From positions 1 to 64,000 of the forward strand of contig WGMB01000010.1 of the NCBI GenBank assembly GCA_016125275.1: DNA of 64,000 nucleotides. Direction: 5' to 3'. This DNA is from Acidobacteriota bacterium. GTDB taxonomy: Bacteria > Acidobacteriota > Terriglobia > Bryobacterales > UBA6623. The notes below the pieces were generated by a model. The model made no database searches. It saw only the letters and a program-made list of their open reading frames with translations, and was not told the origin of the DNA. The position numbers and the translations under genes are program-made. Positions 1 through 64,000 of this stretch are shown here, in pieces; position 1 is the first letter of the stretch; every line of letters begins with the position of its first letter.

Positions 1-939
<939 letters not shown>

Positions 940-1380
940 AAGTTGTTGCCAGACACTGACAGCAGAGCGAATGCTCCAGCGCCAGATCTAGCGAACTCTC
1001 GAGTTGTTTGGTCGCCGACCGAACTCGGAATGACGAGTCTTATTGTCTGCGCGTCCAACCAAACTTTCAAAAATCGCTGTCGCTCCGGATCGTCAGTCGC
1101 TTGTAGCGACCTTCTCTTCGCGACGAAACTGTTTTTCGAGCCGCATCATCCCCGCCCTGATTTTGATCAGGGTCACAGATTATCCTGATGCGTTTGTGTT
1201 GGGAGCGCTCAGCTCCCGAGCTCGTCTGCCACCGTTCTCAGCGGCACATTTCCGATGGTATCACCGGTTCGTTCTGAGAGGCAAGTGACTTTCTAACTTT
1301 TTTTCGCCTCTCTTTTTTGGCGGCGCTGTTTCCCGCGCCGACCAGATCAGAATAACATCGGCTGTTCGGCCCTGCAAGCA
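940..1380 (-). other. 16S rRNA leader / topA-16S intergenic region with several hairpins
   Basis: No convincing gene lies in these 440 bases; the short open frames on the plus strand have no usable start context. Four perfect inverted repeats are visible: 1096-1110 (GTCGCT/AGCGAC, 3-nt loop), 1155-1172 (CCCTGAT/ATCAGGG, 4-nt loop), 1201-1217 (GGGAGC/GCTCCC, 5-nt loop) and 1321-1340 (CGGCGC/GCGCCG, 8-nt loop). The first three would lie in the transcribed leader of the rRNA operon and could serve processing or antitermination. That role is inference from position only. Confidence 0.6.
1255..1284 (-). promoter_or_regulatory. candidate rRNA operon promoter
   Basis: Read on the minus strand there is TTGCCT (1279-1284), an 18-bp spacer, and TACCAT (1255-1260) preceded by TGA, giving an extended -10. 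Each hexamer matches the sigma-70 consensus at 4 of 6 positions. Transcription would start near 1247, about 310 nt before mature 16S, a normal rRNA leader length. Confidence 0.3.
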
Positions 1381-4062
1381 CTATTTGGCAGATTCTGACA
1401 TTTTTTTCTTCGCCGCCTTTTTGGCCCTCTTGCCGGCCTTCTTGGCAGCCTTCTTCTTGGCAACCTTCTTGCGGCCGAAGCGTCCGCCGCCTTCCGCCAA
1501 TCGTTGGGCGCGCGCGGCCAGCAGCTCGGTCGCCTCGGGGATCGTCAGCGATTCCGGCGTCTGTCCTTTGGCCAGCGAGGCGTTGATCTCTCCGTCGGTC
1601 ACATAGGGGCCGTAGCGGCCGGAGAGGATCTTGAGGGCCTTGCCCGTGTCAGGGTGCACGCCGAGCTCGCGCAGCGCTGTGGCCTTCTGCGCTTGGCGGC
1701 GGCCCTTGGGCTGCTTGAGCAGCTCGACGGCGCGCTCCAGGCCGATGTCGAGCGGCGACGGGCCGTCGGATGGGATGGAACGGATCTCGTCTCCCCACTT
1801 CACGTAGGGGCCGAAGCGCCCGTTGGCGGCCACGACGGGCTTGCCGTCGTCCGGATGGGGCCCGATCTGGCGCGGCAGCGCCAAGAGGCGTAGGGCGAGA
1901 GCGAGATCGACGCCTTCCGGTTCCATTCCGGCCAGCAGGGACGCCATTTTCGGCTTTTCGTCATCGGACCCGTCGCCCAACTGGACGTAGGGGCCGAAGC
2001 GGCCGTTCTTGAGATAGACCGGCAGGCCGCTCTCCGGGTCGACGCCGAGGGATTCCGGTCCTTTGGCGGCCTTGTCCAGCAGGTCGAGCGCGGCGTCCAC
2101 GGTCAATTCGTCCGGCGGCATGTCCTCGGCCAGGCTGGCGCGGGTCTCGCCGCTGGCCAGGAATGGCCCGTAGCGGCCGATGCGGACCTCCACGGGCTGT
2201 CCTTCGCGGGTCAGGCCCAGCGGCACGCCGCAGACCTGCCGGGGATCGATCGAGATCTCCCCGCGCGCCACCAGCTCATTGAGCCCGTCGCCGTTGTCGC
2301 CGAAGTAGAAGCCCCGCAGGTAGCTGTTGCGGTCGGCTTCGCCGCGAGAGATGGCGTCCAGATCGTCTTCCAGCTTGGCAGTGAAGGCGTAGTCACACAG
2401 GTGCTGAAAGTGTTCCTCCAGCAGGCCCACGACGGCCATCGCTGTGAACGTAGGTACCAACGCCGACGCCTTCTTGAAGGCGTAGGAGCGCTGCAGGACC
2501 AGGTCCACGATCGAGGCCCAGGTCGACGGGCGACCGATGCCCAGACGCTCGAGCTCGCGAATCAGGCTACCCTCCGTGAAGCGTGGCGGCGCCTGCGTGG
2601 CGCGCTCCAGGGCCTCGGCGTCGCGGGTGGCCAGCGACTCCGCCACCGCGACCTTGGGCAGCATCTTCTCCTGGCCGCCCAGCTCGGACTCGAGATCATC
2701 GCCGGCGGCATAGGCGCGCAGAAAGCCGGCGAACTCGACCGTCTTGCCGGTGGCGCGGAACAACGCGCGCCCGCCCCGCACGGTTACGGCGATGTTGGTG
2801 CCTCGCGCATCGAGCATTTGGCTCGCCAGCGTTCGGCGAAAGATCAGCTCATAGAGCTTGCCGGCCTCGGCCCCGAGGGCCTGGCGCACCTGTTCGGGAG
2901 GGGTGAAGCTGTCGCCGGCGGGGCGGATCGCTTCGTGGGCCTCCTGGGCGTTCTTCACCTTGGTGCGGTATTGCCGAGCCTGTTCCGGCAAGTACTCCGC
3001 GCCGTATTGCGTGGAAACGTAGCGCCGAGCCGCCGACAGAGCCTCGTCCGACAAGGTCGTCGAGTCGGTGCGCATGTAGGTGATGTAGCCGTTCTCGTAG
3101 AGCTGCTGCGCCACCTGCATCGTCCGCCGGGCGGCGAGGCGCAGCTTGCGATTGGCGTCCTGCTGGAGCGTGCTGGTGACGTAGGGCGGCGCCGGAGCGC
3201 GGTTGAAGGGCGTCTCGTCGACGCTCTCCACCGCCGCCGACGCCTTCAGCACCTCGGCGTGCAATTCTCGCGCCTGGGCCTCGTCGAGCGCCAAAACGGC
3301 GTCAGGAGACTTGAGCTTGCCGGTATCGGGGTCGAAATCCCGCCCGGTGGCGACACGGGTCTCGCCCACGTGGGTCAGCTCGGCGTCGAAGACCGTGTCA
3401 TCGCCGGTCAGCTTGGCAAACTGCGCGCGCAGGCCCCAGAATTCGGCCTTTTGGAAGCGGATGCGCTCCCTTTCGCGCTCCACCAGCAGCCGCACGGCCA
3501 CGCTCTGCACGCGGCCGGCGCTGAGTCCACGCGCCATTTTCTTCCACAGCAGAGGGCTCACGCGGTAGCCGTAGAGCCGGTCGACGATGCGGCGCGTCTC
3601 CTGCGCCTCGACCAGATCCATGTCAATCTCGCGCGGGGATTCCAGGGCCTTGCGGATGGCGTCCTTGGTGATCTCGTGGAACACCATCCGCTTGACCGGC
3701 ACGGTGGGCTTGAGCGTCTCCAGCAGGTGCCAACTGATCGACTCTCCCTCGCGATCTTCGTCAGTCGCCAGGTAGATCTCGTCGGCCCCTTTCACCAGTT
3801 GCTTGAGGTCCTTGACGTTCTGCCGCTTGCTCTCCGGGATCACATACAGCGGCCAGAAGTCGCGGTCGACATCCACGCCCAGATCCTTCCAGGGGGCCTT
3901 CTTGTACTCCTTCGGCACCTCGGACTGTGAGGTTGGCAGGTCGCGGATGTGGCCGTTGGAGGCCTTCACCGTGTAGCCCTTTCCCAGGAACTTTTCAATC
4001 GTGCGCGCCTTGGTCGGCGATTCCACGATGACCAGCGCCTGTGATTGCGAAGATTTCGCCAT
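1381..4062 (-). CDS. topA: DNA topoisomerase I (type IA)
   Basis: Relaxes negative supercoils by a single-strand break held on an active-site tyrosine. The N-terminus carries the Toprim domain: LVIVESPTKARTIEKFLG at about residues 9-26, and the acidic metal motif in TDEDREGESISWHL near 100. The catalytic tyrosine lies in ITYMRTDSTTLS near residue 330. In place of a Cys4 zinc ribbon, the C-terminus has four repeats centred on GRYGPF/GRFGPYV, followed by a Lys/Ala-rich basic tail. About 893 aa, normal for the family. I chose the ATG at 4062 (MAKSSQ); an in-frame ATG at 4074 would add four residues. dprA ends 33 bp upstream, so the two are probably co-transcribed, an arrangement common in many bacteria. 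Confidence 0.97.
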   Translation of the reverse strand: MAKSSQSQALVIVESPTKARTIEKFLGKGYTVKASNGHIRDLPTSQSEVPKEYKKAPWKDLGVDVDRDFWPLYVIPESKRQNVKDLKQLVKGADEIYLATDEDREGESISWHLLETLKPTVPVKRMVFHEITKDAIRKALESPREIDMDLVEAQETRRIVDRLYGYRVSPLLWKKMARGLSAGRVQSVAVRLLVERERERIRFQKAEFWGLRAQFAKLTGDDTVFDAELTHVGETRVATGRDFDPDTGKLKSPDAVLALDEAQARELHAEVLKASAAVESVDETPFNRAPAPPYVTSTLQQDANRKLRLAARRTMQVAQQLYENGYITYMRTDSTTLSDEALSAARRYVSTQYGAEYLPEQARQYRTKVKNAQEAHEAIRPAGDSFTPPEQVRQALGAEAGKLYELIFRRTLASQMLDARGTNIAVTVRGGRALFRATGKTVEFAGFLRAYAAGDDLESELGGQEKMLPKVAVAESLATRDAEALERATQAPPRFTEGSLIRELERLGIGRPSTWASIVDLVLQRSYAFKKASALVPTFTAMAVVGLLEEHFQHLCDYAFTAKLEDDLDAISRGEADRNSYLRGFYFGDNGDGLNELVARGEISIDPRQVCGVPLGLTREGQPVEVRIGRYGPFLASGETRASLAEDMPPDELTVDAALDLLDKAAKGPESLGVDPESGLPVYLKNGRFGPYVQLGDGSDDEKPKMASLLAGMEPEGVDLALALRLLALPRQIGPHPDDGKPVVAANGRFGPYVKWGDEIRSIPSDGPSPLDIGLERAVELLKQPKGRRQAQKATALRELGVHPDTGKALKILSGRYGPYVTDGEINASLAKGQTPESLTIPEATELLAARAQRLAEGGGRFGRKKVAKKKAAKKAGKRAKKAAKKKMSESAK

Positions 4063-4095
4063 ATTTCTCGTCATCCCAACCGAGGATCGGGAGCC

Positions 4096-5253
4096 TCAGC
4101 TCCAGACCCTCACAAAATGCTTCCCCGGGAGCTGCTTCACGGCTCCGAAGAGCTCGAGCTCGCTCAGGGCGGCCAAGGTCACAGCCGGAGCCGCTTCCTC
4201 ACACTCGCGAATGAGGTCGTCAATATGCAAGGCCTGATCGACCCTCAGCAGACGAAAAACTCGCTGAGCAGGCCCGCTGGCGCCCTCCAGCAGGACTCCG
4301 TTGGGGTTCTCCGGATCGCGCCCGGCGGCCGCGGGAGGCCGGGCCAACGCCTGGCGCACGTCGTCGGGAAGCTCCTCGATCACGTCGCCAATGTCCTGCA
4401 CCAGCTTGGCGCCGTCCTTGATCAGCAGATTCGGGCCCCAGCTCTGCGGCGACACGATGCTGCCAGGGATCGCAAAGACCTCCCGGCCCTGGTCCAGAGC
4501 GAGTCGAGCCGTGATCAGAGAACCGCTGTACTGGGCGCCCTCCACAACCATCACGCCGAGCGACATGCCGCTGATGATGCGGTTGCGAATCGGGAAGTTC
4601 TCCGGCCGCGGCGACGTGCCGAGCGGGAACTCGGAGATCACCAACCCTTCCTCGCGGATGGCTTCGTACAGCGCCCGGTTCTCCCGCGGATAGGGCACGT
4701 CCACACCGGTGCCGAGCACGGCGATGGTGTCGCCCCCCTTTTGGAGGGCGCCGCGGTGAGAACAGGCGTCGACGCCGCGAGCCATTCCGCTCACATGCGT
4801 CAATCCCGCCGCTGCGATCTCGCGTCCCATCTTCTCCGCCACCGCCCGCCCATAAGGGGTCGGGCTCCTCGTTCCCACCATCGCCACCTGCGGCCTCGCC
4901 AGCAGTTCCTCGCGACCCAGCGCGTAGAGCAGCAAGGGCGGATCAAAGATCTCCTTGAGCTGCTGCGGGTAGCGGGGGTCCTGGAAGGGGATGATCTCCA
5001 CTCCCAGGCCCTCCGCCTTCCGCAGAGCGTCGGCTGCATCCTCGAACGTCAGGCCGGAATGGATCGCCTCCGCCGTCGCTTTCCGGAGCTTCGGCAACGC
5101 CGCCTCCAGCTCCGAGAGCGAGGAGTGAAAGATCCGTTCCGGAAACCCGAAGATCTTGACCAAGCGAATCGCATTCCGGGGTCCCAAACCGGGGACCAGT
5201 TGCAGGGCCAGCCAAGAGAGCAACGTCTCCCGAACCGCCTCCTGTGAGGCCAT
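4096..5253 (-). CDS. dprA: DNA-processing protein DprA (Smf)
   Basis: Loads RecA on incoming single-stranded DNA during natural transformation. The sequence shows the extended Rossmann fold with SGMARGVDACSHRGAL, the conserved VLGTGVDVPYPREN, and ENFPIRNRIISGMS followed by GSLITARLALDQGREVFAIPG-type sequence. A helix-hairpin-helix-like segment (LVPGLGPRNAIRLV) comes before it, and a winged-helix DprA C-terminus after it. The open frame runs up to 5367, but the ATG at 5253 has an AAGGTG ribosome site 9 nt upstream and gives 385 aa, close to the family norm. First gene of a dprA-topA pair and divergent from the PQQ-propeller gene at 5376. Confidence 0.95.
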   Translation of the reverse strand: MASQEAVRETLLSWLALQLVPGLGPRNAIRLVKIFGFPERIFHSSLSELEAALPKLRKATAEAIHSGLTFEDAADALRKAEGLGVEIIPFQDPRYPQQLKEIFDPPLLLYALGREELLARPQVAMVGTRSPTPYGRAVAEKMGREIAAAGLTHVSGMARGVDACSHRGALQKGGDTIAVLGTGVDVPYPRENRALYEAIREEGLVISEFPLGTSPRPENFPIRNRIISGMSLGVMVVEGAQYSGSLITARLALDQGREVFAIPGSIVSPQSWGPNLLIKDGAKLVQDIGDVIEELPDDVRQALARPPAAAGRDPENPNGVLLEGASGPAQRVFRLLRVDQALHIDDLIRECEEAAPAVTLAALSELELFGAVKQLPGKHFVRVWS

Positions 5254-5375
5254 CGCGTTTCGCACCTTAACACGGACGCCGCCGTCGCGGCGTTGCCGCC
5301 GGTTTTCGTCGGTCGACCTTCGGCTCACCCCGGCAGGGCCGCGACCGGGGGTCGCCGCGAGTCTCATGCGTCAGA

Positions 5376-6824
5376 ATGAGTCTCATGCGCGCGCTGCTCT
5401 GGCTGCTCCGTACCGTCGCCTTGCTCCTGGTCGTCGGAGTCGGAGGCTTCTTCGTCCTCCAGCACTTCTTCGGGTTGCGCGTGGAGATGGGCGGGACAGG
5501 CATGAGCCCCATCTTTTCCTTCCACGACACGGAGCGGCACTACGAGGAGATCGAGCAAGAGCGGGCCAAGGAGGCGGAAGCGGCCGTTCTGGCGACGGCG
5601 ACGCCCGTACCTGCGGCTCCCGTCGCCAAGGAGCCGGAAGCTTCGCCGGAATCGACCGCAGGAGCTGCGGTCGCACCCTGGCCGTACTACCGCGGACCGC
5701 AGCACAACGGCGACTATACCCAGACGCCGATCCGCAAGGACTGGCCCTCGGGCGGCCTGCCGGAGCTTTGGCGGACGAAAGTCGGCGGCGGCTACGCCTC
5801 GATGATCGTCGCAGAGGGCAAAGTGTTCACCATCGAGCAACGCCGCGATCACGAAGTCGTGGCCGCCTACGACCTGTACAGCGGGCGTCAGGTTTGGGAG
5901 CACGGCTGGAAGGCGCTGTTCTCCGAAGCCCTCGGCGGCGACGGTCCCCGTGCCACTCCGACCTACGATGATGGCAAGATCTACGCCCTGGGCGCGGCAG
6001 GGGAGCTGGAATGCCTGCAAGCCTCGGATGGGGCGCAGCTCTGGCGGACGAACATCCTCGAGGACGCCGGCGCGGCGAACCTGCAGTGGGGAATGTCGGG
6101 CGCGCCGCTCGTCGTCGACGACCTCGTGATCGTCCATCCCGGGGGCGCCGGCAAGGCTGTGGCGGCTTACAACAAGACCACCGGCAGGATCGTCTGGCAG
6201 ACGCAGAACGGGCCGGCCGGCTACGCATCGCCGGACGTCGCCGTCATCGCCGGCCGCCGCCAGATCTTGCTCATGAGCGGCGATCGCATGATGGGACTCG
6301 GCGTCGAGGACGGCGCTCTGCTGTGGGCGGAACCCTGGAAGACCTCCCACGACATCAACTCCGCTCAACCTCTGGTGGTTGACCAGAACCGCATCCTCGT
6401 CTCGTCCGGCTACGGCCACGGGGCGGCGCTGCTCGAAATCGCCGCCGGCGGCGCCGGATTCTCGGTCCGCAAGTTGTGGGAGAAGAACACCTTCAAGAAC
6501 AAGTTCAACAGCCCGGTGCTGTACCAAGGTCACGCCTACGGGCTCGATGAAGCCATCCTGGCCTCGATCGACGGGGAGACTGGGGACCGAGACTGGAAGG
6601 GCGGCCGCTACGGCTTCGGCCAGCTCTTGCTCGCCGACGGCTTCCTGATCGTGCTCACTGAAACCGGCGAAGTCGTGCTGGTGAAGGCCACGCCGGAGTC
6701 GCACCAGGAGCTGGCCCGCTTCCAGGCCCTCGAAGGCAAAACCTGGAACACGCCGGCCATGGCGGACGGGCTGCTGCTGGTCCGCAATCAGACGGAGATG
6801 GCCGCTTACCGGATCGCGCCGTGA
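5376..6824 (+). CDS. membrane-anchored PQQ/BamB-like beta-propeller protein
   Basis: The 482-aa protein begins with one hydrophobic segment (residues about 4-27, rich in L/V/G/F) that acts as an uncleaved anchor or signal. An Ala/Pro/Glu-rich linker follows to about residue 100. Then come PQQ-like WD-type blades with recurring motifs such as YDLYSGRQVWEH, LQASDGAQLWRTN, YNKTTGRIVWQTQ and WPYYRGPQHNG. Propellers of this kind resemble BamB and PQQ dehydrogenases, but no PQQ-enzyme catalytic signature is visible, so a binding or scaffold role outside the cytoplasm is more likely. Starts at 5376 and 5385 are both possible. The start region carries a 12-bp direct repeat. The next gene overlaps its stop codon. 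Confidence 0.85.
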   Translation: MSLMRALLWLLRTVALLLVVGVGGFFVLQHFFGLRVEMGGTGMSPIFSFHDTERHYEEIEQERAKEAEAAVLATATPVPAAPVAKEPEASPESTAGAAVAPWPYYRGPQHNGDYTQTPIRKDWPSGGLPELWRTKVGGGYASMIVAEGKVFTIEQRRDHEVVAAYDLYSGRQVWEHGWKALFSEALGGDGPRATPTYDDGKIYALGAAGELECLQASDGAQLWRTNILEDAGAANLQWGMSGAPLVVDDLVIVHPGGAGKAVAAYNKTTGRIVWQTQNGPAGYASPDVAVIAGRRQILLMSGDRMMGLGVEDGALLWAEPWKTSHDINSAQPLVVDQNRILVSSGYGHGAALLEIAAGGAGFSVRKLWEKNTFKNKFNSPVLYQGHAYGLDEAILASIDGETGDRDWKGGRYGFGQLLLADGFLIVLTETGEVVLVKATPESHQELARFQALEGKTWNTPAMADGLLLVRNQTEMAAYRIAP

Positions 6825-7813
6825 TGGCCGGCCGCGCAGCCGCGTGTCTGCTGTTGGCGCTGCCCTTGGCGGCTCCGGCCCAACAGGTCCGCGTCGGCGT
6901 GCTGGGACTGTTTCACCCGCAGGCGCTCGAAGTCCGGACCGAGGCTGAGACGTTCAGGGTCCGGTTGGACCCTGAGGGACGCGGCATCCTGGTGGAAACG
7001 CCAGCCGGAGCCCGTCTACTCCAGCGACTGGAGTTGCCCGGGCCCTTCGAGCTGGCCGCCCCGGGCAAGCTGCGGCGCAGTTACGCCGGCTCCCTCGAGC
7101 TGACCGCAGCCTCGGGCGAGCTGCGGGCCGTCGTGGGTTTTGAGCTCGAGGACGCCGTCGCGGCCATTGTAGCCGCCGAGACTGCGCCGGACTGGCCGTT
7201 GGACGCGCTCGAGGCGCAGGCGATCGTCACGCGGTCCTATCTTGCAGCCGGGCGGAACCGGCACGACGGCTTCGACTTCTGCGACACGACACACTGCCAG
7301 TGGATGGCAGGCGCGGTCGGCCCCGGCCATGCCGCCGCCCGAGCGGCTCGTCGAACCGCCGGCTGGGTCCTGACGTATCGGATGAACGTCATCGAGGCCT
7401 TGTTCTCGCGGCGCTGCGGAGGGCGCACGCAGAGCTTGGCGGCCGTGGGGCTTAGCCCCGCCGTCCCAGGTGGAGAGGCCTACCCCTACTTTCCCGTCGA
7501 CTGCCCCGTCTGCCGGCGGGCGTCGCCCTCTTGGACTCGCGACCTCCCGGCCGAGAGCGCGCAAGAGGCGCTGCTGCGACCCGGGTCGGAGGCGGCGCGC
7601 CTAGCCGTCACCCGCCGTCTAGGGTGGAGCGCGCTACCCAGCAACGACTACCGGGTCACCCGGAACGACGGGCGGCTGGCCATCGAAGGCTCCGGCGAGG
7701 GCCACGGCGTCGGGCTCTGCCAGCGGGGCGCAAAAGAGCTGGCCGCCGAGGGTCTCTCGGCGGCCAGGATTCTGTCGCTGTACTTTCCCGGCGTCCGCCT
7801 CGGGCGGCCCTGA
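6824..7813 (+). CDS. SpoIID/LytB-domain protein, exported
   Basis: The signal peptide is Ala/Leu-rich and ends near APAQQ. The middle carries the SpoIID/LytB core (AIVAAETAPDWPLDALEAQAIVTRSYLAAG) in which A-x-A-x-x-SY-type residues are recognisable. The C-terminus has the family signature GEGHGVGLCQRGAKELAAEG, then a YFPGV end. SpoIID proteins are lytic transglycosylases acting on denuded peptidoglycan; relatives in non-sporulating bacteria modify the cell wall. The ATG at 6824 overlaps the previous stop (TGATG), so translation is coupled. A GTG at 6821 is the alternative start. Converges on the S41 protease gene with a 4-bp gap. Confidence 0.88.
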   Translation: MAGRAAACLLLALPLAAPAQQVRVGVLGLFHPQALEVRTEAETFRVRLDPEGRGILVETPAGARLLQRLELPGPFELAAPGKLRRSYAGSLELTAASGELRAVVGFELEDAVAAIVAAETAPDWPLDALEAQAIVTRSYLAAGRNRHDGFDFCDTTHCQWMAGAVGPGHAAARAARRTAGWVLTYRMNVIEALFSRRCGGRTQSLAAVGLSPAVPGGEAYPYFPVDCPVCRRASPSWTRDLPAESAQEALLRPGSEAARLAVTRRLGWSALPSNDYRVTRNDGRLAIEGSGEGHGVGLCQRGAKELAAEGLSAARILSLYFPGVRLGRP

Positions 7814-7817
7814 ACGG

Positions 7818-9407
7818 CTACCGTTTCTCGGCGACCGTCTTGGCCGGGTCATCGAGCAGCGCCTGGGCCTGCGGCAGCGCCTCCAGCGCCTTCTCCACTT
7901 CCGGATCGAGCTCGTAGTAGACCCGCTCGCCTTGCTCCAGATCGTAGGCCGAGATGTAGACCTCGCGCTTGAGGAAGCGCTTGATGAAGTCGACGTTGGC
8001 GTCGAAGTCCGAATCCTTGAACTCGATGTCCTCGTTGTGCAGGAACTTTCGGAACTCCTCCACCACCTCGTCGGTTGGTTGCCAGTGCTCGGGCATGTCA
8101 TCCCGGTTGAGCGTGTAGTGCTGCGCGAAGTTCTCGAAGGCGAAGCTGCGGCGCAGCAGGATCTCGAAGTCGTTCAGGCGCTGGGCGGTGATCTGAATGT
8201 CGGGGGCGATGCCGCCGCCGCCGAAGACCTGCCGCCCGTGATCGGTCAGCTTCACTTCGTCGTGCACCGGCTTGAAGTGGTCGCTGCAGGGGTCGTTGTA
8301 GTACTCCACCATCGAGACGCCGTCATAGCGGCGCTGGATCAGCCGCCCGCTGGGCGTGTAGTAGCGCGCGGTGGTGAGCGCCAACCCGGAGGTCTCGCCG
8401 AGCGGGTAGACCGTCTGCACCAGGCCCTTGCCGAACGTGTTGGTGCCGACCACCAAGGCCCGGTCGTGATCCTGCAAGGCGCCTGCGACGATCTCCGACG
8501 CCGAGGCCGAGTTGCAGTTCACCATCACCACCATCGGGAAGTTCCGGCCGCGGTTGCCGCGCTGGGCCTTGTAGACCCGCTCGCTGGAGGCGCGTCCGTA
8601 GTGCGAGACGATCGTCTGACCTTTCTGCAGGAACTCGTCGGAGACGTACACGCCCTGGCTGAGCAGACCGCCCCGGTTGTCGCGCAGGTCCAATACCAAG
8701 CCCTTGAGGTTGTCGCCGCCCACGGCTTCGAGGGCGTCGTCGAGCTCCTTGCCGGTATTCTCGTTGAAGCTCTCGATCTTGATGAAGCCGATGTCCTTGC
8801 GCACATCGAAAGCAACCGGAACGCTCGGCCGCGGGATCGTGGCCCGCGTCACGGTGACGTGCGTCAAACCCTTGATTCCGGGCCGCTCATAACCGATCTC
8901 GACCTGCGTTCCCTCGGGCCCGCGCAGACGGTTGGCGACCTCGGTGGAGTTCAGCCCCTCCATCTTTTCCTTGTCGACCTCGATGATGATGTCGCCCGGC
9001 CGCAGCCCGGCGCGGTAGGCCGGCGTCTTGGGGAAGGGGTGCACGACCACGGTCTGGCCGTCCCGCGGCTGGATCGTCATGCCGACGCCGGCGTAGCGGC
9101 CGCGCTGGTCGTCGCGGAGGCGCTCGTAGGATTCCGGGTCGAAGAAGCTCGAGTGCGGGTCCAGGGCCTGAAGCATCTGGGGGATGGCGCCCTGGTAGAT
9201 GGCCTTCTCGGCGTCCACCGGATCCGCATACCGCTGCTCGACGGTCGCCAGCACCTGAGAAAACTGCCGAAAGCTCTCCTTGACATCGTCGTCTGACGCC
9301 GCGGCGGCCGCTACGCCAATCCGCGGACCAAACAGTCCGCCGATCACCGCGCCGGCCAAAACGATCGTGGGTACGAGGAAAAAGCTGGAACGCTTGGAAG
9401 AGCTCAT
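7818..9407 (-). CDS. C-terminal processing protease, S41 family, with PDZ domain
   Basis: Exported Ser/Lys-dyad peptidase of the CtpA/Prc type, 529 aa. It has an N-terminal hydrophobic anchor (SSFFLVPTIVLAGAVIGGLF), a helical region with DPHSSFFDPESY, and a PDZ domain containing GDIIIEVD. The catalytic core has GLVLDLRDNRGGLL, the serine in NCNSASASEIVAGAL, and the lysine in GTNTFGKGLVQTVYPL. The C-terminal extension is charged. The open frame continues upstream over the tRNA gene, but the ATG at 9407 directly precedes the signal segment and is the sensible start. Confidence 0.95.
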   Translation of the reverse strand: MSSSKRSSFFLVPTIVLAGAVIGGLFGPRIGVAAAAASDDDVKESFRQFSQVLATVEQRYADPVDAEKAIYQGAIPQMLQALDPHSSFFDPESYERLRDDQRGRYAGVGMTIQPRDGQTVVVHPFPKTPAYRAGLRPGDIIIEVDKEKMEGLNSTEVANRLRGPEGTQVEIGYERPGIKGLTHVTVTRATIPRPSVPVAFDVRKDIGFIKIESFNENTGKELDDALEAVGGDNLKGLVLDLRDNRGGLLSQGVYVSDEFLQKGQTIVSHYGRASSERVYKAQRGNRGRNFPMVVMVNCNSASASEIVAGALQDHDRALVVGTNTFGKGLVQTVYPLGETSGLALTTARYYTPSGRLIQRRYDGVSMVEYYNDPCSDHFKPVHDEVKLTDHGRQVFGGGGIAPDIQITAQRLNDFEILLRRSFAFENFAQHYTLNRDDMPEHWQPTDEVVEEFRKFLHNEDIEFKDSDFDANVDFIKRFLKREVYISAYDLEQGERVYYELDPEVEKALEALPQAQALLDDPAKTVAEKR

Positions 9408-9528
9408 GGAAATCAGGTCGCCTCGAATTGGGCTCAGTATATCAGCAGCCGTCCGGCGCCACTCCTTCGACGTGGTTGAGGACAATCGGTTTCCTCGGCT
9501 GCGCTCATGATAGTCTGGAAAGATCGGT

Positions 9529-9602
9529 TGGCCGGTCGTCCAATGGCAGGACACGTGGTTTTGGTCCATGGAATGGGGGTTCGAATCCTCCCCGGCCAGC
9601 CA
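9529..9602 (+). tRNA. tRNA-Gln (anticodon TTG)
   Basis: The cloverleaf folds completely. Acceptor stem TGGCCGG (9529-9535) pairs with CCGGCCA (9592-9598), followed by discriminator G and an encoded CCA (9600-9602). The D stem is GTC/GAC. The anticodon stem CGTGG/CCATG encloses loop TTTTGGT with anticodon TTG at 9561-9563. The T loop is TTCGAAT between GGGGG and CCTCC. Length 74 nt including CCA. Confidence 0.97.
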
Positions 9603-9716
9603 GTCAGGTTCCGTACTCCGCTTTACAACTCTTTACATCGTTGGGACCCCTTGGGTTGAACCTGGCGACGGCCTGACGCGTCGCTAGTTCCATCGAGGCC
9701 GACAGGTTCTCCAGCG

Positions 9717-12185
9717 ATGCGCTCCACCCAGCTCCTCTTCGTCGTTCTGGCGGCGGTCATTGCGCCTTTTTCCTGGGGTCAGCGGTTGGCCGGCCTCGAG
9801 TACAAGGCTCCGGCGACGGCGGTCCCGCAGCGGCTGGCGCAGCCATCGCCACCCGGCATGCGCCTGGCCCCGCCCCCCCTGGCCGCCCTGGAGCCGCTGA
9901 GCGACGCCGAGGTGGCCGGTATCGAGCCTCGCGTAGGCGTGGAGCCGATCGGCGTCCATCGCGATCTGACGCGCGCCATGACCGGGCTGGCCTCCGCCGC
10001 CTGGACCCAAGCTTCCGACGGTTCGGCGCTCTGGCGGCTGGAGCTGCGCTCCCCGGGCGCCGCGGCGTTACGCGTCCGCTTGGAGGGCTTCTCCGTCGGC
10101 GCCGGCCGGGTCTGGATCTACGACGGCGAAGGGCAAGTGCTGGGCCCCTACTCCGGAAGCGGCCCCAACGGTTCCAACGGTATGTTCTGGAGCGACCTGC
10201 TGTTCGGCGAGAGCGCCATCGTGGAGTACTCTCCCGCCGACGGCGTCGCTCGCCGGGAGCCTCCGTTCCGGGTCTCCTCGGTCGCACACTTGTGGCAGAC
10301 GCCGGTTCCTCAGGACGGTTCCGTGGCGGTGGATCAAGCCGCGCCCTGTCAGGTCGATGTCACGTGTTCGCCTGAGCTCGAGCCCACCACGCGTGCGGTG
10401 GCCCGCATCCTGTTCGAGGAGGGCGACGCCAGCTATAACTGCACCGGCACGCTGCTCAACAATCGCAACGAGGACTTCACACCGTATTTCCTCACGGCCG
10501 CTCACTGCATCCGCGACCAGGACGTGGCCTCCACGCTGATCGCCTTCTGGAACTACAAGACCTCCACCTGCAACGGCGCGGAGCCGCGCCTAGCGGACAC
10601 CGCCCGCACGGCCGGTTCCACCCTGGTGGCCACCCTGGGCAACTTCGACGACAACGGCGGGGACATGACGCTGCTGCTGCTCAGCGACATCCCCAGCAGC
10701 GCCTACTTCGCCGGCTGGGACGCCGACCCGGTCGCCATCGGAGCGGACACGATCACCGTGCACCACCCGCAAGCCTCTTATATGCGGGTGACCACCGGCA
10801 CGGTGGTCACCGATCGCATCTACAACACGTCGCCGGACATCTACGCCCTGGTGCGCGAGACGAAGGGCCGCACCGAGCCTGGCTCCTCGGGTTCGGCGCT
10901 GCTGTCGGCGCCGGGGGTCGTACGAGGGGCGCTGAGCTTCGGTCCTCAGATCCCGCGCTTCCGCACCGCCTGCGACGTCAACCCGTACTACGGCGGCTAC
11001 ACGCACTTCTCCGCTTTCTACCCGATGGTCCAGCAGTATTTGGAGGGTGACGCGCCACCCCCGACGGAGACGCCCGCTCCGGATCCCACGCCGGAGCCGG
11101 AGCCTTCCGGCCTGGTCCTCTCCCCCGGCGGCGCGATCGACTTCACCCTGCCCGCGGTCAACAACCCCACGCTGTTCCGCACCGACAGCTACCGCATCGA
11201 CGTTCCTGACAACGCGACTTCTCTGACCGTGCGGGCCGAGGCGCTGACGCCGAACGCCGACATCGATCTCTACCTACGCTACGGCCAGGCGGCCAGCGTG
11301 GTGATCGGCGTGATCATCGCCGACGCGTCTTCGGCGTCAGCTTCGGGAACGGAAGAGATCACTTGGACCACCGCCGACGGTCTTCGCGGCGGGGCTTGGT
11401 ACGCTTCGCTGGCCTCCTATTCCACCGGCTTGGCGATCCAAGGGCGGATCCAGGCGACGATCGAGGTGGGCGCCGGGACCGGCAACCCCCAGATTTCTGC
11501 AGTCGTGCACGGAGCGACTTTCTCTCCCGGCGCAATCGCTCCGGGAGAGATCGTGACGCTCTTTGGCCAGGGGCTCGGCCCGCCCGACGGCGTGCAGGCG
11601 GCGTTGAACACGCAAGGGCGTCTGCCGTCGGCGGTGACTGACACCGTGGTGCTGTTCGACGAGTTGCCGGCGCCGATCTTCTTCGTGCAGTCGAACCAGA
11701 TCAACGCGCAGGTTCCCTATGAGGTGGCCGGTCGGGGTTCGGTGCGCGTGGCCGTCACCCGCAACGGCGTCCTGACGAATCTGGTGACTGTCCCGGTCGA
11801 CGACGCCGCGCCCGGCCTCTTCCAGCTCGGCGCGGGCCGGGCGGTGGCCCTCAACGCGGACGGGACTCTGAACGGTCCCGACAACCCGGCTCGCCGCGGC
11901 GACGTGGTGCTGCTGTACGGGACGGGCGAGGGAACCACCGACGGCGCCAACGTCGACGGACAGCCGGCGGCGACGGCTCCGCTGGCGCGGCCCGTGCTCC
12001 CGGCCTCGGTGCGGATCGGCGGCGCCGACGCGGACCTGCTCTTCGCCGGATCGGCGCCCGGCTTCGTCGGGCTGCTGCAGGTCAACGCCCGGATCTCGCT
12101 CTCCAGCGCGAGCGGTTCAGCCGTGCCGGTCACGTTGCGCGTGGGACAGACCGACAGCCTCTCGGCCACGATCGCCGTCGAGTAG
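9717..12185 (+). CDS. secreted trypsin-like serine protease with PPC and TIGR03437 C-terminal domains
   Basis: 822 aa with a signal peptide ending near FSWGQ. An N-terminal beta-rich region leads to a chymotrypsin/lysyl-endopeptidase-type protease domain. The triad is His about 263 (LTAAHCIRD), Asp about 316 (NGGDMTLLLL) and Ser about 391 (PGSSGSALL); paired cysteines around it suggest disulfides. A Pro/Thr/Glu-rich linker (near residues 445-465) leads to a pre-peptidase C-terminal (PPC) domain. The last 230 residues are the acidobacterial TIGR03437 module (HGATFSPGAIAPGEIVTLFG, QINAQVPYEVAG, VVLLYGTGEG). That domain is expanded in Solibacter and relatives; its role is unknown, possibly adhesion or surface retention. 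Confidence 0.93.
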   Translation: MRSTQLLFVVLAAVIAPFSWGQRLAGLEYKAPATAVPQRLAQPSPPGMRLAPPPLAALEPLSDAEVAGIEPRVGVEPIGVHRDLTRAMTGLASAAWTQASDGSALWRLELRSPGAAALRVRLEGFSVGAGRVWIYDGEGQVLGPYSGSGPNGSNGMFWSDLLFGESAIVEYSPADGVARREPPFRVSSVAHLWQTPVPQDGSVAVDQAAPCQVDVTCSPELEPTTRAVARILFEEGDASYNCTGTLLNNRNEDFTPYFLTAAHCIRDQDVASTLIAFWNYKTSTCNGAEPRLADTARTAGSTLVATLGNFDDNGGDMTLLLLSDIPSSAYFAGWDADPVAIGADTITVHHPQASYMRVTTGTVVTDRIYNTSPDIYALVRETKGRTEPGSSGSALLSAPGVVRGALSFGPQIPRFRTACDVNPYYGGYTHFSAFYPMVQQYLEGDAPPPTETPAPDPTPEPEPSGLVLSPGGAIDFTLPAVNNPTLFRTDSYRIDVPDNATSLTVRAEALTPNADIDLYLRYGQAASVVIGVIIADASSASASGTEEITWTTADGLRGGAWYASLASYSTGLAIQGRIQATIEVGAGTGNPQISAVVHGATFSPGAIAPGEIVTLFGQGLGPPDGVQAALNTQGRLPSAVTDTVVLFDELPAPIFFVQSNQINAQVPYEVAGRGSVRVAVTRNGVLTNLVTVPVDDAAPGLFQLGAGRAVALNADGTLNGPDNPARRGDVVLLYGTGEGTTDGANVDGQPAATAPLARPVLPASVRIGGADADLLFAGSAPGFVGLLQVNARISLSSASGSAVPVTLRVGQTDSLSATIAVE

Positions 12186-12221
12186 GGGGTCGGCGCGGAG
12201 GCGGGGCGCTCGCAGCGAGTC

Positions 12222-12230
12222 TGGTATGAT
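12222..12230 (+). promoter_or_regulatory. extended -10 element upstream of the aldo/keto reductase
   Basis: TGGTATGAT matches TGnTATAAT at all but one base and lies 22 nt before the ATG at 12253. No -35 hexamer is recognisable at 17 bp. Confidence 0.45.
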
Positions 12231-12252
12231 GCCCGACTTGAGGAGCTGACCC

Positions 12253-13230
12253 ATGTCGCAAAGCCGCCGTCAATTCGTTCGATCCGCCTCCGGCCTGACG
12301 CTGGCCGCGGCCGCCGCTTCCGCCGCCCCGCTCGGCGACATCCCCAAGCGCAAGCTCGGCAAGACCGGCGTGGACGTGACGATGATCGGCCTTGGCGGCG
12401 CCCGGGTCGGCAACATGACCGACGAGAACGAAGCGATCCGCGTAATCCGGCACGCCCGCGAGATCGGCATCCGCTATTTCGACAACGCCGCCGCCGGCGC
12501 CTACGGCGTAGGCCAGCGGCGTTACGGGACCGCCTTCGGCAAGGACAACAAGGACCTCTTCTACACGACCAAAACGCGCAACCGCAGCTACACCCAGTCG
12601 GAGCTCGACCTCACCCAATCGCTGGCGCACTACCAACGCGACTACATCGACCTCTACCAGGTGCACAACGTCATCAACCAAGAAGACATCGACTTCGCGT
12701 TCGGCCCGCACGGCGTGATGGAGATGATCGAGAAGGCCAAGAAGGCGGGCAAGGTCCGCTTCGTCGGCTTCACCGGCCACACCAACCCGCACGTCCTCCG
12801 CAAGATGATGGAGATGTACGACTGGGACACGATCTTGATGCCGCTGAGCGTGACCGACGGGGCCCGCAAGGACTTCTCCTTCGAGCGGATGACTCTGCCG
12901 GCCGCGGTCGAGCGGAACCTCGGCATCCAGGCCATGAAGACCACCGGCGTCGGGGCGATCGAAGGCGAAGGGGTCTCGTCGATCCAAGAGGCTCTGCGCT
13001 ACGTCTGGTCGCTGCCCATCTCGACGGCGATCCTGGGCTGCACCTCGATCGAGCAGCTCGAAACCGATGTGAAGATCGCCATCGCGTCGGAGAAGAACAA
13101 GATGACCCAATCCGAGCGAGAGAAGGTGCAGGCCAAGTGGGCCAATGCGGACTTCGCGAAGCTCGAGCCTTGGAAAGTGGACAACTCGCCGCAGAGCTTG
13201 GCCTCCACGCCGCGCTACCTGGGGGCCTGA
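12253..13230 (+). CDS. Tat-exported aldo/keto reductase
   Basis: 325 aa. The N-terminus has the twin-arginine motif SRRQFVRSASG followed by a weakly hydrophobic Ala-rich stretch, so export through Tat is predicted. The (beta/alpha)8 reductase begins at KRKLGKTGVDVTMIGLG. Active-site residues of the superfamily are visible: Asp in RYFDNAAAGAYG, Tyr just after it, Lys in YTTKTRNRSY and His in YQVHNVI. The C-terminal ILGCTSIEQLETDV contacts NADPH in relatives. A good ribosome site, AGGAG, sits 7-8 nt upstream. The substrate is unknown. Periplasmic aldo/keto reductases raise the question of cofactor supply; folding with bound cofactor before export would be one answer. Confidence 0.9.
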   Translation: MSQSRRQFVRSASGLTLAAAAASAAPLGDIPKRKLGKTGVDVTMIGLGGARVGNMTDENEAIRVIRHAREIGIRYFDNAAAGAYGVGQRRYGTAFGKDNKDLFYTTKTRNRSYTQSELDLTQSLAHYQRDYIDLYQVHNVINQEDIDFAFGPHGVMEMIEKAKKAGKVRFVGFTGHTNPHVLRKMMEMYDWDTILMPLSVTDGARKDFSFERMTLPAAVERNLGIQAMKTTGVGAIEGEGVSSIQEALRYVWSLPISTAILGCTSIEQLETDVKIAIASEKNKMTQSEREKVQAKWANADFAKLEPWKVDNSPQSLASTPRYLGA

Positions 13231-13237
13231 GGGCCGG

Positions 13238-14275
13238 CTACCGGGGAGGCTTGTACTCGCCGATCTCCATCACCGGATCGGGCCCATGCCCCTCGGGTGT
13301 CTTGATTACGTGGATGACCTTCCGGTCGGCGACTGAGACGACGTAGATCTCGTCGTTGTCCTGCACACCGGCGAAGGCATACTTGCCGTTCTTGGACAGC
13401 GAGCAGGACAGAGGGCTTCCGCCCAGGTCCACGCGTCCCGTCTCCTTCAGCGTCGCCACATCCGCGAAGCCGAGCTGCGTCCCCTCGCCGCCAATCGAAT
13501 AGACGAGCGTCTTCTGGTCCGGCGTAACAGCGATCCGATTGACGCCCTTGCCGGTCCGGATCTCTCCCACCGCCGTGCGAGCCGCCGTGTCGATCACCTG
13601 GATCGTGGCGCTGTTCGAGCAGGTCACATAGTAGCGTGAGCCGTCGGCGTTGAGGGCGCCGCCCTGCGGCCGGCCGCAGCCGTCGATCAGCGTCACCTCG
13701 CCCGTCGCGATTTCAACCGCTCCGACGGTATCGCTGTTGGAATTGGACGCGAACGCCCACTTCGCGTCCGGACCAAAGGTGACGATGTGCGGAGCCTTGC
13801 CACCGTTGTCGAAAGCCTGGATGACGGCGCGCGTGTCCGGATCCACGAGAAAGATCGAGTCGGGGTTCTCGCTGGTGACGATCAGCCGGCGGGCCTTGGG
13901 GTCGAACGAAAGCCCGTGGGGCCGGCGATACGGGCTGGTGGGAATGACGCCGGCCTTCTTCCGGGCCTGGATGTCGACGATCGAGATCGTGGCGCCGCCG
14001 GGGCCTTGATAGTCCATCCACAGCACGCCGTTGTCGGTGACGTAGAGGCGGCGGCCGTCAGGGTCGAGCAACATCTCATGCGGAGTCTCGCCGACCGCCA
14101 CGCCGGCCACGCGCTCGCCCGCCGAGGTGTAGAAGCCGACCTGGCTCGCCTTCTTCTCCACCACGACCAACGCCGGCTCCTGGGCGACGACCGGCACAGC
14201 CAAGGCCAACAGAATCAGAGTCCTGGAGGTGAGTCCAGGATCAAGCGCAAAGGAGGGAAGCAACTGGCGAAACAT
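13238..14275 (-). CDS. secreted YVTN-family beta-propeller protein
   Basis: 345 aa with a Sec signal (TLILLALAVPVVAQE). The body consists of seven YVTN/YncE-type blades, each with D/G-x-R-x-YV-T/A-x-N-type turns: DPDGRRLYVTDNGVLWMDY, ADGSRYYVTCSNSATIQVID, KNGKYAFAGVQDNDEIYVVS. Probably a binding or scaffold protein in the periplasm or on the cell surface; no enzyme motif seen. Second gene of a tandem pair: it starts 6 bp after the stop of the paralogous lipoprotein at 14282-15283 and has the same blade order, so it looks like a local duplication. Confidence 0.85.
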   Translation of the reverse strand: MFRQLLPSFALDPGLTSRTLILLALAVPVVAQEPALVVVEKKASQVGFYTSAGERVAGVAVGETPHEMLLDPDGRRLYVTDNGVLWMDYQGPGGATISIVDIQARKKAGVIPTSPYRRPHGLSFDPKARRLIVTSENPDSIFLVDPDTRAVIQAFDNGGKAPHIVTFGPDAKWAFASNSNSDTVGAVEIATGEVTLIDGCGRPQGGALNADGSRYYVTCSNSATIQVIDTAARTAVGEIRTGKGVNRIAVTPDQKTLVYSIGGEGTQLGFADVATLKETGRVDLGGSPLSCSLSKNGKYAFAGVQDNDEIYVVSVADRKVIHVIKTPEGHGPDPVMEIGEYKPPR

Positions 14276-14281
14276 GGCAAC

Positions 14282-15283
14282 TCACTCCAGCAGCAAGGCC
14301 GGGTCCGGCCCAGCGCCGGCGGCCGTATGCACGGTGTAGAGAATCTTCCGTTCCGGCACGCTGATCACGTAGCAGACGTCCTGATCCTGGGCGCAGCTCG
14401 TGGCCGTCACGCCGTCTTCCATCATCTCCAGCGAGACCGCGGGACCCGCCAGCTTCAGTTGACCCGTCTCCCGGCCCGTCTCGAGGCTGGCAAACCCAAT
14501 CGCGCCGTCCCCAAACAGGCCGTAGACGATCGTCTTCTCGTCACCGGTGAGCCCGCAACGCACCGGCGATTTGCCGGTCGGGATCTCGCCCGCCACGGTC
14601 CAGGAAGCCGTATCGACGATCACGATCTTGTCGGCGTCGCGGTGCGCCACATACAGCTTGGAACCGTCCTTGGACAGCGTCGAGCCCTCGGGCCGCGCGC
14701 CGGTCTCGACGAGATGGTGTTCGCCGGAGGCCAGCTCGATCTTGGCGACCGTCCCGGATCGTGCGTTGGAGACGTAGGCGTACTTGGAGTCCGGCGAGCA
14801 GTGCACGATGTGCGGCGTCTCCCCGCCAGTCCCGAAGTTCCGAGTCTCGCGGGTCTCGCGGTCGATGAGAAGGAGCTGGTCGGGATTCTCGGTGGTCGCC
14901 AGCAGCGTCCCGTCGGCGCAGAGGTCGATGCCGTGCGGCCGATAGTACTTGCCGAGGTCGAATTCGCCCACGCGCTCGCGGGCCTTCATGTCGATGATCG
15001 AGACCTTGTTGCCGCCGTTGCCGGCGTTTTCGATCTGCATCACTCCGTTGTCGGTGACGTAGAGCGTGGAGCCGTCCGGAGACAGCACGATCTCATGCGG
15101 GTGATCGCTGACCTGAGCCTCGGCGACTAATTCGCCGTCGAGGGTGTACCAAGCGACGGACTTGGAGGCTTTTTGGGAGACGAGCAGGACGGGACCGGTG
15201 GCCGTGGGCGGAGTCTCCAGCGGCGTCTCACCGCCGCAGGAAGCCAGCAGAACGACTAGGGCTGAAGCGATGAGACGGGCCAT
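14282..15283 (-). CDS. YVTN-family beta-propeller lipoprotein
   Basis: 333 aa. The ATG at 15283 gives a short signal peptide ending in the lipobox LLASC, so lipid anchoring on the Cys is predicted; an in-frame GTG at 15301 would add six residues. The body is a YVTN/YncE-type propeller (SPDGSTLYVTDNGVMQIEN, KDGSKLYVAHRDADKIVIVD). It is closely similar in layout to its neighbour at 13238-14275, and the two are probably one transcript. Role unknown. Confidence 0.85.
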   Translation of the reverse strand: MARLIASALVVLLASCGGETPLETPPTATGPVLLVSQKASKSVAWYTLDGELVAEAQVSDHPHEIVLSPDGSTLYVTDNGVMQIENAGNGGNKVSIIDMKARERVGEFDLGKYYRPHGIDLCADGTLLATTENPDQLLLIDRETRETRNFGTGGETPHIVHCSPDSKYAYVSNARSGTVAKIELASGEHHLVETGARPEGSTLSKDGSKLYVAHRDADKIVIVDTASWTVAGEIPTGKSPVRCGLTGDEKTIVYGLFGDGAIGFASLETGRETGQLKLAGPAVSLEMMEDGVTATSCAQDQDVCYVISVPERKILYTVHTAAGAGPDPALLLE

Positions 15284-15462
15284 CGCGGAGCAGATTACCA
15301 CGCCGGCGCGAGCCGAGACGAGGCGTGAATAGACTCAGCGGCGTGATCACCTCCGCTGAAGAGTTCGGTCGTCTACGGCTCAGCGAGAACGAGCCCGAGC
15401 ACAACCGGGCCCCAGCCTGACCGTACGACCGGGGCGGATGAGTCCGTTTCTCCCCGAGCAGA

Positions 15463-15489
15463 GAGCCCCCAGGTAAAACCAGGGGGCTC
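15463..15489 (-). terminator. hairpin, probable glyA terminator
   Basis: GAGCCCCC (15463-15470) pairs perfectly with GGGGGCTC (15482-15489). The loop itself can form GGT/ACC with an AAA apex. It lies 9 bp past the glyA stop. On the minus strand the following bases are TCTCTGC, a poor U-tract, so termination strength is uncertain. Confidence 0.5.
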
Positions 15490-15497
15490 ATTGAAAC

Positions 15498-16760
15498 CTA
15501 CTCGACTCCGGGCACAGGGAACTGCGAGCAGAGCTCTTCCACCTCGCCCTTCACCTTCGCCAGCACGGCCTCGTCCTCATGGCTGGTCATCGCCTCCACC
15601 ATCCAGGCGCCGAGCTTGTTCATCTCGTCTGCGCCGAAGCCGCGCGTCGTCGCGGCGGGCGTGCCCAAGCGGATGCCGCTCGGCCGCAGCGGAGGGTTCG
15701 GGTCGTCCGGAATCACTTGCTTGTTGCAGGTGATGTTCACCCGGTCCAGAGCCTCTTCGGCGATCTTGCCGTTGAAGCCCCAGCTCGTTACGCAATCCAC
15801 GACCATCATGTGGTTGTCGGTGCCGCCGGTCACCAGATCGGCCCCGCCCGCGACGAGCGCCTTCGCCAGCGTCTGGGCGTTGGCGAGGATGCCCCGGCAG
15901 TAGTCCTTCCACTCCGGCTGCAGCGCCTTGCCCATCGTGATGGCGATGCCGGCGACCGCGTTCATGTGCGGGCCGCCCTGCAAGCCGGGGAATACGCTCT
16001 TGTCGATCTGCTTGGCGAACTGCTCCTTGCACAGGATCAGACCGCCGCGCGGGCCGCGCAGGGACTTGTGGGTGGTCGTGGTGACGAAGTCGAAGCCGGC
16101 CGCGACGGGGTTGTTCAGCGCGCCGCCGGCGACCAAGCCGCCGATGTGCGAGATGTCCGCCATCGTCAGGGCTCCCACTTCGTCGGCGATCGCCTTGAAC
16201 TGCGCGTAGTCCAGATCGCGCGGATAGGACGAGAAGCCGCAGACGATCATCTTGGGCTTGGACTCCAGCGCCGTCTTGCGCAGAGCCTCGAAGTCGATGG
16301 CGCCCTTGTTGGCCGGATCCGACTTGTAGCGAATCCAGTTGTAGAGCTTGCCCATGTGGCTGACCGGCGCGCCGTGGGTCAAGTGACCGCCGTGGGAGAG
16401 GTCCATGCCCAGCACGGTGTCGCCCGGTTCCAGCATCACCAGGTAAACGGCGGCGTTCATCGCCGCGCCCGACAGCGGCTGCACGTTGGCGTGCTCTGCC
16501 CCAAAGAGCTCCTTGGCGCGATCGCGGGCCAGGGTCTCGATGACGTCGGTGTACTCCTGGCCGCCATAGTAGCGCCGGCCCGGGTAGCCTTCCGAGTACT
16601 TGTTGGTGAAGACCGAGCCGAGGGTGACCAGCACCTCCGGCCAGCAGTAATTCTCCGAGGGAATCAGCTCGATGCCGGCGGCCTGGCGTTTTTCTTCGCC
16701 GACCAGGGCGTCGTAGATCTCGGGGTCCGTCTGAGCGAGCAACTTGCGATAGGCATCCAT
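15498..16760 (-). CDS. glyA: serine hydroxymethyltransferase
   Basis: PLP enzyme interconverting serine and glycine with one-carbon transfer to tetrahydrofolate, cytoplasmic. 420 aa from the ATG at 16760, which has GGAG 8 nt upstream; a GTG at 16778 is in frame but has no ribosome site. Conserved segments: IELIPSENYCWPEVL, TNKYSEGYPGRRYYGG, GMDLSHGGHLTHG, and the PLP lysine near residue 232 in TTTTHKSLRGPRGG. Length and motifs are complete. Confidence 0.98.
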   Translation of the reverse strand: MDAYRKLLAQTDPEIYDALVGEEKRQAAGIELIPSENYCWPEVLVTLGSVFTNKYSEGYPGRRYYGGQEYTDVIETLARDRAKELFGAEHANVQPLSGAAMNAAVYLVMLEPGDTVLGMDLSHGGHLTHGAPVSHMGKLYNWIRYKSDPANKGAIDFEALRKTALESKPKMIVCGFSSYPRDLDYAQFKAIADEVGALTMADISHIGGLVAGGALNNPVAAGFDFVTTTTHKSLRGPRGGLILCKEQFAKQIDKSVFPGLQGGPHMNAVAGIAITMGKALQPEWKDYCRGILANAQTLAKALVAGGADLVTGGTDNHMMVVDCVTSWGFNGKIAEEALDRVNITCNKQVIPDDPNPPLRPSGIRLGTPAATTRGFGADEMNKLGAWMVEAMTSHEDEAVLAKVKGEVEELCSQFPVPGVE

Positions 16761-16921
16761 GGCGGGTTCTCCAGTCACGCGGTGGTTGGTTGTGTGGAAA
16801 GCCCAGGCGCGCGGCTCACGGTCCGTTGGTTTCGAGTCGCGCGCTCCCCCATGGTCAGTTCCACGTCGATCGCCAGTTGCGCGCGCCCGCTACGATGGTA
16901 GTCCGACCCTTGATTGTACCG

Positions 16922-16930
16922 TGCTATGAT
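16922..16930 (+). promoter_or_regulatory. extended -10 element upstream of the serine hydrolase
   Basis: TGCTATGAT, one mismatch to TGnTATAAT, ends 10 nt before the ATG at 16941. Transcription would start only a few bases before the start codon, giving an almost leaderless mRNA. No clear -35. Confidence 0.45.
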
Positions 16931-16940
16931 TCCGCTCGCG

Positions 16941-18035
16941 ATGCACCGACGAACCCTACTGGCCGGCGGACTGGCGGCGCTCGGGCGCGGCTGGGCCGCG
17001 AAGTTTGAGGCGGATGGATTGGAACAAGCGGCAGGATTTCTCGACAAAGCCGTCCAGAGCGGCCGGGTGCGCGCGGCGAGTCTCACGGTTTGGCAGGGAG
17101 ATCGGCGGTTCGAGCGCGGTTTCGGCGGCAAGTACGGGGTGGATTCGATCTTCCTGATCGCCTCGATCACCAAGACCATGACGTCGACCGGCCTGCTCGT
17201 GCTGGCCGACCGCGGCGAGCTGAAGCTCAGCGACCGCGCCGTGAAGTACCTGCCGGAGTTCTCCGAAGGCGATCGCAAAGACATCACCATCGAGCAGTTG
17301 CTGACGCATACCTCCGGCCTGCCCGACATGCTTCCGGAGAACAACGAGCTGCGCAAGGAGCACCAGCCGCTGAGCGAGTTCGTGGACCGGGCCATGCACA
17401 CGCCCCTGCTCTTCAAGCCGGGCTCGAAGTACAGCTACCAGTCAATGGGCATCTTGTTGGCTTCGGAGATCGCCCAACGGATCACCGGACTGCCCTTCCC
17501 CACGTTTCTCGAGCGCGAGGTGTTCGAGCCGCTGAAGATGACTCGGACCACGCTGGGGATGGCCGACATGAAGATGGAAGATGTGGAGATGGGTCAGGTG
17601 CAAACCGCCGCTCCCGAGGCGGGCTCCGGCGATCCCTCCACGAAGTCCTGGGATTGGAACAGTCCCTACTGGCGGCGCTTCGGCGCTCCCTGGGGCGGCG
17701 CGCACTCCACCGGCTCCGACATCGCCCGCTTTCTGCACTCTTATCTGCATCCGGACGGTCGCGTGCTGCGCGTCGAGACGGCCCGAAACGCGATTGTGAA
17801 CCACAATCAAGGCCTCGACACGCCGCGCGGCATCGGCTTCACTTTGGGCTCCAAGGCCAACAGTCCGGCCTGCTCGGAGCAGACCTTCGGGCATGGCGGC
17901 TCGACGGGCACGCTTTGCTGGGCCGACCCGCGGACCGAGACGATCTGCGTCGTGCTGACGACCTTGCCGGGCGGCGCCGTGAAGCCCCATCCGCGCGAGC
18001 TCGCCGCCGACCGCGTGGCCGAAGCCGTCGCCTGA
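16941..18035 (+). CDS. beta-lactamase-related serine hydrolase, exported
   Basis: Class C beta-lactamase / DD-peptidase-like fold (PF00144 type), 364 aa. The N-terminus HRRTLLAGG resembles a Tat signal. The nucleophile motif S-x-x-K is in IASITKTMT, the Y-x-S motif in KYSYQSMG, and the HxG motif in GHGGSTGTLCW. EQLLTHTSGLPD is typical of the family. Members include esterases and peptidases; substrate unknown. The open frame extends upstream through ATG 16926 and TTG 16914, but the twin-Arg start at 16941 fits an export signal best. It ends 1 bp before the permease gene. Confidence 0.88.
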   Translation: MHRRTLLAGGLAALGRGWAAKFEADGLEQAAGFLDKAVQSGRVRAASLTVWQGDRRFERGFGGKYGVDSIFLIASITKTMTSTGLLVLADRGELKLSDRAVKYLPEFSEGDRKDITIEQLLTHTSGLPDMLPENNELRKEHQPLSEFVDRAMHTPLLFKPGSKYSYQSMGILLASEIAQRITGLPFPTFLEREVFEPLKMTRTTLGMADMKMEDVEMGQVQTAAPEAGSGDPSTKSWDWNSPYWRRFGAPWGGAHSTGSDIARFLHSYLHPDGRVLRVETARNAIVNHNQGLDTPRGIGFTLGSKANSPACSEQTFGHGGSTGTLCWADPRTETICVVLTTLPGGAVKPHPRELAADRVAEAVA

Positions 18036-18036
18036 G

Positions 18037-19344
18037 ATGGCCGGGCTCCTCGAGCGCTACTTCGAGCTCCGCGAGCTCGGGACGGACGTTCGCACCGAGC
18101 TGCTGGCCGGGCTGACGACTTTTCTGACGATGTCTTACATCGTCTTCGTCAACCCCTCCATCCTGGCCGACGCCGGGCTGCCCGCGGCGGGCGTGACGGC
18201 GGCCACTTGCCTGGCGGCGGCGGCCGGCAGTCTGGGTATGGGCCTGTGGGCCCGGCGGCCGATCGCGCTGGCGCCGGGAATGGGCATCAACGCCTATTTC
18301 ACTTATGGCGTGGTCCTGGGCATGGGCGTCCCCTGGCAGACGGCGCTCGGGGCGGTGTTCGTCTCCGGAGCGGTCTTTCTGTTGCTGACGGGCGTCGGCG
18401 TCCGCCAGCGCTTGCTCGAAGCCATTCCGCCGCAGCTCTATCAGGCCACAGCGGCGGGCATCGGGCTGTTTCTGGCGTTGATCGGCCTGCGCAACGCCGG
18501 GCTCATCCAGGCCAGCGAGGCGACGCTGGTCACCCTGGGGGACTTGGGCGCGCCGGCGACGCTGCTTTCGATCGGAGGGCTGCTGGCGATCGCAGCGATG
18601 CTGGCGTGGGGCGTGCGGGCGGCGATGCTGCTGGGCATCCTCGGCGCGACGGCGGCGGCGGTGGGAGCGGGCGTCGCCCATTGGCAGCCCGGCTCGTTCG
18701 ATTTCACGGCGCTCGGCGAAACGGTCTTCGCTCTCGACATCGCAGACGCCTTGGAGCTCGGGCTGCTCGAGATCATCTTTGTATTCCTGTTCGTGGACTT
18801 CTTCGATTCGGTCGGCACGATCCTGGCCGTGGCCACGCGCGCCGGCATGGTCGACGAAGACGGCAAGATCCCGCGCATCGGCCGCATGCTGACTGTCGAC
18901 GCCTCCGCCACGATGGTCGGCGCTTTGGCCGGGACCTCCACCACCACCTGCTACATCGAAAGCGCCGCCGGGGTGGCAGTCGGCGGCCGTTCAGGGCTGA
19001 CGGCGGTCGTGGTCGGCCTGCTCTTCCTGCTGGCTCTGCCGCTGGCGCCGCTGATCGGGCTGATCCCGGCCGCCGCAACGGCCCCGGCGCTCATCCTGGT
19101 CGGCTCGATGATGGCGGCGTCGCTGCGCGAGATCGACTGGGACGACGTGTCCGTGAGCGTGCCGGCATTTCTGATCCTGCTGACGATTCCGCTGACCTAC
19201 TCCATCGCCAACGGGCTCGCGATCGGCTTCCTGGCCCACGACGCCCTCCAGATCCTGACCGGCAGGGGCGGGCGCGTCCCCTGGATGACCCACGGACTGG
19301 CGGCGTTGTTCTTGGCGCGGTTTATTTGGTTGGCGACCGGGTAG
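18037..19344 (+). CDS. NCS2-family purine permease (AzgA-type)
   Basis: 435 aa inner-membrane protein with about 12-14 hydrophobic helices. Family hallmarks are LTTFLTMSYIVFVNPSIL near residue 28, ALAPGMGINAYFTY near 80, and LFVDFFDSVGTILAVATRAGM near 255 followed by DASATMVGALAGTSTTTCYIES. These match the AzgA subgroup (adenine/guanine/hypoxanthine:proton symporters) rather than UraA/XanQ. Start codon 1 bp after the preceding stop, so translation may be coupled to the hydrolase gene. Confidence 0.9.
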   Translation: MAGLLERYFELRELGTDVRTELLAGLTTFLTMSYIVFVNPSILADAGLPAAGVTAATCLAAAAGSLGMGLWARRPIALAPGMGINAYFTYGVVLGMGVPWQTALGAVFVSGAVFLLLTGVGVRQRLLEAIPPQLYQATAAGIGLFLALIGLRNAGLIQASEATLVTLGDLGAPATLLSIGGLLAIAAMLAWGVRAAMLLGILGATAAAVGAGVAHWQPGSFDFTALGETVFALDIADALELGLLEIIFVFLFVDFFDSVGTILAVATRAGMVDEDGKIPRIGRMLTVDASATMVGALAGTSTTTCYIESAAGVAVGGRSGLTAVVVGLLFLLALPLAPLIGLIPAAATAPALILVGSMMAASLREIDWDDVSVSVPAFLILLTIPLTYSIANGLAIGFLAHDALQILTGRGGRVPWMTHGLAALFLARFIWLATG

Positions 19345-19383
19345 GGCGACCCCGCACCGGAGCGGCGCCGCCGCAATCTAACC

Positions 19384-19456
19384 GTGGACCGACGGACAAG
19401 AATGTCCGTCTCCACTAGGAGGGCAGCCTCGGTGGGCGGGACATCCTGTCCGACCA
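19384..19456 (+). repeat. pair of REP-like palindromes in inverted orientation
   Basis: First unit: GACGGACA-AGAA-TGTCCGTC (19391-19410, perfect 8-bp stem), flanked by GTGGA (19384-19388) and TCCAC (19411-19415), which also pair. Second unit: GGACA-TCC-TGTCC (19439-19451). Reverse-complemented, it shares the core GGACA(R)GATGTCC and a CCAC flank with the first. The two units face each other about 25 bp apart between the permease and the PQQ dehydrogenase. Neither is followed by a T-run, so simple terminators are unlikely. Confidence 0.6.
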
Positions 19457-19547
19457 GGGCAAACAGTTCGACCTGAGACTTTCGGGGCGGACCGGGTAAC
19501 AATAGGCCCTGCCAAAACCGTCCTTACCAACCGCTGAGGCTCGAACC

Positions 19548-21425
19548 ATGTCTATCCCCGTTGATCGTCGATCCTTTCTCGCCGCCCTGGCCGCCGCCAC
19601 GGTCGCTCCCAGCCGGGCCGCCGAAGCCTGGAGCCAGGGTTCGGACTGGCAATGGGAGCACTACGGCGGCGACGCCGGCGCCAGCCGCTACGCTCCGCTC
19701 GAACAGATCAACAAGTCCAACGTCAGCCGGCTCAAGGTCGCCTGGACCCACGCCTGCGGCGACGCCAGCGAGCGTCCGCAGACCACCATCGAGACCACGC
19801 CGATCGTCGTCGACGGCACGCTCTACCTGGTCACGCCGATGCTCAAGGTACGGGCGCTCGACGCCGCCACCGGCGCGGTGAAGTGGGAGTTCGACCCCGA
19901 GGGCGGCCGCCGCAGCCGCCGCGCGGTGGGCGTGAGCCGCGGCGTCTGCTACTGGCGGAGCCCCGACGGCGCCCACAAGCGCATCTTCTCGCCGGTCCGC
20001 GACACCCTGTACTCGATCGACGCCGAAACCGGCCGGCTCGACCCCGAGTTCGGCGACGCCGGCAAGATCGACCTGGCCCAGAATTTCGATCACGACATGG
20101 AGGGGCTCTCCTTCAAGCTCACCTCGCCGCCGGTGGCCTACAAGGACCTCGTGCTGGTGGGCGGCGGCGGCGGAGAAGGGCCCTACCGCGCCGCGCCCGG
20201 CCACATTCGCGGCTACGATGCACGCACCGGCGAGCGCCGCTGGATCTTCCACACCACGCCGCGCCCGGACGAGTACGGCTATGATACCTGGCCCGAGGAC
20301 GCCTGGCAGCGTGTGGGCGGAACCAACAACTGGGCCGGCATGAGCCTCGATCAAGACCGTGGCTGGCTCTTCGCCTCCACCGGCTCGGCCGCCTTCGACT
20401 ACTGGGGCGGCGATCGCAAGGGGTCGAACCTGTTCGCCAACTGCGTGCTGGCGCTGGACGCCGAGTCCGGCCGACGCCTGTGGCACTACCAGACCGTCCA
20501 CCACGACGTGTGGGACTACGATCTGCCCGCGCAGCCCGCTCTGATCACCGTGCGCCGGGGCGGCATGACGATCGACGCGGTAGCGCAGGTCACCAAGCAG
20601 AGCTTCGTCTTCGTGCTCGATCGCCAGACCGGCCAGCCGGTCTACGGCGTCGAAGAGCGGCCTATCAAGGCGTCGCAGGTTCCCGGCGAGCAGTTGTGGC
20701 CCACCCAGCCCGTGCCGCTCAAACCTCCCCCGCTGAGCCGCATCCGCCTGACGCCGGACGACATCACCAACATCAGCCCCGAGGCGCACGAGAAGTTCAC
20801 CAAGCTCCTGGCCGAGAGCGACGCCGGCTGGATCTTCGAGCCGCCCTCCACGCACGGAACCATCGTGCATCCGGGCTTCCGCGGAGGCTCCCTTTGGGGA
20901 GGTTGCAGCTCCGACCCCGAGCGCAATCTGCTGTTCGCCAACTCCGACGAGAACACCAATCGCATCACGCTCGTTCCGGGCGAGGCCAACGAACCGTTTG
21001 AATGGAAGCTCAGCGAGCGCGCGAAGCTGCGCGACGACAAGGGCTACCCGGTGGTGAAGCCGCCGTGGGGCTACATGACGGCCGTCGACCTCGAGACGGG
21101 AGAGTTCCAGTGGCGGGTCGTCAACGGCGAGTTCCCGGAGCTAACAGCCGAAGGAATCCCGAAGACCGGGACGCTGTCGCATGGAGGCTCGCTCGCGACC
21201 AAGGGCGGCCTCGTCTTCATCGGCGCGACGTTCGACCGCAAGTTCCGCGCTTTCGACTCCGACACCGGGGCGATTCTGTGGGAGTTTCAGCTCGAGGCCG
21301 GCGGCTTCGCCACACCCTGCACCTACGAAGTCGGCGGAAAGCAGTACGTGGTGATCGCCGCGGGCGGCGGCAAGGGCGACTCGCCGTCGGGCGACCAGTA
21401 TGTCTGCTTCGCGCTCGAAAGCTGA
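19548..21425 (+). CDS. Tat-exported PQQ-dependent dehydrogenase (quinoprotein glucose/alcohol dehydrogenase family)
   Basis: 625 aa. The Tat signal DRRSFLAALAAA is followed by an eight-bladed quinoprotein propeller (WEHYGGDAGASRYAPLEQIN, ETTPIVVDGTLYLVTP, WHYQTVHHDVWDYDLPAQP, LSHGGSLATKGGLVFIGATF). WDYDLPAQP is the strand typical of membrane/soluble PQQ glucose dehydrogenases and carries a PQQ/metal-site Asp in relatives. There is no fused heme-c domain and no transmembrane domain, so electrons need a separate acceptor. The five-heme cytochrome gene starts 18 bp downstream and is the obvious candidate. Sugar or alcohol substrate cannot be told from sequence. Confidence 0.9.
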   Translation: MSIPVDRRSFLAALAAATVAPSRAAEAWSQGSDWQWEHYGGDAGASRYAPLEQINKSNVSRLKVAWTHACGDASERPQTTIETTPIVVDGTLYLVTPMLKVRALDAATGAVKWEFDPEGGRRSRRAVGVSRGVCYWRSPDGAHKRIFSPVRDTLYSIDAETGRLDPEFGDAGKIDLAQNFDHDMEGLSFKLTSPPVAYKDLVLVGGGGGEGPYRAAPGHIRGYDARTGERRWIFHTTPRPDEYGYDTWPEDAWQRVGGTNNWAGMSLDQDRGWLFASTGSAAFDYWGGDRKGSNLFANCVLALDAESGRRLWHYQTVHHDVWDYDLPAQPALITVRRGGMTIDAVAQVTKQSFVFVLDRQTGQPVYGVEERPIKASQVPGEQLWPTQPVPLKPPPLSRIRLTPDDITNISPEAHEKFTKLLAESDAGWIFEPPSTHGTIVHPGFRGGSLWGGCSSDPERNLLFANSDENTNRITLVPGEANEPFEWKLSERAKLRDDKGYPVVKPPWGYMTAVDLETGEFQWRVVNGEFPELTAEGIPKTGTLSHGGSLATKGGLVFIGATFDRKFRAFDSDTGAILWEFQLEAGGFATPCTYEVGGKQYVVIAAGGGKGDSPSGDQYVCFALES

Positions 21426-21443
21426 GGCGGCCGATTTGGGACA

Positions 21444-21980
21444 ATGATTCCGACCGTGCCGCGCATCGCTTCGCTTCTCACCCTGCTGCTCGCCGCCGCC
21501 GGCCTCGCCCTGTGGGCCCAGACCGGCTACGTTTCTCCAACCGAAGAGATCCCCGGCCCGCCGGTGGAGCAGCCCATCGCCTACAGCCACAAGACGCATG
21601 TGGGAACGCTGGGCCTGAAGTGCTCGGACTGCCATCAGCCCGACGACGAAGGCTTTTTGATGCGGTATCCGGATGAGCAGAAGTGCATGGCCTGCCATGC
21701 GGCCATCAAGACCGACAGCCCGGAGATCCAGAAGCTGGCAGCCTTTGCGGCAAAGGCCGAAAAGGTTCCGTGGAACCAGATCTATCGCGTACCCGACTAC
21801 GTGTGGTTCGCCCACGCTTCCCACTCCGAGGCCGGGGTGGAGTGCGCCGCCTGCCATGGCGACGTGGCCCAGAATGACGTGTTGTTCAAGGCCAAGCCAA
21901 CCAACATGGTGAGCTGCATGGAGTGTCACGCCGAGCACAACGCACCGAACTCTTGCGATTTCTGTCACGATCCGGGCTAG
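21444..21980 (+). CDS. five-heme c-type cytochrome (cytochrome c3/c7-like)
   Basis: 178 aa with a Sec signal ending near LALWAQ. Five CxxCH heme-attachment motifs lie at about residues 60 (CSDCH), 81 (CMACH), 134 (CAACH), 158 (CMECH) and 171 (CDFCH). Extra His residues in YSHKTH, FAHASHSE and AEHNAP can be distal ligands. This matches class III multiheme cytochromes that pass electrons in the periplasm. An ActA-like subunit of alternative complex III also has five hemes, but no other complex III genes are here. Sits between the PQQ dehydrogenase and a Gfo/Idh/MocA gene whose ATG directly follows its stop. Confidence 0.9.
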   Translation: MIPTVPRIASLLTLLLAAAGLALWAQTGYVSPTEEIPGPPVEQPIAYSHKTHVGTLGLKCSDCHQPDDEGFLMRYPDEQKCMACHAAIKTDSPEIQKLAAFAAKAEKVPWNQIYRVPDYVWFAHASHSEAGVECAACHGDVAQNDVLFKAKPTNMVSCMECHAEHNAPNSCDFCHDPG

Positions 21981-22946
21981 ATGCGCCTCGGATTGATCGG
22001 TCTCGGCGAAGTCGGGCGGCTTCGCGCCCAGGCCCTGCGCCGAGTGCCCGGCGCGGAGCTGATCGTCACGGCGGATCCCCACGCCCCGGCGGATTTACGT
22101 GATCCCAAGGAGCTGTTGGGCCGCGACTTGGACGCCGTGCTCGTCTGCACTCCGCCGGAGACGCATGAGGAGCTGACGCTGGCGGCGCTCGAAGCCGGGC
22201 TGCACGTCCTGTGTGAGAAACCCTTGGCGCCGAACCCCGGCGCCGCGCGCCGCATGGTCGAGGCCGCCGAGGCCCGGGGGCTGACGCTGGCGACCGGCTT
22301 CAATCAGCGGCACTTTCCCAACCTCGCTTGGGTGAAGGGCGCTTTGGAGGAGGGCCGGATCGGGAGAATCACGCACTTGCGAGCCTATGCCGGGCACCGC
22401 GGGCTGCCGGAGTTCCGCAGCGAGCGCGAGCGCGACCCGGAGTTGCTGGGCGGCGGCGCCCTGATGGACAACGGCATCCACTTGATCGACCACGTCCGCT
22501 TTCTCGGCGGTGAGTTCGACCGCGTGGAGGGCCTGGCCTCGAGCTCCGTCTGGAACCTGGGTCGGGCGGAGGACAACGGCGTCGCGCTGCTATGCGCGGA
22601 TGACGGGCGCTGGGCGCTGCTGCACGCCTCTTGGACTGAGTGGAGCGGCTACCGTTTCTGGATCGACGTCTACGGCGACCGCGGCAAGGCTCGCGTTTGG
22701 TACGGTCCGCTCTACGCGGAGCTGATCGAGCTGGCGGCGCCGGGCGCCAAGGCTCGGCCGCAGCGGCGGCTGTTCTGGCGCGCGAACCTGCGGGAGAAGC
22801 TCGGCGACTGGCGCACGACCGTCGTCGATTCCTTCGTCGCCGAGCTCACGGAGTTCGTCCGCCTCTCCCCGGTGCGCAGCGCCACCGGCCGGGACGGGCT
22901 CCGGGCCGTTGAGATCGCCCATTCCGTCTACGGTCGCGGCTGCTAG
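21981..22946 (+). CDS. Gfo/Idh/MocA-family oxidoreductase
   Basis: 321 aa. The N-terminal Rossmann fold has the dinucleotide motif GLIGLGEVGRLRAQAL and VLVCTPPETHEEL. The EKPLA motif (HVLCEKPLAPN), typical of the family, carries the lysine that contacts substrate and cofactor in relatives. The C-terminal alpha/beta domain has GGGALMDNGIHLIDHVRF with the candidate catalytic His. No export signal, so probably cytoplasmic with NAD(P). The start codon follows the cytochrome stop without a gap, suggesting the same mRNA. Sugar or inositol-type substrate unknown. Confidence 0.9.
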   Translation: MRLGLIGLGEVGRLRAQALRRVPGAELIVTADPHAPADLRDPKELLGRDLDAVLVCTPPETHEELTLAALEAGLHVLCEKPLAPNPGAARRMVEAAEARGLTLATGFNQRHFPNLAWVKGALEEGRIGRITHLRAYAGHRGLPEFRSERERDPELLGGGALMDNGIHLIDHVRFLGGEFDRVEGLASSSVWNLGRAEDNGVALLCADDGRWALLHASWTEWSGYRFWIDVYGDRGKARVWYGPLYAELIELAAPGAKARPQRRLFWRANLREKLGDWRTTVVDSFVAELTEFVRLSPVRSATGRDGLRAVEIAHSVYGRGC

Positions 22947-22949
22947 AAT
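22941..22949 (+). promoter_or_regulatory. extended -10 element upstream of the SYLF gene
   Basis: TGCTAGAAT matches TGnTATAAT except for one base and overlaps the stop codon of the preceding gene. It is 41 nt before the ATG at 22991. The surrounding CTGCTAG/CTAGGCAG can also form a small bulged hairpin. Confidence 0.4.
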
Positions 22950-22990
22950 CCTAGGCAGTTGCGCCCGCACTGATCCGCCCGGAGATCCCT

Positions 22991-23668
22991 ATGAAAATTC
23001 GCCTGCTGCTCCTCATCGCCGCCTTGGCCTGCCATCTCGGCGCCGCCAGCAAATCCGTCGAACGCTGCCTCAAGGCCGCCGAAGCTCTCGACGAGATCAT
23101 GTCCATCTCCGACAAATCGATTCCGCAGGACCTGCTCTCCAAAGCCCACTGCGTCGCCATCATCCCCGGCTTGGTGAAGGGGGGCTTCATTGTCGGCGGC
23201 AAGTACGGTCGCGGCGTGCTGCTGTGCCGCGGCGAGGAAGGCAAGGGCTGGACGGCGCCCACAACGGTCCGCATCGAAGGCGGCAGCGTGGGCTTTCAGA
23301 TCGGCGGCACCAAGACGGACGTCGTACTGCTGGTGATGAACGCCAAGGGCAAGGACAAGCTGCTTTCGAGCAAGTTCACTGTCGGCGCCGACGCCGCCGC
23401 GGCCGCCGGCCCGGTCGGTCGCACCGCGCAGGCCCAGACCGACGCCCAGATGCGCGCCGAGATCCTCTCCTACTCCCGCTCGCGCGGCGTCTTCGCGGGC
23501 GTGTCGCTCGAGGGAGCCACGCTGCGCCCTGATGAGGACGAGGACACCGAGCTCTACGGCAAGAGCGTGGACCGCCGCGCCATTCTGGACGGCAAGGTCG
23601 CCGCGCCTCCCGAGGTCCAGCCCCTGCTCGACACGCTCAACAAGTATTCCTCGCAAGAGCATCGCTAG
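22991..23668 (+). CDS. exported SYLF/YSC84-domain protein
   Basis: 225 aa with a Sec signal (LLLLIAALACHLGAAS). The SYLF domain covers almost the whole mature protein: SVERCLKAAEALDEIMS, IPQDLLSKAHCVAIIPGLVKGG, VGGKYGRGVLLCR, GGSVGFQIGGTKTDVVLLVMN, and the end SRSRGVFAGVSLEGATLRPD. SYLF domains bind lipids in eukaryotes; bacterial members are exported and uncharacterised. GGAG lies about 9 nt before the ATG. Monocistronic by context: its own -10-like element before and a terminator after. Confidence 0.92.
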   Translation: MKIRLLLLIAALACHLGAASKSVERCLKAAEALDEIMSISDKSIPQDLLSKAHCVAIIPGLVKGGFIVGGKYGRGVLLCRGEEGKGWTAPTTVRIEGGSVGFQIGGTKTDVVLLVMNAKGKDKLLSSKFTVGADAAAAAGPVGRTAQAQTDAQMRAEILSYSRSRGVFAGVSLEGATLRPDEDEDTELYGKSVDRRAILDGKVAAPPEVQPLLDTLNKYSSQEHR

Positions 23669-23689
23669 TTTTTGGTCGTCCTAAACCTG

Positions 23690-23724
23690 GGCTCCTTGCG
23701 CCGTCAGGCTGCGAGGAGCCTTTT
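23690..23724 (+). terminator. rho-independent terminator of the SYLF gene
   Basis: GGCTCCTTGC (from 23690) pairs with GCGAGGAGCC (to 23720) through one G-T pair, with a GC-rich loop. The stem is followed directly by TTTT and then ACGTTTTC. Confidence 0.85.
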
Positions 23725-23973
23725 ACGTTTTCTTTAGTCGCTTCGGTTAGGAAACATTGCTACCGTGAGGCCGGGAACTCGTTGACGGCCCGCAGCGCCG
23801 GACGGGTCCCGCTCCTTCGGTCGCCGCACCGTCGTCAGTCGCGCCCGCTCCCGCCCGCCTGACTCTAGGCTTCGAGTCCGTCTCGAGGCTTGGTTCGCAG
23901 AACCCCTCCATATTTCTTGCATGCTCGCGATTCGCCTATGGACGAAGTTCCGGCGGTTTCGCAGTGGGGAGAG
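23725..23973 (+). other. intergenic leader before the exopolysaccharide operon
   Basis: No gene is recognisable. The region is GC-rich and contains an imperfect dyad at 23868-23890 (GGCTTCGAG / CTCGAGGCT, 5-nt loop, two wobble pairs), which could be an operator or an RNA hairpin. No strong sigma-70 promoter was found. Earlier in-frame starts for the export gene (23890, 23938) fall in its last part. Confidence 0.4.
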
Positions 23974-24942
23974 ATGTCGGTCCTGATGCCCTTGCGGCGC
24001 TGGAAATTGTCGTTTCTGATCGGGTTGCTCCTGATAGGCGCACCGACGCCGGGGGCGCTGCAGGCGCAGACGCCGGGGGAGTATCGGCTCGGGCCGGACG
24101 ACCTGCTGGCCATCACGGCGGTGGGCTCGCCGGAGCTGGCCTCGCGTCCGTGGCGGGTGGACCCCACGGGGGGCTTGCGGCTGCCGCTGATCGGCGCCGT
24201 GCCGGCGTCGGGTCGCACGCCCGAGGAGCTAGAAACGGCGATCGCGGAGAAGCTGGGGCGCTATGTTCTCTCTCCCAAAGTATCCGTCGCAGTGGAAGAA
24301 ATCGGGAGTCGCCCGGTCTCGGTGCTCGGCGCCGTCCGCAGCCCGGGGCTGCAGCAGTTGCGCGGCAACAGAACCGTGGCGGAGGCCTTGTCGGCTGCCG
24401 GCGGGCTGGCCCCTGACGCGGGCGCGGCGCTGCTGCTGACACGGCCGCGGGAGAATGGCGAGCCGCCCATTCCGGCCGAGCTCGACGCCGGAGGAAAGTT
24501 CTACGTCGCCCGGCTGCCGCTGGCGCCTTTGCTGGACGGCAGCGCGCCGGAGCTGAACATCGCGGTGGCGCCGCACGACGTTCTCAGCGTGCCGCGGGCC
24601 GAGCTCTTTTATGTGATCGGAGCCGTCGAACGCGCCGGGGCCTTCCCGTTGCGGGATGGGCGACCGGCCACGATCACCGAGGCCTTGGCCCTGGCCGGCG
24701 GCTTGGCGCAGCACGCGGATTCGCGGCGCGCCCGCATCCTGAGCCGCGACGGCGCCGGAGGCCGGACCGAGACCATCGTCGACTGCAAGGCGATTCTGGC
24801 AGGCGAGGGCCCCGACCGCCCGCTCTCGAGCGACCAAGTCCTGTTCGTTCCGCACCACGGAGGCAAGGCCATCGCGTCGCAGATTGGGCGCGCGGCCCTC
24901 TCCATCGGTACCGGGGCGGCCATTTGGGTGGCGGCGAGATGA
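23974..24942 (+). CDS. polysaccharide export protein (Wza/OPX-like, SLBB domains)
   Basis: About 322 aa. A signal peptide (KLSFLIGLLLIGAPTPG) precedes the poly-export domain (EYRLGPDDLLAITAVGSPEL, LPLIGAVPASGRTPEELE, LSPKVSVAVEEIGSRPVSVLG). Two SLBB repeats follow (GAVRSPGLQQL, VIGAVERAGAFPL). OPX proteins form the outer-membrane exit of exopolysaccharide. No lipobox, unlike E. coli Wza. In-frame starts at 23890 and 23938 are possible, but 23974 and 23986 place the signal peptide at the N-terminus. First gene of the operon; its stop overlaps the kinase start (ATGA). Confidence 0.92.
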   Translation: MSVLMPLRRWKLSFLIGLLLIGAPTPGALQAQTPGEYRLGPDDLLAITAVGSPELASRPWRVDPTGGLRLPLIGAVPASGRTPEELETAIAEKLGRYVLSPKVSVAVEEIGSRPVSVLGAVRSPGLQQLRGNRTVAEALSAAGGLAPDAGAALLLTRPRENGEPPIPAELDAGGKFYVARLPLAPLLDGSAPELNIAVAPHDVLSVPRAELFYVIGAVERAGAFPLRDGRPATITEALALAGGLAQHADSRRARILSRDGAGGRTETIVDCKAILAGEGPDRPLSSDQVLFVPHHGGKAIASQIGRAALSIGTGAAIWVAAR

Positions 24943-27065
24943 GCGCCTGGGAAATCGAGCCCTTGGCCCTGCCGCCGGCGTCGCCGATGGAGCGGAGGCC
25001 CGTTCGAGAGGCTGCTTTGTTGGCCTTCTATGGCGCCGCCATCGCGCGCTGGCGCCATCTGGTCGTCGGGGCAGCTTTGCTGGGCGCGGGTCTGGGCTGG
25101 CTGGTCCCGGCGATGCAGGCGCCACGCTGGGAAGCGCTGGCACTGCTCGAGATCGCGCTGCCCAACGAGCGCTTCTTGGAGCTCGACGCGGTCGACCCCT
25201 CGGCCGACCAAGCCGCGTCGTTCCGCACGCGCCTGCAGACGCAAGTCCGCTTACTCGAGAGTCGCAGCCTGGCGGAGCTCGCGGCCGAGCGGCTCCGCGG
25301 AGAGGATACCGAGGCAGCTTGGGATGAGGTGGCGCGTACGCTCGACGTCCGCGCCGGCGACGACAGCCGCATCCTCGAGCTGCGAGCCGAGGCTCCCGAG
25401 CCCGACCAGGCGCGGCGTTTTCTGGAGACCCTCATCGCAGCCTCGCTCGACAGCGCCCGCGAGCGCCGGGAGGCCGAGGCGGTGGCGACCGAGCAATGGT
25501 TCCAGGGCCGGCAAACGGAGCTCGAGAAGCGCTTGCGAGAGTCCGAGCTCGCCCTACAGGAGGCGGCTCGGTTGGCGACGCTGATTCCAGCGTCGGTCGA
25601 TCGGCGTGAGGCCGCCGAAGCCGACCTCCGGCGCATCGAGGAGCATCTGAGCGAGTCGCGGGCCGAGGCATTGGCGCTGCGGGCCCGCAATGAGGCCTCG
25701 GCCTGGTCCGACGCCCCGGGCGATCCCTTGGGGGCCTACCGCCGGGAGCTCGAAACCTTGCTGCGCCGACGCGCCGAGTTGGCCGCGATCTACACCGCCG
25801 AGCACCACCTCCTCCAGCAAGTGGAGGCTGAGATCGGCGTCGTCAAGACGTCCCTGGAAGAGGCCGAAAACCGCCTGCAAGCTGAGCTGGGCCAGGCCCT
25901 GCGGGAGACCGAGCGGCGAGTCGGGTTGCTGGAGGAAGAGCGGACGCGCCGCCTCGAAATGCTCTCCGAGGCCGCCGCAGCGGCCGTTCGCTACGACATC
26001 CTCCAGCGCCAAGTGAGCGCCAACCGAGACCTCTATCAGAGCTTTCTCGACCATGGCCGCAAGGCGGGCGTGGCGGTGCGGACCCCCGTTCCCTCGCTCC
26101 GCGTCGTGGACCCTCCGGCGGCGGGCGAGGAGCCCTTGGGGCCCAATCCGCCCCTGGGGGCTTTGGCGGGCCTGCTGGCGGGACTGGGGCTCTCGATCGC
26201 CGGCGCGGTGCTGGCGGAGCGGCTGGATCAGACCTTCCGCAGACCGGGCGACCTCGGCTCGGCTCTATCGATCCGTGAGCTCGGCGCCATCCCGGACGCG
26301 CGCTGCGAGCCTTCCACCGAGCGCTGGACGGCGGCAATCGGCGCGGCGGCGCCGGCCGATCCGCGCCCGGAACTGGCGGCCTCGCGCCAAGGCTCTTCGC
26401 TGCTGGCGGAATCGATTCGCGCCGTGCGGACCTCGCTGCTGATGGAGGGCCGACCCTCGTCCTCGCGTGGGCTGGTTTGGGCTGTCACCAGCCCCTCGCA
26501 GAGCGACGGCAAGACAACGATCGCGGCGAATCTCGCCCTATCGATGGCGGAGCTGGAGCGGAAGGTGCTGCTGGTGGACGCCGACCTGCGCCGCCCACGG
26601 CTGCACCGCATCTTCGAAGCGGCCAATCGCTCGGGCTTCAGTGACTTGCTGACGCCGCAGGAGCCCTCCGACGAGCAGATCGACCAAGCGATCGCCCCGA
26701 TGCCTGGCGCCAGCCACCTGCACCTGCTTCCGAGTGGCGTGGCGCCCTTCGGCGGGCCCGGCCTGCTGCACTCCGGAGCCGCCGATAGGCTGCTCGAACG
26801 GTTGCGGAGCCGGTTCGACGTCATCATCGTCGACACGCCTCCAGCGCTGGCGGTCTCCGACGCCCGGGTGCTGGCGCGCTGCGCCGACGGGGTCGTGCTG
26901 GTGGTTCGAGCCGGCAGCACCGGCGGGGAGCTGGCGGCTGAAGCCGACTCGCTGCTGCGGGCTGACGGCGCGCACATGCTGGGCGCGGTGCTGAACTCGT
27001 GGAACCCCAGAGACGCTGGGCGGAGGCGCTACAAGGCCTACTTCCAAGGCCCCCAGGCGGCATGA
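24939..27065 (+). CDS. Wzc-like chain-length regulator with BY-kinase domain
   Basis: 708 aa inner-membrane protein. N-terminal Wzz domain with a first helix (VVGAALLGAGLGWLVPAM), then a long coiled coil (about residues 150-380, rich in Glu/Arg/Leu). A second membrane helix follows (GALAGLLAGLGLSIAGAVLA). The C-terminal kinase has Walker A SPSQSDGKTT near residue 517, Walker A' LLVDADLRRP near 545 and Walker B FDVIIVDTPP near 627. It controls chain length and export with the OPX protein. The C-terminal tyrosine cluster is nearly absent: only two Tyr, in RRRYKAYFQ. ATGA overlap with the preceding gene. Confidence 0.93.
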   Translation: MSAWEIEPLALPPASPMERRPVREAALLAFYGAAIARWRHLVVGAALLGAGLGWLVPAMQAPRWEALALLEIALPNERFLELDAVDPSADQAASFRTRLQTQVRLLESRSLAELAAERLRGEDTEAAWDEVARTLDVRAGDDSRILELRAEAPEPDQARRFLETLIAASLDSARERREAEAVATEQWFQGRQTELEKRLRESELALQEAARLATLIPASVDRREAAEADLRRIEEHLSESRAEALALRARNEASAWSDAPGDPLGAYRRELETLLRRRAELAAIYTAEHHLLQQVEAEIGVVKTSLEEAENRLQAELGQALRETERRVGLLEEERTRRLEMLSEAAAAAVRYDILQRQVSANRDLYQSFLDHGRKAGVAVRTPVPSLRVVDPPAAGEEPLGPNPPLGALAGLLAGLGLSIAGAVLAERLDQTFRRPGDLGSALSIRELGAIPDARCEPSTERWTAAIGAAAPADPRPELAASRQGSSLLAESIRAVRTSLLMEGRPSSSRGLVWAVTSPSQSDGKTTIAANLALSMAELERKVLLVDADLRRPRLHRIFEAANRSGFSDLLTPQEPSDEQIDQAIAPMPGASHLHLLPSGVAPFGGPGLLHSGAADRLLERLRSRFDVIIVDTPPALAVSDARVLARCADGVVLVVRAGSTGGELAAEADSLLRADGAHMLGAVLNSWNPRDAGRRRYKAYFQGPQAA

Positions 27066-27066
27066 C

Positions 27067-28308
27067 ATGGCGCCCCGTCTCGCCATCCTCGTCGCCTACG
27101 GCCCGGAAGCTCGGGCATTCGTCCATTCCGGACTGGCCGCCCGATTGGCGGACGAGTGGGAGCTGCTCTTCGCAGCTTCCGAGCCGGAAGCGCCGTCGCT
27201 GGCGGCGGCCCCGGGGCTCCGCCTCGCCGCGCCCCGAGCGGTCGAGCCGGTTTGGCTGACGCGCTTGCACCGCCTGCGGTCCCGATTGCCGGCGGCCGGC
27301 TCGCGAGCCTTCCTCGCCCGCGCGGCGGAATCCGCGGGAGTCCGCTTCGGCGGGGGCTCCTCGGCTTGGAAGGATTGGCTCCGCCGTCACCGCATCGACG
27401 CCGTGCTCGCCGGATCGTTTCAAAGCGTCCGGACGCGCCCGGCGCTCGCTTCGGCCTCCCAACTCGAGATCCCCTCGGTTGTTTGCGCCAACTCCTGGAA
27501 GGACGTGCCCGCCAAGCCGCATTGCGGCGTCCGTCTGGGCGCCCTCGGCGTCTTCACGGCCTACGAGCGAGAGGCTTTCCTGGCAGTCAATCCCGGCTTC
27601 GCCCCGGCTCGGGTCGAAGCCATCGGCTCCCTCCATTGCGCCGCTCTGGCGAACGCGCGGCCCGTCTCTCGAGAAGCGCTACTGCGTTCGGTGCACCTCG
27701 ATCCTCAGCGCCCTTTCGTGTGCTACCCGGCGTCGCGCCTGGGCCAGGGCGACATCGAGCTGATCGAACGGCTGCTCAAAGCGATCTCTCGCCTGCCGGA
27801 ACGTCCGCAACTGCTGGTGCGGCTCAATCCCATGGACCCCGCCGACTGGATCGCTCGGTTTCGAGGCCGCGCCGGAATCGGGTTCGATCGCCCACGTTGG
27901 GACTGGCGGCCCGAGACCGAGTGGATCTCTCCCCTGCCCGAGGACGGTCCGCGCTGGGCCGCGCAGTTGGTTGACGCCGCAGCGATCGTCAGCAAGGCGT
28001 CGACGGTCGTCTGGGAAGCGGCGGCGCTGGGCCGCCAGGTTCTGACCATCGCTTGGGGAGACGATCGCACCGCCTGGGACGCCCCCGATTTCCGGGAAGC
28101 CCGGAGGCAGGGCTGGACGCGCGGCGTGACGGCCGAGAACGCCTTGGCGGAGAGCCTACGGGCGGAGCTGAGCAGCCCCGGCGCCCCGGCGCGGCGGCCG
28201 CCCACAGACGCCATTGAGCGGGCCCGCGATCTGCTGAAGAGCGCGGAAGGGGCGGCCGTGGAATCGCCGCCCACCTGGGCCCAGGCCGCTACCGGAGGGG
28301 TGCGGTGA
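27067..28308 (+). CDS. uncharacterised exopolysaccharide-cluster protein, GT-B-like
   Basis: 413 aa, soluble, no signal. I do not recognise a named family. The C-terminal half looks like a GT-B or CDP-glycerol-transferase-like fold: FVCYPASRLGQGDIELIERL, then AAIVSKASTVVWEAAALGRQ, which resembles the nucleotide-sugar binding loop of such enzymes, and an Asp-rich stretch in IAWGDDRTAWD. The N-terminal half has DAVLAGSFQSVRTRPALASA. A glycosyl- or polyol-phosphate transferase is the best guess from context and layout. It begins 1 bp after the kinase stop and overlaps the next gene at GTGA. Confidence 0.75.
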   Translation: MAPRLAILVAYGPEARAFVHSGLAARLADEWELLFAASEPEAPSLAAAPGLRLAAPRAVEPVWLTRLHRLRSRLPAAGSRAFLARAAESAGVRFGGGSSAWKDWLRRHRIDAVLAGSFQSVRTRPALASASQLEIPSVVCANSWKDVPAKPHCGVRLGALGVFTAYEREAFLAVNPGFAPARVEAIGSLHCAALANARPVSREALLRSVHLDPQRPFVCYPASRLGQGDIELIERLLKAISRLPERPQLLVRLNPMDPADWIARFRGRAGIGFDRPRWDWRPETEWISPLPEDGPRWAAQLVDAAAIVSKASTVVWEAAALGRQVLTIAWGDDRTAWDAPDFREARRQGWTRGVTAENALAESLRAELSSPGAPARRPPTDAIERARDLLKSAEGAAVESPPTWAQAATGGVR

Positions 28309-29456
28309 AGCTGCTCTATCTTTGCCCCGAATACCCTCCGGCTCCGTGCGGCGGAGTCGGAGTGTTCTACCAGACTCTGGCGACCGAAGCGGCCCGCCGC
28401 GGCCTGTCGGTCTCGGTGCTCTCTGCAGACCCGGCAGGTCGCGAACCCTACCACCGGAAAGAAGCCGGCGTCGACGTGCTGCGGATTCCGGCGAGCGGGC
28501 GGGAGATCCCGGACCGCCTGCGGTTTCGCAGGGAAGCGGGGCTGGCTGTCGAGCGTCTGCGGCCGGACTTGGTGGAGACGTACGACTGGAGCGGCCCTGT
28601 CCCCGGCCGCATTGCGGCTCCACTCGTCGTACGCATGCATGGGGCGTCCACGGTGCGCGCGGGCTGGTTCGGCCGTCGACCGAGCCGGCTGCTGGCTTGG
28701 TGTGAACGGCAGACGCTGCGCTCTGCCGACGCGCTAGCTGCGGTTTCGGACTGGATCGGCCGTCACACAGCCTCGACGTTCCCCCTGGGACAGGCTTGGA
28801 CGACTCTGCCCAACGGCGTCGACGCCGACTTATTTCGGCCGGACTCCTCCGTTTGGACCGATCAGGAGAGCCCGCGCCGGCCGGAGGCGCTCTACGTCGG
28901 CTCAGTCCGCGAGGACAAGGGCGCGCCGCTGCTGTTGGACGCTTTCGCCGTCGTCGCGCGCCGCCGGCCGGATCTGCATCTGCGAATGACCGGGGCATTG
29001 CCGCCCCAGGGGCTCGCTGCACCCTTTCTGGCCGACCGGCTGGCCGGCCTGGAGCCCGGCGTTCGCCGCCGGATACGGTTTGATGGGCGTCAACAGCGCG
29101 CCTCCCTGCCCAGTCTCTACCAGCAGGCCGCCTTCTGCGTCTTCCCTTCTTCGGGCGAAGCGCACCCGATGGCCTGCTTGGAGGCGATGGCCTGCGGCGC
29201 CCCCGTGATCGCCAATGCCGCGGGAGGGATGGGAGAGACCATCGCCCACGAGCGCAGCGGCTGGTTGGTTCAGTCCCGCGACCCGTCGGTTTGGGCGGCC
29301 GCAATGGAGCGAGCGCTGGCTTCACCCGAGCAATGCCGGCTCCTGGGGCAGGCCGCCCGCCGCCGGGTGGAGAGCTGCTATCGACTCGACCGCATGGTCG
29401 ACCGCAATCTCCAGTTCTACGCGCTCGTTGCCGCGGGCCGGGCGGTGGCGGCATGA
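28305..29456 (+). CDS. glycosyltransferase family 4 protein
   Basis: 383 aa GT-B enzyme. The N-terminal Rossmann domain begins LLYLCPEYPPAPCGGVGVF with the Gly-rich acceptor-side loop. The nucleotide-sugar domain has ALYVGSVREDKGAPLLLDAF, and the family EX7E motif is in SSGEAHPMACLEAMACGAPV. Cytoplasmic or peripheral on the membrane. Builds the repeat unit of the exopolysaccharide; sugar unknown. GTG start overlapping the preceding TGA (GTGA); the stop overlaps the next ATG. Confidence 0.92.
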   Translation: MKLLYLCPEYPPAPCGGVGVFYQTLATEAARRGLSVSVLSADPAGREPYHRKEAGVDVLRIPASGREIPDRLRFRREAGLAVERLRPDLVETYDWSGPVPGRIAAPLVVRMHGASTVRAGWFGRRPSRLLAWCERQTLRSADALAAVSDWIGRHTASTFPLGQAWTTLPNGVDADLFRPDSSVWTDQESPRRPEALYVGSVREDKGAPLLLDAFAVVARRRPDLHLRMTGALPPQGLAAPFLADRLAGLEPGVRRRIRFDGRQQRASLPSLYQQAAFCVFPSSGEAHPMACLEAMACGAPVIANAAGGMGETIAHERSGWLVQSRDPSVWAAAMERALASPEQCRLLGQAARRRVESCYRLDRMVDRNLQFYALVAAGRAVAA

Positions 29457-30460
29457 GTGGGCTGGGCTTCGCCGTCATCGTGCCGACGTTCCGCCGACCG
29501 GCGCTGCTGGCCCGGCTGCTGAGCGACCTCTCGCTCCAGAGCCGCCTCGCCGACGAGCTTTGGGTGGTGGACGGCGAAGGGGGCTCGCCGGCCGTCCGGC
29601 AAGCTTTGACCGAATCGGATTGGGCCCGAGCGGGACGGCCGAGCGGACTCATCCCGTCCACCCAAGCCAACCTGCCCTTTCAGCGCTGCCTGGGCCGGGC
29701 TGCGACGAACTGCGAGGCTGTCCTCTATCTCGACGACGACGTTCGCCTGCGCTCGCGGGAGACGGTGGGGGCGCTGATCGGCGCGCTCGAGCGAGGCGCG
29801 GCGGCCGCCACGGCTCCGATCGACCTCGCCGGCGAGTTGAAGCGCAAAGCAGGTCCGCACCGCTGGGGCGCCGCCGCTCGGACGGCGCCCGGAAGCCTCA
29901 CGGCCTCGGGCACGCGCCGGGAGCCCCTCGTCTCGCCGGGGCAATCCTACGCGCCGGTGGAATGGCTGCGAGGGGGCGCCATGGCCTTTCGCGCGGAAGC
30001 CCTGCGGCCCGAGAGCTTCCCGGTCGAGCTATTCGAGCTCGCCCGGCGGGGGCTCGGGCTCGGCGAGGACCTTCTGCTGGCTCGGATCGCACGGCGTTCC
30101 GGCGAGCTCTGGCTGGCGCTGGAAGCGTCCGTCGAACACCCCGGAGACGACGCGACCCGCGCCTACTCCAAAGCGCCCTGGAAACACGGCTTCGCGCGCA
30201 GCCTCAGCCGGCGGTTCCTGTGCCCCTATCTTCGCCCCGTTCCCTCGACCGCCGACGTCGTTCGGGCGCACGTGGGGGCGATCTCCGAGGCGCTACTGCG
30301 GCAAGAGCCGGGCTGCGCCCGCTGGGTCGGGGGGTACGTCAGCGGCGCGTTTGCGAACCTGCCCCGACTCCTCAGCGACAGCGAGATCGATTGGGCCGCC
30401 GAACGACGCCGCTCCCTGGCCGGCGCGCGACGGTTCATCCGGGAGGCAGTCCCCGCGTGA
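29453..30460 (+). CDS. glycosyltransferase family 2 protein
   Basis: 335 aa. GT-A fold with FAVIVPTFRRPALLARLLSD at the N-terminus, a DXD-type motif in VLYLDDDVRLRS, and the acceptor-site region GGAMAFRAEAL with the downstream GEDLLLARIARRSG. No membrane helices. The frame stays open for 54 codons upstream of 29453 inside the preceding gene, but the ATG at 29453 overlaps that gene's stop (ATGA) and starts exactly at the fold. Confidence 0.92.
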   Translation: MSGLGFAVIVPTFRRPALLARLLSDLSLQSRLADELWVVDGEGGSPAVRQALTESDWARAGRPSGLIPSTQANLPFQRCLGRAATNCEAVLYLDDDVRLRSRETVGALIGALERGAAAATAPIDLAGELKRKAGPHRWGAAARTAPGSLTASGTRREPLVSPGQSYAPVEWLRGGAMAFRAEALRPESFPVELFELARRGLGLGEDLLLARIARRSGELWLALEASVEHPGDDATRAYSKAPWKHGFARSLSRRFLCPYLRPVPSTADVVRAHVGAISEALLRQEPGCARWVGGYVSGAFANLPRLLSDSEIDWAAERRRSLAGARRFIREAVPA

Positions 30461-31680
30461 TGACCTCCACCGCGCCGCTCCTGTTTGCCGCCACGACGCT
30501 GTTGGCGCTGATGGCGGCCTCCGCCCCGGACTTGGGGATTTCTCTGACGGCGCCGTGCTTCGGCCTGCTGGCTCTGGAGCGGCTGACGCGGCGTAGCGCG
30601 CCCAGCGGCGCGCCCGTGCACCTCGCCTTGGCCTCCCTGTTCGTCGCCGGCTGCGGTCTATCGCTGGCGGCGAGGGTGTGGGGCGGCGACGCCGGCGAGC
30701 TGGCGCGGGGGGATCTGTTGCTCCTCGTGCGCTTCGGCTACTGGGCGGCTGTGCTGGCCCTGACCGCCGACGCCTTGGCGCGAGCCCCTTGGACGCCTCG
30801 GCTGGCGCATTGGGCGGCTGTCTGCGCAGCGGGCTTGGCGGCGTTGCGCCTGCTCGACGGGCTGTTTCAAGGCGGCCTACACCACGAGCCGCGCTGGCTC
30901 AGCCAGAACGACTACGGGCTGCGCTTCTCACTGTTCATTCCGTTCCTGATCGGCAGCATCGTCGGCGCGCGCCGCGGAGCTTCTGCGGGCTGGACTTTGG
31001 CGCTAGCGGGAGCGCTTGCGGTCGTGCTGCTCAACGGCTCCCGCTCGGCTTGGGTCACGGTCGCCCTGGCGAGCGGCGTCATCCTGGCCATTCACTGGCT
31101 GGCCGGCCGGCTCCGAATCGGCGCCCTGGCGGGACTGGCCGCCACCCTGGCCTGTTGCGCGGCGCTGCCGTGGCTTGCCTCAGGTCCGCTACGAGGGCGT
31201 TTGCAGGCGCGCTGGGACACGCTGAGCCGGCTTGAGACCGACAAGCCGGTGCTGACGCGCAAGTTGCTGGTCGAGAAGGGCTTGCTGCTGTTCGATCAAC
31301 GGCCGCTGTTCGGCCAGGGCCTGGGCGGCTTCTCCCGCAGCCGCGTCCGTCTGGTGAGCTCCCAGGAGGCTTGGCTCACCGACGCCGACCTGAGCTCCCG
31401 CTCCGCCCACAACGCCTACGTCAAGGTTCTGGCCGAGACCGGGCTGGCGGGAGCGCTGCCGTTGCTGGCGCTGCTTGGCTGGCTCGCCCTGCGCGGCGGC
31501 GCGGCGGCCGTCCGGCTCACCCGCCGCGGCCACTGCTGGGCGGCCACGGCCTACGGCTCGTTTCTGGCCGTCAGCGCACACCTTTGGACCCTTTCGGGGC
31601 TGACCGGAACCGAGCCCTGGTTCATCTACGGCTGGGTGGCGGCGGCCATCGTGCGCGACCAAGCGGAGGGCCGGGCGTGA
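30460..31680 (+). CDS. O-antigen ligase / Wzy-type polymerase membrane protein
   Basis: 406 aa with about ten hydrophobic helices. The Wzy_C (O-antigen ligase) region is marked by VVLLNGSRSAWVTVALASG and, after a large periplasmic loop, SAHNAYVKVLAETGLAGALPLL, where the His is the conserved ligase/polymerase residue. The loop contains RPLFGQGLGGF. In an exopolysaccharide operon the likely role is polymerising undecaprenyl-linked repeat units. Start ATG 30460 overlaps the stop of the GT2 gene (TGATG). A longer open frame upstream runs out of frame through that GT2 gene and is not part of this protein. Confidence 0.9.
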   Translation: MTSTAPLLFAATTLLALMAASAPDLGISLTAPCFGLLALERLTRRSAPSGAPVHLALASLFVAGCGLSLAARVWGGDAGELARGDLLLLVRFGYWAAVLALTADALARAPWTPRLAHWAAVCAAGLAALRLLDGLFQGGLHHEPRWLSQNDYGLRFSLFIPFLIGSIVGARRGASAGWTLALAGALAVVLLNGSRSAWVTVALASGVILAIHWLAGRLRIGALAGLAATLACCAALPWLASGPLRGRLQARWDTLSRLETDKPVLTRKLLVEKGLLLFDQRPLFGQGLGGFSRSRVRLVSSQEAWLTDADLSSRSAHNAYVKVLAETGLAGALPLLALLGWLALRGGAAAVRLTRRGHCWAATAYGSFLAVSAHLWTLSGLTGTEPWFIYGWVAAAIVRDQAEGRA

Positions 31681-32822
31681 GGGTCGTCGTCGTCTCCGAC
31701 ATTCCTCTGTGGCCGACCGACTCCGGTTGGGCGGCGCCGCACTGCGACCTTTCCGAGGTCGGCGTTTTGAGAGGCCTGTGCGACGAGCTCTCGTTGGTCG
31801 GGCTGGCCCAAACGGATCGACGGCCGCCCCACGCCGCGCCGGTTCCGAAAACGGTGGATGTCGTCGCCTTTGCCGCGCCGACCGGGGGCAAGCCGGCCGC
31901 AATCGCAGCCGCCGCGCGGGCCGTTCCGACGCTCTGGCGGGCGCTGCGCAGGGCCGACGCGGCACAGTTGCGGCTACCGTCCAAGCTCGGAGCGGCGGCG
32001 CTGGCCGCCCTGCAGGGCTTGCCGGCGCGGCCGGTCGTGTGGGCTCGCTGGGGCGGCGAATGGGGACCGCGCGACGCCGAGCCGCCGACCTATCGTTGGC
32101 AGCGCTGGGCGGCGCAGCGGGGCCTCAGCGGGTGCCGACCGACCATCGTCGGGCCCGCGTCGTTCGATTCGAACCCGCCAAGGCTGCCGAACCCGACCCG
32201 CTCGGCGGCGGAGCTCGCGGCAGCAGCCGTCGCAACAGCCGGCAAAAGGCTCACGGCGCCGATTCGCATCCTCTTCTGCGGCCGGCTCGCCGCCGACAAG
32301 GGCTGTGGACAGGTTCTGGAGATCGTCGCCGAGCTGCGGCGGCGGGGGCTCGCCGTCCGCGTCGACATTCTCGGCGACGGGCCCGAGCGTGCGGCCCTGG
32401 AAGGGCGCGCCCAATCGCTTGGTCTCGCCGGCGCGGCTTGCTTCTACGGTTGGCTGGACCCTGCCAGCCAAGACCAACTGGCCTCTCACGCCCACTTCGC
32501 GCTTTTGCCCAGCGTCACCGAAGGTTGGCCGCGCTCTCTGAGCGAGGCGATGGCTTGGCGAGTCGTGCCGCTGGCCACGCCGGTCGGAGCGATTCCCAAC
32601 GTGCTGAACAGCGTCGACCCCTGCTTGCTGCTGCCGCGCGACAAGCCGTCCCGCTGGGCGGACCGCATCGAGGCGGCCGCGGCCGATCCTGCCCTCTGGC
32701 GATTCTGGGCGGACCGCGCTGCGATCCAGGCGCAACAGTTCTCTCTCGAGGTCTACGCCGACGCAGTCTCCGCGCTGTGGGCCTTCGCCGAGAACCTCGA
32801 GCCCGCGGAGGCGTTGCGATGA
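31677..32822 (+). CDS. glycosyltransferase family 4 protein
   Basis: 381 aa from a GTG that overlaps the polymerase stop (GTGA). The N-terminus reads RVVVVSDIPLWPTDSG. The nucleotide-sugar domain has IRILFCGRLAADKGCGQVLE, VRVDILGDGPERAAL, and PSVTEGWPRSLSEAMAWRVVPLA with the two conserved Glu (EX7E). Adds a sugar to the exopolysaccharide repeat unit; specificity unknown. Confidence 0.9.
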   Translation: MRVVVVSDIPLWPTDSGWAAPHCDLSEVGVLRGLCDELSLVGLAQTDRRPPHAAPVPKTVDVVAFAAPTGGKPAAIAAAARAVPTLWRALRRADAAQLRLPSKLGAAALAALQGLPARPVVWARWGGEWGPRDAEPPTYRWQRWAAQRGLSGCRPTIVGPASFDSNPPRLPNPTRSAAELAAAAVATAGKRLTAPIRILFCGRLAADKGCGQVLEIVAELRRRGLAVRVDILGDGPERAALEGRAQSLGLAGAACFYGWLDPASQDQLASHAHFALLPSVTEGWPRSLSEAMAWRVVPLATPVGAIPNVLNSVDPCLLLPRDKPSRWADRIEAAAADPALWRFWADRAAIQAQQFSLEVYADAVSALWAFAENLEPAEALR

Positions 32823-33853
32823 CGTCGGCGCTGATCCTCGGGCCGCATCTGTCCGGCCGGGGCGACTCGGTCAAGGTCTGCGAGGAGCTGGCGGAGAGAC
32901 TCCGGGGAGAGGGGTGGCCGATCCGGACGGCGTCGCACTACGCCGGAGGCTTGGCTCGAACCGCCGATGCCGTCGCCAGCGTTCTGCGCTGGCGGGGCAG
33001 CTACCGGGTGGCGCACGTCGATGTGTACAGTGGGCGGGCCTTCCTGTGGGCCGAGGCCGTCTGCCTGGCGCTCGAGGCGGTCCGCAAGCCGTTTGTGCTG
33101 ACGCTGCACGGCGGGGCCCTGCCGGAGCTGGCTCGGCGGCAGCCCCGGCGCGTGCGACGGCTGCTGGGCCGTGCGGCGGCGGTCACTGCACCATCGAGCT
33201 ATCTACTGGGCGCGCTCGGCCCGGCCGCGGGGCGCGCCGAGCTCATCCCCAACGCCATCGACTTGGCTCGTTATCCTTTTTGGCTGCGCGCCCGCCCCGC
33301 CCCGCGCCTGATCTGGCTGCGAGCCTTCCACGACCTCTATAACTCCGTGCTGGCCGTAGAGACGTTGGCCCGACTGAAGGCGGACTTTCCCCAGGCCACG
33401 CTCCGCATGATCGGCCCGGACCGCGGCGACGGCGCGCTGCTACGCTGCCGCACCCAAACGCGTCGGCTGTCGCTCGAAGACGCCGTGGCCTTCGAGGGAC
33501 CTGCGCCCAAGCTCGACGTGCCCGCGCGGCTGGCCCAGGGCGACATCTTTCTCAACACCTCGTCGGTCGACAACACGCCGGTCAGCGTGATCGAAGCCAT
33601 GGCCTGCGGACTTTGCATCGTCAGCACCCGGGTCGGAGGCATTCCGGATCTGCTCGAGGACGGCTCCGATGCGCTGCTGACCAGCGGCGATCCGGCGCAG
33701 ATGGCCGCCGCCGTGCGGCGCATTCTCAGTGAGCCTGGACTGGCCGAGCGGCTTTCCGCCAATGCCCGCCGCAAGGCGGAAGCGCTCGACTGGAGCGCTG
33801 TACTGCCGCGTTGGCAGGAGCTGCTGACCCACGCCGCGGAAGGCAGGACATGA
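32819..33853 (+). CDS. glycosyltransferase family 4 protein
   Basis: 344 aa. MTSALILGPHLSGRGDSVKV opens the acceptor domain. The donor domain has PRLIWLRAFHDLYNSVLAVE in place of the more usual GRL-x-x-KG loop, TLRMIGPDRGDGALL, and SSVDNTPVSVIEAMACGLCIV. In the last, the first Glu of EX7E appears to be replaced (DNTP) while the second is kept, a pattern seen in some GT4 subgroups. ATGA overlap on both sides. Reading frame chosen by the ATG at 32819; open sequence upstream belongs to another frame of the neighbour. Confidence 0.88.
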   Translation: MTSALILGPHLSGRGDSVKVCEELAERLRGEGWPIRTASHYAGGLARTADAVASVLRWRGSYRVAHVDVYSGRAFLWAEAVCLALEAVRKPFVLTLHGGALPELARRQPRRVRRLLGRAAAVTAPSSYLLGALGPAAGRAELIPNAIDLARYPFWLRARPAPRLIWLRAFHDLYNSVLAVETLARLKADFPQATLRMIGPDRGDGALLRCRTQTRRLSLEDAVAFEGPAPKLDVPARLAQGDIFLNTSSVDNTPVSVIEAMACGLCIVSTRVGGIPDLLEDGSDALLTSGDPAQMAAAVRRILSEPGLAERLSANARRKAEALDWSAVLPRWQELLTHAAEGRT

Positions 33854-35262
33854 CGCGCAAGTTTCTCGAGCTGTACTGGAGACTGCCGCCTGCCCTGCAA
33901 ACCGTCGCCGCCGGCGCCTACGGCTGGCGCCTCGCCCGGCGGCGCTACGGGCCGGAGACCGAAGACCTCATCGCTGAGATGCGCGAGGCCGAGCGGCTCG
34001 CCCCGTCCGCTCGGGACGCGCGACAGGGCGAACAACTCGCCGAGACGCTATGGCGCGCGGCCCGCAGCGTGCCCTACTATCGCGAGCTCTGGGCGCGGCG
34101 CCGCGCGCGGGGAGTGCGATTGCCGGTGGAGCGGCTCGAAAGCTGGCCCTTGCTCACCAAACAAGAGGTCCGCGCCCAACCCGAAGCCTTTGTCGACGAC
34201 GACGCTTGGCGCCGCTCGCTCTCGGTCGAGCGGACCAGCGGCACCACCGGCACGCCGCTGCGCCTATACCGCAGCCGCCGGACGTTGCGGGCCCGCTACG
34301 CCCTCTACGAGGTGCGCCACAGGGGTTGGTACGGCGTCAGCCGGCAGGACCGCTGGGCCATGCTGGGCGGGCGTCTGGTGGCCGGTCCGGGGGCGCAGGA
34401 GCCGCCGTATTGGGTTTGGAATCCTTCGCTGCGCCAGCTCTACGTCTCGTCGTATCACCTGCGGCCTGATCAAGCGTTGCGCTCGGCGCGGGAGATCGTC
34501 CGCCGCGAGTGCCGCTATCTGTGGGGCTACCCTTCGTCGCTGACCGAGCTGGCGCGGGCCGTCGAGGGCGCCGGGCTTGGATACAGCCCCGAGGTCGTCA
34601 TCACCAACGCCGAGCCCCTGAGCCAGGAGCAGCGAGCGCTGATCGAGCGGGCCTTCCGGGCGCCCTGCCGTGAGACCTACGGCATGGTCGAGCTGGTCGC
34701 CGGCGCGGGCGAGTGCGAAGCCGGAACCCTGCACGTCTTCCCCGAGTTGGGCCGCCTGGAGCTGCTCGAAGACGACTTCGCTTCCGCCGCCGGCGAGATC
34801 GTGGCCACCAGCCTGCTCGACGCCGACATGCCCTTGATCCGCTACCGCACCGGCGACTTCGGAGGGCCCTTGCTGCCCGAACCGTGCCCCTGCGGTCGCA
34901 CGCTGCCGGTTCTCGCCCGGGTGCAGGGGCGCCAGGACGACCTGCTGCGCGCCCGGGACGGCCGTCCGGTCGGTCGCCTCGATCCGGCCTTCAAGGACGA
35001 CTTGCCGATCGTCGAGTGCCAGATCGTGCAGGAGAGTTTGGAGCGCGTCCGCGTGCTGGTCGTGCCGGCGCACGGCTTCGACGCCGCCGCTCAACGGCGG
35101 CTCGCAGGCGCTCTGCGGGACCGGCTGGGCGACCTGGAAGTCGTCATCGAATGCGTCATCCGGATCCCGCGCGGCCCCAACGGTAAGTTTCGGGCCTGCG
35201 TTTCGACCCTACCGCCAAGCGAGGGCTTGGCCAAGGAGGCTGTGTGCTCGTCTCGATTTTGA
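33850..35262 (+). CDS. CapK/phenylacetate-CoA-ligase-like adenylating enzyme
   Basis: 470 aa of the AMP-binding PaaK/CapK group. The phosphate loop is VERTSGTTGTPLRLYRS near residue 123. Further motifs are VITNAEPLSQEQRAL, the ETYGMVEL motif of the ANL superfamily, and the hinge and C-terminal region IRYRTGDFGG with the Cys-containing CPCGRTLP typical of PaaK. Members in capsule clusters are thought to activate an acid or amino acid for attachment to the polysaccharide; the acid here is unknown. ATGA overlap with the GT4 gene, and a 19-nt overlap with the next GT2 gene. Confidence 0.9.
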   Translation: MTRKFLELYWRLPPALQTVAAGAYGWRLARRRYGPETEDLIAEMREAERLAPSARDARQGEQLAETLWRAARSVPYYRELWARRRARGVRLPVERLESWPLLTKQEVRAQPEAFVDDDAWRRSLSVERTSGTTGTPLRLYRSRRTLRARYALYEVRHRGWYGVSRQDRWAMLGGRLVAGPGAQEPPYWVWNPSLRQLYVSSYHLRPDQALRSAREIVRRECRYLWGYPSSLTELARAVEGAGLGYSPEVVITNAEPLSQEQRALIERAFRAPCRETYGMVELVAGAGECEAGTLHVFPELGRLELLEDDFASAAGEIVATSLLDADMPLIRYRTGDFGGPLLPEPCPCGRTLPVLARVQGRQDDLLRARDGRPVGRLDPAFKDDLPIVECQIVQESLERVRVLVVPAHGFDAAAQRRLAGALRDRLGDLEVVIECVIRIPRGPNGKFRACVSTLPPSEGLAKEAVCSSRF

Positions 35263-36308
35263 CGCCCTGCCGCTGTGAGGGCCCCTACATCGAAGACTTC
35301 GTCGCCAATGTCGAGAGTCAGGAACTTCCGCCGGAGGTGGAAATCGAGCTGTTGGTCGCCGAGGCCCGGAGCGAGGACGACGGCTACCAGCGTCTGTCCC
35401 GCCTGGCCGCGGATCGGCCCTGGCTGAGGGTGCTGGACAATCCACGCCGCACCACGCCGGCGGGTCTCAACATCGCGATCCGCCAGGCCCGAGGCGATGT
35501 CCTGCTCCGCATGGACGTGCACACGACCTATGCGCCGGACTACGTCGCCGAGTGCCTGCGGGCGCTGGAGTCCAGCGGGGCTGACAATGTCGGCGGCCCC
35601 TGGGTGGCCCGCGGCGAGGGGTTCGTCGCCGAAACGATCGCGCTGGCGTTCCAGTCGAAATGGTCCACAGGGGGCGGGCGAGCGCATGACCCCGGCTACG
35701 AGGGCTTCGTGGACACGGTGTATCTGGGTTGTTGGCGCCGAGAGGCCTTCGCGCGCTTCGGGCGGTTTGACGAATCGCTGATCCGCGGGCAGGACAGCGA
35801 GCTGAACTTCCGCATCTGGCTCCGCGGAGGCCGGGTCTGGCAGACGCCGCGAATCCGCTCCTGGTATCAGCCGCGGCGGTCGCTGGTCGCTCTGTTTCGG
35901 CAGTACGCTCAGTGGGGTTACTGGAAGGTTGCGATCCTGCGCATGCATCGCGCACCGGCGTCCCTGCGGCAACTGGCGCCGGGCCTGTTCCTGCTGGGCT
36001 TGGCCGCGGGCCTTCCGGCCGCTTGGGTCTGGCCGGTCCTGGCGGCGCCGTGGCTCGGAGTGGTCGCGGCTTACCTGCTCGCCAACATCGCCGCGGCTGT
36101 GGTCGTCTGCCGCCGCGCCGGCGCCTGGAAGTTCCTTGCGTTGCTACCGGCGGTCTTCGCCGTGTTTCACTTCGGCTTCGGTTACGGCTACCTGCGCGGC
36201 GCGGTGGACTTCCTCGCGTTGCGACGCCAAGCCAGCTCTCGATTCGAGCGGTTGACGCGGCCCACGGCGCCTGTCCGGGAGGCGCGCGGCCACGTCGCGA
36301 GCCGCTGA
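35244..36308 (+). CDS. membrane-bound glycosyltransferase family 2 protein (ExoA-like)
   Basis: 354 aa. The GT-A domain runs from SILTPCRCEGPYIEDFVANV through VLLRMDVHTTYAPDYV (the DxH/DxD-type site) and RGQDSELNFRIWLRGG, ending in SWYQPRRSLVALFRQYAQWG. This layout resembles ExoA of succinoglycan synthesis. Three C-terminal membrane helices follow (about residues 245-320). GTG start with AGGAGG just upstream, inside the end of the CapK-like gene. Last gene of the operon; its stop overlaps a -10-like element of serS. Confidence 0.9.
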   Translation: MLVSILTPCRCEGPYIEDFVANVESQELPPEVEIELLVAEARSEDDGYQRLSRLAADRPWLRVLDNPRRTTPAGLNIAIRQARGDVLLRMDVHTTYAPDYVAECLRALESSGADNVGGPWVARGEGFVAETIALAFQSKWSTGGGRAHDPGYEGFVDTVYLGCWRREAFARFGRFDESLIRGQDSELNFRIWLRGGRVWQTPRIRSWYQPRRSLVALFRQYAQWGYWKVAILRMHRAPASLRQLAPGLFLLGLAAGLPAAWVWPVLAAPWLGVVAAYLLANIAAAVVVCRRAGAWKFLALLPAVFAVFHFGFGYGYLRGAVDFLALRRQASSRFERLTRPTAPVREARGHVASR

Positions 36309-36314
36309 TACACT
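36306..36314 (+). promoter_or_regulatory. extended -10 element upstream of serS
   Basis: TGATACACT: TG plus TACACT (4 of 6 to TATAAT) ends 12 nt before the serS ATG and overlaps the preceding stop. It would give a leader of about six bases. Confidence 0.35.
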
Positions 36315-36326
36315 GGATCGAGACCC

Positions 36327-37613
36327 ATGCTCGATCTCAATACGCTGCGCCGCGATTTCGAAGCGCTCAAGACCCGGCTGCAGTATCGCGCGCAGCCGGA
36401 ATTGCTGGACCAGTTCGCGGCGGCTGATGAACGCCGGCGCGCCGCCGTCACCGAGATCGAGGAGCTCAAGCGGCAGCGCAACGAGCTCTCCGCGCAGGTC
36501 GCGCAGGCCAAGAAGGCCGGCGAGAACGCCGACGAAGCCATCGCCCGCAGCAAGGAGATCGGCCAGCAGGCCAAGGCTCTCGAAGATGCCGTCCAGGCGG
36601 CAGACCAGGAGCAGTCCGATCTGCTGGCCCGCATCCCCAACCTGCCTCACGAGAGCGTGCCGGCGGGCCCTGACGAGTCGGCCAACCAGGAGGTCCGCCG
36701 CTGGGGGACGCCGCGGCCGATGGACTTCGAGCCGCAGCCCCACTGGGACCTCGGGCCCAAGCTCGGCCTACTCGACTTCGAGCGCGCCGCCAAGATCACC
36801 GGCGCCCGCTTCGCCGTCTACATGGGCGCCGGCGCCCGACTCGAGCGCGCCCTGATCAACTTCATGCTCGACGTACACACGCGCGAGCACGGCTACACCG
36901 AGGTGCTGCCGCCTTTTGCCGTCAACTCGCAGTCGCTGTTCGGCACCGGGCAGTTGCCGAAGTTCGCCGAGGATCTCTTCCACCTCGAAGGCACCGACTA
37001 CTGGCTCATCCCGACGGCCGAGGTGCCGGTGACCAACCTCTACGCCGACGAGACCCTCGACGCCGAGAAGCTCCCGCTCAAGCTCACCGCCTACACGCCC
37101 TGCTTCCGTAGCGAAGCCGGCGCCTACGGCCGAGACACCCGCGGCATCATCCGCCAGCACCAGTTCCAGAAGGTGGAACTGGTCAAGTTCGCGCTGCCGG
37201 AGACCAGCTACGACGAGCTCGAGAAGCTGACCGCCGACGCCCAGGACATTTTGGAGCGCCTCGGTCTGCCCTATCGCACCATGGCATTGTCGAGCGGCGA
37301 CATGGGCTTCTCGGCCGCCAAGACTTACGACCTGGAAGTCTGGCTGCCCGGGCTGGGGCAGTTCAAGGAGATCTCCTCCTGCTCCAATTTCGAGGACTTT
37401 CAGGCGCGCCGCGCGAAGATTCGCTGCAAGGCGGCCTCCGACAAGAAGGCTCGCCTCGTGCACACCCTCAACGGCAGCGGTCTGGCGGTCGGCCGAACCT
37501 GGCTGGCCGTGGTGGAGAACTATCAGGAAGCCGACGGGGGCGTCGTCATTCCCGACGCCCTCCGTCCCTACGTCAACGCCGAGCGGATCACGCCCGCCGG
37601 CGAGCTGGTCTGA
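36327..37613 (+). CDS. serS: seryl-tRNA synthetase
   Basis: 428 aa, class II synthetase charging tRNA-Ser. The N-terminal two-helix coiled-coil arm (residues about 25-105) precedes the catalytic domain. Motif 2 is [20 protein letters not shown] with FQKVELVKF; motif 3 is [31 protein letters not shown] is also conserved. Complete and of normal length. Converges on the RND pump gene with a 1-bp gap between the stops. Confidence 0.98.
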
Positions 37614-37614
37614 G

Positions 37615-40600
37615 CTAAGCCGCCATCCGGCGCTTCCGTCCCTGGAACCAGGGGAAGAAGGTCGGCACCAGCACCAGCGTCAGCAGCGTCGTGCTGATCA
37701 CGCCGCCGATCACCACGGTCGCCAGCGGCCTTTGGACCTCCGCGCCGATCGATGTCGCCAGAGCCATCGGCAGGAAGCCGATGGCCGCAACGACCGACGT
37801 CATCACCACCGGCCGCAGCCGGAGCACCGACGCCTCCACGATCGCCTGCTTCTGCGGCAGGCCCTCGTCGAGCTTGTGGTTGATGGTGGAAACCAGCACC
37901 AAGCCGTTCATGATGGCGATGCCGAACACGGCGATGAAGCCGACCGAAGCCGACACGTTCATGTTCAGATCGCGCAACCACAGAGCGGCGATGCCGCCGA
38001 CGGCCGCGAACGGCACCAGCAACATCACCAGCAGCGACTGCTGCATCGAACCGAACGTCGCATAGCAGATGCCGAAGATGCCCAGCAGCACCAACGGCAC
38101 TAGGACCGCGAAGCGCTGCATCGCGCGCTGCTGATGCTCGAACTGGCCGCCCCAGCGGATGAAGTACCCGGTCGGGAAGCGGACCTTCGACTCGATCAGC
38201 TTCTCGGCGTCGGCCACGAAGCTCCCGAGATCGCGGCCCCGGACGTTGCATTGCACCACGATGCGGCGCTGGCTGTCTTCTCGGCTGATGACCTCCGGCC
38301 CGCTGGCGGCTTCGATGCGGGCGATGTCCGCCAAGGGAACCAACTCGCCGCCGGGCGCCGAGAGCAGCAGGCCTCCCAGCTCCGGGCGGCTGTGCCGGAA
38401 CCGCTCCGGCAACCTCACCGTCAAGGGGAACCGCCGGCGGCCCTCGATCACCTCCGTCACGTCGCGACCGCCGATGGCCGACTGCGCCAAGTCCGTCACG
38501 TCCGAGACGTTCAGGCCGTAGCGGGCCAAGGCGGCGCGATCGACCACGATGCGCCATTCCGCCGCGCCCGAGAAGTACTCCCGGCGAGCATCAGCCGCCC
38601 CGGGGACCTGATTGAGCCAGTGCAGGATCTCTTCGGCAAGCCGCTCCAGCGTCTCGGCCTCGTCGCCGAAGATCTTCACGGCCACATCGCCCTTGACGCC
38701 AGAGATAGCCTCGTCGAGCCGCATCGCCATCGGCTGCGTGAAGTTGTAGCTCATGCCGGGGACCTGCTCGAGGGCCGCCGCCATCTTGTCGATCAGCTCC
38801 TCCTTCGTGGAGGCGGAGGTCCACTGGTCGCGCGGCTTGACGTTCACGTAGACGTCGGCCTCGTAGACGCCCATGGCTTCGGTCGCAAAGTCCGGGCGCC
38901 CCAACTTGCTCACCGCCCGCGTCACTTCCGGAAACTCCAGCAGGACGCGCTCGGCCTCCGCCTGGAGCTTGACTGATTCGGTCAGCGAAATCGACGGCAG
39001 CTTGATGGTCTGGACCAGAATCGAGCCCTCGTCGAGCCGCGGCATGAACTCGGTGCCGATGAAAGCGAGCGAGCCCATCGCCGTCCCGACGATCGCCAGG
39101 GCAACGACGGCCGCCAGAACCCGGCGGTCGTAGACGGTGCTGAGAATCCGCGCGTACACTCGGCGGAGGGGTCCGAAGAGCGGCTCCTTCTCGCTGAACT
39201 TCGCGCCGCGCAGCAGGTAGGCCGCCACCGGCGGCAGCACCAGCAGGGCCAACAGCAGGCTGCCGACCATAGCGCTCAGCACGGTCGTGGCCATCGGACG
39301 GAACATCCGTCCCTCCAGCCCTTCCAGCAGCAGAATCGGGATGTAGACGCCGATCAGGATGGCCACGCCGGCCAACGTCGGCTTCCACACCTCGTGAGCC
39401 GCCGTCCGAATCTCCTCCAGATAGTCGACCTTGCCGCCGCCCTCGGAGGCTTCGTGGATGCGCCTGACGCAGTTCTCGATCATCACGACCGAGCCGTCGA
39501 TCACCATCCCGAAGTCCACGGCGCCCAAGCTCATCAGATTGGCGCTGATGCCGAACAGCCGCATGCCGATGAAGGCCGCCAACAGTGACAGCGGGATCAC
39601 CGCCGCCACCATCAAGGCTGCGCGCATCTGGCCCAGCGATAGCAGCAAGACCAGGATCACCAAGGCGCCGCCTTCCAGCAGGTTGTTGCGGACGGTATGA
39701 ATCGTGCCGTCGATGACCTCGGACTGATCGTAGAACGGGATCAGCTCCACGCCCTTGGGCAGCGCCAGTCGCATGCGGGCGATCGAGTCTTTGACCCTTG
39801 CGATGACCGTGTCGGAGTTCTGGCCCTTGAGCATGATCACCATGCCGGAAAGAGTCTCGCCCTTGCCGTCGCGGGTCACCGCCCCCTGCCGCGGCACAGC
39901 GCCGACACGCACCTCGGCCACGTCGTGAATGTGGATCGGCGCTCCCCGATGGGAGGCCAGCACGATCTCGCCGATCTCGGTCTCGTTCGTCGTCCGTCCC
40001 AGGCCGCGCACGGTGTACTGCTCGGCCGAATGCTCCACGAAGCCCGCGCCGAAGTTGGCGTTGTTGTCGCGGAGGCGTTCAAACACCTGCCGCAGCGGAA
40101 GTCCGTAACCCCGCAGCTTCTGCGGGTCCACAATCACCTCGTACTGCTTGGAAAAGCCGCCCCAGGTGTTGACGTCCGCCACGCCGGGAGTGGCCCGCAA
40201 CTGGTACTTGATCTCCCAGTCGTGCAGCGTCTTGAGCTGCATGGCGTCCAGCCCGCCGCCTTCGACGGTGTACTGGTAGACCTCGCCGAAGGGCGTCGCC
40301 AAGGGTCCCAATTGGGGCTCGAGCCCGGCCGGGATGCGGTCGCGCGCTTGGCTGAGCCGTTCGGTGACCAACTGCCGCGCCAAGAAGATGTCGACGTAGT
40401 CCTCGAAGACGATCGTGATCATCGACAGGCCGTACTTGGAGATCGAGCGGACTTCGAGCGTATCCGGCAACCCCATCAGAACGGATTCGATGGGGAAGGT
40501 GACGAGCTGCTCGGCCTCGACAGCCGCCAATCCGGGCGCGGACGTCACAACCGTGACCTGGTTGTTCGTCAGGTCGGGGAACGCGTCGATCGGGATCTGG

Positions 40601-40695
40601 AACATCGCGTGGAGCCCGAAGCCGATCAGCAACGCCAGGCCCAGCACCGGGGCCCAAGCGTGGTCGAGGCAGAAATCAATGAGCTTTTGGATCAT
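37615..40695 (-). CDS. heavy-metal efflux RND pump (CzcA/CusA family)
   Basis: 1026 aa inner-membrane proton/metal antiporter with 12 predicted helices and two large periplasmic domains. The heavy-metal signature is in helix 4 (about residues 388-407): GAVDFGMVIDGSVVMIENC, with Asp, Asp and Glu at the proton-relay positions of CzcA. This matches the DFG-x3-DG pattern of the Co/Zn/Cd subgroup better than the Cu/Ag CusA pattern. The ATG at 40695 has AGGAG 7 nt upstream; the open frame beyond it is inside the adaptor gene. Last gene of a four-gene operon, 4 bp after the adaptor stop. Confidence 0.95.
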   Translation of the reverse strand: MIQKLIDFCLDHAWAPVLGLALLIGFGLHAMFQIPIDAFPDLTNNQVTVVTSAPGLAAVEAEQLVTFPIESVLMGLPDTLEVRSISKYGLSMITIVFEDYVDIFLARQLVTERLSQARDRIPAGLEPQLGPLATPFGEVYQYTVEGGGLDAMQLKTLHDWEIKYQLRATPGVADVNTWGGFSKQYEVIVDPQKLRGYGLPLRQVFERLRDNNANFGAGFVEHSAEQYTVRGLGRTTNETEIGEIVLASHRGAPIHIHDVAEVRVGAVPRQGAVTRDGKGETLSGMVIMLKGQNSDTVIARVKDSIARMRLALPKGVELIPFYDQSEVIDGTIHTVRNNLLEGGALVILVLLLSLGQMRAALMVAAVIPLSLLAAFIGMRLFGISANLMSLGAVDFGMVIDGSVVMIENCVRRIHEASEGGGKVDYLEEIRTAAHEVWKPTLAGVAILIGVYIPILLLEGLEGRMFRPMATTVLSAMVGSLLLALLVLPPVAAYLLRGAKFSEKEPLFGPLRRVYARILSTVYDRRVLAAVVALAIVGTAMGSLAFIGTEFMPRLDEGSILVQTIKLPSISLTESVKLQAEAERVLLEFPEVTRAVSKLGRPDFATEAMGVYEADVYVNVKPRDQWTSASTKEELIDKMAAALEQVPGMSYNFTQPMAMRLDEAISGVKGDVAVKIFGDEAETLERLAEEILHWLNQVPGAADARREYFSGAAEWRIVVDRAALARYGLNVSDVTDLAQSAIGGRDVTEVIEGRRRFPLTVRLPERFRHSRPELGGLLLSAPGGELVPLADIARIEAASGPEVISREDSQRRIVVQCNVRGRDLGSFVADAEKLIESKVRFPTGYFIRWGGQFEHQQRAMQRFAVLVPLVLLGIFGICYATFGSMQQSLLVMLLVPFAAVGGIAALWLRDLNMNVSASVGFIAVFGIAIMNGLVLVSTINHKLDEGLPQKQAIVEASVLRLRPVVMTSVVAAIGFLPMALATSIGAEVQRPLATVVIGGVISTTLLTLVLVPTFFPWFQGRKRRMAA

Positions 40696-40699
40696 CGAA

Positions 40700-41920
40700 T
40701 TACTCCTCGCCGCCCACCAGGTCGTCGCGCAGCAGCTCGGTCTTGAGCAGGAACGCTCCGTCGACCACCAACTGCTCGCCGGCATGGACGCCCGAGAGCA
40801 GCGCCACGCGGTCGCCGACCGTTGGGCCTACGGTCACTGGGCGGACCTGATACTCCCCATCCCCGACGGCCACGAACACGACGGGCTGGTCGCCCATGTT
40901 TTGGAGCGCGCCGGAGGAAACGGTGAGAGCGGGCCGGCCGGATTGCGACCGCAGTGTGACGGTCGCGTACATACCGGTCTTGAGCAGCCCTTGCGGGTTG
41001 GGCACGACGCAGCGCACCTGCACGGTCATCGACTCCGGGTCGAGCTCGGTTCCGATCAACGTCACGCGGCCCGGAAAGGGCCGGCCCGGAAAGGCTCGGG
41101 TTTCCACCGAGACCGTCATGCCGGGCTCGATCTCAGCCATGTGCTCTTCCGGCACCTGCGCGATGACCCAGAGCTGCGACAAGTCGCTGATCACGTACAG
41201 CTCACTGGAAGGCGTCACCACGTCGCCCAGGCGCACCGTGCGCGAGACGATGCGGCCGGCCATGGGCGCGACGATGTCGATCATCGGGTGGGAGGGGTGA
41301 CCGTCCGGACCGGTCTCGCCGATCTCGTCCGGATTCAGCCCGTAGAACTCGAGGTGTGCGGAAGCTCGCTCGACGTCGGCCTTGGCCGCGATCAGGGCGT
41401 TCTCGGCCTGGCGCAAAACGGTCTCCGCCTGCTGCACCGCTTGCAGCGACCCGGCCTTGAGGTCCAGCAGTTTCTGCGCCCGGGCCTGGGCCTGCCGAGC
41501 GTACTCGAGCTCGGCGGTGCGTGTGTCGAGGTTCGCGCGGGTGGTGGCCACCTCGGCGACGACTTCATGGATGGCGTGGCTGTGCAAGCGCGCCAACACC
41601 TCGCCTTGTTTCACGTACGTTCCGACCGACTTACAGCAGGACTCCACCAGCCCTTCGACGAACGACCCGACGCGGGCCGTGCGATCTTCCTGAAGCGTCA
41701 CCCGTCCGGCGACTTGGATCTGGCTGGGCACGGATTCTTCGACCACCGGCTCGAGCTTCAGCCGCTGTGAGGCTTCGAACCGCACGCGGCCGGGCTGCGG
41801 CGGCGCCGCGGCAGCCGGGGGGGCCTCGGCGGGAGGCTCCGGCGAGGGCTCGGAAGCGCTCGGGCCGCCGGCGCAACCCGCCAGCGCGGCAAGCAATAAG
41901 ACAAACATCGGACGGTTCAC
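40700..41920 (-). CDS. efflux RND periplasmic adaptor lipoprotein (CusB/CzcB-like)
   Basis: 406 aa. Signal peptide with lipobox LAGC, then a Pro/Ala/Glu-rich linker. The barrel-sandwich hybrid halves are VGSFVEGLVESCCKSVGTYVKQGEVLARL and IDIVAPMAGRIVSRTVRLGDVV, separated by an alpha-helical hairpin (about residues 125-185). Beta-barrel and membrane-proximal domains follow. Links the pump to the TolC-like channel. An unusual Cys pair (SCCKS) near residue 94 may touch metal. GTG start overlapping the channel gene's stop (GTGA). Confidence 0.93.
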   Translation of the reverse strand: MNRPMFVLLLAALAGCAGGPSASEPSPEPPAEAPPAAAAPPQPGRVRFEASQRLKLEPVVEESVPSQIQVAGRVTLQEDRTARVGSFVEGLVESCCKSVGTYVKQGEVLARLHSHAIHEVVAEVATTRANLDTRTAELEYARQAQARAQKLLDLKAGSLQAVQQAETVLRQAENALIAAKADVERASAHLEFYGLNPDEIGETGPDGHPSHPMIDIVAPMAGRIVSRTVRLGDVVTPSSELYVISDLSQLWVIAQVPEEHMAEIEPGMTVSVETRAFPGRPFPGRVTLIGTELDPESMTVQVRCVVPNPQGLLKTGMYATVTLRSQSGRPALTVSSGALQNMGDQPVVFVAVGDGEYQVRPVTVGPTVGDRVALLSGVHAGEQLVVDGAFLLKTELLRDDLVGGEE

Positions 41921-43230
41921 GGCAACACCTCCAGCGCAGCGGCGCCGCGACCACCCGCGGCGGCTTCCAGTCGGGCGACGCTCAGCCGGTAATCGGCGAG
42001 CGCCTGGGCGTGGAGGAGCTCCACATCGTTCTGCGCGCGTTGCGCGTCGAGTAAGAAGAGAAGGTCGGCGCCCTGCTCTTGGAAGGCCGCGCGCGCGATG
42101 CGAAAACTCTCGCGGGCGCGTTCGAGCAAACCGGCCTCCAGCGATTCCACCTGTGCGCGTCCGCGAGCGGCGGCAGCCATCGCGGCCGTCACCTCCGCTT
42201 CGGTGCGGGTGGCCAGCGCTCGCAGGTTGGCTACCTCTTCGCGAACCTGAGCCTGCGCTTCGAGAATCCGCCCCTGGTTGCGATCCCGCACCAGCAGAGG
42301 GATGTTGACGCCGCCGACAATCGTGTTCATGTCGTTGGTGCGCTTGTAGCCGAAGTACGGCGTCACGTCGGGCCGGGTGTGCGCCTGGGCCAACGTCACG
42401 GCGGCCTCGGCGGCGGCGATGCGGGACTTCTGAAGCTCCCAGTCGGGTCGCTGCGCACGGGCTCGTTCCATCCAGTCGGTCGCCGCCAGGGGGGGGCCCA
42501 GGTCACCGCCGATCTCGCCGTCGAGGACTACGCCGTCGGCCAACCGCGGCAGTCCCATCGTAGAGGCGAGACGCAACCGAGCCTGTTCCCGCTCGTTCTC
42601 GGCCGAGGTCTGCGCTTGGACGAGCTTCTGCTCCTCGACCTGCACCTTGATCAGATCGATCTCGGCGATGGCGCCTTGTTCGAGCCGCGATTCGTGGTAC
42701 TGCACCAGCTCGGCGAGAGTCCGCCGCGTGCGGCCCAGCACGTCTAGGCGCGCATCGGCGGTGACGGCGGCCCACCACGCGGCGGCGGCTTCCTGCTCGA
42801 TGCGCCAGGCCAGAACGGCCCGCGCCAAGCGCGTTGACTGTCCCTCGATCTCAGCCAGATCGGTCCGCTTGCGGCGCTTGCCGTTGGTCTCGATCTGTTG
42901 CGTGATGTAGGTGAAGTAATCCAGATCCCGCAGGGGAGCGAAGGTCGGGTCACCCCAGGCTCGCCAGTTCTCTGACTGGATCGAGAGGACCGGGTTGGGT
43001 CCCAAACTGGCCTGCAAGGTGGCGCCGGCGGCCGCTTCCACGGCCTCGGCGGCGGCCTTTAGCTCCTGCCGGTTGGCCAGGGCCAGCCGAATGGCTTCCG
43101 ACAGCGACAGCTTCTGCGGCGCAGCTTGCGGCGCCATCGAGCTGACGGGCGATTGAGCTCGGACGGGCGCGAGCGCCAGCAGTAAGACCGCCAGCGTCGC
43201 CCGGCCGCGTAAGAGATACGGCCTGAACAA
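41917..43230 (-). CDS. TolC-family outer-membrane efflux channel (CusC/CzcC-like)
   Basis: 437 aa. Two OEP repeats with long coiled-coil helices: SLSEAIRLALANRQELKAAAE at the start of repeat one, and IAEIDLIKVQVEEQKLVQAQ and LLFLLDAQRAQNDVELLHAQ at the usual helix positions. The best start is TTG at 43228-43230. It has a perfect AAGGAGG ribosome site 8 nt upstream (43239-43245) and gives a clean signal peptide (MFRPYLLRGRATLAVLLLAL...). The GTG at 43287 would put 19 non-signal residues in front. Second gene of the metal efflux operon. Confidence 0.9.
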   Translation of the reverse strand: MFRPYLLRGRATLAVLLLALAPVRAQSPVSSMAPQAAPQKLSLSEAIRLALANRQELKAAAEAVEAAAGATLQASLGPNPVLSIQSENWRAWGDPTFAPLRDLDYFTYITQQIETNGKRRKRTDLAEIEGQSTRLARAVLAWRIEQEAAAAWWAAVTADARLDVLGRTRRTLAELVQYHESRLEQGAIAEIDLIKVQVEEQKLVQAQTSAENEREQARLRLASTMGLPRLADGVVLDGEIGGDLGPPLAATDWMERARAQRPDWELQKSRIAAAEAAVTLAQAHTRPDVTPYFGYKRTNDMNTIVGGVNIPLLVRDRNQGRILEAQAQVREEVANLRALATRTEAEVTAAMAAAARGRAQVESLEAGLLERARESFRIARAAFQEQGADLLFLLDAQRAQNDVELLHAQALADYRLSVARLEAAAGGRGAAALEVLP

Positions 43231-43320
43231 AGAAAATCCCTCCTTCCCATGCAGAAATGATGCCGCGCCGAGACGCAGCTCCCCCACGTGCGCTCACGTA
43301 GAGCGCGACACAGGTCGACT

Positions 43321-43707
43321 TCAGCAGGAAGGAGGTCCGCGAGGAACGAGACGCAAGCCCTCAGGAGGGTCATGCAGGCGACTCTCCGGGGCGGCGACCC
43401 ACGACCACTCGGGTCGCTGGTTCGGTTCCGCCAGCGCGACGGCGGACTCGCTCAAGTCCACATCCAGGTTGACGGGGGCCTTGACCTCGAAGCGGAACCA
43501 AGCCAGCGCACGAACGCTGAGGCCCAAAGCGCCCATGCCGGAACCGTTCTGGTTCCCGCCCAGGTGCATGTGAAAGGCCAGCCCGCCCGCGTGCGTCTCC
43601 GCCATGTGCCGATCGGCGGCCCCAGCGGCGTGGATGTGGTTGAAAGGGGCTTGGACGAGCGCGAGGCAGATGCTGAAGTAAGCCACAGCTGCCGCCATCT
43701 TGCGCAT
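43321..43707 (-). CDS. small exported His-rich protein heading the metal efflux operon
   Basis: 128 aa from the ATG at 43707. The hydrophobic N-terminus (AAAVAYFSICLALVQAP) is a signal peptide or anchor. Directly behind it comes a His/Met-rich stretch with FNHIHAAG, DRHMAETHAG and LAFHMHLGG: six His and several Met within about 35 residues, suited to binding a soft or transition metal. The C-terminal half has AWFRFEV and ends in a Pro-rich tail (HDPPEGLRLVPRGPPSC). No named domain recognised. Lies 90 bp upstream of the channel gene in the same direction, so it is probably the first gene of the efflux operon and a periplasmic metal chaperone or sensor; that role is inference. Confidence 0.75.
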   Translation of the reverse strand: MRKMAAAVAYFSICLALVQAPFNHIHAAGAADRHMAETHAGGLAFHMHLGGNQNGSGMGALGLSVRALAWFRFEVKAPVNLDVDLSESAVALAEPNQRPEWSWVAAPESRLHDPPEGLRLVPRGPPSC

Positions 43708-43803
43708 CGCCTTCTTATCAATGACAGACGGCGAGCCGCGGCGCAACACTCGGCTCGCCTTTCAGCGACGATTCTCGCCCGTCGCCGGTCGATTTCCGCC
43801 CTC

Positions 43804-46244
<2,441 letters not shown>

Positions 46245-46248
<4 letters not shown>

Positions 46249-47114
46249 ACGGTCTCAGGCTGCTCGGCGCTACGGTAGCAGCCTAACACCGCCAGCAGCT
46301 CCGTCATCTCGCCGAGATGGTTCATCGCGTTCTTACAGCGGGCCTCGCGCAAGTCGCCCAGAAAGTCCAGGTAGAACATGTACTCCCAGGGTCGCCCGCG
46401 CAGCGGTCGCGACTCGATCTTAGTGAGCGTGATGTCCCGCAGCGCAAAGGCGGCCACGCACTTGAACAGCGCGCCGGCTTCGTTCTTGGTCACAAAGGCG
46501 ATCGAGGCCTTCAACTGTCCGGGGCCGTCCGGCGGGGAAGCCGGGGCCTCGCGGGCCAACAGCACGAAGCGCGTAAAGTTCTCGTGATTGTCCTCGATCG
46601 CCGGCCGCAGGATCTTCGCGCCGTAGAGCTCGGCGGCGGCCGAGGAGGCGATTGCCGCCACGGTCGGATCCTGGCCTTCCATGATGGTCTTCACGCTGCC
46701 GCCGGTGTCGTAGTGCGACTCGGCCCGAATCCCGCGGTTCTGCTTGAAGAAGGTCAAGCACTGCCCCAGCGCCACCGGGTGTGAGATCGCGCGCGTGATG
46801 CGCTCGAACCCCGCCTCGGGGCGACCGATCAAATTGTGCACGATCCGCACCCGCGTTTCGGCCAGAATCGGCAGCCGGAAGTTCAGCAGGTGGTCGTAGT
46901 TCTCATGCACCGAGCCGGCGAGCGTGTTCTCCACGGGAATCACGGCGCGGTCGGCTTCTCCCGACGCGACCGCCTCGAAGACGTCGACGAAGCGCTCCAA
47001 CGGCTTGAGCTCCACGCCGTCTTCGCCCAGCAACTGGCGACAGGCCTGCTCGCTGAACGCGCCGCGGGCGCCCTGGAAAGCAACGGTGAGAGGAGAGGAC
47101 ACGTGAACCGACAT
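46245..47114 (-). CDS. pheA: prephenate dehydratase
   Basis: 289 aa monofunctional enzyme making phenylpyruvate for phenylalanine synthesis. The catalytic domain is VAFQGARGAFSEQA, VIPVENTLAGSVHENYD and HYDTGGSVKTIM. A C-terminal ACT domain with the phenylalanine-binding ESRPLRGRPWEYMFYLDF follows, so feedback inhibition is expected. No chorismate mutase domain. There is no ribosome site before the ATG at 47114, and TATAAT overlaps that ATG. A GTG four codons later (V5) is an alternative start if that box is a promoter. Confidence 0.95.
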
Positions 47115-47159
47115 TATAGGGACGCTTTCAGTCCGGCCGCTCGAAAACGGCCCGATCGG

Positions 47160-48500
47160 CTAGCGCTTCTTCGCCTTGTTGAGGATTCGGATCGGCGAGC
47201 CTTCGAACCCGAACTCCTCCCGCAACTGGTTGATCAGAAAGCGCTCGAAGCTGAAATGGAACGCCTCCGCCTGGTTCGTGAAAAAGACGAACGTGGGCGG
47301 GCCGACCCGGGCCTGCGTGAGGTAATAGATCTTGGGCTTTTTGAAGCCCGGCGACGAGGCGCGATCCAGATCCACCGACGCCAGAAAGCGGTTGAGCTCG
47401 CCGGTGGCGATCCGCTTCCGCGACTCGCGGTAGACCTTGCGGATTAGCGGGAAGAGATTCTCGGTCTTCGAGCCGGTCTTGGCGGAGATGAACAGCAGCG
47501 GTGCGTAGTCCAGGTACCGCAGCGCATCCTGGACCTGGCGCCGGAAGTCCGCCTGCTGTACATGGGAGATCAGGTCCCACTTGTTGACGACCAGGATCAC
47601 GGCCTTGCCGGCCTCGTGGGCGTAGCCGGCAATGTTGGCGTCAAGCGCGGCCACGCCTTGCTCGGCGTCGAGCATCATCAGCGCAACGTCGGCCATACGC
47701 AGATGCCGCTGGGCCATCACGACGCTGAGCTTCTCGGTCATCTCAGTCGTCTTGCCCTTGCGGCGGATGCCGGCCGTATCGACGAGCTCGAAACGGACGC
47801 CGTCGCGTTCGATGGCGGCATCGACGGCGTCGCGGGTGGTGCCGGCGATGGGCGACACCATCGCCCGCTCTGCGCCGGTCAAACGATTGAGCAACGTGGA
47901 CTTGCCGGCGTTGGGCCGGCCGATGATGCAGATGCGGATGACCCTCGGCTCGGCCGGGGCCAGCTCGCCTTCCAGCAGCGGCGCCTCCTCGTCTTCCACC
48001 GGCAGATCCGCCGCAAAACGGCCCAGCAGCGCCTCGATGTTGCGGTCATGCTCGGCCGAGACCGGCTCGGGGTCGCCGAAGCCCAGCTCGAAGAAGTCCG
48101 ACAGCAGCCCGTCGCGGCGGTCCGTGTCGCTCTTGTTGACGGCCACGGTCACGGGCCGGTTCGTCTTGCGCAGCCAAGCCGCCAGCTCGCGGTCGGTGGA
48201 GGTCAGCGCGGTGCGGCCGTCGACGACGAAGATCACGTGGTCGGCGGTCTCCACCGCGATGCGCACCTGCTCGTTGATCAGCTCCGGGAAGGCCTCGTCG
48301 AGACCGAACGTCATGCCCCCGGTGTCAGTGAGGAGAAACCGCCGTCCCTTCCACAGGACCTCCATCTGGATGCGGTCCCGCGTGATGCCCGGTTCGTCGC
48401 CCACGATCGCTCGCCGGCTGCGAGTGATCCTATTGAAAAGCGTGGACTTACCGACGTTGGGTCGCCCGACGATGACGATGCTCGGAAGATCGAGGCTCAA
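47160..48500 (-). CDS. der: ribosome biogenesis GTPase Der (EngA)
   Basis: 446 aa with two tandem GTPase domains and a C-terminal KH-like domain. First G1 GRPNVGKSTLFNRI at residues 12-25, second G1 GRPNAGKSTLLNRL near 192. The switch and G4 motifs are DTGGMTFG, NKSD, DTAGIRRKGK and VNKWD. Needed for 50S maturation. The start is TTG at 48500; no in-frame ATG exists near it. A TATGAT box lies only 6 nt upstream, so either the leader is minimal or that box is not used. Confidence 0.97.
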   Translation of the reverse strand: MSLDLPSIVIVGRPNVGKSTLFNRITRSRRAIVGDEPGITRDRIQMEVLWKGRRFLLTDTGGMTFGLDEAFPELINEQVRIAVETADHVIFVVDGRTALTSTDRELAAWLRKTNRPVTVAVNKSDTDRRDGLLSDFFELGFGDPEPVSAEHDRNIEALLGRFAADLPVEDEEAPLLEGELAPAEPRVIRICIIGRPNAGKSTLLNRLTGAERAMVSPIAGTTRDAVDAAIERDGVRFELVDTAGIRRKGKTTEMTEKLSVVMAQRHLRMADVALMMLDAEQGVAALDANIAGYAHEAGKAVILVVNKWDLISHVQQADFRRQVQDALRYLDYAPLLFISAKTGSKTENLFPLIRKVYRESRKRIATGELNRFLASVDLDRASSPGFKKPKIYYLTQARVGPPTFVFFTNQAEAFHFSFERFLINQLREEFGFEGSPIRILNKAKKR

Positions 48501-48556
48501 CTGATCATCATAGCGGTCCGCAGCCGATCCGGCCCGGCGTGCTACCTTGAGCGTCC

Positions 48557-48874
48557 ATGCGCCTGCGCGCTTCGAAGGACCGTCTCAAGGTCGAGCATTC
48601 GATCATCGACGGCCTGCGCCGGGTGCTCGAAGAGTTGCTCGCCGAGGCGCCCGAGATCGCCTCCATCATTCCCGGGGAGATCAAGAAGGTCCGCAAGGCG
48701 CGCGGACCGGTGAAGGTCCGGGTCACCACGCCCACGCAGACCGGCTGGAAGGCGATCGGGCTCAGCGCCGGCGCCCGCCAGGAGCTGTTCGTCAACACCA
48801 AGCTGGCCAAGGACCAGCTCGAGTGGGCCATCGGCCAGGCGCTGGAGCGCTCCGGCAACGCCGCCGACGGTTAA
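48557..48874 (+). CDS. small DUF2103-like protein
   Basis: 105 aa, soluble. The sequence KVEHSIIDGLRRVLEEL, then ASIIPGEIKKVRKARGPVKV, then RVTTPTQTGWKAIGLSAGA resembles the DUF2103 family of predicted small metal-binding proteins in archaea and cyanobacteria. I see few Cys/His ligands here (one His), so metal binding is doubtful for this copy. A basic, nucleic-acid-binding role is possible. Divergent from der with 56 bp between starts. Its stop codon abuts the stop of the convergent peptidase gene. Confidence 0.7.
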   Translation: MRLRASKDRLKVEHSIIDGLRRVLEELLAEAPEIASIIPGEIKKVRKARGPVKVRVTTPTQTGWKAIGLSAGARQELFVNTKLAKDQLEWAIGQALERSGNAADG

Positions 48875-50536
48875 CTAGAACAAGATCGCCACGACGTCGC
48901 CGCGCACCGAACCGAGCTCCCGATAGGGCCGGTAGGCCAGGTTGATCGTCCACCCTTTGGCGCCGCAAGGGATGGTCTCCCAGCTCTTGTCCGGCGGAAA
49001 GAAGATCTTCGCCGGCCGCCCGCGAGGCTCCCGAAAGCGCATGGGGAACAAGGAGTTCCGCAGCACGATGATTTTGTCCGGCCCGGAACAGTCCACGTAG
49101 TCCACGCGGCCGTAGATGACCTCGGCGTGCGGCGGCGGCCAGTTCGTCACCGGCGGCTCGACCGCGGGCGGCGGGATGTCTTTGGGCGGCGGCGGCGCAA
49201 GGGCAGCGGGCAACGGCTCGGGGCTTGCGACGGCCAGCGGCGGAGCCGGCGTGGAGCGCAGCGCCTGGTTGCGGCGGCGCTCGAGCTCCGCCATCTCCTG
49301 CTCGGCCTTCGCGCGGGACTGCGGCTGGACCAGCAGCCGCCGCAGGGCCCCTACGGCGGCGTCCCAGGCGCCGCTGACCATCCAGGCCTGGGCCTGGGTC
49401 AGCAGGAATCGGGGATCGTCCGGCTGCGACTCCAAGGCCAGGGAAGCGTGCAACGCCGCCAGCTCCGCGCGGTCGACGGGGTCGGCGTCGGTCGGTCGAA
49501 GCAGCAGCAAAGCATAGCGGTGGTGGGTCCTCGGAGCCGCGTCGGCGTCGCGGACGGCCTCGGCCAGCAGCGTCTCCGCCTCGTCGTAGCGCCCGGCGTC
49601 CATCTCCAGCGCCCCCAAGGGGGCCAGGGGCTTGAGCCATCCGGGGTGTTCGGCCGCCAACCGCTCCAGGGTCTGGCGGGCGCGCTCGGGCCGAATCCAG
49701 CGATCCAGATCCGCCAGCCGCAGGGCCACCTCGCGGTCCTCCAGCGTCTCCACCATCTCGACGTCGGCCGCCGGCGCCGGCGGGGCTTCCGGCGCCGGGC
49801 TCAATCCGGCCAGGAAGGCTTGCAGCAACTCCGCGACCGCTTCCGGGCCTCGCTCGGCGACCAGCTGGACGAAGGGCTCCGGGGAGATCCGCCTCACGTC
49901 CGGTTCGCCCTCGGCCAGCCAACGCACGATCAGCCAGCTCTGGGCGTAGAACAGTGGCTCGGCGAACTCGGGCGAACCGCGGTCAGCGGTCAGCAAGGCG
50001 TCGAGCCGCACCCAGGAGCCATTCCGCAGCAGCGCTAGCCGGTCGGCCGGCGCGGTCGCCCCCAACGTTCCGGTTGCATCCGGCCGGAGGTACGACAAGT
50101 AGTCCGCCCAGCCCTCGCGAAACCACACCGGCCGCTCCGGATGCGGGTCGACCAAGTGGGCGTACTCATGCGCCAGGGCGGTCAAAGGGTCTCCGGGCGC
50201 GATCCAGGCCACCAGCGCGTAGTTGCGGTCCGGGCTCACCAGCGACAGGCCGCGGGTCCGACCCAGCGGGGACCGCAAGTAGGGCGACAGCTCCACGATC
50301 GTCGGCGTCAGCACCGCCGTGATCGGCCCCGGTTCCCGCAGATTCAACCCCAGGGAGCGATAGCGGGCCCCTATTATCCGGAGATAAGCGGCCGCCGGAT
50401 CGACGGCTTCCGGACCCAATTCCGAGACCAGCTCGAAAGATCCGGAGCGCACCGCGGTGGCCGCTGGGGAACGCCCCTCCAGAGCCCCGAAAGCGGCCCA
50501 AAAGCTCACGACAAGAGCTACGCTGCGTCGGCTCAT
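48875..50536 (-). CDS. exported HExxH (peptidase MA-like) protein with TPR-like region
   Basis: 553 aa. Signal peptide (RRSVALVVSFWAAFGALEG). The gluzincin active site is HEYAH near residues 123-127 with the third ligand Glu in WFREGWADYLS about 18 residues on, as in peptidase MA / DUF1570-type proteins. A helical repeat region (about 260-430) with LEMDAGRYDEAETLLAEAVRD has TPR spacing. A Pro-rich linker leads to a C-terminal beta domain of about 90 residues containing VDYVDCSGPDKIIVLRN and a Cys in IPCGAKGW. A start at 50566 would add ten residues. Substrate unknown; probably periplasmic. Confidence 0.8.
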   Translation of the reverse strand: MSRRSVALVVSFWAAFGALEGRSPAATAVRSGSFELVSELGPEAVDPAAAYLRIIGARYRSLGLNLREPGPITAVLTPTIVELSPYLRSPLGRTRGLSLVSPDRNYALVAWIAPGDPLTALAHEYAHLVDPHPERPVWFREGWADYLSYLRPDATGTLGATAPADRLALLRNGSWVRLDALLTADRGSPEFAEPLFYAQSWLIVRWLAEGEPDVRRISPEPFVQLVAERGPEAVAELLQAFLAGLSPAPEAPPAPAADVEMVETLEDREVALRLADLDRWIRPERARQTLERLAAEHPGWLKPLAPLGALEMDAGRYDEAETLLAEAVRDADAAPRTHHRYALLLLRPTDADPVDRAELAALHASLALESQPDDPRFLLTQAQAWMVSGAWDAAVGALRRLLVQPQSRAKAEQEMAELERRRNQALRSTPAPPLAVASPEPLPAALAPPPPKDIPPPAVEPPVTNWPPPHAEVIYGRVDYVDCSGPDKIIVLRNSLFPMRFREPRGRPAKIFFPPDKSWETIPCGAKGWTINLAYRPYRELGSVRGDVVAILF

Positions 50537-50651
50537 CCGCGCCCGTGTTTCAGTTTCTCTCGCCATCCGCCGATGGGCCTTGAAAAGGTGACGAAAAGTC
50601 CCATTTTGTGGTTGTAGTACCGATGATGAGTTGAGATACTGTTCCGGAAAT

Positions 50652-51269
50652 ATGGCGATCCTTAAAACCTTTACTTTAGGTCTCGCCCTGTTGTTCACGG
50701 GCGCTGCGGCGTTGAACGCCGCCAGCCTGCGGGCCACTCGCGGCTCCCAGGCGGTCCAGAATGCGCGCGCGGACGACGACCACCTTTCCCGGATGGAGAA
50801 CCAGGAGATGGTCGAGCGTTGGGCGCGTTTGGAGTTGCTCACCAGGGTCCCGGAGAAGACGTCCAGTTACTATCTGCACGCCGTGCAGCCGCAGTATCGC
50901 TACTTGCGGCCCTGGGCGCATCTGTTCTTGGAGCGGCTGTCGTCGCAGTACCATGCGCGCTTCAAGCAGCCCATGCGCGTGACGAGCCTGCTGCGCACCG
51001 CCTCCTACCAACGCTCGCTGCAGCGGCGCAATGGCAACGCAGCCTCGGCGACCGGCCCCACGCGCTCGGCCCACCTGACCGGCGCCTGCATGGACATCTC
51101 CAAGAAGGGCATGAGCGGAGCCCAGGTCGCCTGGGTGCGCAACGTCCTTAGCTCGCTGCGGTCGAAGAAGTTCCTGTACGCCGTGGAAGAGTTCCAGCAG
51201 CCGGTGTTCCACATCCTGGTCCACCGCGACTACCTGGACCACGTCGATAACGTGACCTCCGGCGACTAG
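50652..51269 (+). CDS. exported peptidase M15-like protein (DUF5715-type)
   Basis: 205 aa with a Sec signal (LALLFTGAAALNAAS). The C-terminal half has the M15/VanY-like pattern: MRVTSLLRTASYQRSLQRRN, then S-x-H-x-x-G-x-x-x-D in SAHLTGACMDIS, and a final His in PVFHILVHRDYLD. These are the usual zinc ligands of D-Ala-D-Ala peptidases and endolysin-like enzymes, so a cell-wall hydrolase is likely. The assignment to DUF5715 is from memory of the motif. The ATG at 50652 is preceded by GGAAAT. Divergent from the peptidase MA-like gene. Confidence 0.78.
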   Translation: MAILKTFTLGLALLFTGAAALNAASLRATRGSQAVQNARADDDHLSRMENQEMVERWARLELLTRVPEKTSSYYLHAVQPQYRYLRPWAHLFLERLSSQYHARFKQPMRVTSLLRTASYQRSLQRRNGNAASATGPTRSAHLTGACMDISKKGMSGAQVAWVRNVLSSLRSKKFLYAVEEFQQPVFHILVHRDYLDHVDNVTSGD

Positions 51270-51274
51270 GGCTT

Positions 51275-51283
51275 TGCTACACT
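51275..51283 (+). promoter_or_regulatory. extended -10 element upstream of the FAH-family gene
   Basis: TGCTACACT, TG plus TACACT (4 of 6 to TATAAT), lies 48 nt before the ATG at 51332. No clear -35. Confidence 0.35.
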
Positions 51284-51331
51284 AGCGCTCGCCTTGATCC
51301 GCTGTGAAGGGGCGGACACGCAGAGCGCACC

Positions 51332-52201
51332 ATGAAAGCATCACGTCGGGAATTCCTTGTGACCGCCGCCGCCGGGGCGGCGGCTTTCGGCTGCGGGTCG
51401 CAGCCGGCCGCCGAGGATGACGGCGTCAAGCGCTACGTCCGCTACGATCGCGGCGGGACGGTCTCCTACGGCCTGCTGCACGGCGATCAGATCGAGCCCA
51501 TCGAAGGCGAGCTGTTCGGCGACCACAAGCCCACCGGCCAGTCGGTTGCTCTCGGCGAGGTCAAGCTGCTCTACCCCTGCGAGCCGACCAAGATCCTGGC
51601 GTTGGCGGGCAACTACAGCACGCACCTGGGCGAGGGCGTGGAGCCTCACTCGCACCCCGAACCGTTCTACAAGACGACGAACTCCATCATCAGCCCCGGC
51701 GAGTCCATCGTCTATCCTCCCGGCGCGCAGGACGTGCACTACGAGGCCGAGTTCGTGATCGTGATCGGTAAGAAGGCCAAGAAGGTCTCCGAGGCGGACG
51801 CCGAGAACTACATTTTCGGCTACACCTGCGGCAACGACGTCAGCGAGCGCAACTGGCAGAACGGCTCTCTCGACGGCCCGGAGAACAAGGACCTGCAGTG
51901 GTGGCGCGGCAAGGGCGCGGACACCTTCTCGCCCGTGGGCCCGGCGATCGCGGTCGGCCTGAACTATCCGCCCTGCAAGATCCAGTCGCGGCTCAACGGC
52001 GAGGTCCGGCAGGAGACGACTCTCGACCACCTGATTCACAAGCCGCCGCTGATCGTCAGCTTCATCTCGCAGTACGTCACGCTGCTGCCGGGCGACCTGA
52101 TCTTCACCGGTACGACCGGCACGACCAAGCCGATGAAGTCCGGCGATGTGGTCGAAGTGGAGATCGACGGGATCGGCGTGCTGCGCAATCCCATCGCTTG
52201 A
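51332..52201 (+). CDS. exported fumarylacetoacetate hydrolase family protein
   Basis: 289 aa. The N-terminus SRREFLVTAAAG is a twin-arginine signal and ends in AAFGC, which also fits a lipobox, so a Tat-exported lipoprotein is possible. The FAH-type domain follows: metal ligands E-x-E in HYEAEFVIVIGK and Asp in TCGNDVSERNWQ, then WWRGKGADTFSPVGPAI and the end LPGDLIFTGTTGT. Members hydrolyse or decarboxylate 2-oxo acids such as acylpyruvates. Export is unusual for this normally cytoplasmic family. Converges on the RraA-like gene across a hairpin. Confidence 0.9.
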   Translation: MKASRREFLVTAAAGAAAFGCGSQPAAEDDGVKRYVRYDRGGTVSYGLLHGDQIEPIEGELFGDHKPTGQSVALGEVKLLYPCEPTKILALAGNYSTHLGEGVEPHSHPEPFYKTTNSIISPGESIVYPPGAQDVHYEAEFVIVIGKKAKKVSEADAENYIFGYTCGNDVSERNWQNGSLDGPENKDLQWWRGKGADTFSPVGPAIAVGLNYPPCKIQSRLNGEVRQETTLDHLIHKPPLIVSFISQYVTLLPGDLIFTGTTGTTKPMKSGDVVEVEIDGIGVLRNPIA

Positions 52202-52213
52202 GCCCCGAAAGCC

Positions 52214-52240
52214 GCCCCGCCGCCGCGAGGCCGGCGGGGC
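52214..52240. terminator. hairpin between convergent genes
   Basis: GCCCCGCCG (52214-52222) pairs perfectly with CGGCGGGGC (52232-52240), 9-nt loop. It sits between the FAH-family stop (52201) and the RraA-like stop (52262) and could serve both strands. Neither side has a T-run. Confidence 0.45.
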
Positions 52241-52261
52241 TTCGAGCCGGTTGCGGCGCGG

Positions 52262-53158
52262 CTACTTCTCGCCCCGCTCGGCCTTCATTTCCTTCGTCCG
52301 GCGCGCCTTGAAGGCGTCGAAGTCCTTCTGCATCTCCGGCGAGAGCTTGCTGCCGTAGAGGTCGCTGGCGCGGTACTGCCCGGTGATGAGCTTGGCCTTC
52401 GTCCACTCGTCCTTGATGTGGATCCCGTCGGCGTACTCGAGCACGGCCTCCACCAAGTGCGGCGGAATGAAGATCACACCCTCGCGGTCGCCCAGCACCA
52501 CGTCGCCCGGCATCGCCACGGCGCCGCTGATCTCCACGGGAATGTTCAAGCCCACCATGAGCACGCCTTCCACTGCGGCTGGGTGCGCCTTCTTGTAGAA
52601 GATGTTGAGTGGCAAGTCGAAAGTGCCCTGCAGGTCGCGAATCGTGCCGTCGACCACGGCGCCGCGATGCGTCTGCCCCCAGATGGCCGAGTGCAGGTTG
52701 TCGCCGCCGAAGTTGTGGCCGGGGGCGGCGCCCATCAGGTCCACCACGGCGACGTCATCGCGGACGAGCACGTCCACCACCTTCTGCGTATTGCCCTTGG
52801 CCAAGCCCTTCTTTTCAGCGTCCGCATCGACGACTTCTTCCAGGTCGGGCCGAAACGGCAGGTACTGCGCCGTCACGGCTCGGCCCACCAAGCGCTGGCC
52901 GGGCTTGAGGATGTCAAAGCCGTCGGCGTACTGCTTTTGATAGCCCTTGCCGCGGAGCACGCCCCAGGCCTCCTCCACGCTCAGCTCGGCGATTCTTTCG
53001 ATCAGGTTTAGCGGCACCTTCGGCCGGCCGTCAGGAAACCGCTCATACGGGTTGTGCTTAGTGAACTCGATCATCTGCTCCTTGGTCAGGCTGAAGACCT
53101 GGCCCAGAGCCGGAAGGCTGAGAGCGCCGCAAAGCGCGAGGGTAAGGAGCATTCTCAT
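52262..53158 (-). CDS. exported RraA-like protein (HMG/CHA aldolase-type fold)
   Basis: 298 aa with a Sec signal (MLLTLALCGALSLPALG). The RraA fold follows with VDVLVRDDVAVVDLMG, FGGDNLHSAIW and the active-site motif D-G-x-x-R-D in GAVVDGTIRDLQG. This motif belongs to the aldolase/decarboxylase members; RraA itself inhibits RNase E. Cleavage of a hydroxy-acid aldol is the better guess for an exported protein. The C-terminal part is helical and charged. Lies between an FAH-family and an enolase-family gene, both also exported. Confidence 0.88.
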   Translation of the reverse strand: MRMLLTLALCGALSLPALGQVFSLTKEQMIEFTKHNPYERFPDGRPKVPLNLIERIAELSVEEAWGVLRGKGYQKQYADGFDILKPGQRLVGRAVTAQYLPFRPDLEEVVDADAEKKGLAKGNTQKVVDVLVRDDVAVVDLMGAAPGHNFGGDNLHSAIWGQTHRGAVVDGTIRDLQGTFDLPLNIFYKKAHPAAVEGVLMVGLNIPVEISGAVAMPGDVVLGDREGVIFIPPHLVEAVLEYADGIHIKDEWTKAKLITGQYRASDLYGSKLSPEMQKDFDAFKARRTKEMKAERGEK

Positions 53159-53246
53159 GGCGGCATCATCATACGGAATCCGCGAAGGGGTTTCAACGCC
53201 GCCGAAAATCTTGCCCGTAACAGCCGTTCCCAAGCGCCGCCGTGCC

Positions 53247-53252
53247 TATAAT
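53247..53252 (+). promoter_or_regulatory. -10 element upstream of the enolase-superfamily gene
   Basis: A perfect TATAAT, 20 nt before the ATG at 53273, preceded by TGCC. No convincing -35 at 16-18 bp. Confidence 0.45.
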
Positions 53253-53272
53253 GGCGCGGGAGTTTTACTGAT

Positions 53273-54517
53273 ATGAGCGTTCTTTCCCGCCGGTCCTTCC
53301 TCGCCTCCATCGCCGGGGCCGCCGCCGCGCCCGCGTTCTTGGCCGAGTACCACCGCCTCAGCGCGGCCGTCCGCGACCAGGTCAAGATCACTGACATCAA
53401 GACGATGCTGCTCGACGGGCCGCGCACCTACACGCTGGTCAAGATCGAAACCGACGCCGGCGTCTACGGCGTGGCCGAAGCCTACGGCTCGCCCGGCCTG
53501 GGCGTGCGCGAGGCGATTGCGGGCATCAAGGAAACCTACATCGGCCAAGACCCCATCCAGATCGACAAGCTCTACACCAACTACCGCTACACAGACGGCA
53601 GCGCCCACCACCAGCAGCGCGCCATGAGCGGCATCGAGATGGCGCTGTGGGACTTGGCGGGTAAGCTCCTCAACGTCCCCACGCATGCTCTGCTGGGCGG
53701 CAAGTTTCGGGACAAGGTGCGGCTCTACGATCACTCCACGCCGCGCGACTTCCTCGACAAGGCGGTCGTCCGCGACTGGGCCGCGCAAGTGAAGGCCATG
53801 CCGAACGGCATCAAGCAGCACAAGTTCGGGCCGCTGCGGAACCGGCCCGGCCAGGACCCCGGCCGAGACCCTTCCAACCGGCTGCTGTCGTCGGCCGAGC
53901 TGCGCAAGATCGTGCAGGGATACGAGAACGTTCGGGAAGCGCTGGGCAACGACCACGAGATCCTGATCGGCTGCCACTGGGAGTTCGACCTGCGGGCTTC
54001 GATCGACCTCGCCAACGCCCTCGAACCGATCAAGCCTCTGTTCCTGGAGGACCCCCTGCCGGTCGCCTATTCCGAGAGCTGGCGTCGGCTCGCCGACGTC
54101 TCTCCGGTGCCGATCTGCACGGGCGAGAACTGGTTCCGCCGGGCCGACGCATTGCCCTTTGTCGTCAACGCGGCGCTGGACATCCTGCACCCGGACCTGC
54201 GCAACTCCGGCGGCTTTCTCGAGAACAAGCGTATGGCCGACTTGGCGGACCTCTACTTCCTGCCGATGGCGAATCACAACACCGGCAGCATCGTGAACGG
54301 CATGGCCACCATTCACTGGGCCTCGACCATTCGCGACTATCTGGCCTGCGAGACGGTTTTCTTCCAGCGCGACTGGATGGACGACGTGATCCTGCACGAC
54401 CAGCCGCTGTGCGTCGACGGCTTTGTGACGGTTCCGGACAAGCCGGGTCTGGGGATCGAGCTCAACCGCGAGGTCGTCACGGCCCACCTGGCCGAGGGCG
54501 AGAGGTGGTGGGGTTAG
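53273..54517 (+). CDS. Tat-exported enolase-superfamily (mandelate racemase/muconate lactonizing) protein
   Basis: 414 aa. Tat signal SRRSFLASIAGAAAA, then the capping domain (KITDIKTMLLDGPRTYTLVK) and the barrel. Metal ligands two and three are Glu259 (FLEDPLP) and Glu285 (CTGENWF), spaced 26 residues as in mandelate racemase. The first ligand should lie 26 residues before Glu259, but that position is Gly233 in ILIGCHWEF; His235 is kept where galactonate dehydratase has its DFH motif. A late His (PMANHNTGS) matches the general-base position. A sugar-acid dehydratase is the nearest function, with doubt because of the lost Asp. Its stop overlaps that of the GH2 gene. Confidence 0.88.
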   Translation: MSVLSRRSFLASIAGAAAAPAFLAEYHRLSAAVRDQVKITDIKTMLLDGPRTYTLVKIETDAGVYGVAEAYGSPGLGVREAIAGIKETYIGQDPIQIDKLYTNYRYTDGSAHHQQRAMSGIEMALWDLAGKLLNVPTHALLGGKFRDKVRLYDHSTPRDFLDKAVVRDWAAQVKAMPNGIKQHKFGPLRNRPGQDPGRDPSNRLLSSAELRKIVQGYENVREALGNDHEILIGCHWEFDLRASIDLANALEPIKPLFLEDPLPVAYSESWRRLADVSPVPICTGENWFRRADALPFVVNAALDILHPDLRNSGGFLENKRMADLADLYFLPMANHNTGSIVNGMATIHWASTIRDYLACETVFFQRDWMDDVILHDQPLCVDGFVTVPDKPGLGIELNREVVTAHLAEGERWWG

Positions 54518-57237
54518 CGGAGGTCCGCGGGCAGCGCGTCCCGAGTCGAGAGAATCACCGTCAGGTCGATGGGGTAGCGGCCGGTCCGCTCCCCATGGAT
54601 CGAGAGCCCGGCCCCGTCCTCGACCTCGAAGGTGAGCCGTAGCGCCGGGTCGCGTTCGAGGCGTTCCAGGAACGCCGACGCGGGGTCCAGCGCCAGCACC
54701 ACCAGCTCGCCGTAGCTGCCGGAATGGAAACCCTGAAAGTGTGACAACACGCCGCGCGCGTCCGCCGGGTCGTCACTCAGCCTGACTTGGCCCAGGTCTT
54801 CTCCGCCAAGTGTGAGGCGGACGGCTCCCGGATGCTTCTTGCCGTCGGTCTGCGGGTAGTCGGCCGGGTGGACGACGGAAGGCCAGTCGAGCTTCTCGCC
54901 GGCGGACTTGGTCGCCAGCTCCGCCAGCAGCTCAATCTTCTCGACGCCGGCGGCAAGCGCCTCGCGCGGCACGTCGAAGCGGTACTCCACACGGCCGGAA
55001 CCGGTTCCCCAGAACTTGCCGTAGCGGCGGCACAGCTCGGCGTCCGGCGCGGACCCCTCCCAGGCGAGCGCCGCGAAGTCGCCGGGATCGACCCTCAGAG
55101 CCAGCCGACGCGGCGTGACGCGCTCCCGCCGGGGACTGCGCTCGGCGTCGCGCACTACGATACTCACGTAGTTGGCGGCGATTCTCTTGCCGGATTCGTC
55201 GAGCAGCTCCAGGGTCACCGCGCCGGTGAAGTTCCGCAGATTGGGAAGCGTCATGGGGATGGGCGCCTGCTCGGTCACACCGTAGCGTTCCCAGCGGACC
55301 TTGCGCGGATTGCCGAGCAGCTCGATGTCGCCGCTGAGATCGTTGACGCCCACCAGGGTCGCCTGCAGGGTGGGCGGCTGCTCGCGGTCGGAGAAGTGGC
55401 TTACGAAGGTGCGCAACTGGAGGCGCTGGCCGGGCTGAGCCTCGACGACCGGCGGACCCAAGTAGCCCACGAAGTCCGCCCCCAGCAGATCGCGCGGGCG
55501 CATGTCCCGCAGAAAGGCGCCGTAGCCGCTCTCCTTGGGCGAGCGGTCGTAGTTGAGCAGGCCGTTGTGCGCCTGCTCGACATCGGTGAACCCGGCGTAG
55601 ACCGAACCCTGGATCGCCTTGTGGCGGCGCAGCAAGTTCGTCAAGTGCTTGAAACCAAACGAAACGTCCCGGTCGCCCCCTCCCGCCGGCACCGCGCCGT
55701 ACTCGGAGGGGAACAGCGGCGCCCCGGCCTGCGAATGGCCCTCGGCGTAGCGAGCCTGCGAGCCGACGTGCGTTTCAGCCACAACCGTCTCGATCGCTTC
55801 GCGGGCCGCCTCCCAATCCTCGCCATAAAAGCTCCAAGCGTCGAGGTCGGTCCGGGCGTGGGCGTCGGAGGCGTTGTCTTCCACCAGCCGGGAGGGGTCC
55901 AACGCCTTCGCCTCCGCCCACTTCTGCGCCGCCCAGGGCCTCGCGGAGGCGTCGACGGCCTGGTCGAGCAGGTTCCAGGCGATGACGGAAGGGTGGTTGC
56001 GGTCGCGCTCGATCATCGCCCGCATCGTCTCCTCCCAGGCCTGCCGGCAACGCGCGCTTCGCTGCCTGCAATCGGGGACGTCCTCCATCAACAACAGACC
56101 CAGGCGATCGGCCCAGTAAAGTCGGCGCGGCTCGTCGGCCTTGCCGTGAATGCGCAGGAAATTGAAGCCCAGCTCCTTGGCCAGCTCCAAATCGCGCCGC
56201 AGAAACTCGTCAGTCGGCGCCGTGTAGAGGCCCGAGGCGTTGTAGGACGCATCGAGCGCGCCCCGCAGGTAGACCGGCTTGCCGTTGAGCAGGATCGACT
56301 CCGCATCGGCGTCCCGATAGCGCCCCCGCTCGACCGTGCGCAGCGCAAAGTACGACCGCACGGTGTCCGTCTCTCCGTCGGCGCCGGTCACGCGCACTTC
56401 CAAGGGGTAGAGCGTCGGCGTCTCCGGCGTCCAGGCGACGGCGTCGGGCAACAGCAACCGGGCCGAGTAGCGCCCGTCTTCACCCCGCGAGGCCGACGCA
56501 GGGGCCAAACCCGGCGTTTCGATCTCCGCCCTCGCCGGCGAGCCCGCCGTCTCGAAATCGGCGGTCAGCTCCCATCCTTCAGGCGTCGGTCGCGAGACGA
56601 GCTGGAGCTTGTCGAGGTAGCTCGCCGGCCTCGCTTCCAGCCAGACGCTCTGCCAGACGCCGCTGACGAAGGTGAAGCCGTCCGGGGACTGCTTGCCTGT
56701 CGGCAGCTCGGGACTGGTCGGATCGAAGGCGCGCACGGTCAGGACGGCCGTTTCGCCCGGAGCCAGATGCTCGGTGACATCGAAGGCGAACGGCGAGTAG
56801 CCGCCCTCGTGGCGTCCGATCTCCTCCCCGTCGAGCCAAACCACGGCCTCCCAGTCCACCGCCTCGAAGCGCAGCCAAACGCGCCGGCCGATCCACTCGG
56901 CCGGAGCCGTCACGCGCCGCCGGTACCACCCGATCTCACGCAGATCGCGGTCCTGTACCCCGGACAGCTCGCTCTCCCAGCAGAACGGAACCAGGATCGA
57001 GCGATCGAAGCGCGCGCCCGGCTCGTACCACCGCCGCTCCACGCCCTCGTCGCGGGGATCGAAGCGAAACTCCCAAGAGCCATTTAGGGTCAGCCACTGA
57101 GCACGCTCGAAGTCCGGACGCGGATGCTCCGGGCGCGGAATCCTTTCGGGCTCGGCGGCGTCTCGGGCGCAGCCGCCCAACCCCAGGCCGGCGGCGGCGA
57201 CGAGCGCGCCATAGAGTAAGATCAGGCGTGTAGACAT
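54514..57237 (-). CDS. glycoside hydrolase family 2 lipoprotein
   Basis: 907 aa. Signal peptide with lipobox LGGC. The sugar-binding jelly roll has LNGSWEFRFDP and VPFCWESELSGVQDRD. An Ig-like sandwich and the TIM barrel (GFNFLRIHGKADEPRRLYWADRLGLLLMEDVP, in two parts) follow. The nucleophile is Glu512 in PLFPSEYGAV. The acid/base position, normally the Glu of an NE pair after W-x-L, reads WNLLDQAVD with Gln426. A large C-terminal beta region ends the protein. Closest to beta-galactosidase/glucuronidase-like enzymes acting outside the cytoplasm. Its stop codon shares bases with the enolase-family stop. Confidence 0.9.
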   Translation of the reverse strand: MSTRLILLYGALVAAAGLGLGGCARDAAEPERIPRPEHPRPDFERAQWLTLNGSWEFRFDPRDEGVERRWYEPGARFDRSILVPFCWESELSGVQDRDLREIGWYRRRVTAPAEWIGRRVWLRFEAVDWEAVVWLDGEEIGRHEGGYSPFAFDVTEHLAPGETAVLTVRAFDPTSPELPTGKQSPDGFTFVSGVWQSVWLEARPASYLDKLQLVSRPTPEGWELTADFETAGSPARAEIETPGLAPASASRGEDGRYSARLLLPDAVAWTPETPTLYPLEVRVTGADGETDTVRSYFALRTVERGRYRDADAESILLNGKPVYLRGALDASYNASGLYTAPTDEFLRRDLELAKELGFNFLRIHGKADEPRRLYWADRLGLLLMEDVPDCRQRSARCRQAWEETMRAMIERDRNHPSVIAWNLLDQAVDASARPWAAQKWAEAKALDPSRLVEDNASDAHARTDLDAWSFYGEDWEAAREAIETVVAETHVGSQARYAEGHSQAGAPLFPSEYGAVPAGGGDRDVSFGFKHLTNLLRRHKAIQGSVYAGFTDVEQAHNGLLNYDRSPKESGYGAFLRDMRPRDLLGADFVGYLGPPVVEAQPGQRLQLRTFVSHFSDREQPPTLQATLVGVNDLSGDIELLGNPRKVRWERYGVTEQAPIPMTLPNLRNFTGAVTLELLDESGKRIAANYVSIVVRDAERSPRRERVTPRRLALRVDPGDFAALAWEGSAPDAELCRRYGKFWGTGSGRVEYRFDVPREALAAGVEKIELLAELATKSAGEKLDWPSVVHPADYPQTDGKKHPGAVRLTLGGEDLGQVRLSDDPADARGVLSHFQGFHSGSYGELVVLALDPASAFLERLERDPALRLTFEVEDGAGLSIHGERTGRYPIDLTVILSTRDALPADLR

Positions 57238-57314
57238 GTTCGCCGGGACTTGGCCGCCCTCGATAGTGCGGTCGCCGGGAACAACGACCGTCGCATCGCC
57301 GTCTCTATTCTTCC

Positions 57315-58064
57315 ATGCCTAGGTTCCTCCGCCTCACGGTGTTGGCCGTGGCGCTCTTGCCGACTCTGCGGCCCGAGCCCGCCCCGATTCCGCCGGAGCT
57401 CGATGAGCAGCACCGCCTGCTGATCGGCAACTTCCGCGGATGGCTGGCCGAAGTGGTGGAGATCGAGAAGCGTTTTCAAGGCAGTCTCGAAATCTCCACG
57501 GGTCCTTTCCTGGACCTGGGCAAGGTCGAGTTCATCGTGCGCCAGACCCGGTACTGGCCGCGCAAGTGGCTGCACCATCAAGACCACAACCTGATCTTCA
57601 GCGCCGTGCGCGGCCAGGATGAGGCCGAGCTCGAGCGCAATCTGCCGGCGATCATCAACTACGTCCAGTTGGCGACCGCGGCCCGCAACTATCACTTCAA
57701 GGCGCGGCACTCGCACCCCTTGGTGGGCAAGCTGACCGGGTTCGAAGAGGTCGAGGGCATCGCGCGGCGCGTCTACGACTTCCGCAACGAGCAGCTCGAC
57801 CTGATCCTGAACGGCAAGGTCGATCCCTCGCGCGTGCTCACCCGCGAGAACCTCGGCGAGCTCGGCGAGCCCAATCTGCTGCCGGAGCTGCGGCGCGCCT
57901 ATGGAGCGGGCCAGGATCAGGTCAGCAATCAGCGTAACGCCGTGGTGTTGGCCGTGCTGGCCGTCGAGATCGGCATCAGCTTCGGGATCGCGATGCTCTT
58001 CTTGCGCCGTCGGCGGCCGGCGACGGTGATCCGCCTCAGAGCCCAGCCGCAGACGGTCGGATGA
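57315..58064 (+). CDS. unknown exported membrane protein
   Basis: 249 aa, not recognised. N-terminal signal (LRLTVLAVALLPTLRP), then a mostly helical domain with a run of conserved-looking aromatic and His residues (YWPRKWLHHQDHNLIF, NYHFKARHSHPLVGKL). One C-terminal membrane helix (VVLAVLAVEIGISFGIAMLFL) is followed by a basic tail (RRRRPATVIRLR). The topology is a periplasmic domain held by a C-terminal anchor. The FAD oxidoreductase gene overlaps its stop (ATGATG), so the two are probably made together. Confidence 0.75.
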   Translation: MPRFLRLTVLAVALLPTLRPEPAPIPPELDEQHRLLIGNFRGWLAEVVEIEKRFQGSLEISTGPFLDLGKVEFIVRQTRYWPRKWLHHQDHNLIFSAVRGQDEAELERNLPAIINYVQLATAARNYHFKARHSHPLVGKLTGFEEVEGIARRVYDFRNEQLDLILNGKVDPSRVLTRENLGELGEPNLLPELRRAYGAGQDQVSNQRNAVVLAVLAVEIGISFGIAMLFLRRRRPATVIRLRAQPQTVG

Positions 58065-59740
58065 TGGTCTCCACCCGCCGGTCTTTTCTCGCTCTGCTGG
58101 CGGCCGCCTCGGGCCGCGCCGCCTCATCGGAAATCTCTTGCGACGTGGCGATCCTCGGCGGGGGCGTCGGAGGGACGGCGGCGGCCCTAGCGGCGCTCCG
58201 CCTGGGGATGTCGGTGACGCTGACCGAGACCACGGACTGGGTGGGCGGGCAGCTCACGTCCCAAGGCGTCCCGCCGGACGAGCATCCCTGGATCGAATCG
58301 TTCGGCTCCACCCGGCTCTACCGCGAGTACCGAAGCAAGGTCCGCGCCCGCTATCGGCGCGACTATCCGTTGACGGCCGAAGCGCGGGCTCATCCCGCTC
58401 TCAATCCCGGCAACGGTTCGGTCTCGCGGCTCACCCATGAGCCTCGCGTCTCGCTCGCCGTGCTGGAGTCGCTGCTGGCTCCTCACCTGGGAGGAGGCCG
58501 CTTGACCCTGCTGCTCGAGCACCACCCGGTCGCCGCCGACGTGGACGGCGATCGTGTGCGCGCCGTCCGCGTCCGCAGCCGGACGAGCGGGGCCCAGAAG
58601 ACCATTCGCGCGCAATACTTTCTGGACGCCACCGAGCTGGGCGACCTGCTGGCGATCGCCGGCGTGGAGCACGTCGTCGGCGCCGAAGCCCAGCGCGACA
58701 CCGGCGAACCCCACGCCCCGAGCCAGGCGCAGCCGGACAACCATCAGGCCTTCACGGTCTGCTTCGCCGTCTCCCACCACGCCGGCGAGGATCACTCCAT
58801 TGATCGGCCGGCCGACTACGCCTTCTGGCGAGACTACACGCCGCCGCTGCGCCCGCCCTGGCCGGGCAAGCTCCTCGCCTGGCCCTATTCCAACCCCGTC
58901 ACGCTCGAGCCGCGGGAGCTGTTCTTCGACCCCACGCTCCAGACCCGGCGCGAAGGCTCGCTGAATCTTTGGCTCTACCGTCGGATCGCCGACAAGCTCA
59001 ACTTCTTGCCGGGTTCCTATGCCGGCGACATCTGTCTGGTCAACTGGCCGCAGAACGACTACCTGCTCGGCAATCTCTTCGGAGGCTCCGACGGCGACGC
59101 CCTCCGGCATCTCGAAGCCGCCAAGCAGCTCAGCCTGAGCCTGCTCTACTGGATGCAAACCGCGGCGCCCCGCCCCGACGGCGGCGCCGGCTGGCCCGGG
59201 CTGCGCCTGCGCGGAGACGTGATGGGGACCGAGGACGGGCTGGCCAAGCATCCCTACGTGCGCGAATCGCGCCGCATCCGCGCCGAGGTCACGATCCTCG
59301 AGCAGCACGTGGGAACCGAAGCCCGCATGGCCGAGACCGGTCTGTCCCGTGAAGAGGTCGCCGCGGCGTCATATCCCGACTCGGTCGGCGTGGGCAGCTA
59401 TCGCCTCGACCTGCACCCCTCCACCGGCGGCGACAACTACATCGACGTCAGCTCCCTGCCCTTCCAGATCCCTCTCGGAGCCTTGTTGCCGGTCCGCATG
59501 GAGAACGTGCTGCCGGCGGCAAAGAACCTCGGCGTCACGCACATCACCAACGGCTGCTATCGCCTGCATCCGGTGGAATGGGGGATCGGCGAAGCCGCAG
59601 GCGCGCTGGCCGCCGAAGCGATCCGCACGCGGCAGTCCCCGCGGGCCATCCGCGCCGACGCCGGCCGCCTGCGGGACTTTCAGCGTTCCCTCGAGTCCCA
59701 GGGCTTCGAGCTGGCTTGGCCGCGCCTGACGCCTCGCTAG
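58061..59740 (+). CDS. Tat-exported FAD-dependent oxidoreductase
   Basis: 559 aa of the FAD_oxidored (PF12831) type. Tat signal TRRSFLALLAAASG, then the dinucleotide motif VAILGGGVGGTAAALAALRL with TLTETTDWVGGQLTSQG at the expected distance. FLDATELGDLLAIAG is a second family hallmark, and the C-terminal FAD contact is NVLPAAKNLGVTHITNG followed by EWGIGEAAGALA. Electron donor unknown. ATG 58061 overlaps the previous stop; ATG 58064 is equally possible. Converges on the helical-repeat gene with shared stop bases (CTAG). Confidence 0.9.
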   Translation: MMVSTRRSFLALLAAASGRAASSEISCDVAILGGGVGGTAAALAALRLGMSVTLTETTDWVGGQLTSQGVPPDEHPWIESFGSTRLYREYRSKVRARYRRDYPLTAEARAHPALNPGNGSVSRLTHEPRVSLAVLESLLAPHLGGGRLTLLLEHHPVAADVDGDRVRAVRVRSRTSGAQKTIRAQYFLDATELGDLLAIAGVEHVVGAEAQRDTGEPHAPSQAQPDNHQAFTVCFAVSHHAGEDHSIDRPADYAFWRDYTPPLRPPWPGKLLAWPYSNPVTLEPRELFFDPTLQTRREGSLNLWLYRRIADKLNFLPGSYAGDICLVNWPQNDYLLGNLFGGSDGDALRHLEAAKQLSLSLLYWMQTAAPRPDGGAGWPGLRLRGDVMGTEDGLAKHPYVRESRRIRAEVTILEQHVGTEARMAETGLSREEVAAASYPDSVGVGSYRLDLHPSTGGDNYIDVSSLPFQIPLGALLPVRMENVLPAAKNLGVTHITNGCYRLHPVEWGIGEAAGALAAEAIRTRQSPRAIRADAGRLRDFQRSLESQGFELAWPRLTPR

Positions 59741-62004
59741 CGCTCGAGCTCGCGCCGCGCCCGCCGCGCCCAATCGGTATTGCCGAATCGGAACTCCAGC
59801 AGCCGCAGGGGACGCTCCGGGTCGAACGACGGCCGCGGGTCATAGCCCCACTGCAGGTCGACGCCCTGGTAGCAGACCGTCAGCCGATACAGGGCCTCGG
59901 GGACGCCGGGGTCGGGCCTCGGGGCCCGCGCCTGCTCCTCGACCTCCCGCAGCAGCCAGTCGTAGGCGTCGCCGCGCTGCCGAATCGTCTCCCACTCCTT
60001 GCGCGCCTGCTCGCGCTGGGCGGCGTTCACAAAATCGGCGTCCTGGTCCGGCTCGGCGGGCTCCTCGGCCTCCACCCACCACCAGTTGAGACCGCGAGGA
60101 TCGGACTCCGACAAGGCCGCGGCGCGCAGCGGCCCCGACCACAGCTTTACGCTGAGGCCCGGCGTGCGCAACAGAGTCAAGATTCCGGCGAACCGCCGCG
60201 ATTCCGTCGGCGCTTCTGCAAAAGCGGTCATCTCTTCGAGCAGCGACGGCTCCAGACGCCCCAGCTCCGGGGCAATCTCCGCCGCCAGCCCCCACTGGTC
60301 CAACGCCGCCGCCCGAGCCCAAGCCGCGCCGAGCAGTTGCGCCTTCACTGGGTCCGGCAGCTCCGGTTGGCGCGGCAACAGCGCCAACGTGCGCACAGGG
60401 ACCTGCGTATTGAGCAGCCTCGCCGTCGCCGGCGTCAGCCGAAGCTGGTCCCGCGTGGAGTCCAGCCAGGCGCGCTGCCGCTCCGGAGTCCACTCGAACC
60501 ATTCCTCCTGACTCCGCCAGGGCGGATCGTAGACGTTGGGCTGGAAGTAGACCGAGGAGACCAACGCCGGTCGCCGCACGCCGTTGGCGAGGAAGTCCTT
60601 GAAGCCCCTCGCCCAGCGGGCCCGCAGGTCCGAGGCCCTGTTCTGCGCCGAAGGCAGCCCCTCCAGGCGCGGAATCAGCCGGTCCAACACACCTCGGGCC
60701 AGGTCGAGCTCGCCGCGTTCGGCCAGAATGCGGGCCTGGTGATAGAGCAAAGTCGGCGTCGCCGGGTGCTCGCCGATCTCCACGGCCTGGGTCAGCATCG
60801 CCGGCACATCGGGATGGTCGCCCGGAACCTTCGACAGGGCGGCGGTCAGCCAGGCCACCGAGCTCGTCTCCTTCCAGCGGGCCACGGCGTGGTCGGTCTC
60901 GGCCGGGTCGCCGGACTGGAACGCGAAAATCCAATCCACCAGGTCGTGAGCGGGCCGCAGCTCGGCGGTCGTCGACTCGTAGGCCGCGTCATCGAGCAGC
61001 TCGGTGAACAGGCGCAGTTGCCGCTTGCGGTTGGACTCGCCCAAGGGCGTCAGCAGCCGCGGGGCGAGCAAAGCGGCGGCGTCCGACGGCCGCAGCCGAA
61101 ACAGTATGCGGGCCAGCAGATAGCGCGCGGCGTCATGGGCCTCCCGCAGGCTGTCGTCGGCCAGCACAGCCCGGAAGTCCGCCTCCGCCAGGCGCAGCGC
61201 CGGGGAGTAAGCGTTGGAGCGCCCATCGAGGAAGCGCGCTTTCCACAGTTGGGCGCGCCCGGCCAAGTAGGTCCCCCAGACCCTCCAGGGCGAGTCTGCA
61301 TCTCGCGCAATGCGCTGGAAGGCCGCACGGGCTTCGTCGAAGCGCAGCGAATAGAACAGGGCGGCGGCGCGCTGGTAGTCTCGGTCGGCGCGAATCAGCG
61401 GATCGGCTCCGGCTACGACCGCCGGCGGCAGCACCTTTGCTTCGCGGTTGAAGCAGTTTTCGAACACGGCGTCCTGACCGATCACCCACTCCTGGAGCTG
61501 CGGGCTGTCGATACCGAACCGGTCCACCCGCTCCTGTAGAGTCTTCGTGGCGAGGTCGAAGGCGTCGTCGACGCACAGCAGGCTGTAGGTGAAATCAGAA
61601 GACATCCCCAGCGCAGGAGCCCCAGCGGCCGTCTGCGGCTGCCAGGGGATGCCCAGCGACTCCCGCAGCGCCACGTAGCGATCCGGCCCTCCGGTCGAGC
61701 GCGGCTCCTCCCCCAGCCGCTCGCGTACGTAATCCAGATAGGCCTGCCGCTCGCCCGGCGTGAACGCCACGTTCTCCATCCGGCGGTAGGCGGCGTACAG
61801 GTGCGAACGAGCCCAGCTCGGCTGGATCAAGCCCAGGTTGCCCGAGGCGAACTCCGCCAACGGCAGATCCGGGTGCTCGTCGAAGACGAAGATCGCCGTA
61901 GGGCGCAGATAATGCACCCCGCCGGAGGCCAACCCCGCCAGCGCGCAGGCGGCCAGAGTCAGTCGAGCGATGCGAGAACGGCGCGCCAATCCGAAGACGT
62001 CCAT
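59737..62004 (-). CDS. large helical-repeat membrane-anchored protein of unknown function
   Basis: 755 aa. N-terminal hydrophobic segment (IARLTLAACALAGLASGG), then about 700 residues of alpha-solenoid with TPR-like units: AAALFYSLRFDEARAAFQRI, TYLAGRAQLWKARFLDG, LLYHQARILAERGELDLARG. A Trp-rich patch lies near the C-terminus (GLNWWWVEAEEPAEPDQDAD). No catalytic motif seen. Probably periplasmic and a scaffold for protein contacts. The chosen ATG (62004) overlaps the DUF3142 gene by 46 nt; an in-frame ATG at 62049 would overlap more. Last gene of the four-gene operon. Confidence 0.78.
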   Translation of the reverse strand: MDVFGLARRSRIARLTLAACALAGLASGGVHYLRPTAIFVFDEHPDLPLAEFASGNLGLIQPSWARSHLYAAYRRMENVAFTPGERQAYLDYVRERLGEEPRSTGGPDRYVALRESLGIPWQPQTAAGAPALGMSSDFTYSLLCVDDAFDLATKTLQERVDRFGIDSPQLQEWVIGQDAVFENCFNREAKVLPPAVVAGADPLIRADRDYQRAAALFYSLRFDEARAAFQRIARDADSPWRVWGTYLAGRAQLWKARFLDGRSNAYSPALRLAEADFRAVLADDSLREAHDAARYLLARILFRLRPSDAAALLAPRLLTPLGESNRKRQLRLFTELLDDAAYESTTAELRPAHDLVDWIFAFQSGDPAETDHAVARWKETSSVAWLTAALSKVPGDHPDVPAMLTQAVEIGEHPATPTLLYHQARILAERGELDLARGVLDRLIPRLEGLPSAQNRASDLRARWARGFKDFLANGVRRPALVSSVYFQPNVYDPPWRSQEEWFEWTPERQRAWLDSTRDQLRLTPATARLLNTQVPVRTLALLPRQPELPDPVKAQLLGAAWARAAALDQWGLAAEIAPELGRLEPSLLEEMTAFAEAPTESRRFAGILTLLRTPGLSVKLWSGPLRAAALSESDPRGLNWWWVEAEEPAEPDQDADFVNAAQREQARKEWETIRQRGDAYDWLLREVEEQARAPRPDPGVPEALYRLTVCYQGVDLQWGYDPRPSFDPERPLRLLEFRFGNTDWARRARRELER

Positions 62005-62687
62005 GAGCGTGGGTGGAAGATGTAGAGCCGTTGGGCCTTTGGACGCCATCGTAGCGGCTCGTCCGTCGAAATCCCAACACTACCGCGGCAGGTCGGATCC
62101 GGGAACACCCCCTCGGCTTCGAGCCGACGCAGGTAGCCGCCCCCTTGCGGGCCCATCCGGAACAGCATCGGCACGACCTCGTCCACCGGCAGCTCGCCCA
62201 GCCAATCCCGTTCGAAGCACCAGGACGCCAGCGCCGTGATCGACAGCCGGGCGAAGCGCGGGCGCAGATCGGCTAGAAGCTCCCGATAGAACTCGCGCTG
62301 CGAGAGCGCGGCGTCGAAGTCCAACTGCAGGCCCTCGAAGGCCGGTCGCGCCGCCAGCTCTTCGATCCAGTCGACCGTCAGCGCCCGCTGGCCCGGCCCG
62401 AGGTCCGCGTCTGGGCGCGCCTCGATGCGAACGACGGCAGTGACCGGCGTTCCCGGCGTCACGTGCAATGGCCAAGCGCGCGGCTGCGCTCGGACTTGAT
62501 CGCCCTGCAAGCGCAGCGTCCCGATCAGCACGGCCACGCGGGCCTCTCCCGGCTCGAGGAACCGCAGGTCGTCGGGACGCTCCCACACCCACAGCGTCAG
62601 CTCGACGGGAGTCGGCTCGGCCCGGCAGCCCCAGAACAGGGCCGCCGCCGACAGCGCCGCCGCCCAGCTTCGTCGGAACCCGCTCAA
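61959..62687 (-). CDS. DUF3142-like lipoprotein
   Basis: 242 aa from a TTG at 62687 that overlaps the upstream stop (TTGA). The start gives a lipoprotein signal with lipobox FWGC. The mature protein begins VELTLWVWERPDDLRFLEP and has VAVLIGTLRL, GLQLDFDAALSQREFY, LSITALASWC and LPVDEVVPMLFRMG, which I recognise as DUF3142. The pattern of strands ending in acidic residues (LQLDFDA) and the long alpha/beta repeat suggest a TIM-barrel related to glycoside hydrolases. An in-frame ATG at 62729 lies inside the upstream gene and gives no better signal peptide. Confidence 0.75.
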   Translation of the reverse strand: MSGFRRSWAAALSAAALFWGCRAEPTPVELTLWVWERPDDLRFLEPGEARVAVLIGTLRLQGDQVRAQPRAWPLHVTPGTPVTAVVRIEARPDADLGPGQRALTVDWIEELAARPAFEGLQLDFDAALSQREFYRELLADLRPRFARLSITALASWCFERDWLGELPVDEVVPMLFRMGPQGGGYLRRLEAEGVFPDPTCRGSVGISTDEPLRWRPKAQRLYIFHPRSWTSSDWRAVLASLD

Positions 62688-63634
62688 TCCAGCTTCCGCA
62701 AGAAGGTCAACCGTCCGATCTCCACCCATTCGCCCACGAAGATGTTGCCCTCGTGGTCGAAGCAGGCCCCGTGAGGGCAGACGAACTGCCCGGGCAGAAA
62801 GTGCTCCCGGCTCATCAGGCGGCGCGCCCGATAGTCGGCTTGGCCTTGGCCCAGGTGCGCCAGCAGGCGATTGTCCTTGTCGAGCAGCGTGACCCGCGCC
62901 GCCAGGTCGGGGATCAGCAGGGTCCCGTCGGGGGCCTGATCAAAGTGGCAGGGCAGATCGACGTCGCCCGCCAAGGTCCGCAACGGCTCGCCGTCGAGCG
63001 AAAACCATTGCAACCGGTGGTTCGAGCGGTCGGCGACCAGCACCTCCTCGGCGCCGGACCGGCGGTCGATGGCGATGCCGTGAGGCACGTTGAGCTCGCC
63101 CCGCTGGTCCGTCTTCCCGCCCCCGAAGGTGTTCTTGTAGCGGCCGTGGCGATCCCAGACCACAACGAAGCTCGAGCCGTAGCCGTCGGCGACGTAGATG
63201 TCTCCGTTGGAGGCGACCGCCAGATTCGTCGGCTTCCAGACGGGCTCCCTGCCCTCGGCGGCGGCGTAGGCGGGAGACTCGCGGGGGTAGCCGAGCGTCA
63301 GAAGCACGTTCCCCGCCAGATCCGTCTTCTGGACGATCGAACGACGAATGTCGCAGAAGTACAGGAATTCGTCGGACCCTTCCCGCACGAGCTGCATTCC
63401 GTGGGCGCCGCCGGCGAACTGGCCCCCCCAAGAGGTCACGAAATCCCCGCCCGGGTCGAAGACCACCACCGCGTGATCGCTGGGCGAGTCGGAGTGCACG
63501 GTGTGGTGTACGTAGACCAGCCCGGCCCTGTCGACCTGCACCGAGTGGACGTTGCCCCAGCGGATGCGATCCGGCAGATCCCCCCAGTCGTGAGTCGCTT
63601 CGTAGCGGTAGGCGCCCTGGCCGACGACGATCAT
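62684..63634 (-). CDS. NHL-repeat beta-propeller protein
   Basis: 316 aa with about six NHL-type blades: VHSVQVDRAGLVYVHHT, PTNLAVASNGDIYVADGYG, PHGIAIDRRSGAEEVLVADR, PHGACFDHEGNIFVGEWVE. No signal peptide is visible from the ATG at 63634, so it is either cytoplasmic or exported without a classic signal. Similar propellers act as lyases (peptidyl-hydroxyglycine type) or binding proteins; no metal-site pattern was clear. Begins 2 bp after the sulfatase-like stop and overlaps the DUF3142 start. Confidence 0.85.
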   Translation of the reverse strand: MIVVGQGAYRYEATHDWGDLPDRIRWGNVHSVQVDRAGLVYVHHTVHSDSPSDHAVVVFDPGGDFVTSWGGQFAGGAHGMQLVREGSDEFLYFCDIRRSIVQKTDLAGNVLLTLGYPRESPAYAAAEGREPVWKPTNLAVASNGDIYVADGYGSSFVVVWDRHGRYKNTFGGGKTDQRGELNVPHGIAIDRRSGAEEVLVADRSNHRLQWFSLDGEPLRTLAGDVDLPCHFDQAPDGTLLIPDLAARVTLLDKDNRLLAHLGQGQADYRARRLMSREHFLPGQFVCPHGACFDHEGNIFVGEWVEIGRLTFLRKLD

Positions 63635-63636
63635 GT

Positions 63637-64000
63637 TCAGTTCTCCACCCGCACTTCTTCGCTGTCCTGCAAACCCAATCGTACGGCGTGCGCCCGCAGG
63701 GTCTGGCCGGCGGACAGCTTCACCGGCTGGGAGTAGACCAGCCAGCGCGCCTGCGGGGCGGCGTCGAGGGTGTAGGCGATCGAGGCTCCTTCGTCCGAGT
63801 GCAAGGCGACCGTGGCGCCGCCGCCCGGTTGGGCCCGTTTGGACGCGGTCGGCGGAGCGGTCCGCTCGACGCGATTCTCCGGATACATCGTCCTGTAGAG
63901 CTCCGGCTCGGGGATCAGTCCGTGGTCGTTGGTGCGCGCCATCCACTCCAGCAACTGGCCGCGCATGCTCTCCAGGCGGGCGGCGTAGGCCGGCTCTCCG
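63637..64000 (-). CDS. sulfatase-type enzyme, C-terminal part (runs off the window)
   Basis: The open frame continues past 64000, so only about 120 C-terminal residues are visible. The first part (RGQLLEWMARTNDHGLIPE, then PELYRTMYPENR) matches the end of the catalytic domain of heparan/N-sulfoglucosamine-type sulfatases. The last 60 residues (ATVALHSDEGASIAYTLDA, GQTLRAHAVRLGLQDSEEV) form a chitobiase/FN3-associated C-terminal domain often fused to such sulfatases. The active-site CxPxR lies outside. First gene seen of the minus-strand operon. Confidence 0.7.
   Translation of the reverse strand, partial: GEPAYAARLESMRGQLLEWMARTNDHGLIPEPELYRTMYPENRVERTAPPTASKRAQPGGGATVALHSDEGASIAYTLDAAPQARWLVYSQPVKLSAGQTLRAHAVRLGLQDSEEVRVEN

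Follow-up and report, generated by a model that had tools for sequence, protein, structure and literature searches.

A GH18-like DUF3142 protein and its solenoid neighbour as a candidate two-protein envelope module

Our analysis of an acidobacterial locus shows that its conserved unit is a pair of genes, one for a small DUF3142 protein and one for a large helical solenoid. We propose that the two products are halves of one envelope module, an anchored periplasmic hydrolase of GlcNAc-containing glycans and a solenoid dedicated to it, and we put the chance that this proposal is right at about even. It is supported by near-constant co-occurrence, mostly overlapping genes, a GH18-like model with an acid pair, and a helical partner. 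The pair lies near the end of the window, by which we mean the whole stretch analysed (64,000 nucleotides, positions 1 to 64,000 of contig WGMB01000010.1, assembly GCA_016125275.1).

Direct reading confirms that four minus-strand genes are closely packed here (Table 1), as the initial annotation described. The sulfatase and NHL propeller genes are separated by 2 nt, the propeller stop and the TTG start of the DUF3142 gene overlap as TTGA, and the DUF3142 and solenoid genes overlap by 46 nt. An in-frame ATG lies upstream at 62729, and the TTG start is thus not certain. The sulfatase and propeller calls also hold: the first passes Pfam Sulfatase (PF00884; 120.9 bits, cut-off 25) and carries, as judged by eye, a C-x-P-x-R motif, and the second scores 50 bits with Pfam NHL (cut-off 20). 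The DUF3142 protein of the window reaches 22.0 bits with Pfam DUF3142 (PF11340), under the cut-off of 30, and is therefore a distant relative; the solenoid matches no Pfam family above cut-off, with TPR models at E 0.18 and 0.24. The solenoid stop overlaps by 4 nt, tail to tail, the stop of a convergent FAD oxidoreductase gene. On the plus strand at 57315-58064, with the FAD oxidoreductase gene directly after it, is a gene for a 249-aa protein with no Pfam family, and upstream of the sulfatase, at contig positions 65318-65959 (L002 10319-10960), is a divergent gene whose product is PEP-CTERM-like by its C-terminal end.

Table 1. Features of the four-gene stretch (window positions unless marked as contig positions)
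Feature	Position	Strand	Description
Sulfatase	contig 63637-65205	-	522 aa; window holds C-terminal part 63637..64000
NHL propeller	62684..63634	-	316 aa
DUF3142 protein, GH18-like	61959..62687	-	242 aa, TTG start
Solenoid partner	59737..62004	-	755 aa, N-terminal hydrophobic helix
Asp123-Phe124-Asp125 of DUF3142 protein	62313..62321	-	position of GH18 catalytic D-x-E pair
Cys21 of DUF3142 protein, possible lipidation site	62625..62627	-	from sequence; loose lipobox FWGC at 18-21

Among 100 related genomes, including the one studied, 18 carry DUF3142, as 19 genes, 8 of a short kind that includes the window copy and 11 of a long kind. Wherever a short relative has room downstream, a solenoid homologue lies directly behind it (6 of 6, with that of L023 incomplete near a contig end); the contig of a seventh relative ends after DUF3142. 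When named genomes were scanned with the alignment of short DUF3142 proteins, 246 stretches were confirmed, and the best 80 by likeness to the window type were used. In this neighbourhood analysis, which the initial annotation had proposed, the two genes are linked in most genomes: the solenoid is the next ORF downstream in 62 of the best 80 of 246 loci, and in 56 of these its start, taken as the nearest start codon, overlaps the DUF3142 stop, mostly by 4 or 10 nt. Of the remaining loci, 14 are not adjacent, three are at a contig end, and at L090 the solenoid lies across a gap of N. Whole-genome searches of the 17 best-80 genomes without an adjacent solenoid found one elsewhere in 16, in some cases in pieces; in G311, where DUF3142 sits at a contig end, no solenoid was found in the genome. 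The hosts of the best 80 include many Acidobacteria together with Methylococcales, Caulobacter, Sphingomonas, Comamonas, Myxococcus xanthus, Nitrospira, Ignavibacteriae and others, and one record is titled Bacillota.

Three loci have an unusual layout. An apparent DUF3142-solenoid fusion in one frame at L090 was rejected because its junction is a run of N, and a 1493-aa open frame in G460 was rejected as mechanical, the genes being separate. At L166 (G150:C125, 8700-14550) a solenoid, a DUF3142 gene and a solenoid stand in a row, the last two genes overlapping by 4 nt, so that one enzyme gene is flanked by two partner copies.

The association extends to genomes in which the genes are apart. 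In 199 Acidobacteriota the solenoid occurs in 18 genomes, and 17 of these, the window's own among them, are exactly the genomes with a strong short DUF3142 (both in 16 of 198 without the centre genome, which was picked for having the pair). In 8 of these 17 the two genes are on different contigs or more than 100 kb apart. The corresponding Fisher value of 1e-23 ignores kinship, and it overstates independence because 7 of the 17 genomes come from one genus (g81). The eighteenth solenoid genome, G163, holds just fragments of a solenoid, all on a single contig, and lacks a DUF3142 match at E <= 0.01; two genomes with weak DUF3142 matches, G160 and G137, have no solenoid match. Protein distances of the two partners correlate across 51 loci (r 0.72, 0 of 1000 permutations), with shared species history contributing. 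DUF3142 matches at 1e-6 occur in 17 of 299 Pseudomonadota genomes (the phylum of G302). Four of the five with a window-type protein have the solenoid, adjacent in three and not adjacent in G302; G483, with a strong window-type DUF3142, has none at E <= 1e-10 in its genome and none adjacent. Taking all types together, a partner is present in 15 of the 17 genomes, or 14 of 16 without the centre genome. Plasmid-collection records of Sphingomonas changnyeongensis and Variovorax paradoxus also hold the window-type pair side by side; these two records are both of the plasmid-collection matches to the window query.

The assignment of the window protein to DUF3142 is secured by its relatives. When four other window-type proteins were scanned with Pfam, two passed (34.9 and 35.1 bits), one fell under the cut-off (28.3) and one was unmatched, one scanned member of the type that includes the chitinase TfeC passed with 51.7 bits, and a profile-profile comparison of the two types gave 97.5%. 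The initial annotation had called the protein a DUF3142 lipoprotein, of which the family stands and the lipoprotein part is softer: the N terminus is a hydrophobic stretch ending in a loose lipobox (FWGC), and among 80 aligned rows, many of them cut at the N terminus, 8 lipoboxes are canonical and 14 loose.

The DUF3142 protein models as a GH18-like (beta/alpha)8 barrel (AF2, 80 sequences, mean pLDDT 94.3). The best Foldseek match of this model is TfeC (9vtv, E 1.6e-7). In VIA, SleL (Z 14.8 over 211 residues) and TfeC (Z 14.7 over 181) are followed by GH18 chitinases, one of which also falls within Z 14.7-14.8, and Z ranges over 13-14.8 for SleL/YaaH, YdhD and the GH18 chitinases. The sequence profile likewise finds the TfeC entry 8y6t at E 1.9e-7, with YdhD and SleL next, near 1e-3, in weak matches that sit around the catalytic strand. 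DUF3142 thus shares a predicted fold with SleL/YaaH, YdhD and the GH18 chitinases, but differs from them in having mostly Asp for Glu, a single 242-aa domain and a dedicated solenoid.

The GH18 signature is DxxDxDxE, with Glu as the catalytic residue. The corresponding strand-4 motif of DUF3142 is Q-x-D-F-(D/E), QLDFDA in the window copy; Asp123 is present in 80 of 80 rows, and position 125 is Asp in 73 and Glu in 7. Because the motif departs from the strict signature, mostly with Asp in place of Glu, we call the protein GH18-like and not GH18, and the window protein has no match among the Glyco_hydro_18 Pfam models. The active sites of TIM barrels lie at or after strand ends, and each of the five residues invariant in the 80 rows, Trp33, Trp35, Arg70, Ser155 and Trp229, sits where a predicted strand ends or shortly beyond. 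The D-x-D pair also extends beyond the window type, to 11 of 11 TfeC-type, 11 of 11 long Bryobacterales and 3 of 3 type IV proteins checked (type labels I-IV were coined in this analysis).

The AF2 model of the window solenoid (50 sequences, mean pLDDT 88.4, pTM 0.86) is almost wholly helical, so the label ‘helical solenoid’ holds, while the hydrophobic N terminus that the initial annotation took for an anchor could be an anchor or a signal peptide. Foldseek returned nothing at E <= 0.001 for this model (best 4.1e-3, SprE of a type 9 system), and the best VIA match, Z 9.7 to 5ayw chain D over 132 residues, is within the helical background. Since no match rises above that background, we draw nothing from the fold search. 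In 35 of 50 solenoid rows a hydrophobic N terminus is followed by Cys-Gly-Pro (CGP), which we read from the sequence as a signal peptide and a mature Cys, and most relatives have a signal-like start; the window solenoid itself is without the CGP motif and without the aromatic C-terminal end. Solenoid partners span about 660-940 aa. The genome studied also has a second, short solenoid-like frame of 266 aa (G000:C14:810045-810296; profile positions 9-92, E 1.5e-16), perhaps a remnant or a short paralogue.

A second branch of the family pairs TfeC-type DUF3142 with a solenoid of the PA5441 type. TfeC (PDB 8y6t, 9vtv) is a DUF3142 protein deposited as a chitinase, and its structure entry is matched by the TfeC-type profile at E 3.7e-60. 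It belongs to the same domain family as the window protein, is its best profile and Foldseek match, and has the same D-F-D-A motif. TfeC is described in one review as a T6SS4-delivered antifungal effector of Yersinia pseudotuberculosis (PMC13162877) and is named in another (PMC13008689), whereas the N terminus of the window protein is itself hydrophobic and may contain a lipobox. In the TfeC-type loci that we read, a PA5441-type solenoid is directly beside DUF3142 in 15 of 15. These comprise nine loci of the Pseudomonadota sample (five first found via the solenoid), G831, G880, and four plasmid-collection records (Burkholderia pyrrocinia, Novosphingobium, Aeromonas caviae and Providencia rettgeri), these four being the ones read of 12 plasmid-collection matches to the TfeC-type query. 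In 321 genomes of the class of G371, solenoid and DUF3142 of these types occur in the same three, G371 among them, adjacent in each (2 of 2 in 320 without the centre genome). The record with the Providencia rettgeri pair (L170, AP025671.1) is a plasmid of 128 kb, on which genes for iron export and heme uptake lie close to the pair.

The solenoids of the two branches are distant homologues. Two PA5441-type solenoids score 940 and 1000 bits with the NCBIfam PA5441 model (NF053584, T4P_rel_PA5441; cut-off 300). The window solenoid reaches 15.6 bits, a weak but co-linear match, and the two families align with 97.0% and E 9e-11 over columns 145-344 in a profile-profile comparison. Both stand beside DUF3142, but the gene order is opposite, with solenoid before DUF3142 in the TfeC/PA5441-type branch. 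On the basis of a homology model of the C-terminal part, PA5441 is described as a putative type IV pili protein (PMC8516228), and it also appears in PMC7673450 and PMC5541441.

Other DUF3142 branches have large neighbours of other sequence. All 11 long DUF3142 genes of the Bryobacterales are directly followed by a gene for a secreted-looking partner of about 600 aa, whose sequence by eye begins like a signal peptide and has a Cys early on. This gene starts within 20 nt of the DUF3142 stop in 10 of 11 cases and 175 nt away in one; 6 of the 11 partners were seeds of the profile used, and the one at L032 is broken into two frames. Two members scanned gave one sub-threshold TPR match and none, respectively, and hhalign with the window-type and PA5441-type solenoid profiles gave below 1% probability. 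Of three Pseudomonadota genomes with a type IV (long) DUF3142, two encode next to it a protein of 732-757 aa that by eye starts like a signal peptide and carries a hydrophobic helix near its C terminus, and G467 has no adjacent partner. Of these two neighbours, both unmatched by the window-type and PA5441-type solenoid profiles, one passes Pfam TPR_2 (30.3 against a cut-off of 27) and the other matches nothing. We therefore do not claim one solenoid superfamily for all branches.

Could DUF3142 instead be a glycan binder that does not cut, and the pair an envelope or surface assembly factor, linked for example to type IV pili? The Asp that replaces the catalytic Glu in 73 of 80 rows is consistent with this, as are XIP-I and narbonin in the VIA list, which we take to be GH18-like non-enzymes. 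The NCBIfam name T4P_rel for the distant solenoid family and the description of PA5441 as a putative pilus protein (PMC8516228) point the same way. However, position 125 is acidic in all 80 rows and is the canonical Glu in 7, TfeC, deposited as a chitinase, shares the D-x-D pair, and of the neighbours inspected by eye, only partly annotated, none was recognisable as a pilus gene. We consider a non-cutting DUF3142 protein doubtful.

In the hydrolase module that we propose, the DUF3142 protein would be held at the membrane by a lipid or a transmembrane helix, facing the periplasm. There it would cut a GlcNAc-containing polymer, most likely peptidoglycan, or else a chitin-like or surface glycan. 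The solenoid would bind it and set where or when cutting occurs, as a scaffold or a brake. Several observations count against this proposal: the departure from the GH18 signature and from the Glyco_hydro_18 models, the lack of a fold match for the solenoid, the missing CGP motif and aromatic C-terminal end of the window solenoid, the exceptions G483, G311, G467, G160 and G137, and the effector role given to TfeC (PMC13162877), which is a different use of the same domain.

That same effector role, and the rarity of DUF3142 without a solenoid in our samples (G483 and G311 for the window type), would also fit an antidote: the solenoid might be a periplasmic inhibitor that keeps a wall-cutting GH18-like enzyme from harming its producer. 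A partner of about 660-940 aa is large for an inhibitor, and many of the window-type enzymes bear their own lipobox or hydrophobic N terminus. We think it unlikely that the solenoid is an antidote.

The initial annotation had gone further and joined all four genes into one candidate glycan-desulfation system. At E <= 1e-5 neither the window sulfatase nor the window NHL protein matches anything in 83 distinct loci of the DUF3142-solenoid pair, drawn from 7 relatives' loci and the 80 named loci (median flank about 7.9 kb in the 80); the window's own contig was found as a positive control. NHL relatives (E <= 1e-20) occur in 83 of 100 related genomes, and at 19 of 19 NHL loci among the matches listed, window excluded, there is no DUF3142 or solenoid within about 1.5 kb. 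A same-strand sulfatase is within that distance in 2 of the 19, three of which are cut short. Because the pair loci lack sulfatase and NHL and the NHL loci lack the pair, the conserved unit is DUF3142 plus solenoid, and the sulfatase and NHL genes are local neighbours outside it, which may simply happen to precede the pair and may share its transcript. By eye the NHL protein has no signal peptide, which would place it in another compartment than the secreted-looking sulfatase, and the likeness of the DUF3142 protein to GlcNAc hydrolases (GH18) offers no link to desulfation. A real four-gene system for sulfated glycans, special to this lineage, would account for the tight spacing of all four genes and suit a sulfatase with 120.9 bits and a C-x-P-x-R motif by eye, but given the 83 pair loci without relatives of either protein and the 19 listed NHL loci without the pair, only two with a same-strand sulfatase, it is very improbable.

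Other neighbours recur within single lineages. In Methylococcales, DUF3142 follows a tamB-like gene in 6 of 7 loci, with a tamA-like gene before it in 4. At L051, L058, L078, L091, L092 and L105, DUF3142 is at the 3' end of an apparent tamA-tamB operon and the solenoid is elsewhere in the genome. In five acidobacterial loci DUF3142 follows a lipA-like gene. Clustering of neighbours in the best 80 of 246 loci showed no recurrence of tamB-like or lipA-like genes outside their own lineages, and for this reason we draw no function from them.

A hydrolase-like envelope protein with a helical-repeat partner is a known kind of arrangement, of which DUF3142 and its solenoid would be a variant: in the exopolysaccharide exporters PgaB/PgaA and PelA/PelB, a hydrolase-like envelope protein works with a TPR protein. 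Neighbour clustering of the best 80 loci, judged by eye, brought out neither a synthase nor an export porin that repeatedly accompanies the pair, and in one Burkholderia record an annotated porin adjoins the pair on the other strand. In the literature searched we found no paper that describes the pair or joins TfeC and PA5441, none that combines GH18, tetratricopeptide and lipoprotein, no mention of PDB id 8Y6T, and DUF3142 only in a cluster list. The pair is apparently undescribed, while TfeC and PA5441 are each already in print. The initial annotation's view of a little-explained coupled unit is thus borne out for DUF3142 and the solenoid, and not for all four genes.

Taken together, these observations suggest, with equal chances of holding or failing, that DUF3142 is family-wide the catalytic half of a two-protein envelope machine in which each branch has its own large secreted partner. 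The partners would belong to no fewer than two sequence families, probably to more, be encoded by an adjacent or overlapping gene, and be helical, by model in the window type and by assumption in the others. If so, TfeC and the PA5441 protein would belong to the two halves of the same module, and two separate literature threads, TfeC as a T6SS effector and PA5441 as a pilus-related protein, would be joined. For a domain of unknown function, the analysis supplies a predicted fold, a likely chemistry and a partner that is nearly always present, in a pair that spans Acidobacteriota, Pseudomonadota, Myxococcota and other, mostly Gram-negative groups. From the pairing we expect the DUF3142 protein and the solenoid to bind to each other, and the loss of one gene or the other to affect a single pathway.
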